Assembly: GCA_947464135.1 (NCBI GenBank)
Contig: CANHVK010000002.1
Location: 40,136-104,135, forward strand
Direction of reading: 5' to 3'
DNA length: 64,000 nt
From: Flavobacteriia bacterium
GTDB taxonomy: Bacteria; Bacteroidota; Bacteroidia; Flavobacteriales_D; Crocinitomicaceae
Shown: piece by piece, positions 1 to 64,000 of the stretch
Numbering within the stretch: position 1 is the stretch's first letter
Layout: each line of letters opens with the position of its first letter
Translations under genes and position numbers: made by a program
Notes under the pieces: model-generated
What the model was told of the DNA's origin: nothing
Database searches by the model: none
What the model saw: only the letters and a program-made list of their open reading frames with translations

Positions 1-2
1 AC

Positions 3-557
3 CTGGTGTACCCTACTCGTTCTGCAACTCCTAAACAATTGGATTCAACTGTATTTTTCTCTTTATTTAAAAAACGACCAAGAAAAGCAGGTATTGTATG
101 GTTTGTTCACATAGAAATTAAGTCTGACCCTTGGGGAGTAGATTATTCTGTAAATGAGGTTATTGATAAACACTGTTACCACGTTTCTATACAATTAGGT
201 TTCAAAGAAGAGCATCGAATAGAATATATGCTTCGTAAAATTCATTGCAAAATGGTTGAAAGAGGTGAAATAGAAGGGAAAAGTGTTTTTGAATGTGTCA
301 AAGGGCATTTCGAAGAACCTGACTTTAAATTTATTATGTTAAGTTCTCGTGTTGCTACAGACAATAAGTTAACACCTTTCCAAATTATTACCGTTAAAGC
401 TTATCGTTTCATAAAAGCAACAGGATTGAAAGCAGCAGAAGATTTTGGGTTGGATAAAACAAATGTAATGGAAGAATATGTTCCAATCAATGTTACAAAA
501 CAATACGAACAAGAACTTCACGAAGAATTTGAGAATTATTCTGCTACTAATAGTTAA
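3..557 (+). CDS. kup: Kup-type potassium uptake protein, C-terminal part (cut by window edge)
   Basis: The reading frame is open from base 3, so the gene enters from outside the window; the GTG at 6 is not a real start. The 180-odd residues match the cytoplasmic C-terminal region of Kup/HAK/KT potassium transporters, notably the segment with KKRPRKAGIVWFVHIE and the later LGFKEEHRIEYMLRK, where the family has an RRPK..YWFVH and a GFR.E.RI stretch. The membrane part lies upstream. Kup proteins import K+ with protons. prfB follows 6 bases after the stop, so the two may be cotranscribed. The assignment rests on motif recall, not on a search. Confidence 0.8.
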   Translation: MVYPTRSATPKQLDSTVFFSLFKKRPRKAGIVWFVHIEIKSDPWGVDYSVNEVIDKHCYHVSIQLGFKEEHRIEYMLRKIHCKMVERGEIEGKSVFECVKGHFEEPDFKFIMLSSRVATDNKLTPFQIITVKAYRFIKATGLKAAEDFGLDKTNVMEEYVPINVTKQYEQELHEEFENYSATNS

Positions 558-563
558 TTTGTT

Positions 564-1649
564 ATGATTAACCAAGATCAACTAAAAGAACTACAACAAC
601 GCATACAAGCGATTTCAACTTATTTGAAAATCGACCAAAAACGTATTGAATTACAAGAAAGTGAATTAAAGTCGCAAGACCCTACTTTTTGGGATAATCC
701 TAAAAAAGCAGAGGCTGATATGAAGCAAATTCGTACGTTGAAATTTTGGATAAATACCTACGAAACATTAGCATCTGCCGCAGATGATTTAGAAGTACTA
801 CTCGACTTCTTCAAAGAAGGAGAAGCTACAGAAAATGAATTAGATACTGCTTATGCAGAACTGAAAACAAATGTTGAAGAATTAGAATTAAAAAACATGC
901 TTTCAGGAGAAGAAGATCAGCTAAGTGCGGTTCTTCAAATCACATCTGGTGCTGGTGGTACAGAAAGTTGTGATTGGGCTTCTATGTTGATGCGTATGTA
1001 CACCATGTGGGCTCAAAAGAATAATTATAAACTAACTCAATTAAACTACCAGGATGGTGATGTTGCTGGGATTAAAACAGTAACCCTAGAAATCGAAGGT
1101 GACTTTGCATTTGGGTATCTAAAAGGAGAAAATGGAGTACATCGTTTGGTTCGTATTTCCCCTTTTGATTCTAATGCTAAACGTCACACATCTTTTGCAT
1201 CTGTTTATGTCTATCCATTAGTAGATGATACTATTGAAATCAATATTAATCCAGCAGATATCTCTTTCGAGACAATGCGTGCAAGTGGTGCTGGTGGACA
1301 AAATGTAAACAAAGTTGAAACAGCTGTTCGTTTACGTCACGCTCCAACTGGAATTATTATAGAAAACTCTGAATCTCGTTCACAATTAGCCAATAAAGAA
1401 AAAGCTATGCAATTGTTACGTTCACAATTATATGAATTAGAATTGCGTGCAAGAATGGAAAAACGGAATGAAATTGAAGCTAATAAGAAAAAAATAGAAT
1501 GGGGTTCACAAATTCGTAATTATGTCATGCATCCTTATAAATTGGTTAAAGATGTCCGAACAGGTTATGAATCAGGGAATGTAGAATCTATTATGGATGG
1601 AGATATAGATGAATTCTTAAAATCTTATTTGATGACTTTTGGGAATTAA
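564..1649 (+). CDS. prfB: Peptide chain release factor 2
   Basis: A 361-residue class I release factor that ends translation at UGA and UAA. The specificity tripeptide SPF is at residues 199-201 and the catalytic GGQ at 244-246 within [10 protein letters not shown]. The length is normal for RF2. The gene reads straight through in one frame: the autoregulatory +1 frameshift site (in-frame TGA after about 25 codons) found in many bacteria is missing. The corresponding place reads TAT TTG AAA, with TGA present only out of frame. The start ATG is 6 bases after the upstream Kup frame and agrees with the family N-terminus. Confidence 0.97.
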
Positions 1650-1651
1650 CT

Positions 1652-2413
1652 TTACCTCAAACAAAATCCTAATACAGTATCAATAAAAATCTCTGGTTGT
1701 TCAGCATGCACCCAATGACCTGCATCTTGAATTGTTACTAATGATGAATCCGGAAAAACAGCTTCTATTTCTTCCCAATCTTCATCCAATATATAATTGG
1801 AAAGTTCACCACGAATAAACAAAGAAACTGTCCAATTTTCTTCCATTTCTAAGGTCGAAAGGATTTCTGTCATTTCTCGTTCTAATACATCCACGTTCAT
1901 TCTCCAAGCTAACTGGCCTTTTTCTTTCCAGTATAAATTCTTTAATAAGAACTGTCTAACTCCATATGAATCGACAAACGGCAATAAGGATTTTTCTGCT
2001 TCTGAACGTGAAGCAACATTTTCTAAAGGAACTGAACGTATCCCCTTGATGATTTCATTATGATGCATCGGATATTGCTTAATACCAATATCAACGACAA
2101 TCATTTTTTCTAATTTATTAGGAAATTTATGGGCATACCACATAGCAGTTTTACCACCCATGGAATGACCCATTAAAATAAATTTATCAATACCCAAGTG
2201 TTGCATTAAACGATCTAAATCATCGGCCATGATATCATAGGTAAATTCTTCATGCCATGCAGAATGACCATGGTTGCGTTGGTCTACTAAAATTACCCTG
2301 TAATATTCCGAGATACGTTTTGCATGTGTTTGCCAATTATCTGAATTGCCAAACAAGCCGTGTAAAATTACAAATGGAGTTCCCTCACCTAATTCACGAT
2401 AATGAAGCAACAT
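1652..2413 (-). CDS. Alpha/beta-hydrolase, YbfF-like esterase family
   Basis: A 253-residue cytosolic alpha/beta-hydrolase without signal peptide. The oxyanion region ILHGLFGNSDNW is at 16-27, the nucleophile elbow GHSMGG puts Ser at 84, a candidate acid Asp lies in VVDIG at 108, and the catalytic His is in AGHWVHAEQP near 233. The early position of the acid after the nucleophile strand is as known for YbfF, which hydrolyses short acyl esters and acyl-CoA; the real substrate here is unknown. Its ATG overlaps the stop of the upstream HMA-protein gene (TAATG), so the pair is translationally coupled. It converges on prfB with only two bases between stops. Confidence 0.85.
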   Translation of the reverse strand: MLLHYRELGEGTPFVILHGLFGNSDNWQTHAKRISEYYRVILVDQRNHGHSAWHEEFTYDIMADDLDRLMQHLGIDKFILMGHSMGGKTAMWYAHKFPNKLEKMIVVDIGIKQYPMHHNEIIKGIRSVPLENVASRSEAEKSLLPFVDSYGVRQFLLKNLYWKEKGQLAWRMNVDVLEREMTEILSTLEMEENWTVSLFIRGELSNYILDEDWEEIEAVFPDSSLVTIQDAGHWVHAEQPEIFIDTVLGFCLR

Positions 2414-2769
2414 TATAAATTTACTTTAAATTGTTTGTCATTTAATTGACTAATAATTGAAATGATTTTTTCTTTTGAAATAGCTGTACTATCAAATGCT
2501 ATGGTAGCAACATTAACTTTACGCTCATCTTTAAAATCAAAGGAGCATCTATCCACTGCTTTGGTATCTTTTAACGCTTTACGAATGGAACTTCCACACC
2601 CCATTTCGCATACCATACCTTCTATGTTTAGGGTTATTGATTTATTTACATTAACCTTAACAGGTGTTTCTTTTTTAGTAATATTTACAGTTGATTTTGC
2701 TTGGGTCTCCTTTTGATTACAAGAAATAACAAGCATAAAGAAAATAAGTCCGTAAAAAATCTTTTTCAT
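2413..2769 (-). CDS. Lipoprotein with heavy-metal-associated (HMA) domain
   Basis: A 118-residue exported protein. The N-terminus has a lipoprotein signal ending in LVISC (Cys 17), so it is probably anchored to a membrane on the periplasmic side. Residues about 45-118 form an HMA ferredoxin-like fold beginning ITLNIEGMVCEMGCG. The metal loop has Cys-x-x-x-Cys spacing instead of the usual Cys-x-x-Cys of copper chaperones. This could bind Cu(I) or another soft metal, but no metal transporter is nearby to support a role. It is the first gene of a two-gene unit with the downstream hydrolase, a link I cannot explain. Confidence 0.75.
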   Translation of the reverse strand: MKKIFYGLIFFMLVISCNQKETQAKSTVNITKKETPVKVNVNKSITLNIEGMVCEMGCGSSIRKALKDTKAVDRCSFDFKDERKVNVATIAFDSTAISKEKIISIISQLNDKQFKVNL

Positions 2770-2792
2770 CGTAATTCAATTAATAGATAGAA

Positions 2793-2800
2793 CAAAGGTA
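2793..2800 (-). promoter_or_regulatory. Candidate -7 element for the HMA/hydrolase unit
   Basis: CAAAGGTA on the plus strand is TACCTTTG on the minus strand, matching the Bacteroidota -7 consensus TAnnTTTG, 24 bases before the HMA gene start. No good TTG is found at the expected -33 distance. Confidence 0.4.
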
Positions 2801-2860
2801 ATGAGTATTCAGAATAGTATATACACTAGACATATCAAAAACAAAAAAAAGATTCAAGTG

Positions 2861-2890
2861 TTGTATTATTGAATTAAATATGTACCTTTG
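2861..2890 (+). promoter_or_regulatory. Promoter of the bcp-type peroxiredoxin gene
   Basis: TTG at 2861-2863, 19 bases, then TACCTTTG at 2883-2890. This fits the Bacteroidota primary sigma promoter (TTG at -33, TAnnTTTG at -7). The gene start lies 37 bases further on. Confidence 0.65.
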
Positions 2891-2927
2891 ATTAAATTAT
2901 AATCTTTTTTTGTTTAAAATATCAACA

Positions 2928-3392
2928 ATGACAACACTAAAGAAAAACGATAAAGCGCCTGTTTTTTCAGGAAAAGACCAAGATGGAAACATCATTTCAA
3001 ACGAAACCTTAACTGGAAAAAAGTATGTAATATACTTTTATCCGAAAGATATGACTCCTGGGTGTACAGACCAAGCTTGTAATTTGAGAGATAACTATAC
3101 ACAATTAGGTCAAGAAGGAATTCAGATTATTGGAGTTAGTATGGACAGTGAAAGTTCGCATCAGAAATTTATTGCAAAACATACTTTGCCTTTTCCCTTA
3201 ATTGCAGATACTGATAAAAGTGTAATTAATGCATTTGGAGTGTGGGGTCCAAAAAAGTTTATGGGTAAAGAATACGATGGTATTCACCGTACTACTTTCT
3301 TGGTTAATGAAGAAGGTGTTATAGTAGATGTAATCTCAAAACCTAAAACTAAAGACCACGCAAAAGAAATATTAGCGGGTTTTAATCAATAA
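2928..3392 (+). CDS. bcp: Thioredoxin-dependent thiol peroxidase (PrxQ/Bcp type)
   Basis: A 154-residue peroxiredoxin that reduces hydroperoxides using thioredoxin. The active-site segment YPKDMTPGCTDQACNLRD places the peroxidatic Cys at 46 and the resolving Cys at 51, the spacing of the BCP/PrxQ subgroup. I chose the ATG at 2928, not the TTG 18 bases upstream, because the protein then starts like its relatives (MTTLKKNDKAP) and the TTG lies in the leader. It has its own promoter and stands alone; recA follows 74 bases later with another promoter. Confidence 0.93.
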   Translation: MTTLKKNDKAPVFSGKDQDGNIISNETLTGKKYVIYFYPKDMTPGCTDQACNLRDNYTQLGQEGIQIIGVSMDSESSHQKFIAKHTLPFPLIADTDKSVINAFGVWGPKKFMGKEYDGIHRTTFLVNEEGVIVDVISKPKTKDHAKEILAGFNQ

Positions 3393-3400
3393 TTTTTAAA

Positions 3401-3417
3401 ACGTAAAATATTTACGT
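3401..3417. promoter_or_regulatory. Perfect palindrome upstream of recA, candidate operator
   Basis: ACGTAAA-ATA-TTTACGT is a perfect 7-bp inverted repeat with a 3-bp centre. It starts 8 bases after the bcp stop and covers the place where the -33 element of the recA promoter should be. A dimeric repressor bound here would block recA transcription, as an SOS repressor would, but no such regulator is seen in the window. Confidence 0.5.
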
Positions 3418-3428
3418 ACTACTTACCA

Positions 3429-3436
3429 TAACTTTG
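3429..3436 (+). promoter_or_regulatory. -7 element of the recA promoter
   Basis: TAACTTTG matches TAnnTTTG, 30 bases before the recA ATG. A clear TTG is not present 19 bases upstream; that place is occupied by the palindrome at 3401-3417. Confidence 0.55.
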
Positions 3437-3466
3437 TATCATCACTAACAACAAAAACTAGAAAAC

Positions 3467-4495
3467 ATGTCAAAAGAAGTTAACATAGAAAAATTAAAAG
3501 CACTTCAACTTACAATGGATAAGTTAGATAAAACTTTCGGAAAAGGAAGTGTTATGAAACTAGGAGATTCAGCTATTGAAGAAGTAGAAGTAATACCAAC
3601 CGGTTCTATCACATTAGATTTAGCATTAGGTGTTAACGGATTCCCTAAAGGACGAATTGTAGAAATCTATGGTCCAGAATCATCAGGTAAAACAACGTTA
3701 GCTATTCACGCGATTGCAGAATGTCAAAAAAATGGCGGAATTGCAGCAATCATTGATGCTGAACATGCTTTCGACCAATTTTATGCTAAAAAACTAGGGG
3801 TTGATATCGATAACTTATTAATTTCTCAACCAGATAATGGAGAGCAAGCATTAGAAATTGCGGATAATCTAATTCGTTCAGGTGCAATTGATTTAATCGT
3901 TATAGATTCAGTAGCAGCATTGACTCCAAAAGCTGAGATTGAAGGGGAAATGGGGGATTCTCAAATGGGTTTACAAGCACGTTTGATGTCTAAAGCACTG
4001 AGAAAATTAACAGGTTCTATCTCTAAAGCTAAATGTTCTTGTATTTTCATCAACCAATTAAGAGATAAAATTGGTGTAATGTTTGGAAATCCTGAAACTA
4101 CTACGGGTGGTAATGCATTAAAGTTTTATGCTTCAGTTAGAATAGATATCCGTAAAGCAACTCAATTGAAAGATGGAGAAGAAGTAATCGGAAACCGTGT
4201 AAAAGTAAAAGTGGTAAAAAACAAAGTTGCGCCTCCTTTCAGAAAAGCGGAATTTGATATTATGTATGGTGAAGGTATTTCTAAAGTTGGTGAAATTATC
4301 GATTTAGGAGTTGACTTAAATATCATCAAGAAAAGTGGTTCATGGTTCTCTTATGGTGAAACAAAATTAGGACAAGGTCGTGATGCGGTTAAAAACCTAA
4401 TTCAAGACAATCCAGAATTAATGGAAGAATTGGAAACTAAAATCAAAAGTGCATTGACAAAAGAAGATGCAAAAGAGATTTTAATGAGTGAATAA
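3467..4495 (+). CDS. recA: Recombinase A
   Basis: A 342-residue RecA, the ATP-dependent strand-exchange protein of homologous recombination and, in many bacteria, the co-protease that triggers self-cleavage of LexA-like proteins. Walker A GPESSGKT is at residues 69-76, and [16 protein letters not shown] and the L2 region around [15 protein letters not shown] are all present. Length and ends are normal. It is preceded by a -7 element and a perfect palindrome and followed by a strong terminator, so it is a single-gene unit. Its presence matters for the S24-containing protein at 22415-24586, whose self-cleavage could depend on it. Confidence 0.99.
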
Positions 4496-4513
4496 AAAAG
4501 AATAAATAAGTAT

Positions 4514-4542
4514 AAAAATGCGAGGAAATCCTCGCATTTTTT
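4514..4542. terminator. Bidirectional terminator between recA and aspartate kinase
   Basis: The hairpin has arms AAAAATGCGAGG and CCTCGCATTTTT around AAAT, followed by T on the plus strand and preceded by A, so it can serve both converging genes. The last base of its T run is part of the aspartate kinase stop codon. Confidence 0.85.
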
Positions 4543-5815
4543 ATTTGATATTTCTCATCAATATTCGAGCAGTTTGTTTAGATTTTTGCGTCAATATAAT
4601 TTCTTTATCAATAGTAACACGATCAATAGTTGCTTGGTCATAATGTCGAATAGTAACTAATTCAAGACCTTCTTCTATAGTAACAATAAAATCACTCTCT
4701 AATTGACTAAACAAATTTTTAATAACTGAAGGTTTGTTCTCGATAACAAAGTCAAAACTAATCGCTGAATTTTGCATCAAATTAATTTGAACTCCTGAAG
4801 TTGAAAGAATATTAAATAAATGACTTAGGTTTTCTTCTACAATAAATGAAAAATCTTTAGGGGTAATGCCCACTTTAATCTGATTCATTTTAAAAATAAA
4901 CGATGGAACCAAGTGGTCGTAATCAGTTACAGATGAGATAACAGTACCAGAAGCGGAAGGATCAACAAAAGATTTTACATATAAAGGTATATTTTTGTTT
5001 TGTAACGGTTTAATTGTCTTTGGATGAATGACTGTAGCTCCATAATAAGCTAATTCTATAGCTTCTTGAAAGGAAATTTGATTTAATTTGATTGTTTTAT
5101 CAAACCATTTAGGATCAGCATTTAGCATACCAGGAACATCTTTCCAAATAGTAACGCTCTCAGCATCTAAACAGTAAGCAAATATACCTGCAGAGTAATC
5201 AGAACCTTCGCGACCTAAAGTTGTAGCAAAACCTTCTGCAGTAGCACCAATAAAACCTTGAGTAACGATTACATCTGATGTTTTAAATAAAGGTCTAAGG
5301 TTCAAATCTATTAATTCCTGTGTTTTTTTCCAATCAACGAACGCATTTCGATAGTTATTATCCGTACGAATGAACTGTTTCGTATCAATCCATATTGCTG
5401 ATACTGTTCTATCTAAAAGATAGGCTTCTATAATTTTAGTACTAATGACTTCTCCTAAAGATACAATTTGATCATATTCATAATCATATTTTTCAGAAAA
5501 GGGTTTTTTAATCTTTTCAAAAAGAAATTCCTTCATATCGTCTAAAAAAGTAACTAACCCTTCGTGTCTTTCAAGAAATAAATTATCAACTATTTTTAAA
5601 TGATATTTTATAATTTCTTCAACTAAATAGCGATATGACTCATAGTTATTCGTTGATAACGCATCAACAATTTCTTCTAAAGCATTTGTAGTTTTTCCCA
5701 TTGCAGAAACTACAACTAATTTCTTTTTAGTTGGAAACAAAGAAATAATCTGAGCAACATTTTTAACTGCAGAAGCATCTTTTACCGAAGCACCACCAAA
5801 CTTAAAAACTAACAT
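4541..5815 (-). CDS. lysC: Aspartate kinase (monofunctional)
   Basis: A 424-residue aspartate kinase, first step of the aspartate family pathway (lysine, threonine, methionine, diaminopimelate). The N-terminal VFKFGGASV substrate/phosphate motif is at 3-11, and TLGREGSDYSAG and ELAYYGATVIHPKT mark the kinase domain. The last 130 residues look like the ACT regulatory region, so feedback control is likely. The next enzyme, asd, is at 32999-34003 and not linked. It is the last gene of a minus-strand unit with the small outer-membrane-like protein (3-base gap) and the CvpA-like protein. Confidence 0.93.
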   Translation of the reverse strand: MLVFKFGGASVKDASAVKNVAQIISLFPTKKKLVVVSAMGKTTNALEEIVDALSTNNYESYRYLVEEIIKYHLKIVDNLFLERHEGLVTFLDDMKEFLFEKIKKPFSEKYDYEYDQIVSLGEVISTKIIEAYLLDRTVSAIWIDTKQFIRTDNNYRNAFVDWKKTQELIDLNLRPLFKTSDVIVTQGFIGATAEGFATTLGREGSDYSAGIFAYCLDAESVTIWKDVPGMLNADPKWFDKTIKLNQISFQEAIELAYYGATVIHPKTIKPLQNKNIPLYVKSFVDPSASGTVISSVTDYDHLVPSFIFKMNQIKVGITPKDFSFIVEENLSHLFNILSTSGVQINLMQNSAISFDFVIENKPSVIKNLFSQLESDFIVTIEEGLELVTIRHYDQATIDRVTIDKEIILTQKSKQTARILMRNIK

Positions 5816-5818
5816 AAT

Positions 5819-6340
5819 TTAATTTATTTTTTCGATATCAAAATCACGATTTTGTATAAAAACGAATCTTAAAGACACAAAAAAATCATTTGATGAAATT
5901 AATTTTGAATCTTTAGATAAGAAATTATATCCTGTTTGTAAATGCAATTGAGAAAATTTAAATCCAATAACAGGAGTAAAACCAACTGCATTTAAATAAT
6001 AGTTTGTTCTGTATACAAGGTTTGCACCATAAGTTAAATTAAGCCTACCTTGTTTAAACCAATATCCTAATTCATATCCTAAAACATTATTATACAGATT
6101 ATAATTAAAACCACCATGAAAAGAATGGATATAAGGTTTAATTAACTGAATTTTTTTCCATTGATATTCAAAACCAAACTCTACATTATTGTATTTACCT
6201 CTTTGTAAACCTAAATAAGGACCATATTTAGAAACATCAAATTTATATCTGGGTATTTTATTCCAAAAACTACTTGATTCTTGGCTAACAGACAAAAAAC
6301 TAATAAAAAAAATATATAATAAAACTAACCTAATCTTCAT
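5819..6340 (-). CDS. Hypothetical exported protein, possibly outer-membrane beta-barrel
   Basis: A 173-residue protein of unknown function. A signal peptide (MKIRLVLLYIFFISFLSVSQ) is followed by about 150 residues rich in Tyr, Phe, Asn and Gly with alternating hydrophobic patterns (YLGLQRGKYNNVEFGFEYQW and similar), as in short outer-membrane barrels. There is no catalytic motif. Its start overlaps the end of the CvpA-like gene by 11 bases and its stop is 3 bases before aspartate kinase, so the three are cotranscribed. No link to lysine synthesis is evident. Confidence 0.65.
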   Translation of the reverse strand: MKIRLVLLYIFFISFLSVSQESSSFWNKIPRYKFDVSKYGPYLGLQRGKYNNVEFGFEYQWKKIQLIKPYIHSFHGGFNYNLYNNVLGYELGYWFKQGRLNLTYGANLVYRTNYYLNAVGFTPVIGFKFSQLHLQTGYNFLSKDSKLISSNDFFVSLRFVFIQNRDFDIEKIN

Positions 6341-6959
6341 AAGTAAAATATATTTCTCTTAACCGTACTGAATCATTCGTTTTAATACCCAAACTATCTG
6401 CTAAAAATTTTGCACGACGTACTTCTTTAACAGAATATCTTGATGAGTCAGTATCTAATAAGTTGTGAATAAAAATGTTACTTTCTTTTATTCCAGGAAT
6501 TGTGAGTTTGGAAACCTGCATAACAGGATGATAAAGTAAAGATTCTTCTTTTACTTTTGGAGGAAAAAAACCTATTTTCTCATCATATGACTCGACTAAT
6601 ATTAAAAGTGTACTTAATATATATAAGTATTTTAAAACAGAGAAAAATACACCAGCAAGCTTATTTATTGGTGTTAATTGAGTTACCTTTATTATTTTCT
6701 CAATAGTCTTTCCTAGAAAATAAACCATAGCACCAATGGCTAAAAAGGTTAAAGTAAATGCAATTACAGGAACATATTTTGAAGACATTCCAACACTATT
6801 TCTCAAAAAAGATGCTGTAAAATCTGAAAAATGAATACCTGCATAAATTCCAACAAATAGTGCTAATAATGTAAAAATTTCAATTATTAAGCCATGCTTA
6901 AACCCTTTCCAAGCAGCATAAACTATAGGTACAAGTAAAACAATATCAATAAAATTCAT
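6330..6959 (-). CDS. CvpA family membrane protein
   Basis: A 209-residue inner-membrane protein with four predicted membrane segments, starting MNFIDIVLLVPIVYAAWKGF with the family's N-terminal pattern (D..l.......G...G). CvpA proteins were named for colicin V production and affect envelope function; the biochemical role is not known. I use the ATG at 6959, since the open frame to 7013 adds 18 residues that are mostly aromatic and not family-like. It is the first gene of the unit with the exported protein and aspartate kinase. Confidence 0.8.
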   Translation of the reverse strand: MNFIDIVLLVPIVYAAWKGFKHGLIIEIFTLLALFVGIYAGIHFSDFTASFLRNSVGMSSKYVPVIAFTLTFLAIGAMVYFLGKTIEKIIKVTQLTPINKLAGVFFSVLKYLYILSTLLILVESYDEKIGFFPPKVKEESLLYHPVMQVSKLTIPGIKESNIFIHNLLDTDSSRYSVKEVRRAKFLADSLGIKTNDSVRLREIYFTYED

Positions 6960-7050
6960 CAAAAAAAAATTGAATTCTAAATTAAACCGAAAAAAAATAT
7001 AAATAGAAATCAATAAAATAACTTCTTAACTCAATATTGTGAATTAGAGT

Positions 7051-7084
7051 ATAAAAAAAGAGGTTGCCTAATGACAACCTCTTT
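7051..7084 (-). terminator. Terminator of the AhpC-type peroxiredoxin gene
   Basis: Arms AAAGAGGTTG (7057-7066) and CAACCTCTTT (7075-7084) form a perfect 10-bp stem with an 8-base loop. On the minus strand it is followed by a run of T. Confidence 0.85.
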
Positions 7085-7104
7085 CCACATTATAAATTAA
7101 CTTT

Positions 7105-7737
7105 TTAGTGTTTAGCTAAATAATCAGCAACACCATCAAAAGATGCTTTCATTCCTTCATCACCTTTTGTCCAGTTTGCAGGACAAACTTCACCATTTTC
7201 TTCGAAGAATTGTAACGCATCAACCATACGTAACGCTTCGTCTACATTTCTACCTAATGGGAAATTGTTAACTAATTGGTGCATTACAATTCCGTTTTTA
7301 TCGATTAAAAACAAACCTCTATAAGCAATCATTGGTCCAGTAGCGATTAGGTTACCGTCTACATCATAATCGTATTCTCCTGCTAAAACTCCGTAAGCTT
7401 CTGAAATAATTTTTGAAGTGTCAGCAATGATTGGGTAAGTAACTCCTTGAATTCCTCCTTTATTTTTTGGAACCTGTAACCATCCCCAGTGAGATTCTTC
7501 TGTATCTGTAGAACAAGCTACCACTTTTGCTCCTCTTGCTTCAAATTCAGCTAATTTTGATTGAAAAGCATGTAATTCAGAAGGACAAACGAATGTAAAA
7601 TCTTTCGGATAGAAAAATAATACAACTGGGTTTTTTCCCACGAATTGATCTAATGAGAAATTCGAAACAACTTCTCCACCATTTATAACAGCTCCTGCAG
7701 AAAAATGAGGCGCTTTTTTACCAACTAATACTCCCAT
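7105..7737 (-). CDS. Typical 2-Cys peroxiredoxin (AhpC/Prx1 type)
   Basis: A 210-residue cytosolic peroxidase. The peroxidatic Cys 51 lies in FTFVCPSE and the resolving Cys 185 in EVCPANW near the C-terminus, which defines the typical 2-Cys class. The GG(L/I)G hyperoxidation motif is altered (GGIQG) and the C-terminal YF is absent, so the enzyme should resist overoxidation. No ahpF is adjacent; thioredoxin is the likely reductant. It stands alone between its own -7 element and a strong terminator, divergent from ppa. Confidence 0.93.
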   Translation of the reverse strand: MGVLVGKKAPHFSAGAVINGGEVVSNFSLDQFVGKNPVVLFFYPKDFTFVCPSELHAFQSKLAEFEARGAKVVACSTDTEESHWGWLQVPKNKGGIQGVTYPIIADTSKIISEAYGVLAGEYDYDVDGNLIATGPMIAYRGLFLIDKNGIVMHQLVNNFPLGRNVDEALRMVDALQFFEENGEVCPANWTKGDEGMKASFDGVADYLAKH

Positions 7738-7771
7738 GTTTTAAAATTTAAGTTTTGAATTTTAAGTAATA

Positions 7772-7779
7772 CAAATTTA
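7772..7779 (-). promoter_or_regulatory. Candidate -7 element of the 2-Cys peroxiredoxin gene
   Basis: TAAATTTG on the minus strand, 34 bases before the start codon. A matching TTG at -33 is not clear. Confidence 0.4.
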
Positions 7780-7830
7780 AGGATTGATTTGTTTTAAATA
7801 TTAATATTTTATCAAAACTACATAAACTAT

Positions 7831-7838
7831 TATCTTTG
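7831..7838 (+). promoter_or_regulatory. Candidate -7 element of ppa
   Basis: TATCTTTG matches TAnnTTTG and lies 19 bases before the ppa ATG. The -33 region is AT-rich without a clear TTG. Confidence 0.5.
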
Positions 7839-7857
7839 TAACACAATTTAACAAATC

Positions 7858-8550
7858 ATGAAAGAAGAAATCAAAAAAATAGTGGATGCAATGAGTCAAC
7901 GTTTTGTTGCTCACCCATGGCATGGTATAGAAGTTGGTGATAAAGCACCTGCTATTGTTAATGCTTTTATTGAAATCACGCCTGCTGATTCAATTAAGTA
8001 TGAAATTGACAAACCATCTGGGCACATTATGGTTGATAGACCACAAAAATTATCTAATCATATGCCATGTTTATATGGTTTTGTTCCTAAAACTTACTGC
8101 GATACTCAAGTTGCAGCTTTTGCAAATGAAAAAACAGGTAGAAACGATATAGATGGAGATGGAGATCCATTAGATATTTGTGTATTGAGTGAAAGATCAT
8201 TTAATCATACAAACATTCTTTGTGAAGCAAAAGTTGTAGGAGGTTTCCGCATGCTAGATGGCGGAGAAGCTGATGATAAAATTATTGCAGTACTTAAAGG
8301 AGACCAAGCTTATGGTGAATTCAATGATATTTCCGAAATGCCTAAAATGGTAATTGACAGAGTTCGTCATTTCTTCTTAACATACAAAGATTTAGATGGA
8401 GGAGCTAAGAATGTTGAAATTACACATGTATATGGTCGTGAAGAAGCATTTGAAGTTATAAAAAGAGCAACAGCAGACTATGATGCAAAATTTGGCGATG
8501 TTAACGAAAATTTAGTTGAAGCTTTATTAAACGCTGTATCAGTGAAATAA
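7858..8550 (+). CDS. ppa: Inorganic pyrophosphatase (family I)
   Basis: A 230-residue soluble pyrophosphatase that hydrolyses PPi to phosphate and pulls biosynthetic reactions forward. The signature DGDGDPLDICV carries the metal-binding aspartates, and YGFVPKTYC and the conserved RVRHFFLTYKDL helix are present. The N-terminus is longer than in E. coli Ppa, as is common in Bacteroidota. It is a single gene with its own -7 element and terminator. Confidence 0.95.
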   Translation: MKEEIKKIVDAMSQRFVAHPWHGIEVGDKAPAIVNAFIEITPADSIKYEIDKPSGHIMVDRPQKLSNHMPCLYGFVPKTYCDTQVAAFANEKTGRNDIDGDGDPLDICVLSERSFNHTNILCEAKVVGGFRMLDGGEADDKIIAVLKGDQAYGEFNDISEMPKMVIDRVRHFFLTYKDLDGGAKNVEITHVYGREEAFEVIKRATADYDAKFGDVNENLVEALLNAVSVK

Positions 8551-8565
8551 TTAACTTTTTAGATA

Positions 8566-8602
8566 AGAAAATAGGTGTTAGAGAATAATACCTATTTTTT
8601 TC
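8566..8602 (+). terminator. Terminator of ppa
   Basis: Arms AAAATAGGTGTTA and TAATACCTATTTT pair with one G-U pair around a GAGAA loop, followed by TT and C. Confidence 0.75.
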
Positions 8603-8611
8603 TTATAAAAA

Positions 8612-8643
8612 TTGACTAATTTTGTCAATACTTAATTTGTCAA
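8612..8643 (+). promoter_or_regulatory. Promoter/operator of the HTH-Fic gene
   Basis: The -7-like TAATTTTG (8617-8624) lies inside an inverted repeat TTGAC-N7-GTCAA (8612-8628). A second copy of TTTGTCAA follows at 8636-8643 (first copy 8621-8628), 2 bases before the ATG. This arrangement suggests autorepression by the HTH domain of the encoded protein. Confidence 0.45.
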
Positions 8644-8645
8644 CA

Positions 8646-9689
8646 ATGAAAACGAAACTCAAACTATACAGAGAAATAAAAGAATTAAAGACAAAAGATT
8701 TAGCTCAATTAACTAGTATAGATCAAGCATTGATAAGTAAATTTGAAAGTGGAAATAGAATCCCAACGAAGGCCCAGATAGTTAAATTATCGGAAGTACT
8801 AGAGATTCCACTTCACGAAATACTCCCACTTTGGATAAAGGAAAAAGTGTTAGCTGAAGTTCGAGAAGAGCCTTATGCATTAGAAGGATTAATGTTAGCG
8901 CAAGAAGCAGTTGTTCCATATGGTAAAAAACAGTTTTATTCTGAAAGTTTATTAAAAAAATTAAACATAATTGACCAACTTCAAAAAGAACTAAACGCAC
9001 TTCGAAATTATGATAGCTACAGAATAACACAAGCACTAGAATTAGAATATACTTTTGAAAGTAATCGAATTGAAGGGAATACGTTGACACTTCGAGAAAC
9101 AGATTTAATTGTTAACGAAGGGTTGACAGTTTCAGGTAAAAGTATGCGAGAACACTTAGAAGCAGTAAACCACCAAGAAGCTATTGAGTATATCAAACAA
9201 TTGGTTCAAAAAAAAATAAATATAAATGAACGAGAAGTTCTGTCTATTCATAACCTTATTCTACGTGGAATACAACCTGAATATGCAGGTAGATATCGTG
9301 ATATACAAGTGATGATTAAAGGGAGTGAGTACATGCCTCCACAACCCTATTTAGTTAAGGATGAAATGAATCAATATTTTGATTGGTATGAAAAAAATAA
9401 AATCCATTTACACCCTGTCATCCTTGCCGCAGAAATGCATGAAAAATTAGTAACTATACATCCCTTTATTGATGGAAATGGAAGAACTTCAAGATTGATT
9501 ATGAATTTAATTTTATTATCAAAAGGATATGTAATTGCAAATATAAAAGGAGATTATGAAAAAAGGATGGCCTATTACAATGCATTAGAAGAAATACAAA
9601 CAAACCATTCAAAAGATGCATTTCATCACTTTATTGCAGATGTAGAAATAGAATGCCTAAATAGATATTTGACCATTTTAGGAGCCTAA
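8646..9689 (+). CDS. Fic family protein with N-terminal HTH (class II Fic)
   Basis: A 347-residue protein. Residues about 5-60 are an XRE-type helix-turn-helix (LAQLTSIDQALISKFESGNR), followed by a Fic N-terminal region and the Fic core. The inhibitory motif S139-NRI-E143-G144 precedes the core, which is the class II order, and the catalytic HPFIDGNGRTSR is at 272-283. Fic enzymes usually transfer AMP to a Ser, Thr or Tyr of a target protein; here all catalytic residues are present and autoinhibition is expected. The ATG at 8646 is preferred over the TTG at 8622, which lies in the promoter. The gene stands alone and overlaps the convergent permease gene by 4 bases. The target is unknown. Confidence 0.88.
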   Translation: MKTKLKLYREIKELKTKDLAQLTSIDQALISKFESGNRIPTKAQIVKLSEVLEIPLHEILPLWIKEKVLAEVREEPYALEGLMLAQEAVVPYGKKQFYSESLLKKLNIIDQLQKELNALRNYDSYRITQALELEYTFESNRIEGNTLTLRETDLIVNEGLTVSGKSMREHLEAVNHQEAIEYIKQLVQKKININEREVLSIHNLILRGIQPEYAGRYRDIQVMIKGSEYMPPQPYLVKDEMNQYFDWYEKNKIHLHPVILAAEMHEKLVTIHPFIDGNGRTSRLIMNLILLSKGYVIANIKGDYEKRMAYYNALEEIQTNHSKDAFHHFIADVEIECLNRYLTILGA

Positions 9690-11377
9690 TTAAATTTGAT
9701 TGATTTCGAAGGCTGTATTTTAGTTATTAAATACGAAGGCAGTAACATTGCTAACAAACAAACAATTAAAGTGACTAAATTTAAACCAATAATAACTCCT
9801 GCATTTAATTCAATTGGAACAGCATTCAAATAATAAACCTTAGGATCAAGAGTTAATGGTTTTAAATATTCTTGTATTAAACAAAAACTAATTCCAATTA
9901 AATTACCCCAAAACATCCCTTTTAAAATCAAATAAGATGCTTGGTATAAAAATACTTTACGAATCTGCCAGTCATTAGCACCCATGGCTTTCATCATCCC
10001 AATAAATGACGTTTTAACTAAGATCATTACCAACAGAGCTGACCCCATATTGATAATACCAATCAATAACATAAGTGATAAAATGATATACACATTAAGA
10101 TCTAAGAAACCTAACCATACAAAAATATCAGCTTGATTATCTTTGATACTAGAAACTTTTAAATCAAGCATATTCTTACCTAATAAGACTTTATTTTTGA
10201 TATAATTAACATCTTTTTCTAAACGATCCCAATCATAAACCAAACATTCAAATGCACCAACATAATTCCGATAACTCCCTTTTCCATCTTTTCTGTAAAA
10301 GGAAACTAATTTGTCCGCTACTTGTATTTGAAAATTATATCCATCATTATCAAGATATTTTCGATTAACTGTACCATCTACAAGATCAACACCCGAAATA
10401 GGTTTCAATGCTTTTCTAACCTTTATTTCAATCGAAGCAGTATCTGGTATCGTAGTTTTTTCACCTTTACCATCAATAAACATCCAATAATCTGAAACAA
10501 TCACTTGGAAAGTAGTGTCTTTATTTGGGAAATAAGTAAATCCGGCGAAGTGATCATACCCATTCCCCCAGTTATATCTGTAATTACCATTTCCTCCAAC
10601 AGTCTCAGCTTTAATAACTAAATATCCATTTTGTAAACTATCAGCAACTGTAATTGAAGTTTGTATACCCCAATCATTTAATTGTTGAAGATGTCTTAAA
10701 TCTGAAATTATTAATTGCTTATCTAATTCTTCATAACCTGTTTCGTAAATTCCGACAATTTTGAAATTCTTTCTAATAGGCTTGTGTTTTACAAAAAAAG
10801 TAGTTACTTCTTGTCCTAATTTATAATTTAAATTACGCGCTATCTGAGATGATATTAATATCTCATCAGAAGTGTTCAATGAATTAAAATTAGGAACTCT
10901 ACCTTGAATAAGATTAGACTTAAAAAATGTCCAATCGTAGGTTTTATCAACCCCTTTAACCAATACGCCTTCTATTTCTTGTTGAAAATCTTGTTTATTA
11001 TCACTATTTTTGGATTGTAAAAGTGCGGGTTTATAAGCAACAGGTTGGATTTTCTTAATGTGTTTATCCTTAGATAATAAAGGATAGAAAGATTGGTTTA
11101 TTAATATGGGTTCACTCTCGAAAATTGAATTTTCGCCCGATTTAGTAATCACCGCATGAGCTCCAAAACCAATAACTTTATCTCTAACCTCGGATTGAAA
11201 TCCTCGCACAACAGCTAACGTAATGATGTTTACAATCATTGCCAAAGCTATGCTTATAATTGAGATACGAACTATAGGTTGCGAAACCTTTTTGCCTTTA
11301 GTTTCGTATTTTAAGAGATTGCGTGCTATGAAATGTTCAAAATTCAATATGGTGTTTTTTTCAATGCGAAAGTACAT
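9686..11377 (-). CDS. LolC/E-type (FtsX-like) ABC transporter permease with inserted domain
   Basis: A 563-residue inner-membrane permease. It has one N-terminal membrane helix (around 37-60), a long periplasmic part, and three C-terminal helices with the conserved MILVKTSFIGMMKAMGA, as in lipoprotein-release permeases. LolC/E proteins are usually about 400 residues. Here about 130 extra residues sit at roughly 255-400, beginning NYRYNWGNGYDHFAGF and reaching DTTFQVIVSD, which looks like an Ig/PKD-type beta domain. No ATPase gene is adjacent. The start at 11377 makes it overlap the divergent NamZ-like start by 14 bases; a TTG at 11347 just before NFEHFIAR is an alternative. Confidence 0.8.
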   Translation of the reverse strand: MYFRIEKNTILNFEHFIARNLLKYETKGKKVSQPIVRISIISIALAMIVNIITLAVVRGFQSEVRDKVIGFGAHAVITKSGENSIFESEPILINQSFYPLLSKDKHIKKIQPVAYKPALLQSKNSDNKQDFQQEIEGVLVKGVDKTYDWTFFKSNLIQGRVPNFNSLNTSDEILISSQIARNLNYKLGQEVTTFFVKHKPIRKNFKIVGIYETGYEELDKQLIISDLRHLQQLNDWGIQTSITVADSLQNGYLVIKAETVGGNGNYRYNWGNGYDHFAGFTYFPNKDTTFQVIVSDYWMFIDGKGEKTTIPDTASIEIKVRKALKPISGVDLVDGTVNRKYLDNDGYNFQIQVADKLVSFYRKDGKGSYRNYVGAFECLVYDWDRLEKDVNYIKNKVLLGKNMLDLKVSSIKDNQADIFVWLGFLDLNVYIILSLMLLIGIINMGSALLVMILVKTSFIGMMKAMGANDWQIRKVFLYQASYLILKGMFWGNLIGISFCLIQEYLKPLTLDPKVYYLNAVPIELNAGVIIGLNLVTLIVCLLAMLLPSYLITKIQPSKSIKFN

Positions 11378-12605
11378 AAACCTTTCGTTGGTTAAAAATA
11401 TTTACATCATTTTGAGTTTATTGTTTGTAACGTTTTTTTCCATTTCTGTGGAAGCAAATGAAGTAGTACCAAGAGATAGCAATACTTTTCGTTTTTGGGG
11501 AAGAAAAAAACCGTTGCTTTTAGGTATTGCTCGTATGGACTTATACTACGATTCTTTAGTTGGAAAAAGAGTTGCGATTGTAAGTAATCAAACATCAACT
11601 ATTGGAAATACTCACTTAGTAGATACCTTGCTTAGTCTTGGAATTAAAATACAAAAAGTTTTTTCTCCAGAGCATGGATTTAGAGGGAATGCGGATAATG
11701 GAGAAAAAGTTCATAATGAACATGATGTAAAAACTGGTTTAGATGTAATATCCCTTTACGGACACAATAGAAAACCTACTCGTGAGCAATTAGCTGATGT
11801 TGATGTAATTCTTTTTGATATACAGGATGTTGGAGTTCGTTTTTATACATATATTTCAACCCTACATTATGTAATGGAAGCATGTGCTGAATTTAAAGTC
11901 CCACTAATTGTTTTAGACCGACCTAACCCAAATGCACATTACATAGATGGTCCTGTTCGCGATGACCAACATAAATCTTTTATTGGAATGCATCCTGTAC
12001 CAATCGTGTACGGGATGACTATCGGAGAATATGCAAAAATGATTAATCAAGAATCTTGGCTAGGAGATAGCTTATCTTGTAATTTATACGTTGTACCGTG
12101 TAAAAATTATTCGCATGCAACTAAATACGTATTACCTATTCCACCAAGTCCAAATTTACGTTCAGAATTTGCAATTTCATTGTACCCTAGCTTGTGTTTA
12201 TTTGAAGGAACAACAGTAAGTGTAGGAAGAGGAACGGATACTCCATTCGAGGTTTTTGGTCATCCAATGTTTCCTACTTCTGATTTTCAATTTACTCCAA
12301 CATCTGGTTTTGGTTCTAAACGACCTGTAAATGAAAATAAAGTTTGTAATGGATATGATTTAAAATGTTTAGGGATTATTGAAATCAATAAATTAAATAT
12401 TGATTGGATTATTCAAGCTAAAACACTTTTAGGTGATAGTATTATTTTTATTGATCAACCTAGCTTTTTTGATCGACTTGCTGGAACTTCAAGTTTAAGA
12501 CAACAAATTTTAAATAATACTCCTGAAGAAGAAATAAGAAAATCTTGGGAAATAGATTTAGATAGATTTAAAGCTATTCGAAAAAAATACCTTATTTACG
12601 ATTGA
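11364..12605 (+). CDS. DUF1343 family, NamZ-like exo-beta-N-acetylmuramidase
   Basis: A 413-residue exported protein with a signal peptide of about 35 residues (ILSLLFVTFFSISVEA). The family signatures are VAIVSNQTST, FSPEHGFRGNADNGE, DIQDVGVRFYTYISTLHYVMEA and LDRPNPN. Bacterial DUF1343/YbbC proteins include NamZ, which removes terminal MurNAc from peptidoglycan fragments, so a role in cell-wall turnover is likely. The open frame begins 141 bases upstream, but those codons lie opposite the permease gene. I chose ATG 11364; a TTG at 11390 would avoid the divergent overlap. It converges on the SGNH esterase gene with a 14-base overlap. Confidence 0.85.
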   Translation: MRKYINLSLVKNIYIILSLLFVTFFSISVEANEVVPRDSNTFRFWGRKKPLLLGIARMDLYYDSLVGKRVAIVSNQTSTIGNTHLVDTLLSLGIKIQKVFSPEHGFRGNADNGEKVHNEHDVKTGLDVISLYGHNRKPTREQLADVDVILFDIQDVGVRFYTYISTLHYVMEACAEFKVPLIVLDRPNPNAHYIDGPVRDDQHKSFIGMHPVPIVYGMTIGEYAKMINQESWLGDSLSCNLYVVPCKNYSHATKYVLPIPPSPNLRSEFAISLYPSLCLFEGTTVSVGRGTDTPFEVFGHPMFPTSDFQFTPTSGFGSKRPVNENKVCNGYDLKCLGIIEINKLNIDWIIQAKTLLGDSIIFIDQPSFFDRLAGTSSLRQQILNNTPEEEIRKSWEIDLDRFKAIRKKYLIYD

Positions 12606-13776
12606 TTTTTTTGGCTTTGTTGAACGCTTGCATAAACAACTGACCCTGAAGCTTATATCCTCTTGGGTTAAAATGTAAGCTATCACTATTTACATATAAA
12701 CGTTTACACCATGCTTCCATCGAATTATCACCACCCATAACCCTATTTAGGTCCCATAAAATCAATGAATTATCTTTTTGAACTTGATTTCTAATTATGG
12801 TATTAATTTCTGTAATACGTTGTGGTCTTCTATTTTGATACTTAGTATCTGGAGCTGTTGTAAATAACAAGGTTGTTTTTGGAACCGTTTTATGTATTTC
12901 ATTAACAAAACTTGTTAATTGTCTTGAAATTCTTGGGACATTTAGAGAATCTATATAAGAATCATTTGTACCCAATGAAATTATCAATAAATCAGGTTTG
13001 ATGACAGATAATTGTTCTTGAAATAAGACCGTATTATTGATAAACTGATCCAATGTGGATCCTGCTACTCCGAATTTATGATACGTTATCCCTTTCGCTT
13101 CATTGGAATTAATACGCAATGCATAAATAATAGGTTTTGATGTATTATCAAATTTGACAACGATATCATCACTCGGTTTATCAAAAGTCAAGGTAGTTAT
13201 TGCGGTATTAGGACTAACTTTTTGTGTGTTAATTTTAGCATTTTCACAGCTCAAAGAAAATGAATCATTGTTTATGTAGTGTAAGAACTCTATTTTAACA
13301 AAAGAATCATCCTTTATTCGTTTTTTAAAATGCAATTCACCTAAAGAATCTTCCAAATAAAAAGCCAATCCAGTAGCTCCTAATGGTATGGATGTCTTTC
13401 CCTGTTTAATACTCGCTCTTTTCCAATTACCTTTTACTTCCAGAGGAAAAACCTTCATGCTTTGTGGGTTAAATAATTGATAAGGGAATTCCCAACCAAC
13501 TTGACCTTTTCCATATTCTTCTGAAAGTTGCTTCTTAATTTCCCCTGAAAACTGACCTATTTCAATATGAGAATCCCCTATATGCATCACGGTAAAGGAA
13601 TTTCTTTTATTTTCTTTTAATAAATCTAATTGATAATAAACATCTTGTAAGGCATAAGAATGCATTAAGGTATCTATTTCATTTTTTTCAGGTATAAATG
13701 TTTCATCTGTGACTTGAGGAGAACAAGCAACCGTGAAAAATGGAATTAATAAAATAAAATATAAACTAAATTTCAT
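12592..13776 (-). CDS. SGNH/GDSL-family lipoprotein esterase
   Basis: A 394-residue lipoprotein (signal ending FFTVAC, Cys 18). SGNH motifs are visible: block I HIGDSHIEIG with the nucleophile Ser, block II Gly in FGVAGSTLD, block III ISLGTNDSYID with Asn, and block V DSLHFNPRGY with Asp and His. An insert of about 130 residues between blocks I and II (around 100-230) looks like a beta domain. Members of this type include peptidoglycan and polysaccharide O-acetylesterases. The neighbouring convergent NamZ-like gene fits cell-wall processing, but the substrate is not proven. Confidence 0.82.
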   Translation of the reverse strand: MKFSLYFILLIPFFTVACSPQVTDETFIPEKNEIDTLMHSYALQDVYYQLDLLKENKRNSFTVMHIGDSHIEIGQFSGEIKKQLSEEYGKGQVGWEFPYQLFNPQSMKVFPLEVKGNWKRASIKQGKTSIPLGATGLAFYLEDSLGELHFKKRIKDDSFVKIEFLHYINNDSFSLSCENAKINTQKVSPNTAITTLTFDKPSDDIVVKFDNTSKPIIYALRINSNEAKGITYHKFGVAGSTLDQFINNTVLFQEQLSVIKPDLLIISLGTNDSYIDSLNVPRISRQLTSFVNEIHKTVPKTTLLFTTAPDTKYQNRRPQRITEINTIIRNQVQKDNSLILWDLNRVMGGDNSMEAWCKRLYVNSDSLHFNPRGYKLQGQLFMQAFNKAKKINRK

Positions 13777-13876
13777 CTAAATAAAGAATAAGCACTATTT
13801 TGAACTCGAAAATACAAATTCTATTTAGTAACTTCACATCGATATTTTACAGAATAAACAATAAATCTTCAGATTC

Positions 13877-14812
13877 TTGAAAATTTACACCAACATTGAT
13901 GATTTTCAATTTATCAAAAACCCTGTTTTAACCATCGGTACTTTTGATGGTGTTCATGTAGGACATCAAAAAATAATTAAAAAGATGCAAGAAATTGCAT
14001 CTAAAACGAATGGTGAAACAGTAATTTTCACCTTTTTTCCTCACCCGAGAATGGTTGTAAATCCAACCAATCACGGAATAAAATTAATTCAATCACAAAA
14101 AGAAAAACTTGAAAAACTGGCTTCACTTGGTGTTGACCACGTCATTATTTTTCCATTTACTAAAGCGTTTTCAGAAATTACAGCTTCAGCATTTGTTTCG
14201 AATTTATTAGTTGAAAAATTAAAAATTCACACAATTATCGTTGGATATGATCATCAATTTGGTAAAAATAGGGAAGGAAATCTCAGTTACCTTGAGGATA
14301 AAGGCAAAGAATTTGGATTTAAAGTAATTGAAATAAAAGCACACGAAATTAATGATGTAAATGTAAGTTCTTCAAAAATCAGGCAAGCATTAACCGAAGG
14401 CAATATTGAAATAGCAAATCATTACCTTAATAGTTCATTTGAGATTTGGGGAAAAGTTATTCACGGCAATAAACTAGGTAGAACTATTGGTTTCCCAACA
14501 GCAAATATTGGAGTTGATGACGCTCTTAAAATTGTACCTCGTCGTGGGGTTTACGCTGTAAGTATTAAAATAGAAGATGGGATATCTTTTAAAGGGATGA
14601 TGAATATAGGAATAAGACCAACTGTTAATCAAGAGGTAAAAGAAACTATTGAAATAAATATTTTTGATTTTGAAGAAGATATTTATGATAAATCTGTCCG
14701 GATTTGTTTACACAAACGAATTAGAGATGAACAAAAATTCGACGGCTTAGACTCACTCATTAATCAATTGAAATCTGATGAAAAAACTGTTCGCGCTTAT
14801 TTTAATTTATAG
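13877..14812 (+). CDS. ribF: Bifunctional riboflavin kinase / FAD synthetase
   Basis: A 311-residue cytosolic enzyme that makes FMN and FAD from riboflavin. The N-terminal nucleotidyltransferase half has TIGTFDGVHVGHQKII and VGYDHQFGKNREG with a SSSKIR motif. The C-terminal flavokinase half has GRTIGFPTANI and GVYAV...GMMNIGIRPT. The start codon is TTG at 13877: the encoded MKIYTNIDDF is the expected family start, and no ATG lies in a suitable place before the motif region. The 3' end overlaps the following LRR gene by 35 bases. Confidence 0.95.
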   Translation: MKIYTNIDDFQFIKNPVLTIGTFDGVHVGHQKIIKKMQEIASKTNGETVIFTFFPHPRMVVNPTNHGIKLIQSQKEKLEKLASLGVDHVIIFPFTKAFSEITASAFVSNLLVEKLKIHTIIVGYDHQFGKNREGNLSYLEDKGKEFGFKVIEIKAHEINDVNVSSSKIRQALTEGNIEIANHYLNSSFEIWGKVIHGNKLGRTIGFPTANIGVDDALKIVPRRGVYAVSIKIEDGISFKGMMNIGIRPTVNQEVKETIEINIFDFEEDIYDKSVRICLHKRIRDEQKFDGLDSLINQLKSDEKTVRAYFNL

Positions 14813-15359
14813 TCCTCTAGTATTAATCGCTCAAAAAGCGGATTCCATTCGATATTATTCATTAGAAGAAGCGTATAATGTTCATCCAGACAGTGTATTT
14901 GCGATTCGTTTGACGAAAAAAAAATTAACTGCAGTTCCTAAGGAAATTCAATCCTATAAAAATCTTAGACACTTAGACTTAAGTAAAAATAAACTCACCA
15001 TTTTACCTGAATTTGTTGGTACATTAAAAAATTTAATTGACTTAGACCTAGGCAAAAATAAATTTACTTCCTTTCCAACTGAAATTTGTAAGCTAATAAA
15101 TCTCCAAAAATTGGTTTTAAACCAAAATCAATTCACCCATATATCTGAGTGTATTGAAAATCTCGAAAAATTAACCTATTTTGATGTTTGGGACACCCCA
15201 TTGGAAACGTTTCCAAAAGCGTTTATTGAAATGAAAAATCTTAAATTTATAGATATGCGTGGTGTTCTTTATGGCCCAACTTATCAGCAGAAATGGATTC
15301 ACAACCTTCACTGGGTAAAAATTGAATTCGATGCACCTTGTGATTGTATGGAAAAATAA
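14778..15359 (+). CDS. Exported leucine-rich-repeat protein
   Basis: A 193-residue protein with a signal peptide (MKKLFALILIYSPLVLIAQ) and about five leucine-rich repeats (LRHLDLSKNKLTILPEFVGT, LIDLDLGKNKFTSFPTEICK and so on) at residues 60-160. Such short LRR proteins usually bind other proteins; no enzyme motif is seen, and the C-terminus has a CDC motif. The ATG lies inside ribF in another frame with a 35-base overlap, so translation is probably coupled to ribF. The overlap makes this start the only good one, since the signal peptide begins there. Confidence 0.8.
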   Translation: MKKLFALILIYSPLVLIAQKADSIRYYSLEEAYNVHPDSVFAIRLTKKKLTAVPKEIQSYKNLRHLDLSKNKLTILPEFVGTLKNLIDLDLGKNKFTSFPTEICKLINLQKLVLNQNQFTHISECIENLEKLTYFDVWDTPLETFPKAFIEMKNLKFIDMRGVLYGPTYQQKWIHNLHWVKIEFDAPCDCMEK

Positions 15360-15397
15360 ATTTCAATAAATTCTTAATGATGCTATTGAATAAAAAA

Positions 15398-16390
15398 CTA
15401 AAGTAAAGTAAAATCTTCTGAATGCTCTTGAATATAATTCAGTGTATCCATAATCTCACTTAAATTGAAAGATGTGACAAGCTTCATTCTATATTCTTTA
15501 ATGTGAGCAATTCCTTTAAAATAATTAGAATAATGTCGCTTCATTTCTGCAATTCCAAGTGATTCTCCCTTCCAACGAACACTCATTTCTAAGTGTTGTT
15601 TTGCTGCCTCAACACGATCGAAAACAGTTGGCGGTGAAAGCATCTCTCCTGTTTTCATATAATGTTTTACCTCATTAAAAATCCAGGGATAACCAATACT
15701 TGCTCTTCCAATCATTATTCCATCAACACCAAATTTGTTTCGATATTCTAATGCTTTTTGTGGACTATCGATATCCCCATTTCCAAAAATTGGAATTTTC
15801 ATGCGCGGATTATTCTTGACTTCACCAATCAATGTCCAATCTGCATCTCCTTTGTATAACTGTTGACGTGTTCGTCCATGAATCGAAAGAGCTTCTATAC
15901 CAACATCCTGTAGACGTTCAGCTGTAGAAACAACAAATTTTGTTTTATCATCCCAACCTAATCGGGTTTTTACGGTAACAGGTAAGTTTGTTATTTTAAC
16001 AATTTCATCCGTCATCTTTACCATCTTAGGAATGTCCTGCAACATACCAGCACCTGCTCCCTTACACGTTACCTTTTTTACTGGACAACCAAAATTGATA
16101 TCAATAATATCAGGATTCGTTTTTTCGATGATTTCTGCTGAGCGTTTCATACTTTCGATATCGTAACCAAAAATCTGAATCCCAACAGGTCTTTCGTACT
16201 CGTAAATGTCTAACTTTTTGACACTTTTTGCTGCATCACGAATTAATCCTTCTGATGAAATAAATTCCGTATACATCAAATCAGCACCATGCTTTTTACA
16301 CAGAGCTCTGAAAGGAGGATCACTTACATCTTCCATTGGAGCTAATAACAATGGGAATTCACCCAATTCGATATTCCGAATCTTAACCAT
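15398..16390 (-). CDS. dusB: tRNA dihydrouridine synthase (DusB type)
   Basis: A 330-residue FMN enzyme that reduces uridine to dihydrouridine in tRNA. Motifs are LLAPMEDVSDPPFR (13-26), INFGCPVKKVTCKGAGAGML with the active-site Cys, VKTRLGWD, IHGRTRQQLYKG and NGDIDSP with GIMIGRASIG for FMN. A -7-like TATTTTTG (16395-16402, minus strand) lies only 4 bases before the ATG, so the mRNA could be nearly leaderless. It lies 18 bases downstream of the CDF transporter gene on the same strand. Confidence 0.93.
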   Translation of the reverse strand: MVKIRNIELGEFPLLLAPMEDVSDPPFRALCKKHGADLMYTEFISSEGLIRDAAKSVKKLDIYEYERPVGIQIFGYDIESMKRSAEIIEKTNPDIIDINFGCPVKKVTCKGAGAGMLQDIPKMVKMTDEIVKITNLPVTVKTRLGWDDKTKFVVSTAERLQDVGIEALSIHGRTRQQLYKGDADWTLIGEVKNNPRMKIPIFGNGDIDSPQKALEYRNKFGVDGIMIGRASIGYPWIFNEVKHYMKTGEMLSPPTVFDRVEAAKQHLEMSVRWKGESLGIAEMKRHYSNYFKGIAHIKEYRMKLVTSFNLSEIMDTLNYIQEHSEDFTLL

Positions 16391-16408
16391 AATGCAAAAA
16401 TAAGGATT

Positions 16409-17290
16409 TTACTCAGATGGTTCAATGTGAATAAGCACATGGCCAAGCGAACGAATTTGACTTCGTAATTTATCTTTCAACTGATGAGAAATCGTATGAC
16501 CTTCCCTAACAGAAATAGTACCATCTACCCTTGCATGCAAATCAACATGGTATTTCATACCTGCTTTTCTTATAAAACACTTTTCAGTATTTATTATTCC
16601 TTCCACCGTTTGTGCTACAGCTCGTATTTCATCAATTAATTCATGATGTGTATGTTCATCCATGATCTCACCCAATGCAGGACGAAAGATTAAAAAACTA
16701 TTATACAGAATAAATCCCGATGCAAATAATGCCGCCCAATCATCCGCCGACTCATACCCTTTTCCTGCAAATAAAGCAATTGAAATACCAATAAAAGCAG
16801 AAACAGAAGTAATAGCATCACTTCTATGGTGCCAAGCATCTGCTTTCAAAGAAGAACTATTTGTCTCCTTACTTTTTTTTAGAACGATGCGATATGAAAT
16901 CTCTTTCCAAATGATAATTACTCCCAAAAAAATTAAAGTCCAGGGTTTAGGTAAATCATGTGGTTCATTTATATTATGAATACTCTCATAAGCAATAAAC
17001 CCGGCAGCTGAAATTAAAAATCCAACCACTAAAAATGTGATTAAGGGCTCTGCTCTTCCATGGCCATAAGGATGATTTTCATCAGCTGGTCGATTTGCAT
17101 ATTTAATTCCGAACAAAACCAAGAACGAAGCAAAAATATCAGTGGTTGATTCTATTGCATCCGCAATTAAGGCATATGAATTTCCAAAAATACCTGCTAA
17201 CCCCTTTAATAACGCCAACAATGTATTACCTACGATGCTAAAATAGGTAGCTTTAATTGCTGTTTGCTCGTTTGTGATATCGGTAGACAT
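16409..17290 (-). CDS. Cation diffusion facilitator (CDF) metal transporter
   Basis: A 293-residue inner-membrane exporter of divalent metals driven by protons. It has about six membrane helices, the ENHPYGHGRAE loop and a C-terminal cytosolic domain with His residues. The transport site comprises E47-xxx-D51 in helix 2 (ADAIESTTDIFAS) and H154-xxx-D158 in helix 5 (DAWHHRSDAITS). E. coli YiiP has Asp in place of E47, so the metal (Zn, Fe, Mn or Co) cannot be told. A -7 element TACTTTTG is at 17296-17303 on the minus strand. dusB follows after 18 bases. Confidence 0.92.
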   Translation of the reverse strand: MSTDITNEQTAIKATYFSIVGNTLLALLKGLAGIFGNSYALIADAIESTTDIFASFLVLFGIKYANRPADENHPYGHGRAEPLITFLVVGFLISAAGFIAYESIHNINEPHDLPKPWTLIFLGVIIIWKEISYRIVLKKSKETNSSSLKADAWHHRSDAITSVSAFIGISIALFAGKGYESADDWAALFASGFILYNSFLIFRPALGEIMDEHTHHELIDEIRAVAQTVEGIINTEKCFIRKAGMKYHVDLHARVDGTISVREGHTISHQLKDKLRSQIRSLGHVLIHIEPSE

Positions 17291-17295
17291 ATAAA

Positions 17296-17303
17296 CAAAA
17301 GTA
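17296..17303 (-). promoter_or_regulatory. Candidate -7 element of the CDF transporter gene
   Basis: TACTTTTG on the minus strand, 5 bases before the start codon. The spacing implies a very short leader. No clear TTG lies at -33. Confidence 0.35.
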
Positions 17304-17360
17304 GTATATGTTGAATTATAAAAACTTAATTTTTAAAAAATAGGGGAATTTTCTTTGTAT

Positions 17361-17756
17361 TTATTTGAATTCAATCCATTTCGGAACAAAAATAATTACT
17401 CCTATGACCACCGCTATAATTGAAGCAACTAACACTGCAGCTGCAGCTACATCTTTAGTCTTTTTTGCCAAAGGATGAAATTCAGGAGATGCCAAATCAG
17501 TTAAAAATTCAATTGCTGTGTTTAACATTTCAGTGATAAAAACCAATGCAATTGTAAGTATGATCCAACACCATTCATTAACACTCAACTTTAAGATATT
17601 TCCCAACCCAATTACAACTACTGTTGCTAACGTATGAATCCAAGCGTTGTGTTGGGTTTTAAAAAATATCTTTATTCCTTGAAAAGCATAAGAAAAGCTT
17701 TTGATTCGAGCTGAAATTGAAAACGAATTTGATTTGTTATTTTGATTTCGCTTCAT
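17361..17756 (-). CDS. Diacylglycerol/undecaprenol kinase family protein
   Basis: A 131-residue DgkA-fold membrane kinase with three membrane helices. The core signature EMLNTAIEFLTDL with the catalytic Glu, followed by HPLAKKTKDVAAAAVL, is intact. Gram-positive and Bacteroidota members often phosphorylate undecaprenol rather than diacylglycerol, so it may feed the lipid carrier of cell-wall synthesis. The basic N-terminal extension of about 20 residues is typical of this group. It is 8 bases downstream of the methyltransferase gene. Confidence 0.88.
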   Translation of the reverse strand: MKRNQNNKSNSFSISARIKSFSYAFQGIKIFFKTQHNAWIHTLATVVVIGLGNILKLSVNEWCWIILTIALVFITEMLNTAIEFLTDLASPEFHPLAKKTKDVAAAAVLVASIIAVVIGVIIFVPKWIEFK

Positions 17757-17764
17757 AAATAAAT

Positions 17765-18427
17765 CTAATATAGAGTAAACAAATTAGTTACAATTCTACC
17801 CTTCCTATTTTCTAATTCTAGCGATAAAAGTTGTTTAGTAGATAAAACCTGCCAATAAAAAGGCGCTACCAACAAATCTAATCCACTATTTTGTTTCAAA
17901 CGAATACCTTGTCCAGAAATTTTATCTTTATTGGGAATAAAATCTCCAGCTGGCAAATGCTCTGTTATTATAACATATTGAAATTTAATTAATTTTTTTA
18001 ATATGTTACTTACCTCATCGTTAGCTAAATGTTGTAATACCTGACGAACGAGTGCACAATCACCCTTTGGAAGTTCATCTTTAGATATATCTAAACAATC
18101 AAATGAAAGATTATCATGGTAAAACACTTTGTTATTTCTTTCTATCAATGCCGGAACTATATCAACCGCAACATACGATTTCGAATATGGAACAAGTTGT
18201 TTCCCAATATTAAAGTCCCCACAACCTAAATCACAAACAGTAATTGGTTCGTCAAAGGATTGTAAAAAATTAGAAACACAATCAATATATGGCTGAACTA
18301 ATATAGGATCATGCGAACCTTCTCCAGAATAAAAATCCATTTCAATTCCTCCCCACAGATGTTTTTCATAAATCTGTTCCATCACGGCTTTTGTTGGCCA
18401 AGGTTGTTTGGGTTTTATTAAAGACAT
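17765..18427 (-). CDS. Class I SAM-dependent methyltransferase, substrate unknown
   Basis: A 220-residue Rossmann methyltransferase. The SAM-binding motif I is VCDLGCGDFNIGKQL at about residue 64, motif II is AVDIVPALIE, and a motif-IV-like ALVRQVLQHL follows. The N-terminus (IKPKQPWPTKAVMEQIYEKH) resembles that of small-molecule methyltransferases found beside lipid kinases, but I cannot name the substrate. It is cotranscribed with the DgkA-like gene (8-base gap); the zinc-binding hypothetical gene lies 38 bases upstream. Confidence 0.78.
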   Translation of the reverse strand: MSLIKPKQPWPTKAVMEQIYEKHLWGGIEMDFYSGEGSHDPILVQPYIDCVSNFLQSFDEPITVCDLGCGDFNIGKQLVPYSKSYVAVDIVPALIERNNKVFYHDNLSFDCLDISKDELPKGDCALVRQVLQHLANDEVSNILKKLIKFQYVIITEHLPAGDFIPNKDKISGQGIRLKQNSGLDLLVAPFYWQVLSTKQLLSLELENRKGRIVTNLFTLY

Positions 18428-18465
18428 AATCCTAAAAAATATAAATGTACTAATCAGATGTCAAT

Positions 18466-19209
18466 TTATATTTTCAAAAATTCATTCGTACCATTTAAAA
18501 TTCGATTTAATAATATTTGTAGTTCTTCATATACCGGTGGAAAATCATTTGAACCATAGGACTTCTTAATCTTCGTTTCTACCAAACGATGAAATTCCCA
18601 TTGCGTACCATCCATAGTAGGTTGAAAATAATCCTTCTTCCATTTAGAACTCGTAATAAAATGATTCACTGCTTTTTTCACTTTTGGAGGGAGAACATAA
18701 ACATGGGTAGGCAGTTGATTCTCCTGAATTTGCAATGAGTCAAAAAGCGATTCATATTCATTCCAAACTAATATACCATCCAAATAACTTATATTCCGTT
18801 GCGCACTGTTATACCCCCCTTCCTGGAAATAAAAGCCCACACTACGTTTTTTATTATTTTCTTTTAAAAAATCATTTGAACAAATAACTTGTATTTTTTC
18901 GGGAAGCTTATATGGTTTTGATTCTTTTGGATTAAAATCAATCTCTTGACCTTGTAGTAAAAACCATTTATCATCATTATTTTCATAAGTATCTATCAAA
19001 TTATGGTCTAAATAACCTATCCCATCCGAATGGTAACTAATACAACAAGGTATACAAGCCCATTTCGGTGAATGATCAGTCAAACAACATCCACCCAAAA
19101 CAATTTCATCATTGAGTAATTGCTCTCGTAGTGCATCAAAATCAGGTTCGCCATACACCCAACGAACCATAGGTTTTTTACAAAGCAAACATTTTTTGCG
19201 GTTGTTCAT
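18466..19209 (-). CDS. Hypothetical protein with N-terminal zinc-ribbon-like cysteines
   Basis: A 247-residue cytosolic protein of unknown function. The first 60 residues carry a CLLC, a GGCC and a CIPC motif (four Cys pairs or near-pairs), as in small bacterial zinc-ribbon domains that begin CP.C..P...VYG. The rest has no recognised fold and many aromatic and charged residues (WEFHRLVETKIKKSYG near the end). A run of six G is encoded at about 18815. The -7-like TAATTTTG at 19228-19235 (minus strand) could drive it. It may be cotranscribed with the methyltransferase. Confidence 0.6.
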   Translation of the reverse strand: MNNRKKCLLCKKPMVRWVYGEPDFDALREQLLNDEIVLGGCCLTDHSPKWACIPCCISYHSDGIGYLDHNLIDTYENNDDKWFLLQGQEIDFNPKESKPYKLPEKIQVICSNDFLKENNKKRSVGFYFQEGGYNSAQRNISYLDGILVWNEYESLFDSLQIQENQLPTHVYVLPPKVKKAVNHFITSSKWKKDYFQPTMDGTQWEFHRLVETKIKKSYGSNDFPPVYEELQILLNRILNGTNEFLKI

Positions 19210-19378
19210 GATAGTTATTTATAAGTTCAAAATTAGTAGAGTACAACGTAATTTATTTATGTTTTGAGCGGCTTTATAAAAAAATTTAAAATTAACATGA
19301 TAACCTTCTGAAATGATTGCATCAAAATTATAGGCTCAGTTACTAATTTTTGGTAAAATAAATGTTCACCAAATAGAT

Positions 19379-19386
19379 TACTTTTG
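19379..19386 (+). promoter_or_regulatory. Candidate -7 element of the LLM oxidoreductase gene
   Basis: TACTTTTG matches TAnnTTTG, 20 bases before the ATG. A TTG at the standard distance is not seen. Confidence 0.4.
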
Positions 19387-19406
19387 CTTTTAGAAAGTTC
19401 CAAATT

Positions 19407-20438
19407 ATGTTAGACAAAGAAATTGCTTACTCCATTTTAGACCTTGCAGTTGTTTCGAAAGGGAAATCGTTTCGTCAAACCTTTGATGATTCTGTGGCAA
19501 TTGCGAAACTTGCTGAACGTACTGGTTATAAAAGATATTGGCTGGCCGAACACCATAATATGGATGCTATCGGCAGTAGCGCTACTTCTATTTTAATCGG
19601 AAAAATTGCTGAGGAAACACAACACATACGAGTAGGTTCGGGTGGAATCATGTTACCCAATCATTCTCCGCTCATCATTGCCGAACAATTTGGAACATTA
19701 GGTACGCTTTATCCAAATCGAATAGATTTGGGGTTGGGAAGAGCACCTGGAACTGATCAAGCAACAGCAAGTGCCATTCGCTCTGATTTTTATGAAGCAG
19801 CGATGCAATTTCCTGCTGAAGTTCAAAAAATTCAAGACTACTTTTCGTTGGACAATAAACATGAATCGGTTAGAGCAAACGTGGCAGAAGGTGTAGACGT
19901 ACCGCTTTATATACTAGGCTCGAGTACCACAAGTGCTTATTTATCGGCAGAAAAAGGGTTGCCCTATGCTTTTGCAAGTCATTTTGCAAGTGCACAATTA
20001 ATGGAAGCCTTAAACATCTATAAAACACAATTTAAACCTTCTTCAGTTTTAGATAAACCGTATACCATTGCAGGTATTTCGGTTATTATTGCGGATACCG
20101 ATGAAGAAGCTGAATTTCTTTCTACCTCCTACTACGGAAGAGTAATCGGAATTCTAACCGGAGATAGAAATCCTTTAGAACCACCTTTTGAAATAACGGA
20201 CGAATTCCAAAACATCATCAAACACCCTTCAGTGCAACAAATGTCAAAATACGCCTTTATAGGGAGCAAAGAGACTGTTAAAAAGAAAGTGAAAGCCTTT
20301 ATTGAAACTACTGATGTGGATGAATTGATTGTAGCGACACACGTTTTTGATGTGAAAGATCGAATAAAATCAGTGAGTGCGTTTGCGGAAGTGATGAGGG
20401 AGGTGAATGGAGAAATAACTAATCTAATTTACTGTTGA
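19407..20438 (+). CDS. LLM-class flavin-dependent oxidoreductase (luciferase-like)
   Basis: A 343-residue TIM-barrel flavin monooxygenase of the bacterial-luciferase superfamily. It has KRYWLAEHHNM at about 46-56, VGSGGIMLPNHSPLIIAEQFG and the RIDLGLGRAPGTDQ motif, as in the YhbW-like group. The substrate is unknown. The last nine codons (GEITNLIYC) run through the sequence ACTAATCTAATTTAC, which recurs at 21481 and 22361. In those copies the text continues so that the last residue would be Asp followed by a TAA stop. The present C-terminus therefore looks like an insertion junction. Beyond its stop lies the accessory island. Confidence 0.88.
   Translation: MLDKEIAYSILDLAVVSKGKSFRQTFDDSVAIAKLAERTGYKRYWLAEHHNMDAIGSSATSILIGKIAEETQHIRVGSGGIMLPNHSPLIIAEQFGTLGTLYPNRIDLGLGRAPGTDQATASAIRSDFYEAAMQFPAEVQKIQDYFSLDNKHESVRANVAEGVDVPLYILGSSTTSAYLSAEKGLPYAFASHFASAQLMEALNIYKTQFKPSSVLDKPYTIAGISVIIADTDEEAEFLSTSYYGRVIGILTGDRNPLEPPFEITDEFQNIIKHPSVQQMSKYAFIGSKETVKKKVKAFIETTDVDELIVATHVFDVKDRIKSVSAFAEVMREVNGEITNLIYC
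20418..20432. repeat. Direct repeat copy 1 (15 bp) at the LLM gene 3' end
   Basis: ACTAATCTAATTTAC lies in the last codons of the oxidoreductase gene. It matches the first 15 bases of the longer repeats at 21481 and 22361. Together the three copies bound the RhuM and DUF1016 cassettes, as attachment sites or target duplications would. Confidence 0.7.
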
Positions 20439-20447
20439 AAATGAATA

Positions 20448-21457
20448 TCATTTTGGGTATAGTTTTTTAATATCTTCCTCGATTTCTTTAAGGCTTTGTT
20501 CAAATTCTATTTTTTTGGTTTTTTCTTTAAACTTTAAAAATTCTGTAGAAGATTTTTCTATAGCCATTTGGTGACTAATTTTACCAGCGTGAGTAAGTAT
20601 CTCTCTACCATTTAATTGTAAAAGAGCATCTAAACGCTCAATCCAATCTTTCATATACATAGGTTTATTTTGCTGTGCCATCGTTTCTGCAAAGGCAAGA
20701 TATTGTTCAACTAACAAACCAAGTAATTTCATTTCGTTTTCGTCTAAATAGTTTTTTGCTATTCCGACATCATTTTTTTGAATGTTGTTTGTTCCGTTTT
20801 TATCATATGACTGCATACCTAAAAGTGGTAATTCAGCATCAACTCTTCTGTAAATTAATTCGGCCACTGTTTGTTCACTAATTGCCCAAAGGAGTTTGTT
20901 TTGTACAATTTTAAAAAAGGTGATTGTTTTTCATCTTTAGGATCGTAGTCGATACTTGTTGTGTAAATGTCTTTAATTTTTTGATAAAAGAATTTTTCTG
21001 AAATGCGTATCTCTCGAATACGTTGTTGTAATTCGTTGAAATAATTCATTGAATTTCCCGTTTTAAAACGTTCGTCGTTTAACGCAAATCCTTTAATGAT
21101 ATATTCTTTTAAACGTTGAGTTGCCCAAATACGAAACTGGGTACCTTGCTTGGATTTTACACGGTAGCCAACAGAGATAATTACATCTAAATTGTAAAAT
21201 TCAATATCTCTTTCCACTTCACGATTTCCTTCAATACGAACTTGTCGGAAATTCCGACGAGTTGAAATTTGCTCCAATTCCTCCTCTTTGTAAATATTAG
21301 AAATATGCTCCGTAATAGTGCTTCTACCCTTTCCAAAGAGCGTAGCCATTTGATCTTGTGTAAGCCAAACCGTTTCGTTTTCTAAATGGACGTCTATTTT
21401 GATGTTACCTTCTTGATTTTGATAAATTAATAAATTTGATTCTTTATGAAAATCCAT
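20448..21457 (-). pseudogene. RhuM family gene, interrupted by a -1 frameshift
   Basis: The first frame (21457 to 20855) encodes the RhuM N-terminal part, including VWLTQDQMATLFGKGRSTI, FYNLDVIISVGYRVKS and FRIWATQRLKEYI. The second frame (from about 20912 to 20448) carries the C-terminal part starting AELIYRRVDAE. The frames join exactly if the ribosome slips back one base on T TTT TTA at 20918-20912, a canonical X XXY YYZ slippery heptamer in phase, giving FLKIVQNKLLWAISEQTVAELIY. Without the slip, translation ends after about 19 odd residues. Either one T was lost from the run, making a pseudogene, or the shift is programmed. RhuM proteins are widespread in accessory regions; their function is poorly known. 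Confidence 0.8.
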
Positions 21458-21479
21458 AGGGGAAGTGTTTTTGTTTATT

Positions 21480-21515
21480 TACTAATCTAATTTACGATTA
21501 AAATTTAAATATTTT
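21480..21515. repeat. Direct repeat copy 2 (36 bp)
   Basis: The 36 bases are identical to 22360-22395; they start with the 15-bp core ACTAATCTAATTTAC and continue GATTAAAATTTAAATATTTT. The repeat lies 22 bases before the RhuM start on the minus strand. If joined to the LLM gene, the continuation would give an Asp codon and a TAA stop, so it is probably the original 3' end of that gene. Confidence 0.8.
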
Positions 21516-21563
21516 TGCGAATTCTAGATTTTTAATGTTCCAAGAATATTCTTTTATACAACT

Positions 21564-21632
21564 ATGTGGATGAATTGATTGTGGCGACATATGTATTTGA
21601 TGTGAAGGATCGAATTAAATCGGTGAATGTTT
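21564..21632 (+). pseudogene. Diverged fragment of the LLM oxidoreductase gene 3' end
   Basis: About 70 bases match 20314-20382 inside the oxidoreductase gene with about ten differences (near 86% identity by eye). Most changes are at third codon positions; the fragment would encode VDELIVAT and then VFDVKDRIKSV. It therefore looks like the 3' end of an allele from a related strain, not a recent local copy. It stops just before the DUF1016 remnant. Confidence 0.8.
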
Positions 21633-21639
21633 TTACAGA

Positions 21640-22343
21640 TTACAATATCAGCCCCTTATTACGCTCAATTCTTTCTTTGGCTTCCACTAACAACTGATGT
21701 AATTTAGCTTCCATTCTTTTCCCAACTCCAAAACAAAATTTTCTAATTCTTGTAAGATTGTTTTTTCTAAATCATTCTCTAGATAGGTGTTTTTCAAATT
21801 CAAAAAATCTAATACATATGGATCTTTAAATGTATTTATCAAATCCGGGTGGGAGTTTGAAAATTGTATATTCGCTAATTCAGTTCTTTCATAAGCTTTT
21901 CGTTGAATTTGATTACGAAGTTCGCGTTTTCCCCATTTTTGTTCAATACAATTTTGCGCATAATATAGTTTTGCTTCTTTTGATTTTAAAGGAAATAACT
22001 CAATAAAATGAGACCAACTCAATTGTGCCGCCAGTGGTGGCAAAATGTTATAGTCTGAAAATTCTTGTGCAAAACGTATCATTCTTCGTACATTTTTCTC
22101 AGTGAAATTTCGTCCGTATTTCATTTCCAATTGTCGTGAGACGGAACTTAGTATTTGCTTTCCATACTCTGCACGTTCATTTTTTAGCTCTTCTTCTTTA
22201 ATACGTTTTCCTACTTTCCAAAAAAGTAACGTCAAGGTACTATTAGCAACTTTTGCAATTTTTTGTTTGCTATCTTCTATCAAGGAAGAAAGTTCTAATA
22301 CAAGATTGGATGTATTAAAAATGGTTTTTTCTGAATCTAACAT
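21640..22343 (-). pseudogene. DUF1016 / YhcG-like PDDEXK nuclease gene with internal deletion
   Basis: The open part (22343 to 21687, 218 residues) is the DUF1016 N-terminal domain: a long helical region with LFWKVGKRI, GKQILSSVSRQLEMKYG, RMIRFAQEF and LSWSHFIELF. It then enters the nuclease domain and stops early after ENFVLELGKEW. In another frame, from about 21712 to the TAA at 21642-21640, the true family C-terminus follows (EAKLHQLLVEAKERIERNK, then GLIL). So roughly 110-130 codons, including the PDDEXK active site, have been lost together with the frame. The product cannot be an active nuclease. Intact members are found in defence islands. Confidence 0.8.
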
Positions 22344-22359
22344 ATAAATTATGATTAAA

Positions 22360-22395
22360 TACTAATCTAATTTACGATTAAAATTTAAATATTTT
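22360..22395. repeat. Direct repeat copy 3 (36 bp)
   Basis: Identical to 21480-21515, exactly 880 bases further on, and 16 bases before the DUF1016 start on the minus strand. It separates the decayed cassettes from the intact defence-type operon. Confidence 0.8.
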
Positions 22396-22414
22396 GGGAT
22401 TTTTAAAGAAATAC

Positions 22415-24586
22415 TCAATAAAGAACTTTTATAAAAGTACCAATCACTTTCAAGCTAATTGTTTCATCATCGGTCAAAGTTATTGGTTCAAAATCCAATG
22501 TAGATTTTGGTAATAGTTTAATTTCTAGATGAGACCAAGAATCTTCAGAAATGATTTTTTTACTTGAATATTCTTTAATAGTATAATTTCCACCCATTTC
22601 AATATCAGTATAATCTAACATTTCAACTAGCGTAATCAATCCGTTTCTACTACCTCCATTATATTTTTCAAAAAGACAAATTGAATTATTTGGTATTATT
22701 TTATTCATTGATTCCCCAACAACCCTACAAGCAAAATAATTTTCATTTTTATAGGACTCTCCTTCTTCCAATTCTAAATATTGAATTTGAGTAGATTGTT
22801 GATATTCAGAAAAGCTTCCTGCTGAAATTTTTAAATCATAAAATGGAATTGTAAACTCGTTTGGATCATTTAATATTTTTGGGGTATTAATAATTTCTAA
22901 TGGTTGATTTTTTGGCATAAACTTATGAAAATAAGCTCTTAAATTCGGATTACATACATAAAAAAAAGTGCCTTTTATTCCTCTTAAAGATATTGTTCTA
23001 TAAATATTTAATATATAATTCTTTAAAATTAATTCATCGGTTACTGTATTCTTACCTGCTTTATCTTTATATCTTTCTTTATAAATTACGAATGAATTAG
23101 TGTTAAAATCATAATCAAGTTCTGGTCCAATTATTACACCTGTATAATTCAAATCGTATCCTTGAGTTGTGTGTATGCATCCAACTTCATTGATAGAGTT
23201 TGGAGTATTTACCCAATCAACAGCAACACTATTCCACTTTAGTTTTGTTTCATCTATAATAATGTCAAATGCTTTTTCATCTTTATTAGTTAACCATTCC
23301 CATGCATAACCTGCTACTAATCGAGATAAACCATCTATGGATTCCTTTTTATGAATTTCATCAACCATTTGTTGAATATCATCGAATATAAAACATTCAT
23401 AATCTATATTTTGAATTGGATTCGGTGTAGTGTCGTCTGAAAATAATTCACCAATAAAACTTACATATTCATTACCTCCTCTACATCTAAATTGTGTTTT
23501 TAAGGTTTCTTTTCGAGTAAATGGTTGATTTTCTAATTCAATAAACTTTTCTCTTAATGTATCTGATGGTTTAATCGACTGAAATTGGTCATAAAACAAC
23601 AATGTTTTTTTAGATTGGATAAGCAACCAATCAAGTTCTGAAGCATTTAATTTATCCAAACCAAATAAATTACATATATCATCAAATGGCTTAAAGTAAG
23701 GTCCAAGGTTCACTCTTCTCCTTAATCTATGTCCCTCATCAACAATTACTAAATCAAATTTTTGTTTTGCCAAATCTGATGGTCCAATTACCATTTTTGG
23801 TGATAGTCCTTGAATATTTTTAAAAACTTTAGAAATCGTTTTACGAAACGAAGCCATAGGTATTACTAAAGCCATTTGTAAATCGCCATACTTTTGTTTT
23901 ACCAAATTCAATAATTCAAACAATTCTTCAGCTTCTTCTTCAAAGTCAGAAAAGTTAAATGTTTCAATATCTGTTTTTAAAAGCTTAAACAAAAAAATGG
24001 CAAGAATTGATTTACCTGTTCCTGCTCCACCCTGAATAAGTGATACTTTAGCTGAATCATCAAGTAAACAATTAAGTATCAATTTTAAACTTTTTACTTG
24101 TTCTTTTGATAACGATTTATATGGTGAATACTTAAATAAATCAGAATTGTTTATGTGATCTAGAGAATGTCTAGCAATCCCCATAGACCTCAATTCATCC
24201 CAAATATTTTTAAAAAGTTCCCAATAAAGTTCCTTTTGTTGGTAATACTTATGATTAGCAATTCCTAAATTTCCATTTTGCAATTTATACTGACCATCTG
24301 CAGCTATATATCTAATAAGATTTGACTCTAAATCTAACGTTGCTGACTTATTAAAAAAATCACTTACTATTAGATTTACAGTAGAAAGTTTACTTTTTCG
24401 CTCTGTTTTCGAATGAGTTTTCATTCTGTTCAAAACATCCGTAGTCTCTCCAACATAGGCATCTTTTGATGTATTATCATTCAAAAAATAAACCAAAGGC
24501 CAAGTAAGATAATCTCGATGATTATCAAGAATATTTTTCTCTAATTCATTATTAAAAGCGTAATGAGATATCGAAAAATTTTTCAT
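22415..24586 (-). CDS. GIY-YIG nuclease - Schlafen-group-3/DUF2075 helicase - S24 peptidase fusion
   Basis: A 723-residue multidomain protein. Residues 28-110 form a GIY-YIG nuclease (VYF at 32-34, YVG at 44-46, Arg 54, Glu 87, Asn near 104). Residues 155-560 are a superfamily 1 helicase of the DUF2075 family: Walker A GGAGTGKS 186-193, Walker B VIVDEGH 280-286, QFRCRGG 365-371, TTQGYDLNYTGV 473-484. Residues 580-723 are a LexA-like S24 module with GESM (Ser 626), Lys 671 in YTIKEYS, and an Ala589-Gly590 pair 37 residues before the Ser, where LexA, UmuD and lambda CI are cut. All catalytic parts look intact. It is the last gene of a three-gene unit; its ATG directly follows the pyrophosphohydrolase stop. 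Function is inferred: a nuclease-helicase effector controlled by self-cleavage. Confidence 0.82.
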   Translation of the reverse strand: MKNFSISHYAFNNELEKNILDNHRDYLTWPLVYFLNDNTSKDAYVGETTDVLNRMKTHSKTERKSKLSTVNLIVSDFFNKSATLDLESNLIRYIAADGQYKLQNGNLGIANHKYYQQKELYWELFKNIWDELRSMGIARHSLDHINNSDLFKYSPYKSLSKEQVKSLKLILNCLLDDSAKVSLIQGGAGTGKSILAIFLFKLLKTDIETFNFSDFEEEAEELFELLNLVKQKYGDLQMALVIPMASFRKTISKVFKNIQGLSPKMVIGPSDLAKQKFDLVIVDEGHRLRRRVNLGPYFKPFDDICNLFGLDKLNASELDWLLIQSKKTLLFYDQFQSIKPSDTLREKFIELENQPFTRKETLKTQFRCRGGNEYVSFIGELFSDDTTPNPIQNIDYECFIFDDIQQMVDEIHKKESIDGLSRLVAGYAWEWLTNKDEKAFDIIIDETKLKWNSVAVDWVNTPNSINEVGCIHTTQGYDLNYTGVIIGPELDYDFNTNSFVIYKERYKDKAGKNTVTDELILKNYILNIYRTISLRGIKGTFFYVCNPNLRAYFHKFMPKNQPLEIINTPKILNDPNEFTIPFYDLKISAGSFSEYQQSTQIQYLELEEGESYKNENYFACRVVGESMNKIIPNNSICLFEKYNGGSRNGLITLVEMLDYTDIEMGGNYTIKEYSSKKIISEDSWSHLEIKLLPKSTLDFEPITLTDDETISLKVIGTFIKVLY

Positions 24587-24916
24587 TTACAATTGATTAT
24601 ATTTATCAGACTTCCCTTTTGATTTTTCTACCGGGTATTTTTCTGCGTTTTTTTTGATCTTTTCTAAAACGATATTTTCTATATCTAAATCATATTTTTC
24701 AGCAATTAAAAATGCATATGCAAATACATCCGCTAATTCTTCCTTTACCTTCTCTAAATCTGCATCTTCCGGTTTTTTCCAAAGAAATAATTCCAACAAC
24801 TCATTTGCTTCAATACTTAATGCTATTGATAAATCTTTTGGATTATGAAATTGTTCCCAATCTCTTTCGTTTCTAAATGCAATTAATTCATCCGTTATTT
24901 TTTTAAACCCGCTCAT
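24587..24916 (-). CDS. MazG-like nucleotide pyrophosphohydrolase
   Basis: A 109-residue all-alpha NTP pyrophosphatase. The Mg-binding motif ExxE...ExxD is complete: E36ANE39 and E60LAD63, within SIEANELLELF and EELADVFAYA. Small MazG-like enzymes (RS21-C6/dCTPase type) convert (d)NTPs or modified nucleotides to monophosphates. Its ATG overlaps the TGA of the upstream TPR-protease gene (ATGA), and the helicase gene starts immediately after its stop. The tight fit argues that it works with both neighbours, for instance by lowering nucleotide pools during infection; that role is inference. Confidence 0.88.
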   Translation of the reverse strand: MSGFKKITDELIAFRNERDWEQFHNPKDLSIALSIEANELLELFLWKKPEDADLEKVKEELADVFAYAFLIAEKYDLDIENIVLEKIKKNAEKYPVEKSKGKSDKYNQL

Positions 24917-26886
24917 TTATTATTAGATAGTGACAAAGCAATTTTATACTCTTCATCAAATGGTAATTGTAATTCAGATAACATTTCTGGTAATGCAATA
25001 GCCCAACTTACATAGTAATATGCTAAAATATGATAGCCAGAAAATGTTTTGTTTTTAATTTTTGAAATTCGATAATTATTTTTTTCAGGAGAAAAACCTT
25101 GAGTACCTTGCATTGCAATTTCAAGAGCAATCTCTTTAACCTCATTTTTTGACATTGAATTAAAGTACTCAAGAGCATCGACCATAAACATAGCTACAGC
25201 CATATTTACACCTATTGCTTCTTGATTTTTTAAAAAAGCCTCAATTTCTTTTTCTCTCTCAGGGTCAGGAGTGTTTATCCCATAAGGGTCATTCTCAATA
25301 GATTCTAAAATTGAATTTAAATCAGAATTTTTTAAATTATAACTTGATTCAGAGACTAATTCAAAATATTCGCCCAGTTTCAAGTCTTCAGACCAATTCT
25401 TGATTAATTCATATTCTTCGCCTGGTTGTTTATCTTCACTATATTCTAAATACTCATTATACAACTCATTAGCTTGATTTAATTCACTTTTTGTTGCTTT
25501 ATAAAAACTGATAAAATCTATCCCAAATAAGTCTTTAAATTGCAAAGCACCAATTATATTGTAAATCTTACTTTTAGATAAAATTGATTTTGGTGAAAGC
25601 TCAATTATTTTATCGTTGGTGACTGCTTGTATTCCTTCTTCGATTAAATTCAATAAGGAAATGAATTGAAAAGGTTTTAATTCATTAAAACTTTTGAATA
25701 AAAAATCTTCTATGAATAAATCAATCGGTGCATTGAAAATTTGTCTATTTATACCGTGAAATAACTCAATGGTATATTTTGTAATACTCTCATCGGGAAT
25801 GCCTAATTTCTCTAATTTTTGTAAATCACTTTTGATACTTTTCAAAAATGTATTTTGATGACTCTGATTGGAAATAAAAAGCATATTAGCATCTATTTGT
25901 CTTGCTTTAGTAGCAAAATCTAAATGCACTAATTCATGCATTATTAAATGTTCTACCGCTTTATAACTTGGCTTATATTTTACTAAATGCTTTTCCCGAT
26001 TATAATTTTCAGCAAATTCAAATTTTGCAGCAGTCTGAATTTCATCATCTTTAATTATTTCGATTAATTTATCACACTCAAATTCTAATTTACTTTTGTA
26101 ATTATTAATCAAATTAGAAACATCTGTTGTATCCATGATTTTTTTAGCAACATCAGTTGTGTGATTGAACGCATTACTAAAAAATCCATCTCTAACATTA
26201 CATAACTTTAAAGTGTTTAAACCAAATTCAAAAGATGCAACTAAATCACCTTCCATTTCATAAGTTAGACTTAATGCATAATGCGTATTAGGGTATTTAT
26301 TATCTATTTTTAGTGCTTGATTGAAGTACAACTTAGCTTCTTCAGTTTTCCCTTGTTGCATAAGATTTGCACCAATATTATTTATTGTAATATTGTCGTT
26401 TGGATTAACTGCTAATGCTTGATCATAATATTTCATTGCAGTTGGAATATCTGACTTGAATTTTGAAAAGATATTTCCCATCATTAGCAGTGCCCATCCA
26501 TTTTTTGAATCCCATCTTAGCGAATCAATCAAAGAATTTATAGCTTCATCTTGATTACCTTCTTCAGAATATATTTGTCCCATTATTCTATGGTATTCAG
26601 AATTTGTGGGATTAGCTTTAATTAATGAACTTAGTATAGGTTTTGCTTCTTGGAAGTTACCTTTTTCACATAAAGCTACAGTTTTTCTAAATTCAACTTC
26701 TTGATTAATAATTGAATTAACATCAATTTCAATTGTTACCCAATTATCTTTAATCGTTACGTTAGGTGTAAATGGGCCAGATTTATAATACTCTTTTAAA
26801 GTATTAATTATCAAATCATTACCCCCCCCTGTTAATTCAGGAAAAATTGTAAATAAAAACTCGTCTATTTTATGCGAAATAATCAT
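24913..26886 (-). CDS. TPR protein with HELVH zinc-metallopeptidase motif
   Basis: A 657-residue cytosolic protein, first gene of the three-gene unit. Tetratricopeptide repeats run from about residue 62 to 230 (for example AIKANPTN-like junctions at 89-95, EAINSLIDSLRWDSKNGWALLMMG, AMKYYDQALAVNPND). A helical middle region contains EHLIMHELVHLDFATKARQ with H317, E318 and H321 as a zincin motif. The third zinc ligand is not obvious. The last 330 residues are helical and unrecognised. Near the start, codons 20-22 are encoded by a run of eight G (26822-26829), which could slip and switch the whole operon. It may be sensor and protease together; I know of no named family that fits the full length. 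Confidence 0.7.
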   Translation of the reverse strand: MIISHKIDEFLFTIFPELTGGGNDLIINTLKEYYKSGPFTPNVTIKDNWVTIEIDVNSIINQEVEFRKTVALCEKGNFQEAKPILSSLIKANPTNSEYHRIMGQIYSEEGNQDEAINSLIDSLRWDSKNGWALLMMGNIFSKFKSDIPTAMKYYDQALAVNPNDNITINNIGANLMQQGKTEEAKLYFNQALKIDNKYPNTHYALSLTYEMEGDLVASFEFGLNTLKLCNVRDGFFSNAFNHTTDVAKKIMDTTDVSNLINNYKSKLEFECDKLIEIIKDDEIQTAAKFEFAENYNREKHLVKYKPSYKAVEHLIMHELVHLDFATKARQIDANMLFISNQSHQNTFLKSIKSDLQKLEKLGIPDESITKYTIELFHGINRQIFNAPIDLFIEDFLFKSFNELKPFQFISLLNLIEEGIQAVTNDKIIELSPKSILSKSKIYNIIGALQFKDLFGIDFISFYKATKSELNQANELYNEYLEYSEDKQPGEEYELIKNWSEDLKLGEYFELVSESSYNLKNSDLNSILESIENDPYGINTPDPEREKEIEAFLKNQEAIGVNMAVAMFMVDALEYFNSMSKNEVKEIALEIAMQGTQGFSPEKNNYRISKIKNKTFSGYHILAYYYVSWAIALPEMLSELQLPFDEEYKIALSLSNNK

Positions 26887-26935
26887 TTATTGAAATTTAA
26901 TGAAAATGAATTTACCTAAATGGTTGAACATTTAA

Positions 26936-26943
26936 CAAATATA
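26936..26943 (-). promoter_or_regulatory. Candidate -7 element of the TPR-MazG-helicase operon
   Basis: TATATTTG on the minus strand, 50 bases before the first gene's ATG. No TTG is found at the usual distance, so the promoter may be weak or regulated. Confidence 0.35.
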
Positions 26944-27041
26944 ATAATAAGAAAATGGATAGTTTAAGAAATTAAAAAGAGTGTTATCGCATAGCGCCCT
27001 AATAAACAAGCATTATTACTGCACTTTAAAATAAGAATTAT

Positions 27042-27069
27042 AAGCCTTGACTAGCTCAGGGCTTTTTTA
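27042..27069 (+). terminator. Orphan hairpin with T run in the intergenic space
   Basis: AAGCCTTGA and TCAGGGCTT pair with one G-U pair around CTAGC, followed by TTTTTAT on the plus strand. No plus-strand gene precedes it in this 249-base gap (26887-27135). It may end a small RNA, be left from a lost gene, or serve AbiEii weakly on the other strand. Apart from this hairpin and the -7 element I see nothing in the gap. Confidence 0.5.
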
Positions 27070-27135
27070 TTGGCATTAGTAAATCGAATTTAAAGGATTT
27101 CATCGCTGCTTTTTGCAATTGAACCTTATAAAAGG

Positions 27136-28149
27136 TTAAAATTTTTGATTAAAAGTATCTTGGATATTTTGCACTATCTCTATCACTTCAGAAAAAGTAG
27201 GTGCCACTCCAGACATCATTTCTCTCGCCATTTCTTCATAGTCACTTTTTAATTTTAATAATATAGATTCCTCAGGTATAATTGCAATTTGTCCAACGCA
27301 AAGTGTATTATAATCAAAATGTCTAAGTCGAGAATAGGATTTCCGATGTTCAATGATTTCTTTAATAAATGGAATGTCAACGAGTGTGTTTGAATATCCT
27401 TTATAAAGGCGATACAAGTCGTAATAATGTCGAGACATTCGCTTTGTTCTCATTTTGCTCTCATCCTCTCGGTTGTATTCTTCATGAAGTAATAGAATTT
27501 TTTCAATAAACGTTCTATTAGGATGGATGGTAGTAACTAGAAAAGTCTCTTCCTCATAAATAGCATTGGGAAAATAGGAGTTTAAAAGTGTTTGCATTTC
27601 CCTACTTTCATTCGGATCTTTCTGTGAACGTACACTAAATTCTATTTTTACCCTATCTGGTAAATAGGGATTAGGATCAAATAAAGATTTGTAATTCACG
27701 TATATTGTTTGAGGATCTGTGTCTGGCATATCTTTTCGTACTGCTTCTACTTCTATCGAAAAAAACAGTTTTGGAATTTGAAATTTTTCAAACTGATTTA
27801 GCATCTCTTTAGCAATTTCATTGCTCGTAAACAAACAACCTTCTCGTCGCAATTGCTCTACAAAAGTTTTTGACGGCTTATCTTTATAGGATATCCCAAA
27901 AGCCTCGGAATTTAAAGCTACATCTATGTCTTCAGAAAATCGGTCAATAATACCCCAACCCTTACTCAAAGAAGTTCCTCCTTTAAATGCAAAATATGAT
28001 GCATATTTAGAAGTAAACAACATTTTTAATACAAGCGTTACCCACCAATCTTTCTCTATTGCTTTTGGGGTTATTCCTGATTGCAATGAAGCTTGATTCA
28101 ATGAGATTCTACGCGCATTATCATCCAGTTTTTGAATCCATCCAATCAT
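27136..28149 (-). CDS. AbiEii/AbiGii-family nucleotidyltransferase toxin
   Basis: A 337-residue nucleotidyltransferase. The polymerase-beta-like core has FKGGTSLSK (55-63) and the acidic EDIDVAL (73-79), followed by RVKIEFS and FIEKILLLHEEY with RHYYDLYRL, which match motifs III and IV of the AbiEii family. AbiEii toxins are the type IV partners of AbiEi and stop growth by modifying RNA with nucleotides, giving phage abortive infection in known cases. Its ATG overlaps the stop of the antitoxin gene (ATGA). It is complete and likely active. Confidence 0.88.
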   Translation of the reverse strand: MIGWIQKLDDNARRISLNQASLQSGITPKAIEKDWWVTLVLKMLFTSKYASYFAFKGGTSLSKGWGIIDRFSEDIDVALNSEAFGISYKDKPSKTFVEQLRREGCLFTSNEIAKEMLNQFEKFQIPKLFFSIEVEAVRKDMPDTDPQTIYVNYKSLFDPNPYLPDRVKIEFSVRSQKDPNESREMQTLLNSYFPNAIYEEETFLVTTIHPNRTFIEKILLLHEEYNREDESKMRTKRMSRHYYDLYRLYKGYSNTLVDIPFIKEIIEHRKSYSRLRHFDYNTLCVGQIAIIPEESILLKLKSDYEEMAREMMSGVAPTFSEVIEIVQNIQDTFNQKF

Positions 28150-28757
28150 ACTCTTTGTTTTAAAAAGTTCTTAATGACAAAATCACTTATTCTTGCAGGT
28201 GCTAATTTCAAATCATATTTCAGCTTTTTAGGATCTTCCTTTTTAAGTAAACTGATAATTTTTTCCATCTCAGATTCACTAAGCTGTGATAAATCCAATT
28301 CCTCTAATCCCACAAATAACAAACTTGATATTGAACCTATCATTGCTAATTTTTTGGTTGTAGTAGGCTGGAATACTAGTGCATTTTTTCCAATGACGAT
28401 ATTTTTCTTAGTTCCATTCGTTAAAAAAACCATTTTCATTGGAATTTGCGTTGAGAGTCCAATTTTGTTTAACGCAAACAGACCAGTAGGCATAATTTTA
28501 ACGTGTTCTTTTTTCGCTAATAACACAGCTATTTCTTCTATCGATGGAAGTACATCGCCAAATACCTTATCTTTAATAGGAATCACATAAATACCTTGTC
28601 CCATACGAACTAAGACTTTCTGCTCAACTAATCGCGAAAGTGCTTTCCTAATGGCTGTTGAAGTACCTAAGTCTTTAAAGTCGGAAGGTAAAATTAATTT
28701 ACCTGGTTTCGATCGCTTAACCTTAGATTCAATTTGGTTGTAAATTGACGCTTCCAT
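28146..28757 (-). CDS. AbiEi-type antitoxin / transcriptional repressor (DUF6088-like)
   Basis: A 203-residue protein, partner of the downstream toxin. Residues 20-65 form a winged helix (LILPSDFKDLGTSTAIRKAL, then LVRMGQGIYVIP), and the rest is the AbiEi C-terminal domain. Known AbiEi proteins both neutralise the toxin and repress the operon through inverted repeats at the promoter. I use the ATG at 28757; the TTG at 28772 would lie in the inverted repeat. The 4-base overlap with the toxin gene is typical for such pairs. Confidence 0.83.
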   Translation of the reverse strand: MEASIYNQIESKVKRSKPGKLILPSDFKDLGTSTAIRKALSRLVEQKVLVRMGQGIYVIPIKDKVFGDVLPSIEEIAVLLAKKEHVKIMPTGLFALNKIGLSTQIPMKMVFLTNGTKKNIVIGKNALVFQPTTTKKLAMIGSISSLLFVGLEELDLSQLSESEMEKIISLLKKEDPKKLKYDLKLAPARISDFVIKNFLKQRV

Positions 28758-28771
28758 ATCACGAATATACA

Positions 28772-28812
28772 AATAATTGTGACAAAAAAATATTCATTAT
28801 GTCACAATTATT
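28772..28812. promoter_or_regulatory. Long inverted repeat upstream of the AbiE pair, likely AbiEi operator
   Basis: AATAATTGTGACA (28772-28784) and TGTCACAATTATT (28800-28812) are a perfect 13-bp inverted repeat with a 15-base AT-rich centre. It ends 15 bases before the antitoxin ATG, where the promoter should be. AbiEi binding to paired inverted repeats is known from other abiE operons. Confidence 0.7.
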
Positions 28813-28883
28813 CGAATTTAAGTGACTTAAATATTCTGAATTAGTAAGTGATTTTATTAGATAACCAACCCTACAATATCTAT

Positions 28884-30416
28884 TTACCTTCCAAAAACAT
28901 CTTTGTATATCTCTTCAATCTGAATAATTTCCGTATCAGTTAATACTTGAAACTCTTTTGCTTTCGCGCGATTAGAAAACTGACCATTATTTTGTTCTAA
29001 AAAATTGACTAACAACGAAATCATTCGATCAGGCATTTCTACTACTTGTTCAAGCTGTTTTTTAAACGTATCAAACGCTTGTAAATAATTGATTTCTTCT
29101 GGAATGACACGATCTAATGTATCTTGCACACAATCATATAAAAACTCAGCTTGTTTGGTAGCATCAAAATAACGATAATAGTCAATCGTTTCATTGATAA
29201 CCTCCACATTGTGATCTTCTGTTTCTGTCCAATCAATAAAATCTAAAATAGAGTGAGAATACGTTTCCAACACTTTTCTATAATCATCTATATGATCTAA
29301 AATAGAAGCTGAAATCGGAAAGATGATGCCCTGTTGTGAGAATTTTTGTTTCGCAAGAATATGATGAATCAGGTAACGGTGTAATCGACCATTTCCATCT
29401 TCAAATGGGTGAATAAAAACAAAACCAAAGGCAATCACAGCCGCCGAAAGAACTGCATCATAGTTGTTTTCTAATAAATTATTGGTTGTAAGTAATCCAT
29501 TCATTAACAAATCAATGTCTTGCCATTTAGCAGAAATATGTTCTGGCAAAGGCATTCCCGTTTCTCGATCATGTTCACCAACAAAGCCTCCCTTTTTTCG
29601 AAATCCGAAGGTTACAAAACGGTTTCCTTCTAAAATGATTTGTTGCAGTCGTAGCAATTCTTCTTTATTTAAACTATTTGCACCTGCCTGACCAATCGCT
29701 TTTCCCCATCTAACAGCACGATTCGTCGGTGGCGTTTCTCCCTCGATCGTGAAAGATGCTTTCGAATCTTTTAATAATAAAAAAGCAGAAGCACGTTGCA
29801 AAACACTCTTTAACACGGAATTCAAATACGTACTATTTACCGCTGATAAATTAGATTGAATGTAATTTTCTAACTTTTCCGTTTTAAAAATTAATGGACA
29901 AAAGTCAACCGTCCCAGGTAAATTATTTATGATACGATGACGAGGAGAGCTTACCCCTTTTATAGCATATTGTATCTTTTCATCGATTAAAGGAACAGCA
30001 TCTTTGATTGTTAAATCAGGAAGATTTAATTTTTTGTTCATTAACCATTCATACAAAAACCATATTTTTCGAGAATACTGTCCGGTTGGTTCTATTTGCA
30101 ATAACTTACAAATTTCTTCTTCAGAAATTTTTAGAAACAGAGATTTAAAAAATAATAAATTAACTCCTTCGTATTTTAAAGCAAATACAAGATGTTTATA
30201 CAAAGTATCCTCAAAAATATTTCTAGATGAAAAAACCCTCCAATCTGCATTTGCATAACTTCTTCGTTTATGACTTATTATTGAAGTTTGAGTAGGATGA
30301 GGAATTGTCAGTTTTAAACCGTGTATTAATGCACTATAACCTACAAGAATACCTTCTTCGGGTGCTTTTTTCCCCTGAAAAACAGTAATTTTTAAAAAAT
30401 AACCTTGACTTTCCAT
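28884..30416 (-). CDS. Large Fic family protein (class II)
   Basis: A 510-residue protein with the Fic core in the middle. The inhibitory motif S221-FTI-E225-G226 precedes it and the catalytic HPFEDGNGRLHR is at about 336-347. The C-terminal 130 residues look helical and end in a probable winged helix (NRAKAKEFQVLTDTEI). Fic proteins usually AMPylate targets; all motif residues are present. The ATG at 30416 is used; the TTG at 30428 adds only MLRC. Three iterated repeats lie just upstream. The gene is the last of the accessory island before mnmE. Confidence 0.87.
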   Translation of the reverse strand: MESQGYFLKITVFQGKKAPEEGILVGYSALIHGLKLTIPHPTQTSIISHKRRSYANADWRVFSSRNIFEDTLYKHLVFALKYEGVNLLFFKSLFLKISEEEICKLLQIEPTGQYSRKIWFLYEWLMNKKLNLPDLTIKDAVPLIDEKIQYAIKGVSSPRHRIINNLPGTVDFCPLIFKTEKLENYIQSNLSAVNSTYLNSVLKSVLQRASAFLLLKDSKASFTIEGETPPTNRAVRWGKAIGQAGANSLNKEELLRLQQIILEGNRFVTFGFRKKGGFVGEHDRETGMPLPEHISAKWQDIDLLMNGLLTTNNLLENNYDAVLSAAVIAFGFVFIHPFEDGNGRLHRYLIHHILAKQKFSQQGIIFPISASILDHIDDYRKVLETYSHSILDFIDWTETEDHNVEVINETIDYYRYFDATKQAEFLYDCVQDTLDRVIPEEINYLQAFDTFKKQLEQVVEMPDRMISLLVNFLEQNNGQFSNRAKAKEFQVLTDTEIIQIEEIYKDVFGR

Positions 30417-30436
30417 ACACCTCAACAAGAATTAAT

Positions 30437-30506
30437 ATGGAAAAATAGGTATTTTAATGGAAAAAAAGGTACTTTTAGTTATTATTTTGGAAAAATAGTT
30501 ACTTCC
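30437..30506. repeat. Three iterated repeats in the fic promoter region
   Basis: TGGAAAAATAGGTATTTT (30438-30455), TGGAAAAAAAGGTACTTTT (30458-30476) and TGGAAAAATAGTTACTT (30488-30504) are near-copies of one unit. The first two are spaced 20 bases apart and the third 30 further on. They lie 20-90 bases before the fic ATG and run into the mnmE stop. They look like operator sites for a DNA-binding protein, perhaps the Fic protein's own C-terminal winged helix. Confidence 0.65.
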
Positions 30507-31881
30507 CGATACAAAACTTACTGAAAATATTACCCAACAGATCATCCGTACTGATATCACCCGTAATGCTACCTAAATGGAACATTGCTTGTCTGATATC
30601 CATAGCAACGAAGTCACCCGTAATTCCCGTTTCTAAACCGTAATTTGCTTTTTCTAAGGCTTCTGCGGTTTTTTGAAGTTCTTCAACGTGGCGTGCGTTT
30701 GATACAATCACATCTTGTTGTAAGTCCACACCGTGTGTAATTTGATCCACCATCCAAGAAGTCAAACCATCTATTCCTTGACCGGTTAAGGCACTGAGAA
30801 ACAAATGCGGTACAAAATCAACCGAAAGATTGGCAACTAAATCTGCTTTGTTTATGATTAATACAATTTTTTTATCCGGATATGCTGCTTGTAATTCGTT
30901 TGCCCAAGCAGTTACTTCGGCAAGTGTATTCGTTGTGGCATCGGCTAACAATAGCACCAATTGCGCTTGTTGAATTTTTTGTTTAGAACGTTCAATACCA
31001 ATAGCTTCTATTTTGTCTGAGTCTGAATCACTCAGACCTTCACGGATTCCAGCCGTATCAATCAAACGGAATAAAATACCATCAATATTTAAGGTTTCCT
31101 CAATTACGTCTCGGGTAGTACCAGCAATATTGCTTACAATAGCGCGTTCTTCGCCTAATAATTGGTTTAGCAAGGTACTTTTTCCTGTATTTGGCGCACC
31201 CACAATCGCCACTGGAACACCGTTTTTCAAGGCATTTCCTAGTTCAAAAGATTTGATTAATTTTTGAATATAAGCCAATACATCTTGAACCAATTGTTTC
31301 AATTCTGTGCGATCGGCAAACTCTACATCTTCTTCTGAAAAATCAAGTTCTAACTCCACCAAACTCGCAAAGTGAATCAACTTTTCACGTAAATCTCTTA
31401 ATTCATTGGAAAAGGATCCACGCATTTGATTCATCGCCATTTGGTGTGCTCGTTTAGACTGCGAAGAAATTAAGTCAGCCACTGCTTCCGCTTGAGATAA
31501 ATCCATCTTCCCATTCATGAAAGCACGCATCGTAAACTCCCCTGGTTCTGCCATACGACAACCATTGGAAGTTAATAATTGTAATACTTGTTGTTGAATA
31601 TACACCGAACCATGACACGCAATCTCAACAGTTTGTTCACCTGTAAAACTCTTCCCTTCGTGCAACACAGTCACTAATACCTCATCGATGATTTCTTCTC
31701 CTTTGCGAATACGTCCAAAATGAGCGGTATGCGTCGTAACATCCACCAACGATTTAGAAAAAATTGACGACACAATTTCAAAAGCTTTATTTCCCGAAAC
31801 ACGGATTACAGCTATCGCTCCCATCCCATTCGCTGTAGAAAGTGCACAAATTGTATCGTTGTTCTTAACTAAGTAGTTCAT
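30499..31881 (-). CDS. mnmE: tRNA uridine-5-carboxymethylaminomethyl modification GTPase
   Basis: A 460-residue GTPase that, with MnmG, makes the (c)mnm5 modification of U34 in several tRNAs. The N-terminal folate-binding domain has STANGMGAIAVIRVSG, the G domain has Walker A GAPNTGKST at about 227-235, with DTAG and NKAD, and the C-terminus is the expected FSKFCIGK with the essential Cys. It is complete and core. A cluster of dispersed repeats lies upstream, between it and the haemoglobin gene, and the fic repeats overlap its stop. Confidence 0.97.
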   Translation of the reverse strand: MNYLVKNNDTICALSTANGMGAIAVIRVSGNKAFEIVSSIFSKSLVDVTTHTAHFGRIRKGEEIIDEVLVTVLHEGKSFTGEQTVEIACHGSVYIQQQVLQLLTSNGCRMAEPGEFTMRAFMNGKMDLSQAEAVADLISSQSKRAHQMAMNQMRGSFSNELRDLREKLIHFASLVELELDFSEEDVEFADRTELKQLVQDVLAYIQKLIKSFELGNALKNGVPVAIVGAPNTGKSTLLNQLLGEERAIVSNIAGTTRDVIEETLNIDGILFRLIDTAGIREGLSDSDSDKIEAIGIERSKQKIQQAQLVLLLADATTNTLAEVTAWANELQAAYPDKKIVLIINKADLVANLSVDFVPHLFLSALTGQGIDGLTSWMVDQITHGVDLQQDVIVSNARHVEELQKTAEALEKANYGLETGITGDFVAMDIRQAMFHLGSITGDISTDDLLGNIFSKFCIGK

Positions 31882-31900
31882 TTTTTAATTTTATGTTTTT

Positions 31901-32024
31901 CCCTGTCTTCGACTACGCTCAGACGGACGGGTAATTAATTTTTTACGCTCAGATGGACGGGAAGTTTATTATTCTTGTCTGGCAGAACGAAGCCGTGTAA
32001 GTCAGGCTGAGCGAAGTCGAAGCC
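31901..32024. repeat. Cluster of dispersed palindromic repeats (REP-like), left part
   Basis: CTTCGACTACGCTCAGACGG lies in 31901-31931, a shortened copy TACGCTCAGATGGACGGG at 31944-31961, and an inverted copy GCTGAGCGAAGTCGAAG at 32006-32022. They are variants of one unit in both orientations. They fill the gap between mnmE and the haemoglobin gene and end at the latter's stop codon. Confidence 0.75.
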
Positions 32025-32374
32025 TAATTCACCCCTGTTTTATTCTGTATCGTCCAACCAATCAATGTAGCGCGTTGCTTTGCCATTTCTGCTTTTTCTC
32101 CTGTAAACAAAGAATCAACCGTCGAATGAAAAAGCGCTATCCATCGATCAAAATGTGCTTTTTCCAAGGGCATGTGCATGTGTTTATCTGTAACGTTTGT
32201 CGTGTAACCTGGCTCATCCAACAAAACAAAAGACCAAAAATGAATCATCTTTGGCATATGAATATCGAAGTCCAACTGCTTAAAAAATGGTGCCAAACTT
32301 TCATCCTTTAGCACCTTTCCATAAAAAGTATTGACTAAAATTTCAATATCTTGTTTTGTGGTAATGTCTTTCAT
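32024..32374 (-). CDS. Group III truncated haemoglobin
   Basis: A 116-residue haem protein of the truncated 2-over-2 fold. The haem-ligand His is 74 in LEKAHFDRWIALF, preceded by FYGKVLKDESLAPFF and HFWSFVLLDEPGY, which are typical of group III. Such proteins bind O2, NO or peroxide; their physiological role is not settled. The stop codon directly borders one of the dispersed repeats. The gene stands alone on the minus strand between two repeat clusters. Confidence 0.9.
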   Translation of the reverse strand: MKDITTKQDIEILVNTFYGKVLKDESLAPFFKQLDFDIHMPKMIHFWSFVLLDEPGYTTNVTDKHMHMPLEKAHFDRWIALFHSTVDSLFTGEKAEMAKQRATLIGWTIQNKTGVN

Positions 32375-32416
32375 CGAATTTGATATTGTTAAGACTTATT
32401 GTCAATTGTTTGTCCT

Positions 32417-32487
32417 CCCCCTTGTCTTCGACTACGCTCAGACGGACGGGGTGTGATTTATCTTGTCAGAATGAGCTTGTCGAATCC
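32417..32487. repeat. Dispersed repeats (REP-like), right part
   Basis: A copy with CTTCGACTACGCTCAGACGG is at 32417-32451 and a different unit, GTCAGAATGAGCTTGTCGAA, at 32465-32484. The second one encodes the last residues and stop (DSTSSF) of the carbonic-anhydrase-like gene on the minus strand. Confidence 0.7.
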
Positions 32488-32996
32488 TTAAACCAACTCG
32501 CGTATTTCACGTAATTATCCGCGATGCGTTGTACTTCACCTTTGAATAATTCAGGAGTTAGCGTTTTAACTTTTTTTGCTGGAACACCTGCATATACGCT
32601 CCATGATTCTACGCGTGTACCTTCCAATAAAACAGCTCCAGCTGCAATGATGCAGTTCGATTCTATATGACAATTATCCATCACGATCGATCCCATTCCA
32701 ATCAAGACATTATCTTCAACCGTGCAACCGTGCACCAAGGCATTGTGTCCTACTGAAACGTTATTTCCTAAATTCGTTTTTGTCTTTTCATAGGTAGCGT
32801 GAATTACCGCTCCATCTTGAATGTTTACTTTATTTCCAAATTTGATGGAGTTTACATCCCCACGTACCACCGCAGAAAACCAAACCGAACATTGGTCACC
32901 CATCTCTACATCCCCAACAATCGTTGCATTTTCAGCAAACCAACAATCTTCTCCATATTTCGGAGTAAAACCTCTACATTCTTTGATTAATGCCAT
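32466..32996 (-). CDS. Gamma-class carbonic anhydrase family protein
   Basis: A 176-residue left-handed beta-helix protein of hexapeptide repeats (IVGDVEMGDQCSVWFSAVV and similar). Three histidines at 66 (VIHAT), 84 and 89 (VGHNALVHGC) form the zinc site between subunits of the trimer, as in Cam/YrdA proteins. Whether it hydrates CO2 is unknown. The last residues, DSTSSF, and the stop are encoded by a dispersed repeat, so the natural C-terminus was probably replaced. It lies 2 bases after asd and is surely cotranscribed with it. Confidence 0.9.
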   Translation of the reverse strand: MALIKECRGFTPKYGEDCWFAENATIVGDVEMGDQCSVWFSAVVRGDVNSIKFGNKVNIQDGAVIHATYEKTKTNLGNNVSVGHNALVHGCTVEDNVLIGMGSIVMDNCHIESNCIIAAGAVLLEGTRVESWSVYAGVPAKKVKTLTPELFKGEVQRIADNYVKYASWFKDSTSSF

Positions 32997-32998
32997 AA

Positions 32999-34003
32999 CT
33001 ATGCGATTGACTCTACTTTTAAAATTCCTTTTTTCACTAATAATTGCGCTATTTGAACCGCGTTTGTTGCAGCTCCTTTGCGAAGATTATCAGCAACAAT
33101 CCAAAGATTTAATGTATTTGGATTAGACTCATCACGACGAATACGACCTACAAAAACATCATCTTTTGCCTCTGCATATTTCGGCATAGGATACGAATTT
33201 GTTGTTGGGTCATCTTTCAACGTTACCCCTGGAGTATCATGTAAAATTTTACGAACTTCCGCTAAATCAAAATCATTTTCAAATTCGATGTTTACCGCTT
33301 CTGAATGTCCACCAACTACAGGAACACGCACCGCAGTAGCCGTTACCTGAATTGCAGGATCCAAAATCTTTTTAGGTTCATTCATCAATTTCATTTCTTC
33401 TTTCGTATATCCGTTATCTAAAAACGTATCACAATGTGGTATACAATTTTTATCTATCGGATAATGGTAAGCCATATCACCAGCAATACCAGCACGCTCA
33501 TTTTCCATTTGTTTTACAGCCTTCACACCAGTACCCGTAATCGACTGATAAGTAGAAACAATAACACGTTTAATTTTGTATTTTTTATGTAAAGGAGCCA
33601 TCACCATCACCATTTGAATAGTGCTACAATTTGGATTAGCAATAATCATATCTTCTGCTGTCAACACATCCCCATTGATTTCTGGAACTACCAACTTTTT
33701 TGTTGGATCCATACGCCAAGCAGAACTATTGTCAATGACATACGTCCCAACTTCTGCAAACTTTGGTGCCCATTCCAACGAAGTGTCTCCACCTGCAGAA
33801 AAAATAGCTACATCAGGTTTCATTGTAACAGCCGTTTCTAAACCAACAACCTTATACAATTGTGATCCAAACGAAATTTCTTGTCCTACCGACTTTTCTG
33901 AAGCCACAGGAATCAACTCTGTTATTGGGAAATTTTGTTCACGCAACACGGTAAGCATCACATTACCAACCATACCTGTTGCACCTACAACTGCTACTCT
34001 CAT
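32999..34003 (-). CDS. asd: Aspartate-semialdehyde dehydrogenase
   Basis: A 334-residue NADPH-dependent enzyme converting aspartyl phosphate to aspartate semialdehyde for lysine, threonine, methionine and diaminopimelate. The N-terminal GATGMVG binds NADP. The active-site Cys is in ANPNCSTIQMV, and GGHSEAVNIEFE supplies the catalytic His. I use the ATG at 34003 (MRVAVVGATG), not the GTG at 34051 that would run into the divergent promoter. The partner kinase is at 4541-5815. The gamma-carbonic anhydrase gene follows directly. Confidence 0.96.
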   Translation of the reverse strand: MRVAVVGATGMVGNVMLTVLREQNFPITELIPVASEKSVGQEISFGSQLYKVVGLETAVTMKPDVAIFSAGGDTSLEWAPKFAEVGTYVIDNSSAWRMDPTKKLVVPEINGDVLTAEDMIIANPNCSTIQMVMVMAPLHKKYKIKRVIVSTYQSITGTGVKAVKQMENERAGIAGDMAYHYPIDKNCIPHCDTFLDNGYTKEEMKLMNEPKKILDPAIQVTATAVRVPVVGGHSEAVNIEFENDFDLAEVRKILHDTPGVTLKDDPTTNSYPMPKYAEAKDDVFVGRIRRDESNPNTLNLWIVADNLRKGAATNAVQIAQLLVKKGILKVESIA

Positions 34004-34036
34004 TTTATAATTTTTAAATGTGCTAACCAAAATTAC

Positions 34037-34044
34037 TATTTTTG
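34037..34044 (+). promoter_or_regulatory. -7 element of the lamin-tail protein gene
   Basis: TATTTTTG matches TAnnTTTG, 21 bases before the ATG at 34066. It shares the 62-base divergent space with asd. Confidence 0.45.
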
Positions 34045-34065
34045 GGCGCACTTAACACAATCTAA

Positions 34066-36615
34066 ATGCGTTCGATTTTAATTTTTATAGGAATATTCTG
34101 TCCTTTATTCATTTTCAGTCAAGTAGAAGAGCAATTTACCGATGGCAATTTTACTTTAAAACCCAATTGGATGGGGACCGATACCAAATTCGAAATAAAC
34201 TCTTCTTTTCAGTTAAAAACAAAAGACATTCAAGAAGATACAGCTTTTTTAAGTGTGAAACACGAACTAACCACTATAGAAGACAAAGAATGGCGTTTTT
34301 GGATTAAACAATCGTTTTCACCTTCAGCAAATAATTTTTCAAGGATTTATCTAACAGCTTCTTCGTATGATTTGAAAACCCAACCCGATGGCTATTTTCT
34401 TCAATTTGGAGAAAGCGGAACAGTAGATGCCATTCGATTATTTAAATCAGAAAACAAGGTAGTTAAAGAATTAGGAAATGGAACACCTGGAGCCATTGCA
34501 ACAAATTTTATCGTTACTGTAAAAGTAGTGCGAGAAAAAGATGGAACGTGGAAACTTTTTACAGACTATAATGGTGGAGATAATTACATACAAGAATTTG
34601 CAGTCAATGAAAACTCTTCGTTAACTGGTTCTTTTTTCGGATTTTTCTGTAAATACACTAAAACGAATGCCTCCAAATTTTACTTTGATAATGTTTACAT
34701 AGGTCCAAAAATTGTAGACAAAATTCCGCCTCAATTAAGCGGAATTACCGTTAAAAACGAAAATCAAATCTTGGTAACTTTTTCTGAAAAAATAGATACA
34801 ACCTTTATTTATAATGTAGATAACTATTTAATTTCGAATAACTCTGTCTTTTCAGTAAAAAGAGATTCAATCAAACAAAATACACTATTACTTACATTAA
34901 ATAACAACTTAATTAATGCGAGTTTATATACATTGAATGTGCTTAAAATTCAAGATTTAAGCGGAAATATAAGTTCAAATTTATCCCAAAGTTTTAACTT
35001 CTTAATTGCCGAAAAACCACTTCCTGGTGATGTAATATTTAATGAAATCATGGCGAATCCTTCTCCCCCAGTTGGGTTAGCAGAATTGGAATACATTGAA
35101 GTTTATAACAATAGTAATAAATATTTTAACCTTGAAAATTGGATAGTAACCGACGGAACAAGCAAAGGGAAAATAGCAAATGGTTGGTTGGCTCCACATA
35201 CCTATCGATTATTATGTAATACCAACAGTTTGGCATTTATGAATCAAGCGTTGGGAGTTACCAGTTTTCCAAGTTTAAACAACAGCGGGGATAAAGTTCA
35301 ATTATTGGATAGTGCTGGTATTTTACTCGATCAAATTGAGTACGATGTAACGTGGTATCACGATGAAAACAAAAGCAAAGGTGGCTGGAGTTTAGAAAGA
35401 ATCAATCCCAATCATCCATGTAGTGATGGAAATAATTGGAAAGCAAGCACACACTTTGACGGCGGAACACCAGGTGAGCAGAATTCCGTTTTTGATCCTG
35501 TAAAAAAGATAGAACCTATTGAAATTTCAATGTTTGATGTCTCAGATAGTGTGAATTTAAAACTTGTTTTTAATCAGCAAGTTAAATCTGATAAAAAAGC
35601 ACTTACCTTTTCCAATAATCTTACTTTAGATACCCTCATCGATTTGCCAACGAGTTGGAACATTAAGTTGAAAACACAGATAGAAGTTTCAAAAGAAAAT
35701 ACCCTAACTATCTCAAAAATTCAAAATTGCTGGGGCGATACATTTTCCATTTCTATTCCTTTTGCGTTATCCGAAATTCCAACAACAGGAGATTTAGTGA
35801 TCAATGAAATTCTTTTCAATCCGTATGCTGATGGTTCCGATTTTGTGGAAATAAAAAACATATCAAACAAATGGATTAATACCAATTCGCTTGCGTTGGG
35901 AAATATAAGCCAAGGTATTTTAACATCTGAAAAAATAACTACAAATCACTATGTAAAACCAGGTGAAATAATCTTTTTTGCATCAGAAAAAGAAAGTATT
36001 ACTGAACATTATCCTTTAACAAATTCAAATCAATTTATAGCGAATAAAATACCTTCTTACAATAATGATTCTGGAACGGTTATATTACTGTATAACAATA
36101 CTCTATTAGACAAGGTTAGTTATCAATATAATTGGCATTTTTCATTGTTGAATGATTTCGATGGGAAATCTCTGGAAAGAATCAATACAAGCAATGCAAG
36201 TCAAGATAAATCCAATTGGCAAACCGCATCTCAAACCGCTGGATTTGCAACACCTGGGAATGAAAATTCACATTCTTTTAAATCGTCGAATCAGCCAAAT
36301 GAATCAACTTTTCTAACCACATCCGTTTTATCCCCTAATAACGATGGTGTCGATGATTTATTGGAGTTAAATTTTAATACATCATTAGATGAAATAACCT
36401 CCACTGTTACTGTTTATCAGCCGAATGGTGAAGTTGTGAAACATTGGTTGAAAAATGAATTTATTGGTAAACAAAATAAAAAACATTGGGACGGAATTGA
36501 TAACAAAGGCCAACGAATCAAAACGGGAATGTATCTACTTGTTGTAGAAAACCTTAATGTAAGTAATGGAATTCAAGAAACAATAAAAATTCCTTTTGCG
36601 GCGACCATAGACTAA
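34066..36615 (+). CDS. Large secreted protein with two lamin-tail domains
   Basis: An 849-residue exported protein (signal peptide about 1-18, ending FIFSQ). Residues 20-220 look like a lectin/laminin-type beta domain, 222-315 like an Ig-like domain (ISGITVKNENQILVTFSEKI), 325-440 are a lamin-tail domain (GDVIFNEIMANPSPP, EYIEVYNNSN), and 575-690 a second one (GDLVINEILFNPYADGSD, FVEIKN). Residues 745-845 match the FlgD/CHU-type C-terminal Ig fold (LSPNNDGVDDLLELNF and WDGIDNKGQRIKTGMYLLVV). The role is probably adhesion or surface structure; type IX secretion is possible but the end is not a classical signal. It is a single gene with its own promoter. Confidence 0.82.
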   Translation: MRSILIFIGIFCPLFIFSQVEEQFTDGNFTLKPNWMGTDTKFEINSSFQLKTKDIQEDTAFLSVKHELTTIEDKEWRFWIKQSFSPSANNFSRIYLTASSYDLKTQPDGYFLQFGESGTVDAIRLFKSENKVVKELGNGTPGAIATNFIVTVKVVREKDGTWKLFTDYNGGDNYIQEFAVNENSSLTGSFFGFFCKYTKTNASKFYFDNVYIGPKIVDKIPPQLSGITVKNENQILVTFSEKIDTTFIYNVDNYLISNNSVFSVKRDSIKQNTLLLTLNNNLINASLYTLNVLKIQDLSGNISSNLSQSFNFLIAEKPLPGDVIFNEIMANPSPPVGLAELEYIEVYNNSNKYFNLENWIVTDGTSKGKIANGWLAPHTYRLLCNTNSLAFMNQALGVTSFPSLNNSGDKVQLLDSAGILLDQIEYDVTWYHDENKSKGGWSLERINPNHPCSDGNNWKASTHFDGGTPGEQNSVFDPVKKIEPIEISMFDVSDSVNLKLVFNQQVKSDKKALTFSNNLTLDTLIDLPTSWNIKLKTQIEVSKENTLTISKIQNCWGDTFSISIPFALSEIPTTGDLVINEILFNPYADGSDFVEIKNISNKWINTNSLALGNISQGILTSEKITTNHYVKPGEIIFFASEKESITEHYPLTNSNQFIANKIPSYNNDSGTVILLYNNTLLDKVSYQYNWHFSLLNDFDGKSLERINTSNASQDKSNWQTASQTAGFATPGNENSHSFKSSNQPNESTFLTTSVLSPNNDGVDDLLELNFNTSLDEITSTVTVYQPNGEVVKHWLKNEFIGKQNKKHWDGIDNKGQRIKTGMYLLVVENLNVSNGIQETIKIPFAATID

Positions 36616-36649
36616 TTTATTTGTAAGATTTACTTACATTAGTTCCTTT

Positions 36650-37894
36650 ATGGATAATCAACAAGCGCTTTCTTCCGACAAATTTTCTGGATACCAAAAA
36701 TTTGTCATTACTATATTAGCACTCACTCAATTCACGGTAGTATTAGACTTTATGGTGATGTCTCCCCTTGGGGATTTACTCATGAAATCGATGCAACTTA
36801 CTACCAAACAATTTGGTATTGCTGTATTTTCATATGCATTTAGTGCTGGAATTTCTGGTTTTTTAACTGCGGGTTTTGCCGATAGTTTTGACCGAAAAAA
36901 ACTATTGCTTTTCTTTTACATTGGATTTATCGTTGGAACCTTATTTTGTGGTTTAGCAACTAATTTCTATTTGTTAGTTGCTGCTAGGGTTTTTACAGGA
37001 ATTTTTGGCGGAGTTATCGGATCCATTTCGATGGCGATTGTTTCCGATTTATTTCCTATTGAAAAAAGAGGAAGGGTGATGGGATTTTTACAAATGGGGT
37101 TCGGAGCAAGTCAAGTTTTAGGTATTCCAATTAGTTTATACATTGCTAACCACTTTGGATGGCAATCTCCTTTCTTCCTAATTGTAGGTATGGCTTTTGT
37201 TATTTGGTCATTTATAATGCTAAAAATGAAACCAATTACTAAGCATTTAGAAGTAAAAAATAAGGATACAAATGCGTTACAACATTTAGTGCATACCATT
37301 CAAAATCGAAATTATAGAATTGGTTTTTTAACTACAGCGTTGATGTCATTGGGTGGTTTTATGATTATGCCTTGGGGTAGTGTTTATGCTATTAACAACT
37401 TACATGTTACCCAAGAGCAACTTCCACTATTATTTATGATTGCTGGAGTAGCGACGTTGTTAATGATGCCACTCATTGGTAAAATAAGTGATAAGATAAA
37501 TAAATTTACCATTTTTACTTTCGCTTCTGCCTGGATGATTATCGTAGTTGTAATCTATGCAAATTTAGGCGCGACTTCATTTGCGATAGTAGTTATTCTA
37601 AATGTATTGATGATGATGGGCGTAATGGCGAGAATGGTTCCTAGCGTAGCATTAGTTTCTGAATTACCAAAACTTCAAGATAGGGGCGCTTTTATGAGTG
37701 TTAATTCTTCTTTACAACAAATGGCTGGTGGTATTGCCGCAGCGATTGGCGGAATGATTGTCGTTCAAAAAGATGTGAATAGCCCTATAGAACACTATGA
37801 TACATTGGCTTATGTTGTTAGTTTTTTTGTTATTCTATGTGTCATAATGTTATATCGTGTGCAAAGAATTCTTAAGGAAACTAAATCCGTTTAA
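36650..37894 (+). CDS. Major facilitator superfamily transporter
   Basis: A 414-residue inner-membrane protein with 12 predicted helices. The loop 2-3 signature is present as AGFADSFDRKKLLLFF, and the helix-4 RxxxGxxGG pattern as ARVFTGIFGGVIGS. The type resembles drug or sugar efflux permeases (DHA1-like), but the substrate is unknown. It follows the lamin-tail gene by 34 bases on the same strand and may be read through from it. No regulator is adjacent. Confidence 0.87.
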   Translation: MDNQQALSSDKFSGYQKFVITILALTQFTVVLDFMVMSPLGDLLMKSMQLTTKQFGIAVFSYAFSAGISGFLTAGFADSFDRKKLLLFFYIGFIVGTLFCGLATNFYLLVAARVFTGIFGGVIGSISMAIVSDLFPIEKRGRVMGFLQMGFGASQVLGIPISLYIANHFGWQSPFFLIVGMAFVIWSFIMLKMKPITKHLEVKNKDTNALQHLVHTIQNRNYRIGFLTTALMSLGGFMIMPWGSVYAINNLHVTQEQLPLLFMIAGVATLLMMPLIGKISDKINKFTIFTFASAWMIIVVVIYANLGATSFAIVVILNVLMMMGVMARMVPSVALVSELPKLQDRGAFMSVNSSLQQMAGGIAAAIGGMIVVQKDVNSPIEHYDTLAYVVSFFVILCVIMLYRVQRILKETKSV

Positions 37895-37931
37895 TTTTCG
37901 TGAAAATATATCCCAAAAAGTAACTTGAGTT

Positions 37932-37960
37932 TTGTAATTAACCTGAAAAAAATAACTTTG
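37932..37960 (+). promoter_or_regulatory. Promoter of the DUF2141 gene
   Basis: TTG at 37932-37934, 18 bases, TAACTTTG at 37953-37960. Both elements of the Bacteroidota promoter are present; the ATG is 25 bases downstream. Confidence 0.6.
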
Positions 37961-37985
37961 TATAGAACATTATTTAATTCTTGGT

Positions 37986-38444
37986 ATGACAAATTTATTA
38001 AGTAGAATTTTTCTTTTTGGTATAATCTATTTGACATTGACCTCATTAAAAGAGAGACAAAAAGCAACCATATCAACCCCTATAACCATCAAAAACATAC
38101 GAAACACAAAAGGGAGATTATCCATAGGAGTGTTTAAAGATGCAAAAACATTTGATGTTGAAAAACCTCACAAAATTATTTTAGTTCAGAAGAAAGACCT
38201 AACGGGTGGCACATTAAAAACAACGATTGAATTAGAACCTGGTGTTTACGGACTATCTATTCTTGATGATGAAAATAACGACCATAAAATGGAATACAAT
38301 ATGGTTGGTATGCCTAAAGAAGGATTTGGATTTTCAAATTATTACCACACTGGTTTTACAAAACCGGATTTCAAGCAATTTCTGGTAAATATTAATACAA
38401 AAGAAAAAGATCCTATCGTTTTTCAGATACGTTACATTTTGTAA
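37986..38444 (+). CDS. DUF2141 family exported protein
   Basis: A 152-residue protein with an N-terminal hydrophobic segment (FLFGIIYLTLTS) that is probably a signal peptide. The family features are IGVFKDAKTFD, the central PGVYGLSILDDENNDHKME and MPKEGFGFSN. The function of DUF2141 is unknown; members are secreted and predicted beta-rich. Its stop codon abuts that of the convergent radical-SAM gene without any gap. Confidence 0.85.
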   Translation: MTNLLSRIFLFGIIYLTLTSLKERQKATISTPITIKNIRNTKGRLSIGVFKDAKTFDVEKPHKIILVQKKDLTGGTLKTTIELEPGVYGLSILDDENNDHKMEYNMVGMPKEGFGFSNYYHTGFTKPDFKQFLVNINTKEKDPIVFQIRYIL

Positions 38445-39464
38445 CTATAACCAAACCTTCGTTCCTTCCGAGCAATTTTGACAAATATCTACTTGTTTGC
38501 GACCTGTTAAAATCATCTTTCTAAAGCCTTGGTATTTTTCGGATTTCCATAATGTTTGAAATGGAATATTCGTCGCATTCCCTAAAGGATAACTTGCATC
38601 TTTATCAAAACAACAAGGGACCACTTGTCCATCCCAAGTAAAAACACAAGATGACCACATCCGCCAACAATGATTTTGAATGGCATATTTTAAGGCATAG
38701 GTTCCGTTTTTTTGAAGTTTGTAACGAGAATACTTTTCATTCGCAGGCATCAACACGTGACCGTTTTTGTAATCATATAATTGGGCCGTTTTCAATCGAA
38801 CCTCATCAACACCTAATTCTTTGGATAACTCAAAAATAGCGGGGATTTCGTGTTCATTAGGCTTCACTACTAAAAACTGAAAAATCAAATGTGGGGTATG
38901 ACTATTTAACTCCTTTTTTGCCTTTACTAACTCTTTCGTAGCTTCAATTACTTTATCTAATTTACCTGTCACACGATACGATTCATACGTTTCTTGGGTA
39001 ACACCATCAATGGATATTATTAATCGGTCTAGTCCTGATTGAACGATATCCATAGCAACATCAGTAGAAATAAAATGAGCATTCGTAGATGTAGCAACAT
39101 ACAAATTCTGTTTTTTGGCATCTTTTACAAGGTTCAAAAAATCAGGATTTAAAAAGGGTTCCCCTTGAAAATAATAGTTGACATACATTAATTGTCTTCC
39201 TATGCTTTTCAATAACTGCTGATTTGTCTCTATGGCTAATTTTCCCGTTGGTCGAGTAAAGGCTTTCAAACCACTTGGACACTCGGGGCACCCTAAATTG
39301 CACGCTGTTGTGGGTTCAATACTTACCGTAAATGGTTTGCCCCATACAATAGGTCTGCGTATAATTCTAGAAATGATAAAAGAAAAATACAGCCTGAATA
39401 AATTCCATATTCGAAGAAAAGAAAGATATTTCAAGATGGAAAAGGTGTCTTTTATCGCTGACAT
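38445..39464 (-). CDS. Radical SAM protein with SPASM-type C-terminus
   Basis: A 339-residue radical SAM enzyme. The 4Fe-4S motif CNLGCPEC is at about residues 56-63, followed by IEPTTA-type and FQGEPFLNPDF elements. C-terminal cysteines in CWRMWSSC, VVPCCFDKD and ICQNC would bind further clusters as in SPASM proteins. The substrate is unknown; no peptide precursor gene is seen nearby. Its start is 13 bases downstream of maf, so it probably belongs to the murI-maf unit. Confidence 0.85.
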   Translation of the reverse strand: MSAIKDTFSILKYLSFLRIWNLFRLYFSFIISRIIRRPIVWGKPFTVSIEPTTACNLGCPECPSGLKAFTRPTGKLAIETNQQLLKSIGRQLMYVNYYFQGEPFLNPDFLNLVKDAKKQNLYVATSTNAHFISTDVAMDIVQSGLDRLIISIDGVTQETYESYRVTGKLDKVIEATKELVKAKKELNSHTPHLIFQFLVVKPNEHEIPAIFELSKELGVDEVRLKTAQLYDYKNGHVLMPANEKYSRYKLQKNGTYALKYAIQNHCWRMWSSCVFTWDGQVVPCCFDKDASYPLGNATNIPFQTLWKSEKYQGFRKMILTGRKQVDICQNCSEGTKVWL

Positions 39465-39477
39465 AAATCGACTGAAA

Positions 39478-40068
39478 TTAATCCAATTGAATAAATCCTA
39501 ATCGTTTCAATTCTTGCCAAAGTTTTGCCGTAGGTAATCCCATTACGTTGAAATAAGATCCATCCATCTTTTCGATTCCGATGTAGCCAATCCACTCTTG
39601 AATACCATAAGAACCCGCTTTGTCGTATGGCTTAAAATGGTCAACGTAAAACGCTATTTCATTCGGAGAAAGCGTTGAAAAAGTAACTAAAGTGGTATCA
39701 GAAAAACTCCATTGATTCGATATGGTTGATAGACTTACTCCTGTAATCACTTTGTGGGTTTTACCAGATAAGGTGCTGAGCATTTTTATCGCTTCTTCAC
39801 GATCAGCTGGTTTCGCTAAAAATTGATTTTCAACAATCACAGCAGTATCAGAACAAATCAGTAATTCATTCTCCGTTAATGTATTTAATAAAACCTGTGC
39901 TTTTTGAGTAGCCAAATATGCAGCAACGTCTTCCAATGGAAAATCTTCAGGATAAGTCTCTTCTGAATCTTGTGTTCGAATCACAAAATCAAGTCCCATT
40001 CCACGTAATAATTCTTGTCTTCTTGGTGATTTTGATCCTAAAATAAGTGTATGTGATAATTGCATCAT
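39478..40068 (-). CDS. maf: Maf family nucleoside triphosphate pyrophosphatase
   Basis: A 196-residue house-cleaning enzyme that hydrolyses dTTP, UTP or modified nucleotides to monophosphates. The N-terminal GSKSPRRQELL (11-21) and ICSDTAV and KPADREEA motifs are conserved, as are YDKAGSYGIQ and the final MGLPTAKLW. It overlaps the murI stop by one base and is cotranscribed with it. Confidence 0.93.
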   Translation of the reverse strand: MMQLSHTLILGSKSPRRQELLRGMGLDFVIRTQDSEETYPEDFPLEDVAAYLATQKAQVLLNTLTENELLICSDTAVIVENQFLAKPADREEAIKMLSTLSGKTHKVITGVSLSTISNQWSFSDTTLVTFSTLSPNEIAFYVDHFKPYDKAGSYGIQEWIGYIGIEKMDGSYFNVMGLPTAKLWQELKRLGFIQLD

Positions 40069-40895
40069 TATATTAAAACTACGTGTGTTGAATGTATCTC
40101 TTCCCCTACAAATGCAGATGCTTTTTTATCAAAATCAGTTGATGTTTCAGTCGTTAAGTAATGAACCATACCATTTTTAGAACATTTCGCTTCCAATGCT
40201 TTGTGCTTTTCTAAATATACTTTTAAGGAATTTGCTACAATTTCCCCTTGAGTAACGACTTTTACATGTGCTGGAACAGAATCTTTTACTATCGAAGCGA
40301 CCAAAGGATAATGCGTACAACCTAATAAAAGCGTATCTATTTCAGGATCTTTGGCTAATAAGCGATCGATATCACGTTTGATAAACCATTTCCCACCTTC
40401 CTCTTCATGCAATTGATTTTCGATCAATGGAACCCATATAGGGCAAGATTTTTGAGAAAGTTGCATTTCAGGAAAAAACTTGGCAATTTCCAAACGATAA
40501 GAATCCGATTTAATAGTACCTTCTGTAGCTAAAATTCCAATGTGTTTATTGACTGAAAAATCACCAATTACTTCTGATGTAGGTCTAATTACACCCAGCA
40601 CTCGCTTATGCGAATCAATCGTTGGTAAATCTTTTTGTTGGATGGTTCTTAACGCTTTTGCAGAAGCTGTATTACAAGCTAAAATTACCAATTCACAGCC
40701 TTGTTCAAATAAAAACTGAACGGCTTGTAAAGTGAATTCGTAAACCACATCAAACGAACGTGGACCATAGGGAGCACGTGCATTGTCACCTAAATACAAA
40801 TAGTCATATTCAGGTAACACTTTACGCAAATCATTTAAGATTGTTAATCCTCCATAACCTGAATCAAAAACACCTATAGGACTCTGCTTATTCAT
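40068..40895 (-). CDS. murI: Glutamate racemase
   Basis: A 275-residue enzyme making D-glutamate for peptidoglycan. The two catalytic cysteines are in LACNTASAKAL and LLGCTHYPL, and the N-terminal GVFDSGYGGLT is typical. It comes after the skp terminator on the same strand, so some transcription from the uppS-bamA-skp unit may read into it. It overlaps maf by one base. Confidence 0.96.
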   Translation of the reverse strand: MNKQSPIGVFDSGYGGLTILNDLRKVLPEYDYLYLGDNARAPYGPRSFDVVYEFTLQAVQFLFEQGCELVILACNTASAKALRTIQQKDLPTIDSHKRVLGVIRPTSEVIGDFSVNKHIGILATEGTIKSDSYRLEIAKFFPEMQLSQKSCPIWVPLIENQLHEEEGGKWFIKRDIDRLLAKDPEIDTLLLGCTHYPLVASIVKDSVPAHVKVVTQGEIVANSLKVYLEKHKALEAKCSKNGMVHYLTTETSTDFDKKASAFVGEEIHSTHVVLI

Positions 40896-40911
40896 TTCTA
40901 AGAATAAAAAT

Positions 40912-40942
40912 AAAAAAAGGTAACCGAAAGCCGATTACCTTT
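40912..40942 (-). terminator. Terminator after the skp genes
   Basis: AAAGGTAACCG and CGATTACCTTT pair with one G-U pair around a short loop; on the minus strand a run of T follows. It separates skp from murI. Confidence 0.75.
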
Positions 40943-40963
40943 AACAAATTAAATGTTTTTTAA

Positions 40964-41479
40964 TTATTTTTTTGGAGCTTCAACAGCATCTAATCTCAAT
41001 AACTCAACCATTACTTCATTTGTAATATCTTGACCTCCTTTGAAATATAATGTAGTTGTTTCATCAATAACATAATTCACTTTTTTAGCTGTTGCGATGT
41101 GCTCAACTGCTTTTTGAACACGCTTTAAAATAGGTTCATTCATTTCATTCCCCATTTTTTGCATCAACTGTTGTAATTCTTGTTCACGTTGTTGAATCGC
41201 TTGGCTTTTCTTTTGAATTCTTTCCTCTTCATATTGCTTCATTACTGGAGTAAGAGTAGCTTGATCAGCCATATATTTAGAATAGATTTTTTGTAGTTCT
41301 TCCTCCATCTCTTTCAATTCAGCAGCCCCTTTTTGCTCAAATGCTGATAATTGTTTCATCGCTTCTTTACGTGACGGAAGTGTATCTAATAATTTTTGAG
41401 TGTTCACGTGTGCTACTTTTGTTTGAGCAAATGTTGTTAAAGACAACAATAAAGAAAATACTACTACTACTTTTTTCAT
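40964..41479 (-). CDS. OmpH/Skp family periplasmic chaperone, copy 2
   Basis: A 171-residue exported protein (signal peptide MKKVVVVFSLLLSLTTFAQ). Residues 45-130 form the long charged coiled coil typical of Skp (EQKGAAELKEMEEELQKIYS). Skp trimers hold unfolded outer-membrane proteins for BamA. It lies 20 bases downstream of a second, diverged skp gene and the bamA gene, an arrangement common in Bacteroidota. A terminator follows. Confidence 0.92.
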   Translation of the reverse strand: MKKVVVVFSLLLSLTTFAQTKVAHVNTQKLLDTLPSRKEAMKQLSAFEQKGAAELKEMEEELQKIYSKYMADQATLTPVMKQYEEERIQKKSQAIQQREQELQQLMQKMGNEMNEPILKRVQKAVEHIATAKKVNYVIDETTTLYFKGGQDITNEVMVELLRLDAVEAPKK

Positions 41480-41499
41480 TACTTTTTTTTTACGATTTA

Positions 41500-42015
41500 T
41501 TATTTTGTTTTTATTCCTAATTCTTTTATGATTTCATCACTGAGATCAAACTTTTTATCTGCAAAAACCAAATTACTTTGGTTTGCCTTATCAAAGATAA
41601 AAGTATAACTTCTTTTAGAAGCTATTTTTTGCATTGCATCATAAACTTTATCCTGAATAGGTTTAATTAATTCTTGCCTTTTTTGAAAATAATCACCCCC
41701 TACCCCAAATCTACTACGTTGTAATTCTAAAATTTCATTATCTAATTTTCGAATTTCTTCTTGTCTTTTCTCTTTTTCTTCAGATGGGAGTAATACTTCT
41801 TCTTTATTAAATAAGTCCTTTTTTTGACTTAACACTTTATTTCGTTCTTCCACTTCTTTAGTCCATCGATCCGCCATTTTATCCAAACGATCTTTTGCTT
41901 CTTTATATTCAGGCATTTTATCTAAAATGTATTCAGAATTTATAAACCCATATTTTTGAGCGTCTACATATTGGCTTATAAAAACAAGAAAGAATAAAAC
42001 AATTATTTTCATCAT
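41500..42015 (-). CDS. OmpH/Skp family periplasmic chaperone, copy 1
   Basis: A 171-residue Skp paralogue of the same length as its neighbour. The signal peptide (IIVLFFLVFISQYVDAQ) is followed by YGFINSEYILDKMPEYKEAKDRL and a coiled coil to about residue 110. A possible internal promoter, TATATTTG on the minus strand, lies at 42033-42040 between bamA and this gene, which could raise chaperone levels independently of bamA. Confidence 0.92.
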   Translation of the reverse strand: MMKIIVLFFLVFISQYVDAQKYGFINSEYILDKMPEYKEAKDRLDKMADRWTKEVEERNKVLSQKKDLFNKEEVLLPSEEKEKRQEEIRKLDNEILELQRSRFGVGGDYFQKRQELIKPIQDKVYDAMQKIASKRSYTFIFDKANQSNLVFADKKFDLSDEIIKELGIKTK

Positions 42016-42059
42016 AAATTCTAAAGTGCTATCAAATATACGTTTAAAAACTTCAATTA

Positions 42060-44657
42060 CTATAATTCACCTAAATTCATTCCTATGGTAAAGTTTAATT
42101 TACCAAAATATCCTTTTTCTTGAATACTTTGATCTGAACCACCACCAATTCTATATCCTTGTGAATGCGGATCTAAATAATCGAATCCCCATCCATAATC
42201 TAACCCTAACATTCCAAACATCGGTAAGAAAACACGCACACCTACACCAGCCGAACGTTTTACATTAAATGGATTATAAGACTTGATATTTACGAACGTG
42301 TTTCCCGCCTCACCAAATGCAAGCACATAAAAAGTTGCCTGCGGATTTAAAGATATTGGATAACGTAACTCTAACGTATATTTGGTGATGATTGGATCAC
42401 TTGCTGCACTTGATAAACTATTATCATTATAACCTCTCAAAGCGATCATCTCTCTACCTCCTAATTGATTCATACCCGACAATCCATTTCCACCCAATGC
42501 AAATCTTTCAAACGGTGTTAATCCTTTAGTGTTGCTATATGCTCCCATAAAACCAAACCCTATACGCGGCATTAAAATCAATTTTTTATCCGATGTCAAA
42601 GGTAAAAACCAAGATCCGGTAAATTTTAACTTAAAATATTCTAAGTATTTATATTTTTCTTGTTGCGTAGCAGTACTGAAGTCTTTATTTCCATTAAATA
42701 AAAAATAAGGTAAAGAAGTTTTAGTTGTTAAAACCATTTGACTTCCTTCTTTCGGAAAAATAGGGTTATCTATTGAATTTCTCTGTAATACATATTTTAA
42801 ACTGATATCATTCGCATATCCATCACTAAAACTTGGGAAATAACTAGGATAGTTTGTAACATCATAATACTGATAGGCAAGTTCATAATAAGCATTGAAA
42901 AAATCATCAGGAAATTTCTTTCTCCTACCAAATCCTAATCCTGCACCTGAAATTGAAATACCTGAATAATTAGGATTCGATCTCAACAAACCCGTTCCAA
43001 ATTGAGAGTGATTTATCCAAGTTGATAATGAATTTGGTTTTTTACCACCCAACCACGGTTCCGTGAAAGAAAAAGTATAAGATTGAAAAAAAGTACCATT
43101 GGTTTGCGCTCTCAAAGATAACTTTTGTCCATCACCAGATGGAAGCGGTTGCCAAGCTTTTGGATCTAAAATTCTTTGTATAGAAAAATTATTAAATGTT
43201 AATCCCAAAGTTCCTACAATTCTTCCAGCACCATAACCTCCTGATAATTCTATTTGATCTGAAGACTTTTCTTCTACCGTATACTCAATATCTACCGTTC
43301 CATCCTGTGGATTTGGTATGGGATTTATTTGAAAAGCTTCATTATTAAAATATCCTAATTGAGATAATTCACGTTGGGTTCTAATGATATCATTTCTATT
43401 AAATAAATCTCCTGGTTTAGTTCTGATTTCTCTTCGAATTACATGATCATTTGTCTTTAAATTACCCTTAATTACCACTCTTTTAACCCTAGCTTCCTTA
43501 CCTTCAATAATTCGCATTTGGTAATTAATCTCATTATTATCTATATGTGTTTCGATTGGAATAACTTGAAAAAACAAGTATCCCCTATCCATATATAAAG
43601 ATGAAATATCTCTACCATCTGGACTCATAGTCATACGAGATTCCAATAAAGATTTATTATAAATATCTCCTTGTTTTATACCTAAGACAGTATCTAAATA
43701 ACCACTCGAAAATTTAGTATTACCTAACCATTGAATTTTACCAAAACGATACACATTTCCTTCATCAATTGTCAATTTAATTCTCAAATGTTTAGCATCT
43801 TCCAAATAAAATGTATCCCGAACTATACGCGCGTCTCTTAACCCTTTTGAATTAAGTTTTGTAATTATTGATTGTTTGTCTTTTTCATAGGCAGAAATCA
43901 TGAATTTTGAACGACTGAAAATACGCATAATAGATTGTCTCTTCGTATCTTCCATTGCGCGTCTTATTTTTCTTTTGGCAAGATTTTCACTATCAAATTT
44001 AATTACTCCCAAAAATTCAGATTTACTGAAATTATCGAGTTTACCATCAATTTCAATATCTTTTATTTTCACTTTATGTCCCTTCTCAACATAAATAGTG
44101 AACATAGAAGAATTGTTCATCAGCTTATCAGGTTCTTGTTCTATTCTTACCGAAGCAGTATAATACCCTTTTTCCTTATAAAATCCTTTAATCTTATTTT
44201 GTGTATTTAATATTAAAGATTCATTTATCGTTTTACCTGAATAAAGAGAAAGTAATTCTCGTAATTTGTCGATATCTTTTTTAGGTGCTCCTATAAACTT
44301 AAAACGAGATAATTTTGGTCTCGTTGTTAATTTAATTGCAAGGAAAACAACCCCATTGATTTCTTTTTCTACTTGAATATCTATTGCTGAGAATAGACCT
44401 TCTTTCCATAAATTTTGAATAGCTTCTGTTATTTTATTTCCTGGAATTTTAATCTTCATTCCAGGTCTTAAACCAGAAACCATTTTAATTGATTGATGAT
44501 CAAAATTATCAGCACCATCAATACGTATAGGACCTATTTCATATTCTTTGGGACTCAAATAATCGACTTGAAATTCTGTACCTACTGTTGTTGTTTCTAC
44601 TTGCGCTGTTAGGCCAAGAGAAAACAATAAGGTAAGAACCAAAAAAAATTTATTCAT
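42060..44657 (-). CDS. bamA: Outer-membrane protein assembly factor BamA
   Basis: An 865-residue outer-membrane protein, core of the BAM complex that inserts beta-barrels. After the signal peptide (about 1-18) come five POTRA domains (to about residue 470), with KEKGYYTASVRIEQEP and IEIDGKLDNF in them, then a 16-strand barrel. Conserved barrel loops include FTEPWLGGK and GGNGLSG. It starts 3 bases after the uppS stop and is followed by two skp genes, so its substrates' chaperones are made together with it. Confidence 0.95.
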   Translation of the reverse strand: MNKFFLVLTLLFSLGLTAQVETTTVGTEFQVDYLSPKEYEIGPIRIDGADNFDHQSIKMVSGLRPGMKIKIPGNKITEAIQNLWKEGLFSAIDIQVEKEINGVVFLAIKLTTRPKLSRFKFIGAPKKDIDKLRELLSLYSGKTINESLILNTQNKIKGFYKEKGYYTASVRIEQEPDKLMNNSSMFTIYVEKGHKVKIKDIEIDGKLDNFSKSEFLGVIKFDSENLAKRKIRRAMEDTKRQSIMRIFSRSKFMISAYEKDKQSIITKLNSKGLRDARIVRDTFYLEDAKHLRIKLTIDEGNVYRFGKIQWLGNTKFSSGYLDTVLGIKQGDIYNKSLLESRMTMSPDGRDISSLYMDRGYLFFQVIPIETHIDNNEINYQMRIIEGKEARVKRVVIKGNLKTNDHVIRREIRTKPGDLFNRNDIIRTQRELSQLGYFNNEAFQINPIPNPQDGTVDIEYTVEEKSSDQIELSGGYGAGRIVGTLGLTFNNFSIQRILDPKAWQPLPSGDGQKLSLRAQTNGTFFQSYTFSFTEPWLGGKKPNSLSTWINHSQFGTGLLRSNPNYSGISISGAGLGFGRRKKFPDDFFNAYYELAYQYYDVTNYPSYFPSFSDGYANDISLKYVLQRNSIDNPIFPKEGSQMVLTTKTSLPYFLFNGNKDFSTATQQEKYKYLEYFKLKFTGSWFLPLTSDKKLILMPRIGFGFMGAYSNTKGLTPFERFALGGNGLSGMNQLGGREMIALRGYNDNSLSSAASDPIITKYTLELRYPISLNPQATFYVLAFGEAGNTFVNIKSYNPFNVKRSAGVGVRVFLPMFGMLGLDYGWGFDYLDPHSQGYRIGGGSDQSIQEKGYFGKLNFTIGMNLGEL

Positions 44658-44659
44658 AC

Positions 44660-45400
44660 TTATTGAAGTTGTTCTGAAGTTTGACCAAAGCGTCTTTCTC
44701 TATTTTGGTATGAAATAACAGCTTTATAAAGATCCTCTTCCTTAAAATCTGGCCATAAAACATCTGTGAAAAACAACTCTGAATATGCAATTTGCCATAA
44801 TAAAAAATTACTAATTCTTTGTTCTCCACTTGTTCGAACTAACAATTCGGGATCTGGGAAACCAGCAGTTGTTAATGAATTACTTACTAATTCATCTGTA
44901 ATATCAGAAGTGCTAATTTTACCTGATTTATATTGTTCTGCAATCGATTTAATTGCTTCTTTCATTTCCCATCTTGAACTATAATTCAAAGCAAGAATTA
45001 AATTGAATTCTGTGTTATGAGCCGTTTTTTCCTTAGCCATCTTCAATTCTTCCTGACAAGAAACTGGTAAACCCTCATCATCTCCAATCGTTAATAAACG
45101 AATCCCTTTTTCATTTAGTTCATCCACTTCATTAGCTATGGTACTTACCAACAAATTCATTAATCCTTCAATTTCTTCTTTTGGTCTGTTCCAGTTTTCA
45201 GTTGAAAATGTATATAATGTTAGATATTTAACCCCCATTTTCTTACAAGCATTAAGTGCTTCGCGTACAGATTCGACACCAACAGAATGGCCAAATAAAC
45301 GTTCTTCACCTTGTTGCTTTGCCCAACGACCATTTCCATCCATTATAATGGCTATGTGTTGTGGGATATTTTGTTTATCGATTTTAGATAAATATTCCAT
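44660..45400 (-). CDS. uppS: Undecaprenyl diphosphate synthase (cis-isoprenyl transferase)
   Basis: A 246-residue enzyme making the C55 lipid carrier of cell-wall synthesis. The signature IIMDGNGRWAKQQGEER (18-34) contains the catalytic Asp. LTLYTFSTENWNRP and LLVRTSGEQRISNFLLWQ are conserved, and DPELLVRTSG marks the IPP site. It is the first gene of the unit with bamA. A -7-like TAAATTTG lies at 45425-45432 on the minus strand. Confidence 0.96.
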   Translation of the reverse strand: MEYLSKIDKQNIPQHIAIIMDGNGRWAKQQGEERLFGHSVGVESVREALNACKKMGVKYLTLYTFSTENWNRPKEEIEGLMNLLVSTIANEVDELNEKGIRLLTIGDDEGLPVSCQEELKMAKEKTAHNTEFNLILALNYSSRWEMKEAIKSIAEQYKSGKISTSDITDELVSNSLTTAGFPDPELLVRTSGEQRISNFLLWQIAYSELFFTDVLWPDFKEEDLYKAVISYQNRERRFGQTSEQLQ

Positions 45401-45497
45401 TATAGCTCTGTAAAGTCAAAACGACAAATTTAATAATGTTATTTCATTTAGACTGACTTTGTTGACATACATTAACAAAAAACCCATCGAAATAAAT

Positions 45498-45531
45498 TAA
45501 AAAAGGGGTTTTCTTAATTGAAAACCCCTTT
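45498..45531 (-). terminator. Terminator of atpD-atpC
   Basis: AAAGGGGTTTTC (45502-45513) and its exact complement (45520-45531) form a 12-bp stem around TTAATT, followed on the minus strand by TTTTTAATT. Confidence 0.88.
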
Positions 45532-45550
45532 CGTATCTTTTATGGGAAGA

Positions 45551-45838
45551 TTATTCAGCCAATAAAATCAATTTATTATTTGTTAGTTCCACGACACCTC
45601 CTTCAACTTCGATGGTTAAAACTTTGTTTGATCCATCAATTTGAACTCTTTTATTTAACTTTTTGGTATTCTTCAATGGTTGATCTAAATCTACTTTGAT
45701 TGTACCTTTAGTTAACGCAGAGATAATTGGTGCGTGGTTATTCAATACCTGAAACAATCCATCCTTCCCCGGTAATTGTACTGCAACTACCTCGCCAGAA
45801 AATAAATTGCTCTCAGGAGTGATTATTTCTAATTGCAT
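45551..45838 (-). CDS. atpC: ATP synthase epsilon subunit (short form)
   Basis: A 95-residue F1 epsilon subunit. It consists of the N-terminal beta-sandwich (MQLEIITPESNLFSGEVVAVQLPGKDG, family pattern) and lacks the C-terminal helical hairpin that in longer subunits inhibits ATP hydrolysis. This short form is usual in Bacteroidota. It follows atpD by 11 bases; the other ATP synthase genes are not in the window. Confidence 0.95.
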   Translation of the reverse strand: MQLEIITPESNLFSGEVVAVQLPGKDGLFQVLNNHAPIISALTKGTIKVDLDQPLKNTKKLNKRVQIDGSNKVLTIEVEGGVVELTNNKLILLAE

Positions 45839-45849
45839 AGTTTCAAGTA

Positions 45850-47427
<1,578 letters not shown>

Positions 47428-47531
47428 TTATTTCTGAAATTTAGCAGACATTCTAACAAATTATTTGTTTTTCAGTTAATAAAGTGCTCAAAGTAGTTTT
47501 GAACACGGAATTTTTAATTGATGTAATTAAC

Positions 47532-47559
47532 AAAAAAAGGGTCACTTTATGCGACCCTT
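47532..47559 (-). terminator. Terminator of the acyl-CoA dehydrogenase gene
   Basis: AAGGGTC and GACCCTT pair around a 9-base loop, followed by a run of T on the minus strand. Confidence 0.75.
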
Positions 47560-47586
47560 AAAATTCTTATGTAAGAATTATTCTTA

Positions 47587-48792
47587 TTACATTTTAGATA
47601 AATCTGGCATATCTCTTGTGAATGCAGGGATACCAGTTACATCCATACCAGTAATTAACAAGTGGATATCATGTGTACCTTCATAAGTAACAACAGACTC
47701 TAAGTTTGCCATGTGTCTCATCATTGAATATTCTGATGTGATACCCATTCCACCGTGAATTTGACGTGCTTCACGAGCAATGTTCATAGCGATTTCACAG
47801 TTGTTACGTTTTGCCATTGAAATTTGTGCAGAAGTAGCTCTACCTTCATTTCTCAATTGACCTAAACGGAACGTTAATAATTGTGCTTTTGTGATTTCAG
47901 TAATCATTTCAGCCAATTTCTTTTGTTGTAATTGAAAAGCACCAATTGGAACACCAAATTGTGTTCTTTCTTTACAATATCTCAATGCTTGATCGTAGCA
48001 ATCCATAGCTGCACCAAGTGCACCCCATGCAATTCCAAAACGAGCAGAATCTAAACAACTTAATGGAGCACCTAAACCAGTTCTTCCAGGTAAAATATTT
48101 TCTTTTGGAACTTTAACATTTACGAAAATTAACTCTCCAGTTGAAGAAGCTCTCAATGAAAGTTTACCATGCATTTCAGGAGTAGAGAATCCTTCCATTC
48201 CACGCTCAACAACTAATCCGTGAATTCTTCCTGTTTCATCTTTTGCCCACACCACAGCGATATCAGCGAAAGGAGCATTTGAAATCCACATTTTAGCACC
48301 ATTCAAAATAACATGATCACCAGCATCTTTGAAGTTAGTAATCATACCACCAGGATTTGATCCATGATCTGGTTCAGTTAAACCAAAACAACCCATCATT
48401 TCACCCGTAGCTAATTTTGGAAGATATTTCATTTTTTGTTCTTCAGAACCATATTTCCAAATAGGATACATAACCAAAGAACTCTGAACAGAAGCAGTAG
48501 AACGTAGTCCTGAATCACATCTTTCTAATTCTTGCATTATCAAACCATATGAAATTTGATCTAAGCCAGGACCTCCATATTCTTCAGGAATATAAGGGCC
48601 GAAAGCACCAATTTCTCCTAGACCTCTTAAAAGGTGATTAGGAAAAGTCGCTTTTTCATAATGCTCATCGATAATTGGAGATACTTCTTTTTTAACCCAT
48701 GCACGTGCAGCATCACGAACCAACAATTGTTCTTCCGTGTACAAATCATCCATGTTATAATAATCTGGATGCGTATATAAATCTGTAGCCAT
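47587..48792 (-). CDS. Acyl-CoA dehydrogenase, glutaryl-CoA dehydrogenase-like
   Basis: A 401-residue FAD flavoprotein. GCFGLTEPDHGSNPGGM and MWISNAPFADIAVVWAK are the FAD and substrate signatures, and the base Glu is in TYEGTHDIHLL. RSTASVQSSLVMYPI and the two following RxxAR-type helices resemble glutaryl-CoA dehydrogenases, which act in lysine and tryptophan breakdown. The exact substrate is therefore likely but not certain. It has its own promoter and terminator. Confidence 0.9.
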   Translation of the reverse strand: MATDLYTHPDYYNMDDLYTEEQLLVRDAARAWVKKEVSPIIDEHYEKATFPNHLLRGLGEIGAFGPYIPEEYGGPGLDQISYGLIMQELERCDSGLRSTASVQSSLVMYPIWKYGSEEQKMKYLPKLATGEMMGCFGLTEPDHGSNPGGMITNFKDAGDHVILNGAKMWISNAPFADIAVVWAKDETGRIHGLVVERGMEGFSTPEMHGKLSLRASSTGELIFVNVKVPKENILPGRTGLGAPLSCLDSARFGIAWGALGAAMDCYDQALRYCKERTQFGVPIGAFQLQQKKLAEMITEITKAQLLTFRLGQLRNEGRATSAQISMAKRNNCEIAMNIAREARQIHGGMGITSEYSMMRHMANLESVVTYEGTHDIHLLITGMDVTGIPAFTRDMPDLSKM

Positions 48793-48814
48793 ATTAAATA
48801 GTTATAAGATGAAA

Positions 48815-48844
48815 CAAAATTAGTATTATTAAAATCATAAACAA
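48815..48844 (-). promoter_or_regulatory. Promoter of the acyl-CoA dehydrogenase gene
   Basis: On the minus strand TTG (48844-48842), 19 bases, then TAATTTTG (48822-48815). It fits the Bacteroidota consensus exactly and lies 22 bases before the ATG. Confidence 0.7.
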
Positions 48845-48886
48845 AGTAAATTAAAAGGTGTTCACCTAGTGATAAAAACAAAATCG

Positions 48887-48894
48887 TAATTTTG
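48887..48894 (+). promoter_or_regulatory. -7 element of the DUF4271-hemD unit
   Basis: TAATTTTG, 17 bases before the ATG at 48912. No TTG is found at 19 bases. Confidence 0.45.
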
Positions 48895-48911
48895 CGCCTA
48901 AGAAAAATTTA

Positions 48912-49628
48912 ATGAGTATCATTTTCACAGTACAATCTATCATTCAAAACACTGACATTCAAAACTTCAGTCCGAAATTGTTGTGGAGAAATAATACTCC
49001 TTACCAATGGGCCATTATTGATTTATTAATCTCATTGTTCTTATTGACAATTTCAAGAATAAACACACCCCATTTTATACTTTCCCTTTCCAAATCGCTA
49101 TACAAAAACAGAAGTATTGATAAAATTGTGAATGAAGAACTACCGATTGGTAGAGTGGCAAACTTTTGTTTAACCATTAATTTTTTATTAAGTTTTTCAT
49201 TAATTTCTTCCTTCTTTTTAACTGAATATTATCATTTATATGGTTGGATGAATTGGTTATTAGCTCTTTTGATTCCTTGTTATTTACTCATTGCTCCACA
49301 ATTATTTTTGACATTTATTGAATTAATTACTGGAGTAAAACAGTTCTCTAAAGAAATTAAACTAACAAATCGAATCATTTGTGAATTTATAGGTCTATTT
49401 GGCTCTTTGTTCTTACTTCTATGGATTTTCAATCAACATAGTCATTTGTTTATACGTGACCTTACCTATTACTTAATAGTGATTACCTATTTATATAGAA
49501 TATTTAGAGGATTTATTTTTGCTTTTTCCAAGGGGTTACCTTGGTATTACATTATTTTGTATTTTTGCACGTTTGAACTACTCCCTATATACCTAGTATT
49601 TAGCAATATATCAGGAGTATATATATGA
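48912..49628 (+). CDS. DUF4271 family membrane protein
   Basis: A 238-residue inner-membrane protein with about six hydrophobic helices and short loops. This family occurs in Bacteroidota directly before hemD, as it does here (29 bases), so a link to haem synthesis or to transport of an intermediate has been open. No catalytic motif is visible. The start has the best codon near the promoter. Confidence 0.78.
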   Translation: MSIIFTVQSIIQNTDIQNFSPKLLWRNNTPYQWAIIDLLISLFLLTISRINTPHFILSLSKSLYKNRSIDKIVNEELPIGRVANFCLTINFLLSFSLISSFFLTEYYHLYGWMNWLLALLIPCYLLIAPQLFLTFIELITGVKQFSKEIKLTNRIICEFIGLFGSLFLLLWIFNQHSHLFIRDLTYYLIVITYLYRIFRGFIFAFSKGLPWYYIILYFCTFELLPIYLVFSNISGVYI

Positions 49629-49657
49629 TTTTGAATTGATAACTAAATTTAAATAGT

Positions 49658-50407
49658 GTGAGCATCAAAACAATTTTAGTTTCACAACCTAAACCAGAAG
49701 GAGAAAAATCTCCTTATTTTGATTTGGCTGATAAATACAAATTGAAAATTGATTTCAGACCATTCATTCGAGTTGAAGGAGTTAATGCGCAAGAATTTAG
49801 AACACAACGCGTAAATTTTGGAGACTTTACAGCAGTTATTTTAACTTCTAAAAACGCTGTTGATCACTACTTTAGAATGGCACAAGAAACTCGTTTCAGT
49901 GTTCCTGACACAATGAAATATTTTTGTATTTCTGAAGCGATAGCATTGTATTTACAAAAATATGTGACTTATAGAAAAAGAAAAATTTTCTTTGGAAAGC
50001 AGACGATTGAAGAATTGGTTGAATCTATGCGTAAACACAAAGGAGAAAAATATCTTTTACCTTGTACCGATATTTTAAGAGATAAAATTCCTGAAACGCT
50101 AGAACAACATAAAATTGACTTTACAAAAGCTATGTTATACAGAACGGTAGCTTCTGATCTAAGTGATTTAGAAAATGTATCGTATGATATGCTCGTGTTT
50201 TTTAGTCCAGGAGGAATTGAGTCCCTGTTTAAAAATTTTCCTGATTTTAAACAAAACAATACCATAATTGCTGCTTTTGGTCCTACTACAGCTAATGCAG
50301 TTATTAAAAACAACCTTCGACTTGATGTTCATGCTCCGCAGCCAAATGCTCCGAGTATGACTGCAGCAATAGAAAATTTTGTTAAAGAATCTTTAAAAAA
50401 GAAATAA
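49658..50407 (+). CDS. hemD: Uroporphyrinogen-III synthase
   Basis: A 249-residue enzyme that closes hydroxymethylbilane to uroporphyrinogen III in haem synthesis. It has the two-lobed HemD pattern: VILTSKNAVDHYF near 60 and MLVFFSPGGIESLF with FGPTTANAV near 205. The start is GTG at 49658, which gives the expected MSIKTILVSQPKPEGEKSPY-type N-terminus. It is cotranscribed with DUF4271 and ends at a terminator. Confidence 0.9.
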   Translation: MSIKTILVSQPKPEGEKSPYFDLADKYKLKIDFRPFIRVEGVNAQEFRTQRVNFGDFTAVILTSKNAVDHYFRMAQETRFSVPDTMKYFCISEAIALYLQKYVTYRKRKIFFGKQTIEELVESMRKHKGEKYLLPCTDILRDKIPETLEQHKIDFTKAMLYRTVASDLSDLENVSYDMLVFFSPGGIESLFKNFPDFKQNNTIIAAFGPTTANAVIKNNLRLDVHAPQPNAPSMTAAIENFVKESLKKK

Positions 50408-50411
50408 TATT

Positions 50412-50445
50412 GGAAAGCGTCATTTTAAAGACGCTTTTCATTTTT
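50412..50445 (+). terminator. Terminator of hemD
   Basis: AAAGCGTC (50414-50421) and GACGCTTT (50430-50437) form a perfect stem with an 8-base loop, followed by TCATTTTT. Confidence 0.78.
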
Positions 50446-50467
50446 AACATCAAATTCACTTTTGAAT

Positions 50468-53035
50468 ATGGCAAAGAGCAAAAAAAGATACGAAGAAGTT
50501 CTTCCTACAGAAAAAGTAAAATCATTTACAAGACGTTTCTGGATTATCGCAACTTTCCCTATTACTTTCATTATTTGCATGTTAATTTATCAATCTTTCT
50601 CTGACTTACCATCAATTGAAGATTTAAAAGATCCGCAATTATCAGCATCCGTTGTCTATGCAAGTGATGGTCAATCAGAATTAGGTCGTTATTGGAAAGT
50701 AAATCGATTAGTTGCACATTACGATTCAATTTCTCCATTTATAACTGACGCATTAATTTCAACTGAAGATGAGCGTTTCTATTCTCATTCCGGAATCGAT
50801 GTTAAAGCATTAGCCAGAGCAGTGGTAAATGTTGGGGGCGCAGGGGGTGCTTCTACTATTACGCAACAGTTAGCCAAACAATTGTTTACAATTAAATCAC
50901 GTGAAGAACGTGAAGAAATGTTAGCGAGAGGAGAAGAAGAAAGCAAACCTATGTTTGGTAGTATTGGTCGTAAAGCTAACCGATTAATCGAAAAAGTCAG
51001 AGAAAATATTATTTCAACAAGGATTGAGGAAACTTTTACAAAAGAGGAAATTATTACAATGTACTTGAATCAATTCGATTTCTTGTATAATGCTGTTGGA
51101 ATAACCAATGCATGTAAAATTTACTTCAATAAAACACCTAAAACAGTAACTAAAGACGAAGCAGCAATGCTTGTAGGTATGTGTAAAAATCCAACATTAT
51201 ACAATCCATATACATTTACCCAAAAAAATTATCGTTCCATTCTTGCTGATGATAAAGGAGTACGAACAAATGAGATTTCAAGTGAAGAAATTAAAGAAGC
51301 GAGAGCAAAAGATAGTATGCGTGCTTTAGAACGTAGAAATCAAGTACTTTTTCAATGGCTAAAAAATAGTGAAAGTGAAAATGATGGGTTGCGTTTACAC
51401 ATAACAAGAGAAGAATACGACGTACTTTGTAAAAAACCAATCGTATGCAACTTTCAACAGTTAAGTTTTAAAAAAGGAAGAGCTACTTACTTTAGAGAAG
51501 CTATTCGTAAAGAAGTAGTTGCATTATTAGAAGAAAAAGATGCGAATGGAGATTATGTTATCTATAAAAGAAATCTTGAAGATCCAGAAGACAAAAGCAG
51601 ACCCTACAATATTTATGAAGATGGACTTAAAATCTATACAACCGTAGACTACAGAATGCAGGTATATGCAGAAGAAGCTGTAAAAAGACACCTTAAAACG
51701 AAACTTCAAAGAGCTTTTAATAGAAATAATAGAGGATTACGTAACTATCCATTTTCGAATGATATTAAAACAGAAGAAGTTAAAAATATTATAAATAATG
51801 CAATTCGCAGATCAGATCGTTTTTTCAATGCTTCCAATGCAGGAATGAGCGAAGACGAAATTTTTTCAAAATTCAAAGAAAAAGTGCCAATGCGTGTATT
51901 TACATGGGATGGAGAAGTAGATACAGTTATGTCACCTTTGGACTCTATTAAATATTATAAATCATTTTTACAGGCTGGATTGTTATCTATCGAGCCGGAA
52001 ACAGGTTTCGTTAAAGCATGGGTTGGGGGAACAGATATCGATCACTTTGCTTATGATCACGTGAGACAAGGTAAAAGACAAGTTGGTTCTACCATCAAAC
52101 CGTTTGTCTATGCAACTGCAATGTCAATGGGGGTAATCAAGCCTTGTACTCAAGTTCCAAATGTTCCACATTGTATAAAATTATATCATGATGATGGTTC
52201 ATATTTTAAAACGTGGTGTCCAAGTGGTGGTGGTGAAGGTGGAACAGTATCTGTTAAGAAAGGGCTTGCAATGTCTAAAAACAATGTCGCAGCTTGGATC
52301 ATCAATAAGCTTGGAGCAAATGGTCCAAAAACGGTTGCTCGTATTTTGGAACAAATGGATATTCATTTAGAGAAACGAGATATCAAACCTGCAATGTGTT
52401 TAGGTACAATGGATTTAAGTTTATATCAATTAGTAGCAGCACAAGCAATGTTTGCGAATCATGGATTGTTTAATAAACCAACATCTATTATTCGTATTGA
52501 AGATCGATATGGAAATGAAATTTATACAAACAAATTTGAAACTAAAGAAGTCTTTAATGAAACCTATGCTTATTCCATGCTTGAGTTAATGAAAGAAGTA
52601 TGTCGATCTGGAACAGCTTCAAGCATTCGAAGTGGTCAGGCATGGGCTAATATTCCATATCCTACCGCAGGTAAGACAGGAACTACTCAAAGTAATTCAG
52701 ATGGATGGTTCGTGGGTATTACACCAGATTTAGCAACAGGTGTTTGGGTAGGCGCAGAAGACAGAGGAGTTCGATTCCGTTCAACAGATGAAGGACAAGG
52801 TGCTAGGGTTGCATTACCAATTTATGGATACTTTATGAATAATGTATATAAAGACCCTAAACTTAAAATCTCTAAAGAAGACTTTGAAAAACCTGAAGGA
52901 TTTGATAAGTCTAAAGTAAATTGTAATGATAAATATTACGATGATGGCAGCGAAGATGAAGATGGTGAAGAAGAAGAGACTGAATCAGATCCAAATGCTG
53001 AACCTGCAGAAGTACCTGAAGAATTAAATATTTAG
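50468..53035 (+). CDS. Bifunctional penicillin-binding protein 1A-type
   Basis: An 855-residue class A PBP that both polymerises and cross-links peptidoglycan. A membrane helix lies at about 24-43. The glycosyltransferase domain has STEDERFYSHSGID and GGASTITQQLAKQL. The transpeptidase has the Ser in GSTIKPFVYA, a SKNN motif (MSKNNVAAW) and the KTG box GKTGTTQSNSDGW. The C-terminal tail is very acidic (about 30 residues of Glu and Asp). The ATG at 50468 is used instead of TTG 50462. scoA follows 18 bases later on the same strand. Confidence 0.95.
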   Translation: MAKSKKRYEEVLPTEKVKSFTRRFWIIATFPITFIICMLIYQSFSDLPSIEDLKDPQLSASVVYASDGQSELGRYWKVNRLVAHYDSISPFITDALISTEDERFYSHSGIDVKALARAVVNVGGAGGASTITQQLAKQLFTIKSREEREEMLARGEEESKPMFGSIGRKANRLIEKVRENIISTRIEETFTKEEIITMYLNQFDFLYNAVGITNACKIYFNKTPKTVTKDEAAMLVGMCKNPTLYNPYTFTQKNYRSILADDKGVRTNEISSEEIKEARAKDSMRALERRNQVLFQWLKNSESENDGLRLHITREEYDVLCKKPIVCNFQQLSFKKGRATYFREAIRKEVVALLEEKDANGDYVIYKRNLEDPEDKSRPYNIYEDGLKIYTTVDYRMQVYAEEAVKRHLKTKLQRAFNRNNRGLRNYPFSNDIKTEEVKNIINNAIRRSDRFFNASNAGMSEDEIFSKFKEKVPMRVFTWDGEVDTVMSPLDSIKYYKSFLQAGLLSIEPETGFVKAWVGGTDIDHFAYDHVRQGKRQVGSTIKPFVYATAMSMGVIKPCTQVPNVPHCIKLYHDDGSYFKTWCPSGGGEGGTVSVKKGLAMSKNNVAAWIINKLGANGPKTVARILEQMDIHLEKRDIKPAMCLGTMDLSLYQLVAAQAMFANHGLFNKPTSIIRIEDRYGNEIYTNKFETKEVFNETYAYSMLELMKEVCRSGTASSIRSGQAWANIPYPTAGKTGTTQSNSDGWFVGITPDLATGVWVGAEDRGVRFRSTDEGQGARVALPIYGYFMNNVYKDPKLKISKEDFEKPEGFDKSKVNCNDKYYDDGSEDEDGEEEETESDPNAEPAEVPEELNI

Positions 53036-53053
53036 CACTTAATTTCAATAGAT

Positions 53054-53749
53054 ATGAATAAAGTAGTAAAAGACGTAAATGAAGCTTTACAAGGCATCGA
53101 AGACGGAATGACGTTAATGGTGGGAGGTTTTGGTTTATGTGGAATTCCTGAAAATTCAATAGCGGAACTGGTTCGCAAAGGAACGAAAAATCTAACTTGT
53201 ATTTCAAACAACGCAGGGGTAGATGATTTTGGACTTGGTTTATTATTACAAAATAGACAAGTTAAAAAAATGATTAGTTCTTACGTTGGAGAAAATGATG
53301 AATTTGAACGCCAAATGTTATCTGGTGAATTAGAAGTAGATTTAATCCCTCAAGGCTCCTTGGCTGAAAGATGTCGAGCTGGTGGCGCTGGAATACCTGC
53401 TTTCTTTACTCCTGCTGGATTTGGAACTGAAGTTACTGAAGGAAAAGAAGTACGTATTTTCAATGGAAAACCACATATTTTAGAATCTGCACTAACAGCT
53501 GATTTTGCTATCGTTAAAGCTTGGAAAGGCGACACAGAAGGAAATTTAGTTTTCAAAGCTACAGCTAGAAACTTTAACCCAATGATGGCAATGGCTGGTA
53601 AAATTACTATTGCTGAAGTTGAAGAGTTAGTCCCTGCTGGTGAATTAGATCCAAACTTCATACATACTCCTGGTATTTTTGTACAGCGTATTTTCAAAGG
53701 AAATAATTACGAAAAAAGAATTGAACAAAGAACGGTTAGAACAAAATAA
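53054..53749 (+). CDS. scoA: 3-oxoacid CoA-transferase subunit A
   Basis: A 231-residue subunit of succinyl-CoA:3-oxoacid CoA-transferase, used in ketone-body and acetoacetate metabolism. [21 protein letters not shown] and [19 protein letters not shown] are typical. The normal next gene is scoB, but here a four-helix-bundle gene of 116 residues lies between the two, with its own flanking sequence. scoB is 471 bases away. The two subunits still form one enzyme. Confidence 0.94.
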
Positions 53750-53816
53750 TTGAACAATTTTCCAATGTGAAAATGCACCAATTTATTAATTAATAAATAT
53801 ACCGTCAATTATACTA

Positions 53817-54167
53817 ATGGAAAAAAATAGACCAAATCTAATTTTAGATAAAACTATAAAGTTTTCCTTAGATATTATTCGTTATTGTGAAATCTTAGAA
53901 AGTGAAAGAAAGTATGTGATTGCAAGACAATTATTAAAATCTGGAACAAGCATTGGAGCAAATACATTTGAAGCACAAAATGCAGAATCAAAAAATGATT
54001 TCATTCACAAATTAAAAATCGCTGCAAAAGAAATTGAAGAAATAAAATACTGGTTGACACTTTGTGAGTTTTCTGAAAGTTACCCATTTGATGATTCACT
54101 CAAGAATCAGATTAATGAAATTGGTTTAATAATTTATAAAATAATATCAAGCTCAAAGAAAAGTTAA
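53817..54167 (+). CDS. Four-helix-bundle protein (23S rRNA intervening-sequence type)
   Basis: A 116-residue helical protein of the S23/IVP family. The pattern IIRYCEILESERKYVIARQLLKSGTSIGAN (about residues 20-50) followed by ESKNDFIHKLKIAAKEIEEIKYWLTLC is characteristic. These proteins are encoded in 23S rRNA intervening sequences and as stand-alone genes scattered in Bacteroidota genomes; their function is unknown. Here the gene splits scoA and scoB. A tandem repeat follows it. It is probably read from the same transcript. Confidence 0.88.
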   Translation: MEKNRPNLILDKTIKFSLDIIRYCEILESERKYVIARQLLKSGTSIGANTFEAQNAESKNDFIHKLKIAAKEIEEIKYWLTLCEFSESYPFDDSLKNQINEIGLIIYKIISSSKKS

Positions 54168-54180
54168 CGAATCTTTGAAT

Positions 54181-54213
54181 TGATACATTAAAAAATTGGT
54201 ACATTAAAAAATT
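54181..54213. repeat. Tandem repeat after the four-helix-bundle gene
   Basis: TGATACATTAAAAAATT and TGGTACATTAAAAAATT stand in tandem with a 16-base period, just before scoB. They may be the border of the inserted gene. Confidence 0.65.
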
Positions 54214-54220
54214 TAAAAAA

Positions 54221-54877
54221 ATGGCTTTAGATAAAGTAGGTATTGCAAAACGTATCGCTCAGGAATTGAGAAATGGATGGTACGTAAATTTGGGGATAGG
54301 CATCCCAACATTAGTGGCAAACTATATTCCAGACGGAATTGACGTGGAATTTCAATCTGAGAATGGAATTTTAGGGATGGGTCCTTTTCCCTTTGAAGGT
54401 GAAGAGGATGCTGACTTAATCAACGCAGGAAAACAAACCATTACAGTAAAAAAAGGAGCTGTATTTTTTGATTCAGCTACTTCATTTGCAATGATTCGTG
54501 GACAGCATGTTCAATTAACTGTATTGGGGGCAATGGAAGTTTCTCAAAACGGTGATATCGCAAACTGGAAAATTCCTGGAAAAATGGTGAAGGGAATGGG
54601 AGGTGCAATGGATTTAGTAGCTTCTGCTGAAAACATCATCGTAGCAATGATGCATACAAACAAAGCAGGGGAAACGAAAATTCTTAAAGAATGTACTTTA
54701 CCATTAACCGGTGTTGGTTGCGTTAAAAAAGTAGTAACTGACTTGGCTGTACTTGAAATCAAAGATGGAAAATTCCACTTGATAGAAAGAGCACCTGGTG
54801 TTAGTGTGGAAGAAATTATAGCTAAAACAGAAGGTGACTTAGTTGTCCCAGATAATGTACCTGAAATGGTATTATAA
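54221..54877 (+). CDS. scoB: 3-oxoacid CoA-transferase subunit B
   Basis: A 218-residue subunit containing the catalytic Glu in [12 protein letters not shown] (about 45-56). [15 protein letters not shown] and GGAMDLV are conserved. It acts with the ScoA encoded upstream. A terminator with two G-U pairs follows. Confidence 0.94.
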
Positions 54878-54896
54878 ACTGTTTTAGAAATCTTTA

Positions 54897-54928
54897 TAAA
54901 GCCTGAGCATTTTGCTTGGGCTTTTTTT
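54897..54928 (+). terminator. Terminator of scoB
   Basis: AAGCCTGAGCA and TGCTTGGGCTT pair (two G-U pairs) around TTT, followed by seven T in total. Confidence 0.78.
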
Positions 54929-54947
54929 ATGCGTGAGAATTTTGGAC

Positions 54948-54978
54948 TTGCAGAATTGCGAATCAAATCCTAACTTTG
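54948..54978 (+). promoter_or_regulatory. Promoter of hmgA-hppD
   Basis: TTG at 54948-54950, 20 bases, TAACTTTG at 54971-54978. Confidence 0.6.
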
Positions 54979-55011
54979 TTAGTTAAGTAGATACATAAAT
55001 TATCTAACTAA
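54979..55011. promoter_or_regulatory. Inverted repeat just after the hmgA promoter, candidate operator
   Basis: TTAGTT...TAGATA (54979-54993) and TATCTAACTAA (55001-55011) pair around CATAAAT with a small bulge. The position right at the transcript start suggests a repressor site or a 5' leader hairpin controlling tyrosine degradation. Confidence 0.45.
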
Positions 55012-55042
55012 TTATATTGTATAATTTAACCAAAAAACCAAT

Positions 55043-56203
55043 ATGCCTTTTTATGCAAAATTAGGTTCGTTTCCAGACAAACGTCACGTGACCTTTGAAA
55101 AACCTGAGGGCGGTTATTATTATGAACAGTTATTTGGTACTGAAGGATTTCATGGATTTTCTTCGTTATTATATCACGTTCATAGACCTACTCAAGTAAA
55201 GTCTGTTTCTCAACCTATTGACCTAACTCCCAAAGCTGCTATTGATAAAAATATCTCTTCTCAAATGCTGAAAGGTTTTGAAGTAGCACCGAAAGATGAT
55301 TTTTTAGATAGTAGAACGATCGTTTTATTTAATAACGATTTAAATATTGCATTGGCTTCTCCAAGAAAGTCATTGCGTTCTTATTTCTATAAAAATGCGG
55401 ATGCAGATGAAGTTATTTTCATTCATGAAGGTTCAGGAAAATTAAGAACTCTAGTGGGTAATATTGACTTTGAATATGGGGATTATTTAGTTATTCCTCG
55501 TGGAATGATTTATCAAATTGATTTCAATACAGAGAATAACCGTTTGTTCATTGTCGAATCATTTAGTCCAGTAATTACTCCAAAAAGATATAGAAATAAC
55601 TTCGGTCAATTATTGGAGCATTCTCCGTTTTGTGAACGTGATTTTAAATTACCTACAGAATTAGAAACACATGACGAAAAAGGCGAATTCTTAATCAAAA
55701 TCAAAAAAGAAAATGTGTTGCATGAAGTTGTTTATGCTACGCATCCATTTGATGTTGTTGGATGGGATGGTTTTAACTTCCCGTATGCATTCTCTATTCA
55801 TAATTTTGAACCTATCACAGGAAGAGTGCACCAACCACCACCAGTGCATCAAACATTTGAAGCACACAATTATGTAATCTGCTCTTTTGTTCCACGTTTA
55901 TACGATTATCATCCAAAATCTATTCCAGCTCCGTATAACCATAGTAACATCGATTCTGACGAAGTATTATATTACGTAGATGGTGATTTCATGAGTCGTA
56001 ACCACGTAGAGAAAGGATATATCTCTTTACACCCAGGAGGAATTCCTCACGGACCTCATCCAGGTGCAATGGAAAGAAGTATTGGCCAAAAAGAAACACA
56101 AGAATTAGCAGTGATGGTTGATACTTTTAGACCACTTAAATTGACACAAGCTGCTGTTGAAATAGCTGATCCAAGCTATTTAACTAGTTGGTTAGAAGAT
56201 TAA
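55043..56203 (+). CDS. hmgA: Homogentisate 1,2-dioxygenase
   Basis: A 386-residue iron enzyme opening the ring of homogentisate in tyrosine breakdown. The iron-site region shows PPPVHQTFEAHN, YYVDGDFMSR and HPGGIPHGPHPG with the expected His and Glu residues, and the N-terminal part has GFHGFSSLLYH. It is followed at once by hppD, the preceding enzyme of the pathway; the next step, fumarylacetoacetase, is not in the window. Confidence 0.95.
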   Translation: MPFYAKLGSFPDKRHVTFEKPEGGYYYEQLFGTEGFHGFSSLLYHVHRPTQVKSVSQPIDLTPKAAIDKNISSQMLKGFEVAPKDDFLDSRTIVLFNNDLNIALASPRKSLRSYFYKNADADEVIFIHEGSGKLRTLVGNIDFEYGDYLVIPRGMIYQIDFNTENNRLFIVESFSPVITPKRYRNNFGQLLEHSPFCERDFKLPTELETHDEKGEFLIKIKKENVLHEVVYATHPFDVVGWDGFNFPYAFSIHNFEPITGRVHQPPPVHQTFEAHNYVICSFVPRLYDYHPKSIPAPYNHSNIDSDEVLYYVDGDFMSRNHVEKGYISLHPGGIPHGPHPGAMERSIGQKETQELAVMVDTFRPLKLTQAAVEIADPSYLTSWLED

Positions 56204-56229
56204 TTAATTTAAAAATTAAAAAAAAGATA

Positions 56230-57390
56230 ATGAGCAAAGAAATAAAAAACGTAGAATACGGATTAGAAAAAATTTTTGAAGGAGCACAAGATTTCCTTCC
56301 TTTATTAGGGACTGACTATGTTGAGTTTTATGTTGGTAATGCGAAACAAGCGGCACACTTTTATAAAACAGCTTTCGGTTTCCAATCGTATGCTTATGCA
56401 GGATTAGAAACAGGATTAAAAGACAGAGTTTCTTATGTATTGAAACAAGATAAAATTAGACTTGTTCTTACAACTGCGTTAACAAGTGATTCTCCAATCG
56501 GTGAGCACGTGAAAAAACACGGTGATGGTGTGAAAGTAGTTGCATTATGGGTAGAAGATGCTCGTAGCGCATACGAAGAAACGATCAAAAGAGGTGCTAA
56601 ATCCTTCCAAGAACCAATCGTAGAGAAAGATGAGCATGGTGAAACTGTTCGTGCTGGTATCTATACATACGGTGAGACTGTTCATATGTTTGTAGAGCGT
56701 AAAAACTACAACGGTATCTTTTTACCAGGATTCCAAGCATGGGAATCTGACTACAACCCTACTCCAGTTGGTTTAAAATTCATCGACCACATGGTTGGTA
56801 ACGTTGGTTGGGGAGAAATGGATACTTGGGTAAAATGGTACGAAGATGTTATGGGATTTGTTAATTTCCTTTCTTTCGACGACAAACAAATTCACACTGA
56901 ATATTCAGCGTTGATGTCTAAAGTAATGTCGAATGGAAATGGACGTATTAAATTCCCTATCAACGAACCAGCTGAAGGTAAAAAACGTTCTCAAATTGAA
57001 GAATATTTAGATTTCTACGAAGGACCAGGTGTTCAACACATCGCAGTTGCAACAGATGATATTATCTCTACAGTAGCTCAATTGAGAGCTAGAGGTATTG
57101 AGTTCTTACCACCACCACCACAAGCTTACTACGATGAAATTCCTGCAAGATTAGGTGAGCACATGAACATCATGAAAGAAGATATCAAAGAATTACAAAA
57201 TTTATCTATTCTTGTGGATGCTGATGAAGAAGGATATTTATTACAAATCTTCACGAAACCTGTAGAAGACAGACCAACGTTATTCTTCGAAATCATCCAA
57301 CGTATGGGTGCAAAAGGATTTGGAGCTGGAAACTTTAAAGCTTTATTCGAGTCTATCGAAAGAGAACAAGCATTAAGAGGAACACTTTAG
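56230..57390 (+). CDS. hppD: 4-hydroxyphenylpyruvate dioxygenase
   Basis: A 386-residue Fe(II) enzyme converting 4-hydroxyphenylpyruvate to homogentisate. Two vicinal-oxygen-chelate halves are seen: FIDHMVGNVGWGEMD, with the first iron His, and GVQHIAVATDDI, with the second. The C-terminal Glu ligand is in FFEIIQRMGAKGFGAGNFKALFE. The ATG at 56230 gives the family start; the open frame upstream overlaps hmgA. It is coupled to hmgA with a 26-base gap. Confidence 0.96.
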   Translation: MSKEIKNVEYGLEKIFEGAQDFLPLLGTDYVEFYVGNAKQAAHFYKTAFGFQSYAYAGLETGLKDRVSYVLKQDKIRLVLTTALTSDSPIGEHVKKHGDGVKVVALWVEDARSAYEETIKRGAKSFQEPIVEKDEHGETVRAGIYTYGETVHMFVERKNYNGIFLPGFQAWESDYNPTPVGLKFIDHMVGNVGWGEMDTWVKWYEDVMGFVNFLSFDDKQIHTEYSALMSKVMSNGNGRIKFPINEPAEGKKRSQIEEYLDFYEGPGVQHIAVATDDIISTVAQLRARGIEFLPPPPQAYYDEIPARLGEHMNIMKEDIKELQNLSILVDADEEGYLLQIFTKPVEDRPTLFFEIIQRMGAKGFGAGNFKALFESIEREQALRGTL

Positions 57391-57421
57391 TGAATAATTA
57401 ACGTTTAATAATAAATGATTA

Positions 57422-57449
57422 TTAAGGTGGCTTTCGGGCCACCTTTTTT
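57422..57449 (+). terminator. Terminator of hmgA-hppD
   Basis: AAGGTGGC and GCCACCTT pair around TTTCGG, followed by TTTTT. Confidence 0.88.
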
Positions 57450-57541
57450 GTTTGGTTTAAATTAACATTTACCCTCCCTAATTTTTATAATATTTGTTAA
57501 AGAATAACAGTTTGGTTATAAAAATTTTAACTTTATTTTTT

Positions 57542-58576
57542 ATGAAAAACTACATTTTTTTACTTGTAAACATAACTCTGTTTTTTACATCAAGTTTTTA
57601 CGCTCAAAAGCCTCAACTTTTAGAAGGTAGATACAGTCATTTTTCCTTACATACATCTAATGATACAATCGATTTTGTAGTAGTAGATAGTTTATTACAA
57701 ACTAAAAAACCAGTGCTTTTATTTTGTCAAGGTTCTCTTCCATATCCTTTATTTTTTAAATCAGAAGATTCAAATGAGCCTTTTTTCTTTGGTGGTGGAC
57801 TTTCAAATTTTGATTTAAAAACAATTAAACAAACCTATCATGTGGTGGTAATTTCCATGCCAAAAACCCCATTATATGTTGGTCCTAAAAATTTGGGTGC
57901 GCAACATTGTTATGTACCAGATACCACGAATCCCTTTGTTCTTTCAACGGATTTTTATCAAGCAGACCTGTTAGATAATTATGTAAAAAGGGCAAATTCA
58001 GTAATTAAATTTCTTAGAAAGCAAGATTGGGTTGCAAGGGAGAAATTGGTTACTGCAGGGCATTCCCAAGGATCTCACATAGCCGTTAAATTAGCTCATA
58101 CAAATAAACACGTGACTTGTCTCGGATTGTTTGGTTTTGATCCCTTTGGGAGGTATGAGAAACTGGTTCGTCAAATCCGTAAAGATGCAATGCAGCATAA
58201 AATAAGTTGGAAAGAGGCTGATTCATTGATGCAAGAGCAATACATGTTAGCAGAAGAAGTGATGAATCCTCAAATTCGTAAAGACCATCCTTCCACAAAT
58301 GCTTGGTATTCCTTTGCAAATCCTTCGTTGGATATTTTGATGAAATTAACAATCCCTATTTATATAGCTAATGGTACCCATGATAATTCCGGTGAGTTAT
58401 CGGATTATTTACCACTTTATTTTATACGCGCACGAAAACACAATTTGATTGTAAAGCGTTATTTCGATATGGAGCACAACTTTTTTGAGGTAGATCAAAA
58501 CCAGCAAGTTGATTATACCAAACCACATTGGAAAGAGGTGATGAATGCATTTGTAGAATGGACACGAACTAAGTAA
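57542..58576 (+). CDS. Exported alpha/beta-hydrolase
   Basis: A 344-residue protein with signal peptide (MKNYIFLLVNITLFFTSSFYAQ). The nucleophile elbow is TAGHSQGSHIA, with Ser at about 182. An acid lies in ANGTHDNSG and the catalytic His in DMEHNFF near the C-terminus. LFCQGSLPYPL is the oxyanion region. It acts outside the inner membrane on an unknown ester or peptide. The ATG at 57542 starts the signal peptide, so the earlier TTG at 57494 is not used. Confidence 0.8.
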   Translation: MKNYIFLLVNITLFFTSSFYAQKPQLLEGRYSHFSLHTSNDTIDFVVVDSLLQTKKPVLLFCQGSLPYPLFFKSEDSNEPFFFGGGLSNFDLKTIKQTYHVVVISMPKTPLYVGPKNLGAQHCYVPDTTNPFVLSTDFYQADLLDNYVKRANSVIKFLRKQDWVAREKLVTAGHSQGSHIAVKLAHTNKHVTCLGLFGFDPFGRYEKLVRQIRKDAMQHKISWKEADSLMQEQYMLAEEVMNPQIRKDHPSTNAWYSFANPSLDILMKLTIPIYIANGTHDNSGELSDYLPLYFIRARKHNLIVKRYFDMEHNFFEVDQNQQVDYTKPHWKEVMNAFVEWTRTK

Positions 58577-58584
58577 TAATCTAT

Positions 58585-59568
58585 TTAATAAGTAATTTCA
58601 ACGAAAGGCTTGTTATTATTTCGTTGTTTTCTATACTCAATAAAATTTTTCTGTTCACGCAAACGTTGCTCATGCGTACCGAGACCTATTTCAGCACGAC
58701 GTTTGTTTATTTCTTCAACCTCAGTTTTTGAAAATTTTAGATTACAAAACCATTGGGCATATAATTCATTAAATGCATTTGAATCTTCTGAACAATATGA
58801 AGCCCTAAAATCATGGAAGTCACCAAATTGTTTTGCGTGTAAATTCCCTTTTTTAATTTCTTCAATTAAAAAAGTATCATCTAAACTTCTATTTTTACTA
58901 TAGTAGTGTATCAAAATGAGTCGAATCATAAATGAGTTAAAATGTTCTTCTCTAAACTTATGGTGCATGTATTTTTCGTCGATACCAATCAATTTTTCGC
59001 CTGGATAACCATATTGTTTGATAAGTGGTAACAGTTCAATTTCCACAATTTTTTCTAATTCATTGTACCATATTTTTTTAATTATTGGTTTCCATAAAAT
59101 GTTCCACCATTGAATTTCATGTCGATCACGCCAAAGTTGATCTCGATCGTGTAATTCATTGATTTTGTTTCTTAATTCCCAATTCACTGATTTAGTATAG
59201 ATAGTCCGTAAGGAATCATACTTGGAACTAAAAGTTACCCATTGAGGTTTAGCCATCAATAATTTCAGTATTTTTTCAGATTCTATTTGATTCATTTTTA
59301 AACCATGCTTCACTGCTCTTTCGGCAAAATAAAATGCTAAGGTATCGTTGTTTAATACAAGTGCCGTTTGACAAGCTGATACACAATTACCTAAAAATAC
59401 AAAATCATTTTTTTGAAAAAGATCGTAATAGATAGTTGCTGCTTCGGTGTAGTTTGAATCTAAAATTGCAACTTCAGCACGTGTGATGTTCTTTTGAAAG
59501 TCGATGTAGTCTTGAGAAAAAACAAAACTCATCGAAAAGCATAGTATTAGGGTAGCAATGGTTTTCAT
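58585..59568 (-). CDS. Hypothetical exported protein, paralogue of its neighbour
   Basis: A 327-residue exported protein (signal peptide to FVFSQ). The first 90 residues have TPR-like helices (NYTEAATIYYDLFQKND), and the rest is rich in Trp, His and Arg (LWRDRHEIQWWNILWKP). Similar order and equal length to the upstream gene's product show that the two are diverged tandem copies. I recognise no family. The genes overlap by one base. Confidence 0.65.
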   Translation of the reverse strand: MKTIATLILCFSMSFVFSQDYIDFQKNITRAEVAILDSNYTEAATIYYDLFQKNDFVFLGNCVSACQTALVLNNDTLAFYFAERAVKHGLKMNQIESEKILKLLMAKPQWVTFSSKYDSLRTIYTKSVNWELRNKINELHDRDQLWRDRHEIQWWNILWKPIIKKIWYNELEKIVEIELLPLIKQYGYPGEKLIGIDEKYMHHKFREEHFNSFMIRLILIHYYSKNRSLDDTFLIEEIKKGNLHAKQFGDFHDFRASYCSEDSNAFNELYAQWFCNLKFSKTEVEEINKRRAEIGLGTHEQRLREQKNFIEYRKQRNNNKPFVEITY

Positions 59569-60551
59569 TATTTAGATTGATTCATTTTTAGCATATATTT
59601 TTTTCTGTATTCACAATATTCTTCAATGGTTATTTTTTTGTAATTCGGATGAATTAAATATAACATTTCTGTAGAGGGTAACAATAAATAAGAACGTAAC
59701 TCTTCCATTTCTAATGTGCTTATTATTGGGTTTATTGGTTGAAAATATCGGATGTTTTCCTGACGATCTACTCCCATAAAAAAGTTGTTCAAATTCGAGT
59801 AGAAATACTTTTGAGTACCACAATAGTAAAAACTTGAATCAATAATCGGATGTAAACTATCTCCCTGTATTTTAAAGAATGTATTCTCACCTGAAGCGCG
59901 TTCAATTAAATAAGCCATGGTTTCTCTGTGTAACCACCCTTTTCGAGTAAATTCCATTAATTCTTTTTGAATGGGGTTTAAATATCTCCAACCATCGTGA
60001 AAAATAAGTACACCTAATAACTGTTGTGCTATAAAACCACTTTTATTTCTGTTAAATCGTTCAGGTTCATGTTTAGCCCAATAAATCAATTTTTGCGCGT
60101 TTAAACTATCACTATTTATACCCTTGAAATTTCTTTTTCTAAATTTCTGATCCTTATATGCCATTCGTAAAATGGGAATTAATCGATTGGTTTTCTTTGT
60201 TTTGTGTTTTAGGTATAATTTATATGTTTTAAAAAATGGGAATGGTACAAACTTATGCGCATCCATATAAAGCATCCAAAAAGAGGAACCCGCTTGAAAT
60301 GCTTTCATGAGTAATGTGTCGTCGACTTTTTTAGTCAAATTGTATTTGTAACAAATTGCATTTTCATAATCTTCGTAAAAGCCATTATACTGATCAAAAC
60401 ATTTCGAATACAATTCTAAAGCATTTATATGATTTCCTGTTGCTTGATAATAATGAATACTATCAATGTATTTGTAGTACAAAGAAAAATCTTGAGCTTT
60501 TGTTTGAAAACTTAGTGTTACAAGAATGTAAATGAAAAGCAACTTATTCAT
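59568..60551 (-). CDS. Hypothetical exported protein, paralogue of its neighbour
   Basis: A 327-residue exported protein (signal peptide MNKLLFIYILVTLSFQTKAQ). It matches the downstream copy in length, N-terminal TPR-like part (NHINALELYSKCFDQYN) and distribution of DQKFRKR-type basic patches, but little in detail. Function unknown. It is the first gene of the pair and lies 57 bases after the esterase gene on the same strand. Confidence 0.65.
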   Translation of the reverse strand: MNKLLFIYILVTLSFQTKAQDFSLYYKYIDSIHYYQATGNHINALELYSKCFDQYNGFYEDYENAICYKYNLTKKVDDTLLMKAFQAGSSFWMLYMDAHKFVPFPFFKTYKLYLKHKTKKTNRLIPILRMAYKDQKFRKRNFKGINSDSLNAQKLIYWAKHEPERFNRNKSGFIAQQLLGVLIFHDGWRYLNPIQKELMEFTRKGWLHRETMAYLIERASGENTFFKIQGDSLHPIIDSSFYYCGTQKYFYSNLNNFFMGVDRQENIRYFQPINPIISTLEMEELRSYLLLPSTEMLYLIHPNYKKITIEEYCEYRKKYMLKMNQSK

Positions 60552-60608
60552 TCAAAATTGGATTATTGCTTGTTTGGATTAAATAACCCAAACATTCTGA
60601 TAAATCAT

Positions 60609-62012
60609 CTAATTAGGTCTGTTATTATCAATCTGTTTGATGTATTTTTTCCAACGTTTGTCTTGGTGTAATGATACAAGATTTGGGTTATTTACAAATG
60701 AACGAGAACCTCTAAGTATAAAATATTCAGCAAGTAAACGAAGCTGTTCAAACGCACCTTCTTTATCATTAGCCATGGCAAAAGCCTCTAAAGATTGCAT
60801 ACGTTGTATGTGAGTACCTCTTAAAATACCCAATTTAAATGCTTGGTCATATAATTTTTTTGCACCATTGTAATTTTTTAAATCACTTTCTTTTTTTGCT
60901 TTCGTTGTTAATTCCATAAATTGATACCAAAGTAGTTGGTTTTTAAGATTGTCTTTAGTAGCAGTCTTATCTGATAAAGTACTGTCTTGATCACATAGTT
61001 GAAGTGCTAACTTTAACACTTTACTTGAAGTTTCAAAGTCACCAATTTCCTCATAATAATTATTGAATTTCTGAACATTTTTTACAGTAAGTTTAAAAGA
61101 GGACTTAGTGAAATTTTCGTGATGTTGGAAACAATCTGTTAATTGTTGTTGAATCGATATTGAATCAGCTAATTTAACATTCATTCGTTCTTTTTCTGAG
61201 ATATTCCATTTAGTATTAAACGCTACCAAACCATTTGACAAACAAGGTACAAAGGTTGTCATGTGGTTAGCTTTTTCGATTTTTTTATACGACCAATCAA
61301 AATTTGTAAACTTTCTGTTTTTTACAATCGAATCAAAATGCTGGATACTCTGTGTAAAGCCTTGCTCCATATTTCCTTCAGTTCCAGATTCAACATAAAT
61401 AAATGAGTTATTTTCAGGGTGTTTTTTCAGGAAATTTTTCCCTAGTTTCACCAAATCCTCATCTCCATTCATAACCATATTTGGACTTGCAGCAATCACA
61501 CCATGAAACAAAGGATTTTCTTTAAATAGTGAATAAAGTACGAAGGTTCCGCCCAATGAATGACCAATCCCTAAACGAAATTTTTCAGTGCGGTAATTTT
61601 TTTCAACGAAAGGAAAAACCTCTTGTTCCAAATGGCGCATAAGTCTGTTAGTTGGTTCATACAACGTATCATTTTTCATGTTTTCAGGAGTAAATTCAAA
61701 CCATCTTACTTCTGTATGAACACCTACAATTATCATTGGAATTGTTTCTCCTGTCAATGAATAATAATCATTAATCGAATTCACCATATCAAAATAGGGA
61801 GTAAACTGACCATCAAAAACATACGCTACAATCATTTTACTTGTAGAGTCACTCATGTATTGTTCGGGTAAGTAAACATCAATTTTTCTTTCTTTATCAA
61901 AGATTTTAGATTTAATCGTATGGTGAATGGTTGTTGCTTCCGCACTTTGTTGAGCACTAGTAACTGATGACAACAAAAGGAAACCTATAAATAACGAAAC
62001 TAGTTTTAACAT
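60609..62012 (-). CDS. Exported esterase of the enterochelin-esterase/Fes-like group with C-terminal helical part
   Basis: A 467-residue exported protein. After the signal peptide (to about 20, VTSAQ) come the esterase domain with KIDVYLPEQY, YVFDGQ, LGIGHSLGGTF (Ser about 150) and an acid/His pair in ESGTEGN and KANHMTT. Residues 290-467 are helical and TPR-like (YNGAKKLYDQAFKLG). Such esterases cleave siderophores or other esters. It is divergent from an AraC regulator which may control it. Confidence 0.8.
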   Translation of the reverse strand: MLKLVSLFIGFLLLSSVTSAQQSAEATTIHHTIKSKIFDKERKIDVYLPEQYMSDSTSKMIVAYVFDGQFTPYFDMVNSINDYYSLTGETIPMIIVGVHTEVRWFEFTPENMKNDTLYEPTNRLMRHLEQEVFPFVEKNYRTEKFRLGIGHSLGGTFVLYSLFKENPLFHGVIAASPNMVMNGDEDLVKLGKNFLKKHPENNSFIYVESGTEGNMEQGFTQSIQHFDSIVKNRKFTNFDWSYKKIEKANHMTTFVPCLSNGLVAFNTKWNISEKERMNVKLADSISIQQQLTDCFQHHENFTKSSFKLTVKNVQKFNNYYEEIGDFETSSKVLKLALQLCDQDSTLSDKTATKDNLKNQLLWYQFMELTTKAKKESDLKNYNGAKKLYDQAFKLGILRGTHIQRMQSLEAFAMANDKEGAFEQLRLLAEYFILRGSRSFVNNPNLVSLHQDKRWKKYIKQIDNNRPN

Positions 62013-62070
62013 AAATATTGAATATTAAATAATTGAAACAAAACTAACGATAATGATTTTCAAAAAATTG

Positions 62071-62078
62071 TATTTTTG
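62071..62078 (+). promoter_or_regulatory. -7 element of the AraC regulator gene
   Basis: TATTTTTG, 19 bases before the ATG. A divergent -7-like element for the esterase gene, TAGTTTTG on the minus strand, lies at 62039-62046. Confidence 0.45.
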
Positions 62079-62097
62079 GGACATCATAAAATAAACT

Positions 62098-62943
62098 ATG
62101 AATTCAGGGAAAGATCATTTTATTACCCTTCCAACGAAAGACGACCGGTTAAAACCATTTGTTTCCTATTTTTATTTTCATCATGCTACAGATGAAAACT
62201 TTAACAAATCTTTTACATTTTATCCAAATTACAAACACGCAATCACTGCTTATGCAAATTCTAGATCAATCAAAGCAAGTCAAGATTCACATAAAATAGT
62301 TCCAAATGACTCTGTAAGTGTTTTATACACGATGAATTATAATAAGGCTTATCAGGTGCATCTCAGTGGTGTCTTTTCTAAAATAGGTATTGTTTTTCAT
62401 CCGCTAGGAATCAATCATTTTGTACAAACAGATTTAGATAAAATATACAACCTGGACAACCAATATTCATTTCATTATTTTGGAAATGAATTTAATCAAG
62501 TCTTGAAATCTGTGTTTGAGACGTATTCACATGAACTTAAACAGGAAATACTAGAACAATTTTTAATTTCAAAACTAAAACCTTTTGATCAACCATTACT
62601 TACAAAAGCAATTGATTTAATGTTTGATAACCAATCCAATCTGAAAATTGAAGAAATCGCAAGCATATTAAATACAAATCGTAAACAATTACTCCGTTTA
62701 TTTCAAAAACACGTATGTTGCTCGCCTGAAATTTATCGAAAAATGATTCGTTTTAGAAATGCTTTTAACGAGCTACAGACCGATAAAGAAAGAACTTTAA
62801 CCGACATTTCGCTATTTCATAATTATTACGACCAATCCGATTTTAATCGACAATTTAAGTCAATCACCAAAGAACAACCGAAAAATCTACTCAGAAACAT
62901 CACGCATATTGGTAATGAGGATACATACTGGAAGTTTGACTAA
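62098..62943 (+). CDS. AraC family transcriptional regulator
   Basis: A 281-residue regulator. The C-terminal 100 residues hold two HTH motifs (KIEEIASILNTNRKQLLRLFQKH and LTDISLFHNYYDQSDFNRQFK, patterns shortened here) and the family SPEIYRKMIRFRNAF linker. The N-terminal 165 residues are a DUF6597-like sensing domain with unknown ligand. It is divergent from the esterase gene and may activate or repress it, or the adjacent hydrolases. Confidence 0.87.
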   Translation: MNSGKDHFITLPTKDDRLKPFVSYFYFHHATDENFNKSFTFYPNYKHAITAYANSRSIKASQDSHKIVPNDSVSVLYTMNYNKAYQVHLSGVFSKIGIVFHPLGINHFVQTDLDKIYNLDNQYSFHYFGNEFNQVLKSVFETYSHELKQEILEQFLISKLKPFDQPLLTKAIDLMFDNQSNLKIEEIASILNTNRKQLLRLFQKHVCCSPEIYRKMIRFRNAFNELQTDKERTLTDISLFHNYYDQSDFNRQFKSITKEQPKNLLRNITHIGNEDTYWKFD

Positions 62944-63054
62944 ATAAATTCCTCCTAATTTTTCTTAAATTCATATAGTAGATTAATATTCAAATGTTTT
63001 CAATATTATAATTTATTACTTTAGCGCTTACTATATGTAATCAAATCATTCTAT

Positions 63055-63981
63055 ATGTATAAATTTCAGCTTGTTATTATATTTTCAATTATAACTGTAT
63101 TTTCTTATTCTCAAAATATTAAGTTCACTACAAAGAAAATTTTCTTAAATCCATCAGATACTTTAAATAATTGTTATACAATTGTATATCCTAAAAGTAT
63201 TCCTTATAAATCATTTTTGATTTTAATACCTGGGTTTGGTCAAACTTCATCAGATGTTTTTTTACAATCTGATTTGCCCACAAAATTTGCTGAAAATGGA
63301 ATTTTAACTATTATTCCAAGTTTAAGTGAGGGAGAACTTTCTTTTGGTTTGGATAGTATCAGTCAAAAATCACTTTCCTTGATTTACAAAGATGTAACTT
63401 CAAAAATTAAATTATTAGATGCAAAGTTTTACATAGGAGGATTTTCGCTCGGTGGAAGTTGTGCTATCAAATTTGCGGAAGAAAGTGAAATAAAACCGAA
63501 TGCAGTTTTTGCTATCGACCCACCTTTAGATTTTGAAAGGGTATTTAATAGCGCTGAAAGAAATATTCGTCAATCAGAAGAAGGAAATATAAACCCAGAA
63601 AGCGTTTTTTTAGTCAAGAAATTAATTCAGTTAAATGGTGGGGCTCCCTATGAAAGAAAACATAGTTATTATCAAATGTCCCCTTATTCGTTTAACGATA
63701 GTACACAGAAAGCGGTCAAAAAATTAGTTAATATCCCAATTAAAATATTTTGTGAACCAGATATTAATTGGTGGTTAAATGAAAGAAATTCAGATTTATA
63801 TACGATGAATGTATTAGATTGTTCAGCTTTTATTAATGAATTAAATAAATTTGGAAATCAAAGCGCTTCACTTGAATTGTCACAAAATAAAGGAGTTAGA
63901 AAACCTTCAAATAGTAAACATCCTCATTCTTGGAGTATTGTAGATAGTAACACTCTAATTAAATGGTTATTAATACATTAA
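63055..63981 (+). CDS. Exported alpha/beta-hydrolase-like protein
   Basis: A 308-residue exported protein (signal peptide to FSYSQ). ILIPGFGQTSSD is the oxyanion segment and FYIGGFSLGGSCA puts the nucleophile Ser at about 137; a catalytic His may be in HPHSWSI near the end. The substrate is unknown. It is the third serine hydrolase in this part of the window; the acid residue is not certain. Confidence 0.72.
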   Translation: MYKFQLVIIFSIITVFSYSQNIKFTTKKIFLNPSDTLNNCYTIVYPKSIPYKSFLILIPGFGQTSSDVFLQSDLPTKFAENGILTIIPSLSEGELSFGLDSISQKSLSLIYKDVTSKIKLLDAKFYIGGFSLGGSCAIKFAEESEIKPNAVFAIDPPLDFERVFNSAERNIRQSEEGNINPESVFLVKKLIQLNGGAPYERKHSYYQMSPYSFNDSTQKAVKKLVNIPIKIFCEPDINWWLNERNSDLYTMNVLDCSAFINELNKFGNQSASLELSQNKGVRKPSNSKHPHSWSIVDSNTLIKWLLIH

Positions 63982-64000
63982 TTTAACCTTGAAAATGCAA

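Follow-up and report, generated by a model that had tools for sequence, protein, structure and literature searches.

SauUSI, a type IV restriction enzyme, recognises methylated cytosine and is active without an S24 domain (PMC7913695). Type I restriction is shut off after DNA damage through ClpXP, which acts on HsdR (PMC4231737), and LexA fragments are likewise destroyed by ClpXP after damage, according to Neher (2003) as cited in PMC4231737. Plasmid-induced restriction alleviation of EcoKI in Escherichia coli does not need LexA cleavage (PMC11109961). In the open-access literature we found no account of S24 domains on restriction nuclease-helicases, nor of the GIY-YIG–SLFN–S24 architecture described below; papers beyond it may exist.

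The protein considered here is encoded in a 64,000-nucleotide stretch of Bacteroidota DNA, referred to as the window, and its features are as follows.

22415–24586, minus strand: GIY-YIG / SLFN group 3 helicase / S24 protein, 723 aa, ATG start (open reading frame and Pfam)
24314–24496, minus strand: GIY-YIG nuclease domain, residues 31–91 (Pfam PF01541, 3.2e-5)
22952–24049, minus strand: SLFN group 3 (SLFN-g3) helicase, formerly DUF2075, residues 180–545 (Pfam PF09848, 1.5e-55)
22418–22846, minus strand: LexA-type S24 module, residues 581–723 (Pfam PF00717, AF2 and Foldseek)
22817–22822, minus strand: predicted scissile bond, Ala589-Gly590 (Ala in 48/48 and Gly in 47/48 related modules)
22709–22711, minus strand: predicted nucleophile, Ser626 (48/48 related modules)
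22574–22576, minus strand: predicted general base, Lys671 (48/48 related modules)

The initial annotation had read three modules in the order GIY-YIG, DUF2075 helicase and S24, and Pfam bears this out: all three matches exceed the curated cut-offs, with Peptidase_S24 covering residues 581–655 (2.2e-6). The residues and motifs that it had singled out (Y44-V45-G46, R54, E87, GGAGTGKS at 186–193, VIVDEGH at 280–286, A589-G590, S626 and K671) are all where it had put them, and its spacings of 37 residues from Ala589 to Ser626 and 45 from Ser626 to Lys671 are correct. Its term “Schlafen-type” is apt for the helicase, which belongs to SLFN group 3, and does not extend to the rest of the protein, in which Pfam shows no Schlafen nuclease core. 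The catalytic Tyr/Tyr/Arg/Glu/Asn set of GIY-YIG nucleases is present as Y33, Y44, R54, E87 and N104, and these residues, together with G46 and H58, are invariant across the 33 GIY-bearing proteins that cover them; the helicase motif residues show no variation in any relative covering them. Pfam finds neither the N-terminal DNA-binding HTH of LexA nor the PLD, SF2 and DUF3427 target reader parts of SauUSI in the 723 aa protein. A full-length AF2 model, built from five sequences, has a pLDDT of 45. As judged from its sequence, the protein belongs both to the GIY-YIG and to the SLFN-g3 helicase family, has an S24 domain of the self-cleaving type, and is neither a LexA repressor, a Schlafen nuclease nor a SauUSI enzyme. 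Its predicted activities are those of a restriction-type nuclease-helicase with a C-terminal LexA-type self-cleaving module.

Relatives were gathered from Bacteroidota genomes, public genome contigs, plasmids and viral contigs, using the window protein or its S24 domain as query, which biases the share of S24-bearing members upward. In the resulting subfamily of 48 S24 modules, Ala589, Ser626 and Lys671 are invariant and Gly590 is kept in 47, the single exception being L058, a fusion to type III Res that has Ala-Thr at the site. Every one of the 48 modules has a Ser-Lys spacing of 45 and an Ala-Ser spacing of 35 to 38, and none stops more than 9 residues short of the C-terminus. Identity to the window module ranges from 33 to 68% among related modules on five nuclease-helicase chassis, and the mean modal frequency across all columns of the 48 modules is 0.556. 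Set against that mean, the near-invariance of the site residues indicates that the putative self-cleavage site is under selection and not a product of chance. About nine extra residues, including a nearly invariant Asp661, precede the catalytic Lys in this subfamily and are absent from LexA and UmuD.

AF2 modelled residues 566–723 with a pLDDT of 87.6. The best Foldseek matches of this model are the cleavable form of LexA (1jhe; E = 9.2e-6, TM to target 0.74), RecA-bound LexA (8gms and 8s7g) and a hyper-cleavable CI (2ho0), with UmuD a weaker match. Sequence searches of the PDB returned no match for the full protein and no significant match to any LexA for the S24 profile, so the relationship to LexA is drawn from Pfam and from the fold comparison. 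The initial annotation had proposed an intact LexA-type self-cleavage apparatus. Both the retention of Ala, Ser and Lys in 48/48 modules and of Gly in 47/48, and the resemblance of the predicted fold to LexA and CI, support that proposal and extend it to a conserved feature of the subfamily.

The same module is found on other nuclease-helicases. Across 396 Bacteroidota genomes, the S24 profile gave matches at E < 1e-50 in 18, the next matches being ordinary S24 proteins at 1e-5, and every such match with enough contig is a nuclease-helicase fusion. The chassis include GIY-YIG–SLFN (27 intact proteins, plus fragments), the SauUSI-like PLD–SF2–DUF3427 arrangement (12), type I HsdR (L047, L059 and L179), type III Res (L058, beside a Mod-like methylase) and a PD-(D/E)XK-like–SLFN protein on a Halomonas plasmid (L052), whose nuclease is assigned as PD-(D/E)XK from its motif and whose frame is interrupted ahead of the S24 part. 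The SauUSI-like L050 (1127 aa) matches SauUSI (7clg) over residues 3–948 with E = 5e-235, and also matches the PADLOC type IV restriction model. In the 396 Bacteroidota genomes, 5 of the 8 SauUSI-like proteins of clear length carry the S24 tail. On a tree of the S24 modules the chassis types cluster (0/500 shuffles were as low). A search of viral contigs with the full window protein returned no relatives.

An apparent S24 swap between chassis in L173, by which a SauUSI-type S24 would derive from the GIY-YIG group, is unsupported, since the AU test does not reject a single SauUSI-type clade (p 0.31). At the loci L047 838–9570, L059 1–5444 and L179, the HsdR–S24 genes lie beside Septu-like PtuA/PtuB genes encoding an AAA ATPase and an HNH protein, identified by PADLOC for L047 and by PtuA homologues in L059 and L179; such a merger of type I and Septu-like systems is unusual. 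The type III-like Mod/Res pair (L058 574–5435) comes from a viral-contig record that also contains a serine recombinase. In L044 (6112–8514) a Pro/Thr-rich linker of roughly 100 residues joins helicase and S24. The genes in L038, L167, L170 and L171 are broken by stops or frameshifts, reflecting decay or assembly error.

One relative carries a different tail. L169 (705–3122) has the GIY-YIG and SLFN-g3 parts and a MazG gene upstream, but does not end in the shared module. In its place stands a canonical S24 domain (Pfam 8e-24), with LexA and UmuD as the best solved relatives. Its Cys555-Gly556 pair sits 36 residues before Ser591, and the Ser-Lys spacing is 37. UmuD, too, is cut at Cys-Gly, and its residues (Cys24-Gly25, Ser60, Lys97) are spaced identically. 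As read from these sequences, a self-cleaving-type tail has been acquired at least twice on the GIY-YIG–SLFN chassis. That a second such domain was acquired independently in this position is the strongest indirect support for self-cleavage being the selected property.

The nuclease gene is the third of a tight minus-strand run, beginning right after the stop of the second; the two genes ahead of it are:

24913–26886, minus strand: TPR protein with an HExxH motif (Pfam TPR matches), overlapping the MazG gene by 4 bases
24587–24916, minus strand: MazG-like nucleotide pyrophosphohydrolase (Pfam MazG-like, 1.7e-17), abutting the nuclease start

In 31 of the 33 loci where the position is visible, MazG is the first gene upstream on the same strand, mostly overlapping or within 20 bases. 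The nearest solved relatives of the window MazG-like protein are dCTP pyrophosphatase 1 structures (PDB 6sqw, 6.4e-17), and its ExxE...ExxD metal-binding residues (E36, E39, E60 and D63) are invariant in nine MazG homologues. A Nudix gene occupies the corresponding position beside the SauUSI-like proteins, in 12/12 with the S24 tail and 3/3 without it (15/15); the closest solved relative of this partner is a putative CTP pyrophosphohydrolase (1.3e-39). A tie between the pyrophosphohydrolase and the S24 module is ruled out by those three S24-less SauUSI-like proteins and by an S24-less relative, L043, which retains MazG. Since S24-less relatives keep the partner, partner and module are separate accessories. 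The S24-less SauUSI-like proteins with Nudix directly upstream are L217, L218 and L219, and the L050 Nudix matches the PADLOC candidate PDC-S07.

Because SauUSI reads methylated cytosine and DCTPP1 and NudG hydrolyse 5-methyl-dCTP, the partners may act as modified-dCTP cleaners. By this analogy, an attractive possibility is that they remove modified dCTP from the pool and so spare the host’s own DNA from targeting; depletion of dCTP as a form of defence would be the alternative. The TPR gene joins the MazG–nuclease operon in a minority of loci (the window, L031, L032 and L043, with two fragments in L166). The motif MHELVHLD (HExxH) in the C-terminal half of its product is invariant in four homologues, and the protein is possibly a TPR-metallopeptidase that serves as an optional partner of the operon.

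The host assembly (Bacteroidota, 2.3 Mb, 84% complete) contains one copy of the nuclease gene. recA lies in the same window (3467–4495, plus strand), and just one further S24 protein was found in the genome, a UmuD-like protein of 150 residues encoded together with UmuC (a umuDC-like pair, L186 2099–3813). With recA and this pair, the host has the parts for a RecA-responsive self-cleavage, and RecA-stimulated cleavage is plausible here. No LexA DNA-binding domain was found in the 84%-complete genome; SOS wiring in a host without a recognisable LexA may be unusual. The locus has an anti-phage context, with an adjoining AbiE pair and candidate PADLOC genes, and the neighbourhood looks like a defence island. 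An AbiEi/AbiEii pair and a Fic-domain gene adjoin the operon at 27136–28772 and 28884–30428 (minus strand). On the other side are a RhuM-family gene (20448–21457, minus strand) in two overlapping open reading frames of 139 and 200 aa, probably frameshifted, and a DUF1016/YhcG gene (21687–22343, minus strand) of 218 aa that ends inside its PDDEXK domain and is probably truncated.

From these data we infer a mechanism in its several parts: cleavage, a RecA trigger, a direction, a ClpXP step, a role for MazG and an anti-phage function. RecA filaments formed on damaged DNA would induce the S24 module to fold its own Ala589-Gly590 strand into the Ser626/Lys671 site, and the cut would free the last 134 residues from the GIY-YIG–helicase part. 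Most likely this would serve as a safety switch that removes the nuclease while the chromosome undergoes repair. The new C-terminus of small residues (...Ile-Ser-Ala in the window protein, Ala-Ala in 44 of the 48 modules) would direct the product to destruction by ClpXP, as for the LexA fragment; alternatively, cleavage might switch the enzyme off by abolishing S24-mediated pairing. Either route would place “restriction alleviation” inside the enzyme itself. For the MazG-type partner, the probable substrates are dCTP-like or modified dCTP-like nucleotides; their hydrolysis would keep the target modification out of the cell’s own DNA or limit the nucleotides available to phage. We regard RecA-triggered self-cleavage as likely and, given cleavage, consider the off-direction the somewhat better supported of the two; the explanation as a whole, with ClpXP and MazG included, is put forward tentatively, as one that may well prove wrong in part.

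The direction is argued from the company that the module keeps. SauUSI is active without S24, so the module appears to be an add-on regulator that is dispensable for activity. Were HsdR kept dormant while HsdM is active, invading DNA would, we reason, become methylated. The off-direction is favoured because the chassis are active without S24, because ClpXP acting on HsdR offers a precedent and because a dormant HsdR accompanied by its methylase is implausible. By analogy with the HsdR, Res and SauUSI-like enzymes that share the module, damage-triggered shut-off is at least as likely as activation, and we favour it. The EcoKI result (PMC11109961) counts against this direction. So does the nature of the site, since Ala-Ala ahead of Gly is also the cleavage preference of LexA and need not be a degron. 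The predicted cleaved product reaches about 30 residues past the natural C-terminus of the S24-less L043, and should therefore stay an intact enzyme unless it is degraded, which allows an on-switch equally. Against the preferred explanation more generally stand the Ala-Thr of L058 and the failure to find a LexA DNA-binding domain in the 84%-complete genome.

The opposite direction, which was the view of the initial annotation, would have the S24 module inhibit the nuclease-helicase until RecA filaments, raised by phage attack or damage, provoke self-cleavage; the nuclease set free in this way would be active and destroy phage or host DNA in an abortive infection. The conserved cleavage apparatus suits this as well, as do the adjoining AbiE and other defence genes; the freed part resembles natural S24-less enzymes such as L043 and so should be active, and the widely varying linker, long and Pro/Thr-rich in L044, fits a module that need only be detached. 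We nevertheless think it less likely than the off-switch, since the HsdR and SauUSI chassis are active without the module, and an HsdR dormant until SOS would leave HsdM free to methylate incoming DNA. Many phages, moreover, do not induce SOS early. Still less probable, in our estimation, is self-cleavage independent of RecA, with the signal being the state of the helicase, a nucleotide handled by the MazG or Nudix partner, or a phage protein. In its favour are the extra stretch of about nine residues ahead of the catalytic Lys, with a nearly invariant Asp661, which is missing from LexA and UmuD, the ATP-driven helicase present in every chassis, and the want of a recognisable LexA in the genome. 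The ordinary LexA/UmuD-type module at the same place in L169 is, however, best explained by a shared RecA signal, and the UmuDC pair shows that S24 proteins of the RecA-responsive kind occur in this host.

Two further readings give the module another role. LexA-family C-terminal domains dimerise, and the module could serve only for dimerisation or docking, as the loss of the site Gly in L058 might suggest. Purifying selection on the scissile-bond flanks and both catalytic residues, seen in 47/48 modules and on five chassis, makes this very unlikely, and SauUSI, which has no S24, forms dimers by way of its nuclease domains (PMC7913695). The module might instead act as an intermolecular protease that cuts phage repressors, host UmuD or other proteins. 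UmuD and LexA do act in trans to a limited degree; a trans protease would have no need of the cis site that is kept here at canonical spacing, and we give this reading hardly any weight. RecA-triggered self-cleavage as an off-switch thus remains our preferred explanation.

If cleavage is confirmed, these restriction enzymes would themselves be protein-level sensors of the RecA damage signal, and SOS would be linked directly to restriction. If the off-direction is also true, it would show a way for some bacteria to escape self-restriction while repair is under way, by means of a built-in restriction alleviation; with the direction reversed, the protein would be a damage-armed defence nuclease. 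The recurrence of one switch among several unrelated restriction enzymes suggests that an antiviral nuclease can itself house the sensing of damage. We see an even chance that the LexA-type module works as a regulator of restriction-type nuclease-helicases at large and can be moved among them, being present on five chassis and replaced by an independently acquired UmuD-like domain in L169, and that RecA filaments act through it to switch restriction by cutting the enzyme, without a transcriptional step. The recurring dCTP/CTP pyrophosphatase-like neighbour raises a second idea, that of a nucleotide-pool cleaner paired with modification-dependent restriction.

The domain combination is in principle visible in Pfam, and no PADLOC model or named system fits the whole protein. 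With bacterial Schlafens and with PADLOC PDC-S14 and Nhi, the window protein shares the SLFN-g3 helicase fold, and its GIY-YIG and helicase parts give weak PADLOC matches; these are partial only, and unlike those systems it has no Schlafen nuclease core. Its S24 module resembles LexA, UmuD and lambda CI in fold, in the Ser-Lys dyad and in an Ala-Gly pair 35–38 residues upstream of the Ser. It differs from them in being C-terminal to a nuclease-helicase, without an HTH or a polymerase partner, and in belonging to a separate subfamily, in which Ser and Lys lie further apart (45) and a loop is added. The likeness to type I HsdR and type III Res lies in the three HsdR and one Res relatives that end in the window-type module, whereas the window gene has no adjoining methylase or specificity subunit. 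Where SauUSI (7clg) combines PLD, SF2 and a DUF3427/SRA-like reader, the window protein carries GIY-YIG and SLFN-g3, and no modified-base reader is recognisable in it. Among solved structures, DCTPP1 (RS21-C6) and CTP pyrophosphohydrolase-type Nudix enzymes stand nearest to the MazG and Nudix partners, whose substrates are predicted from them. With the SauUSI-like type IV enzymes the family has in common both an S24 tail on some of its members and a nucleotide pyrophosphohydrolase encoded immediately upstream.
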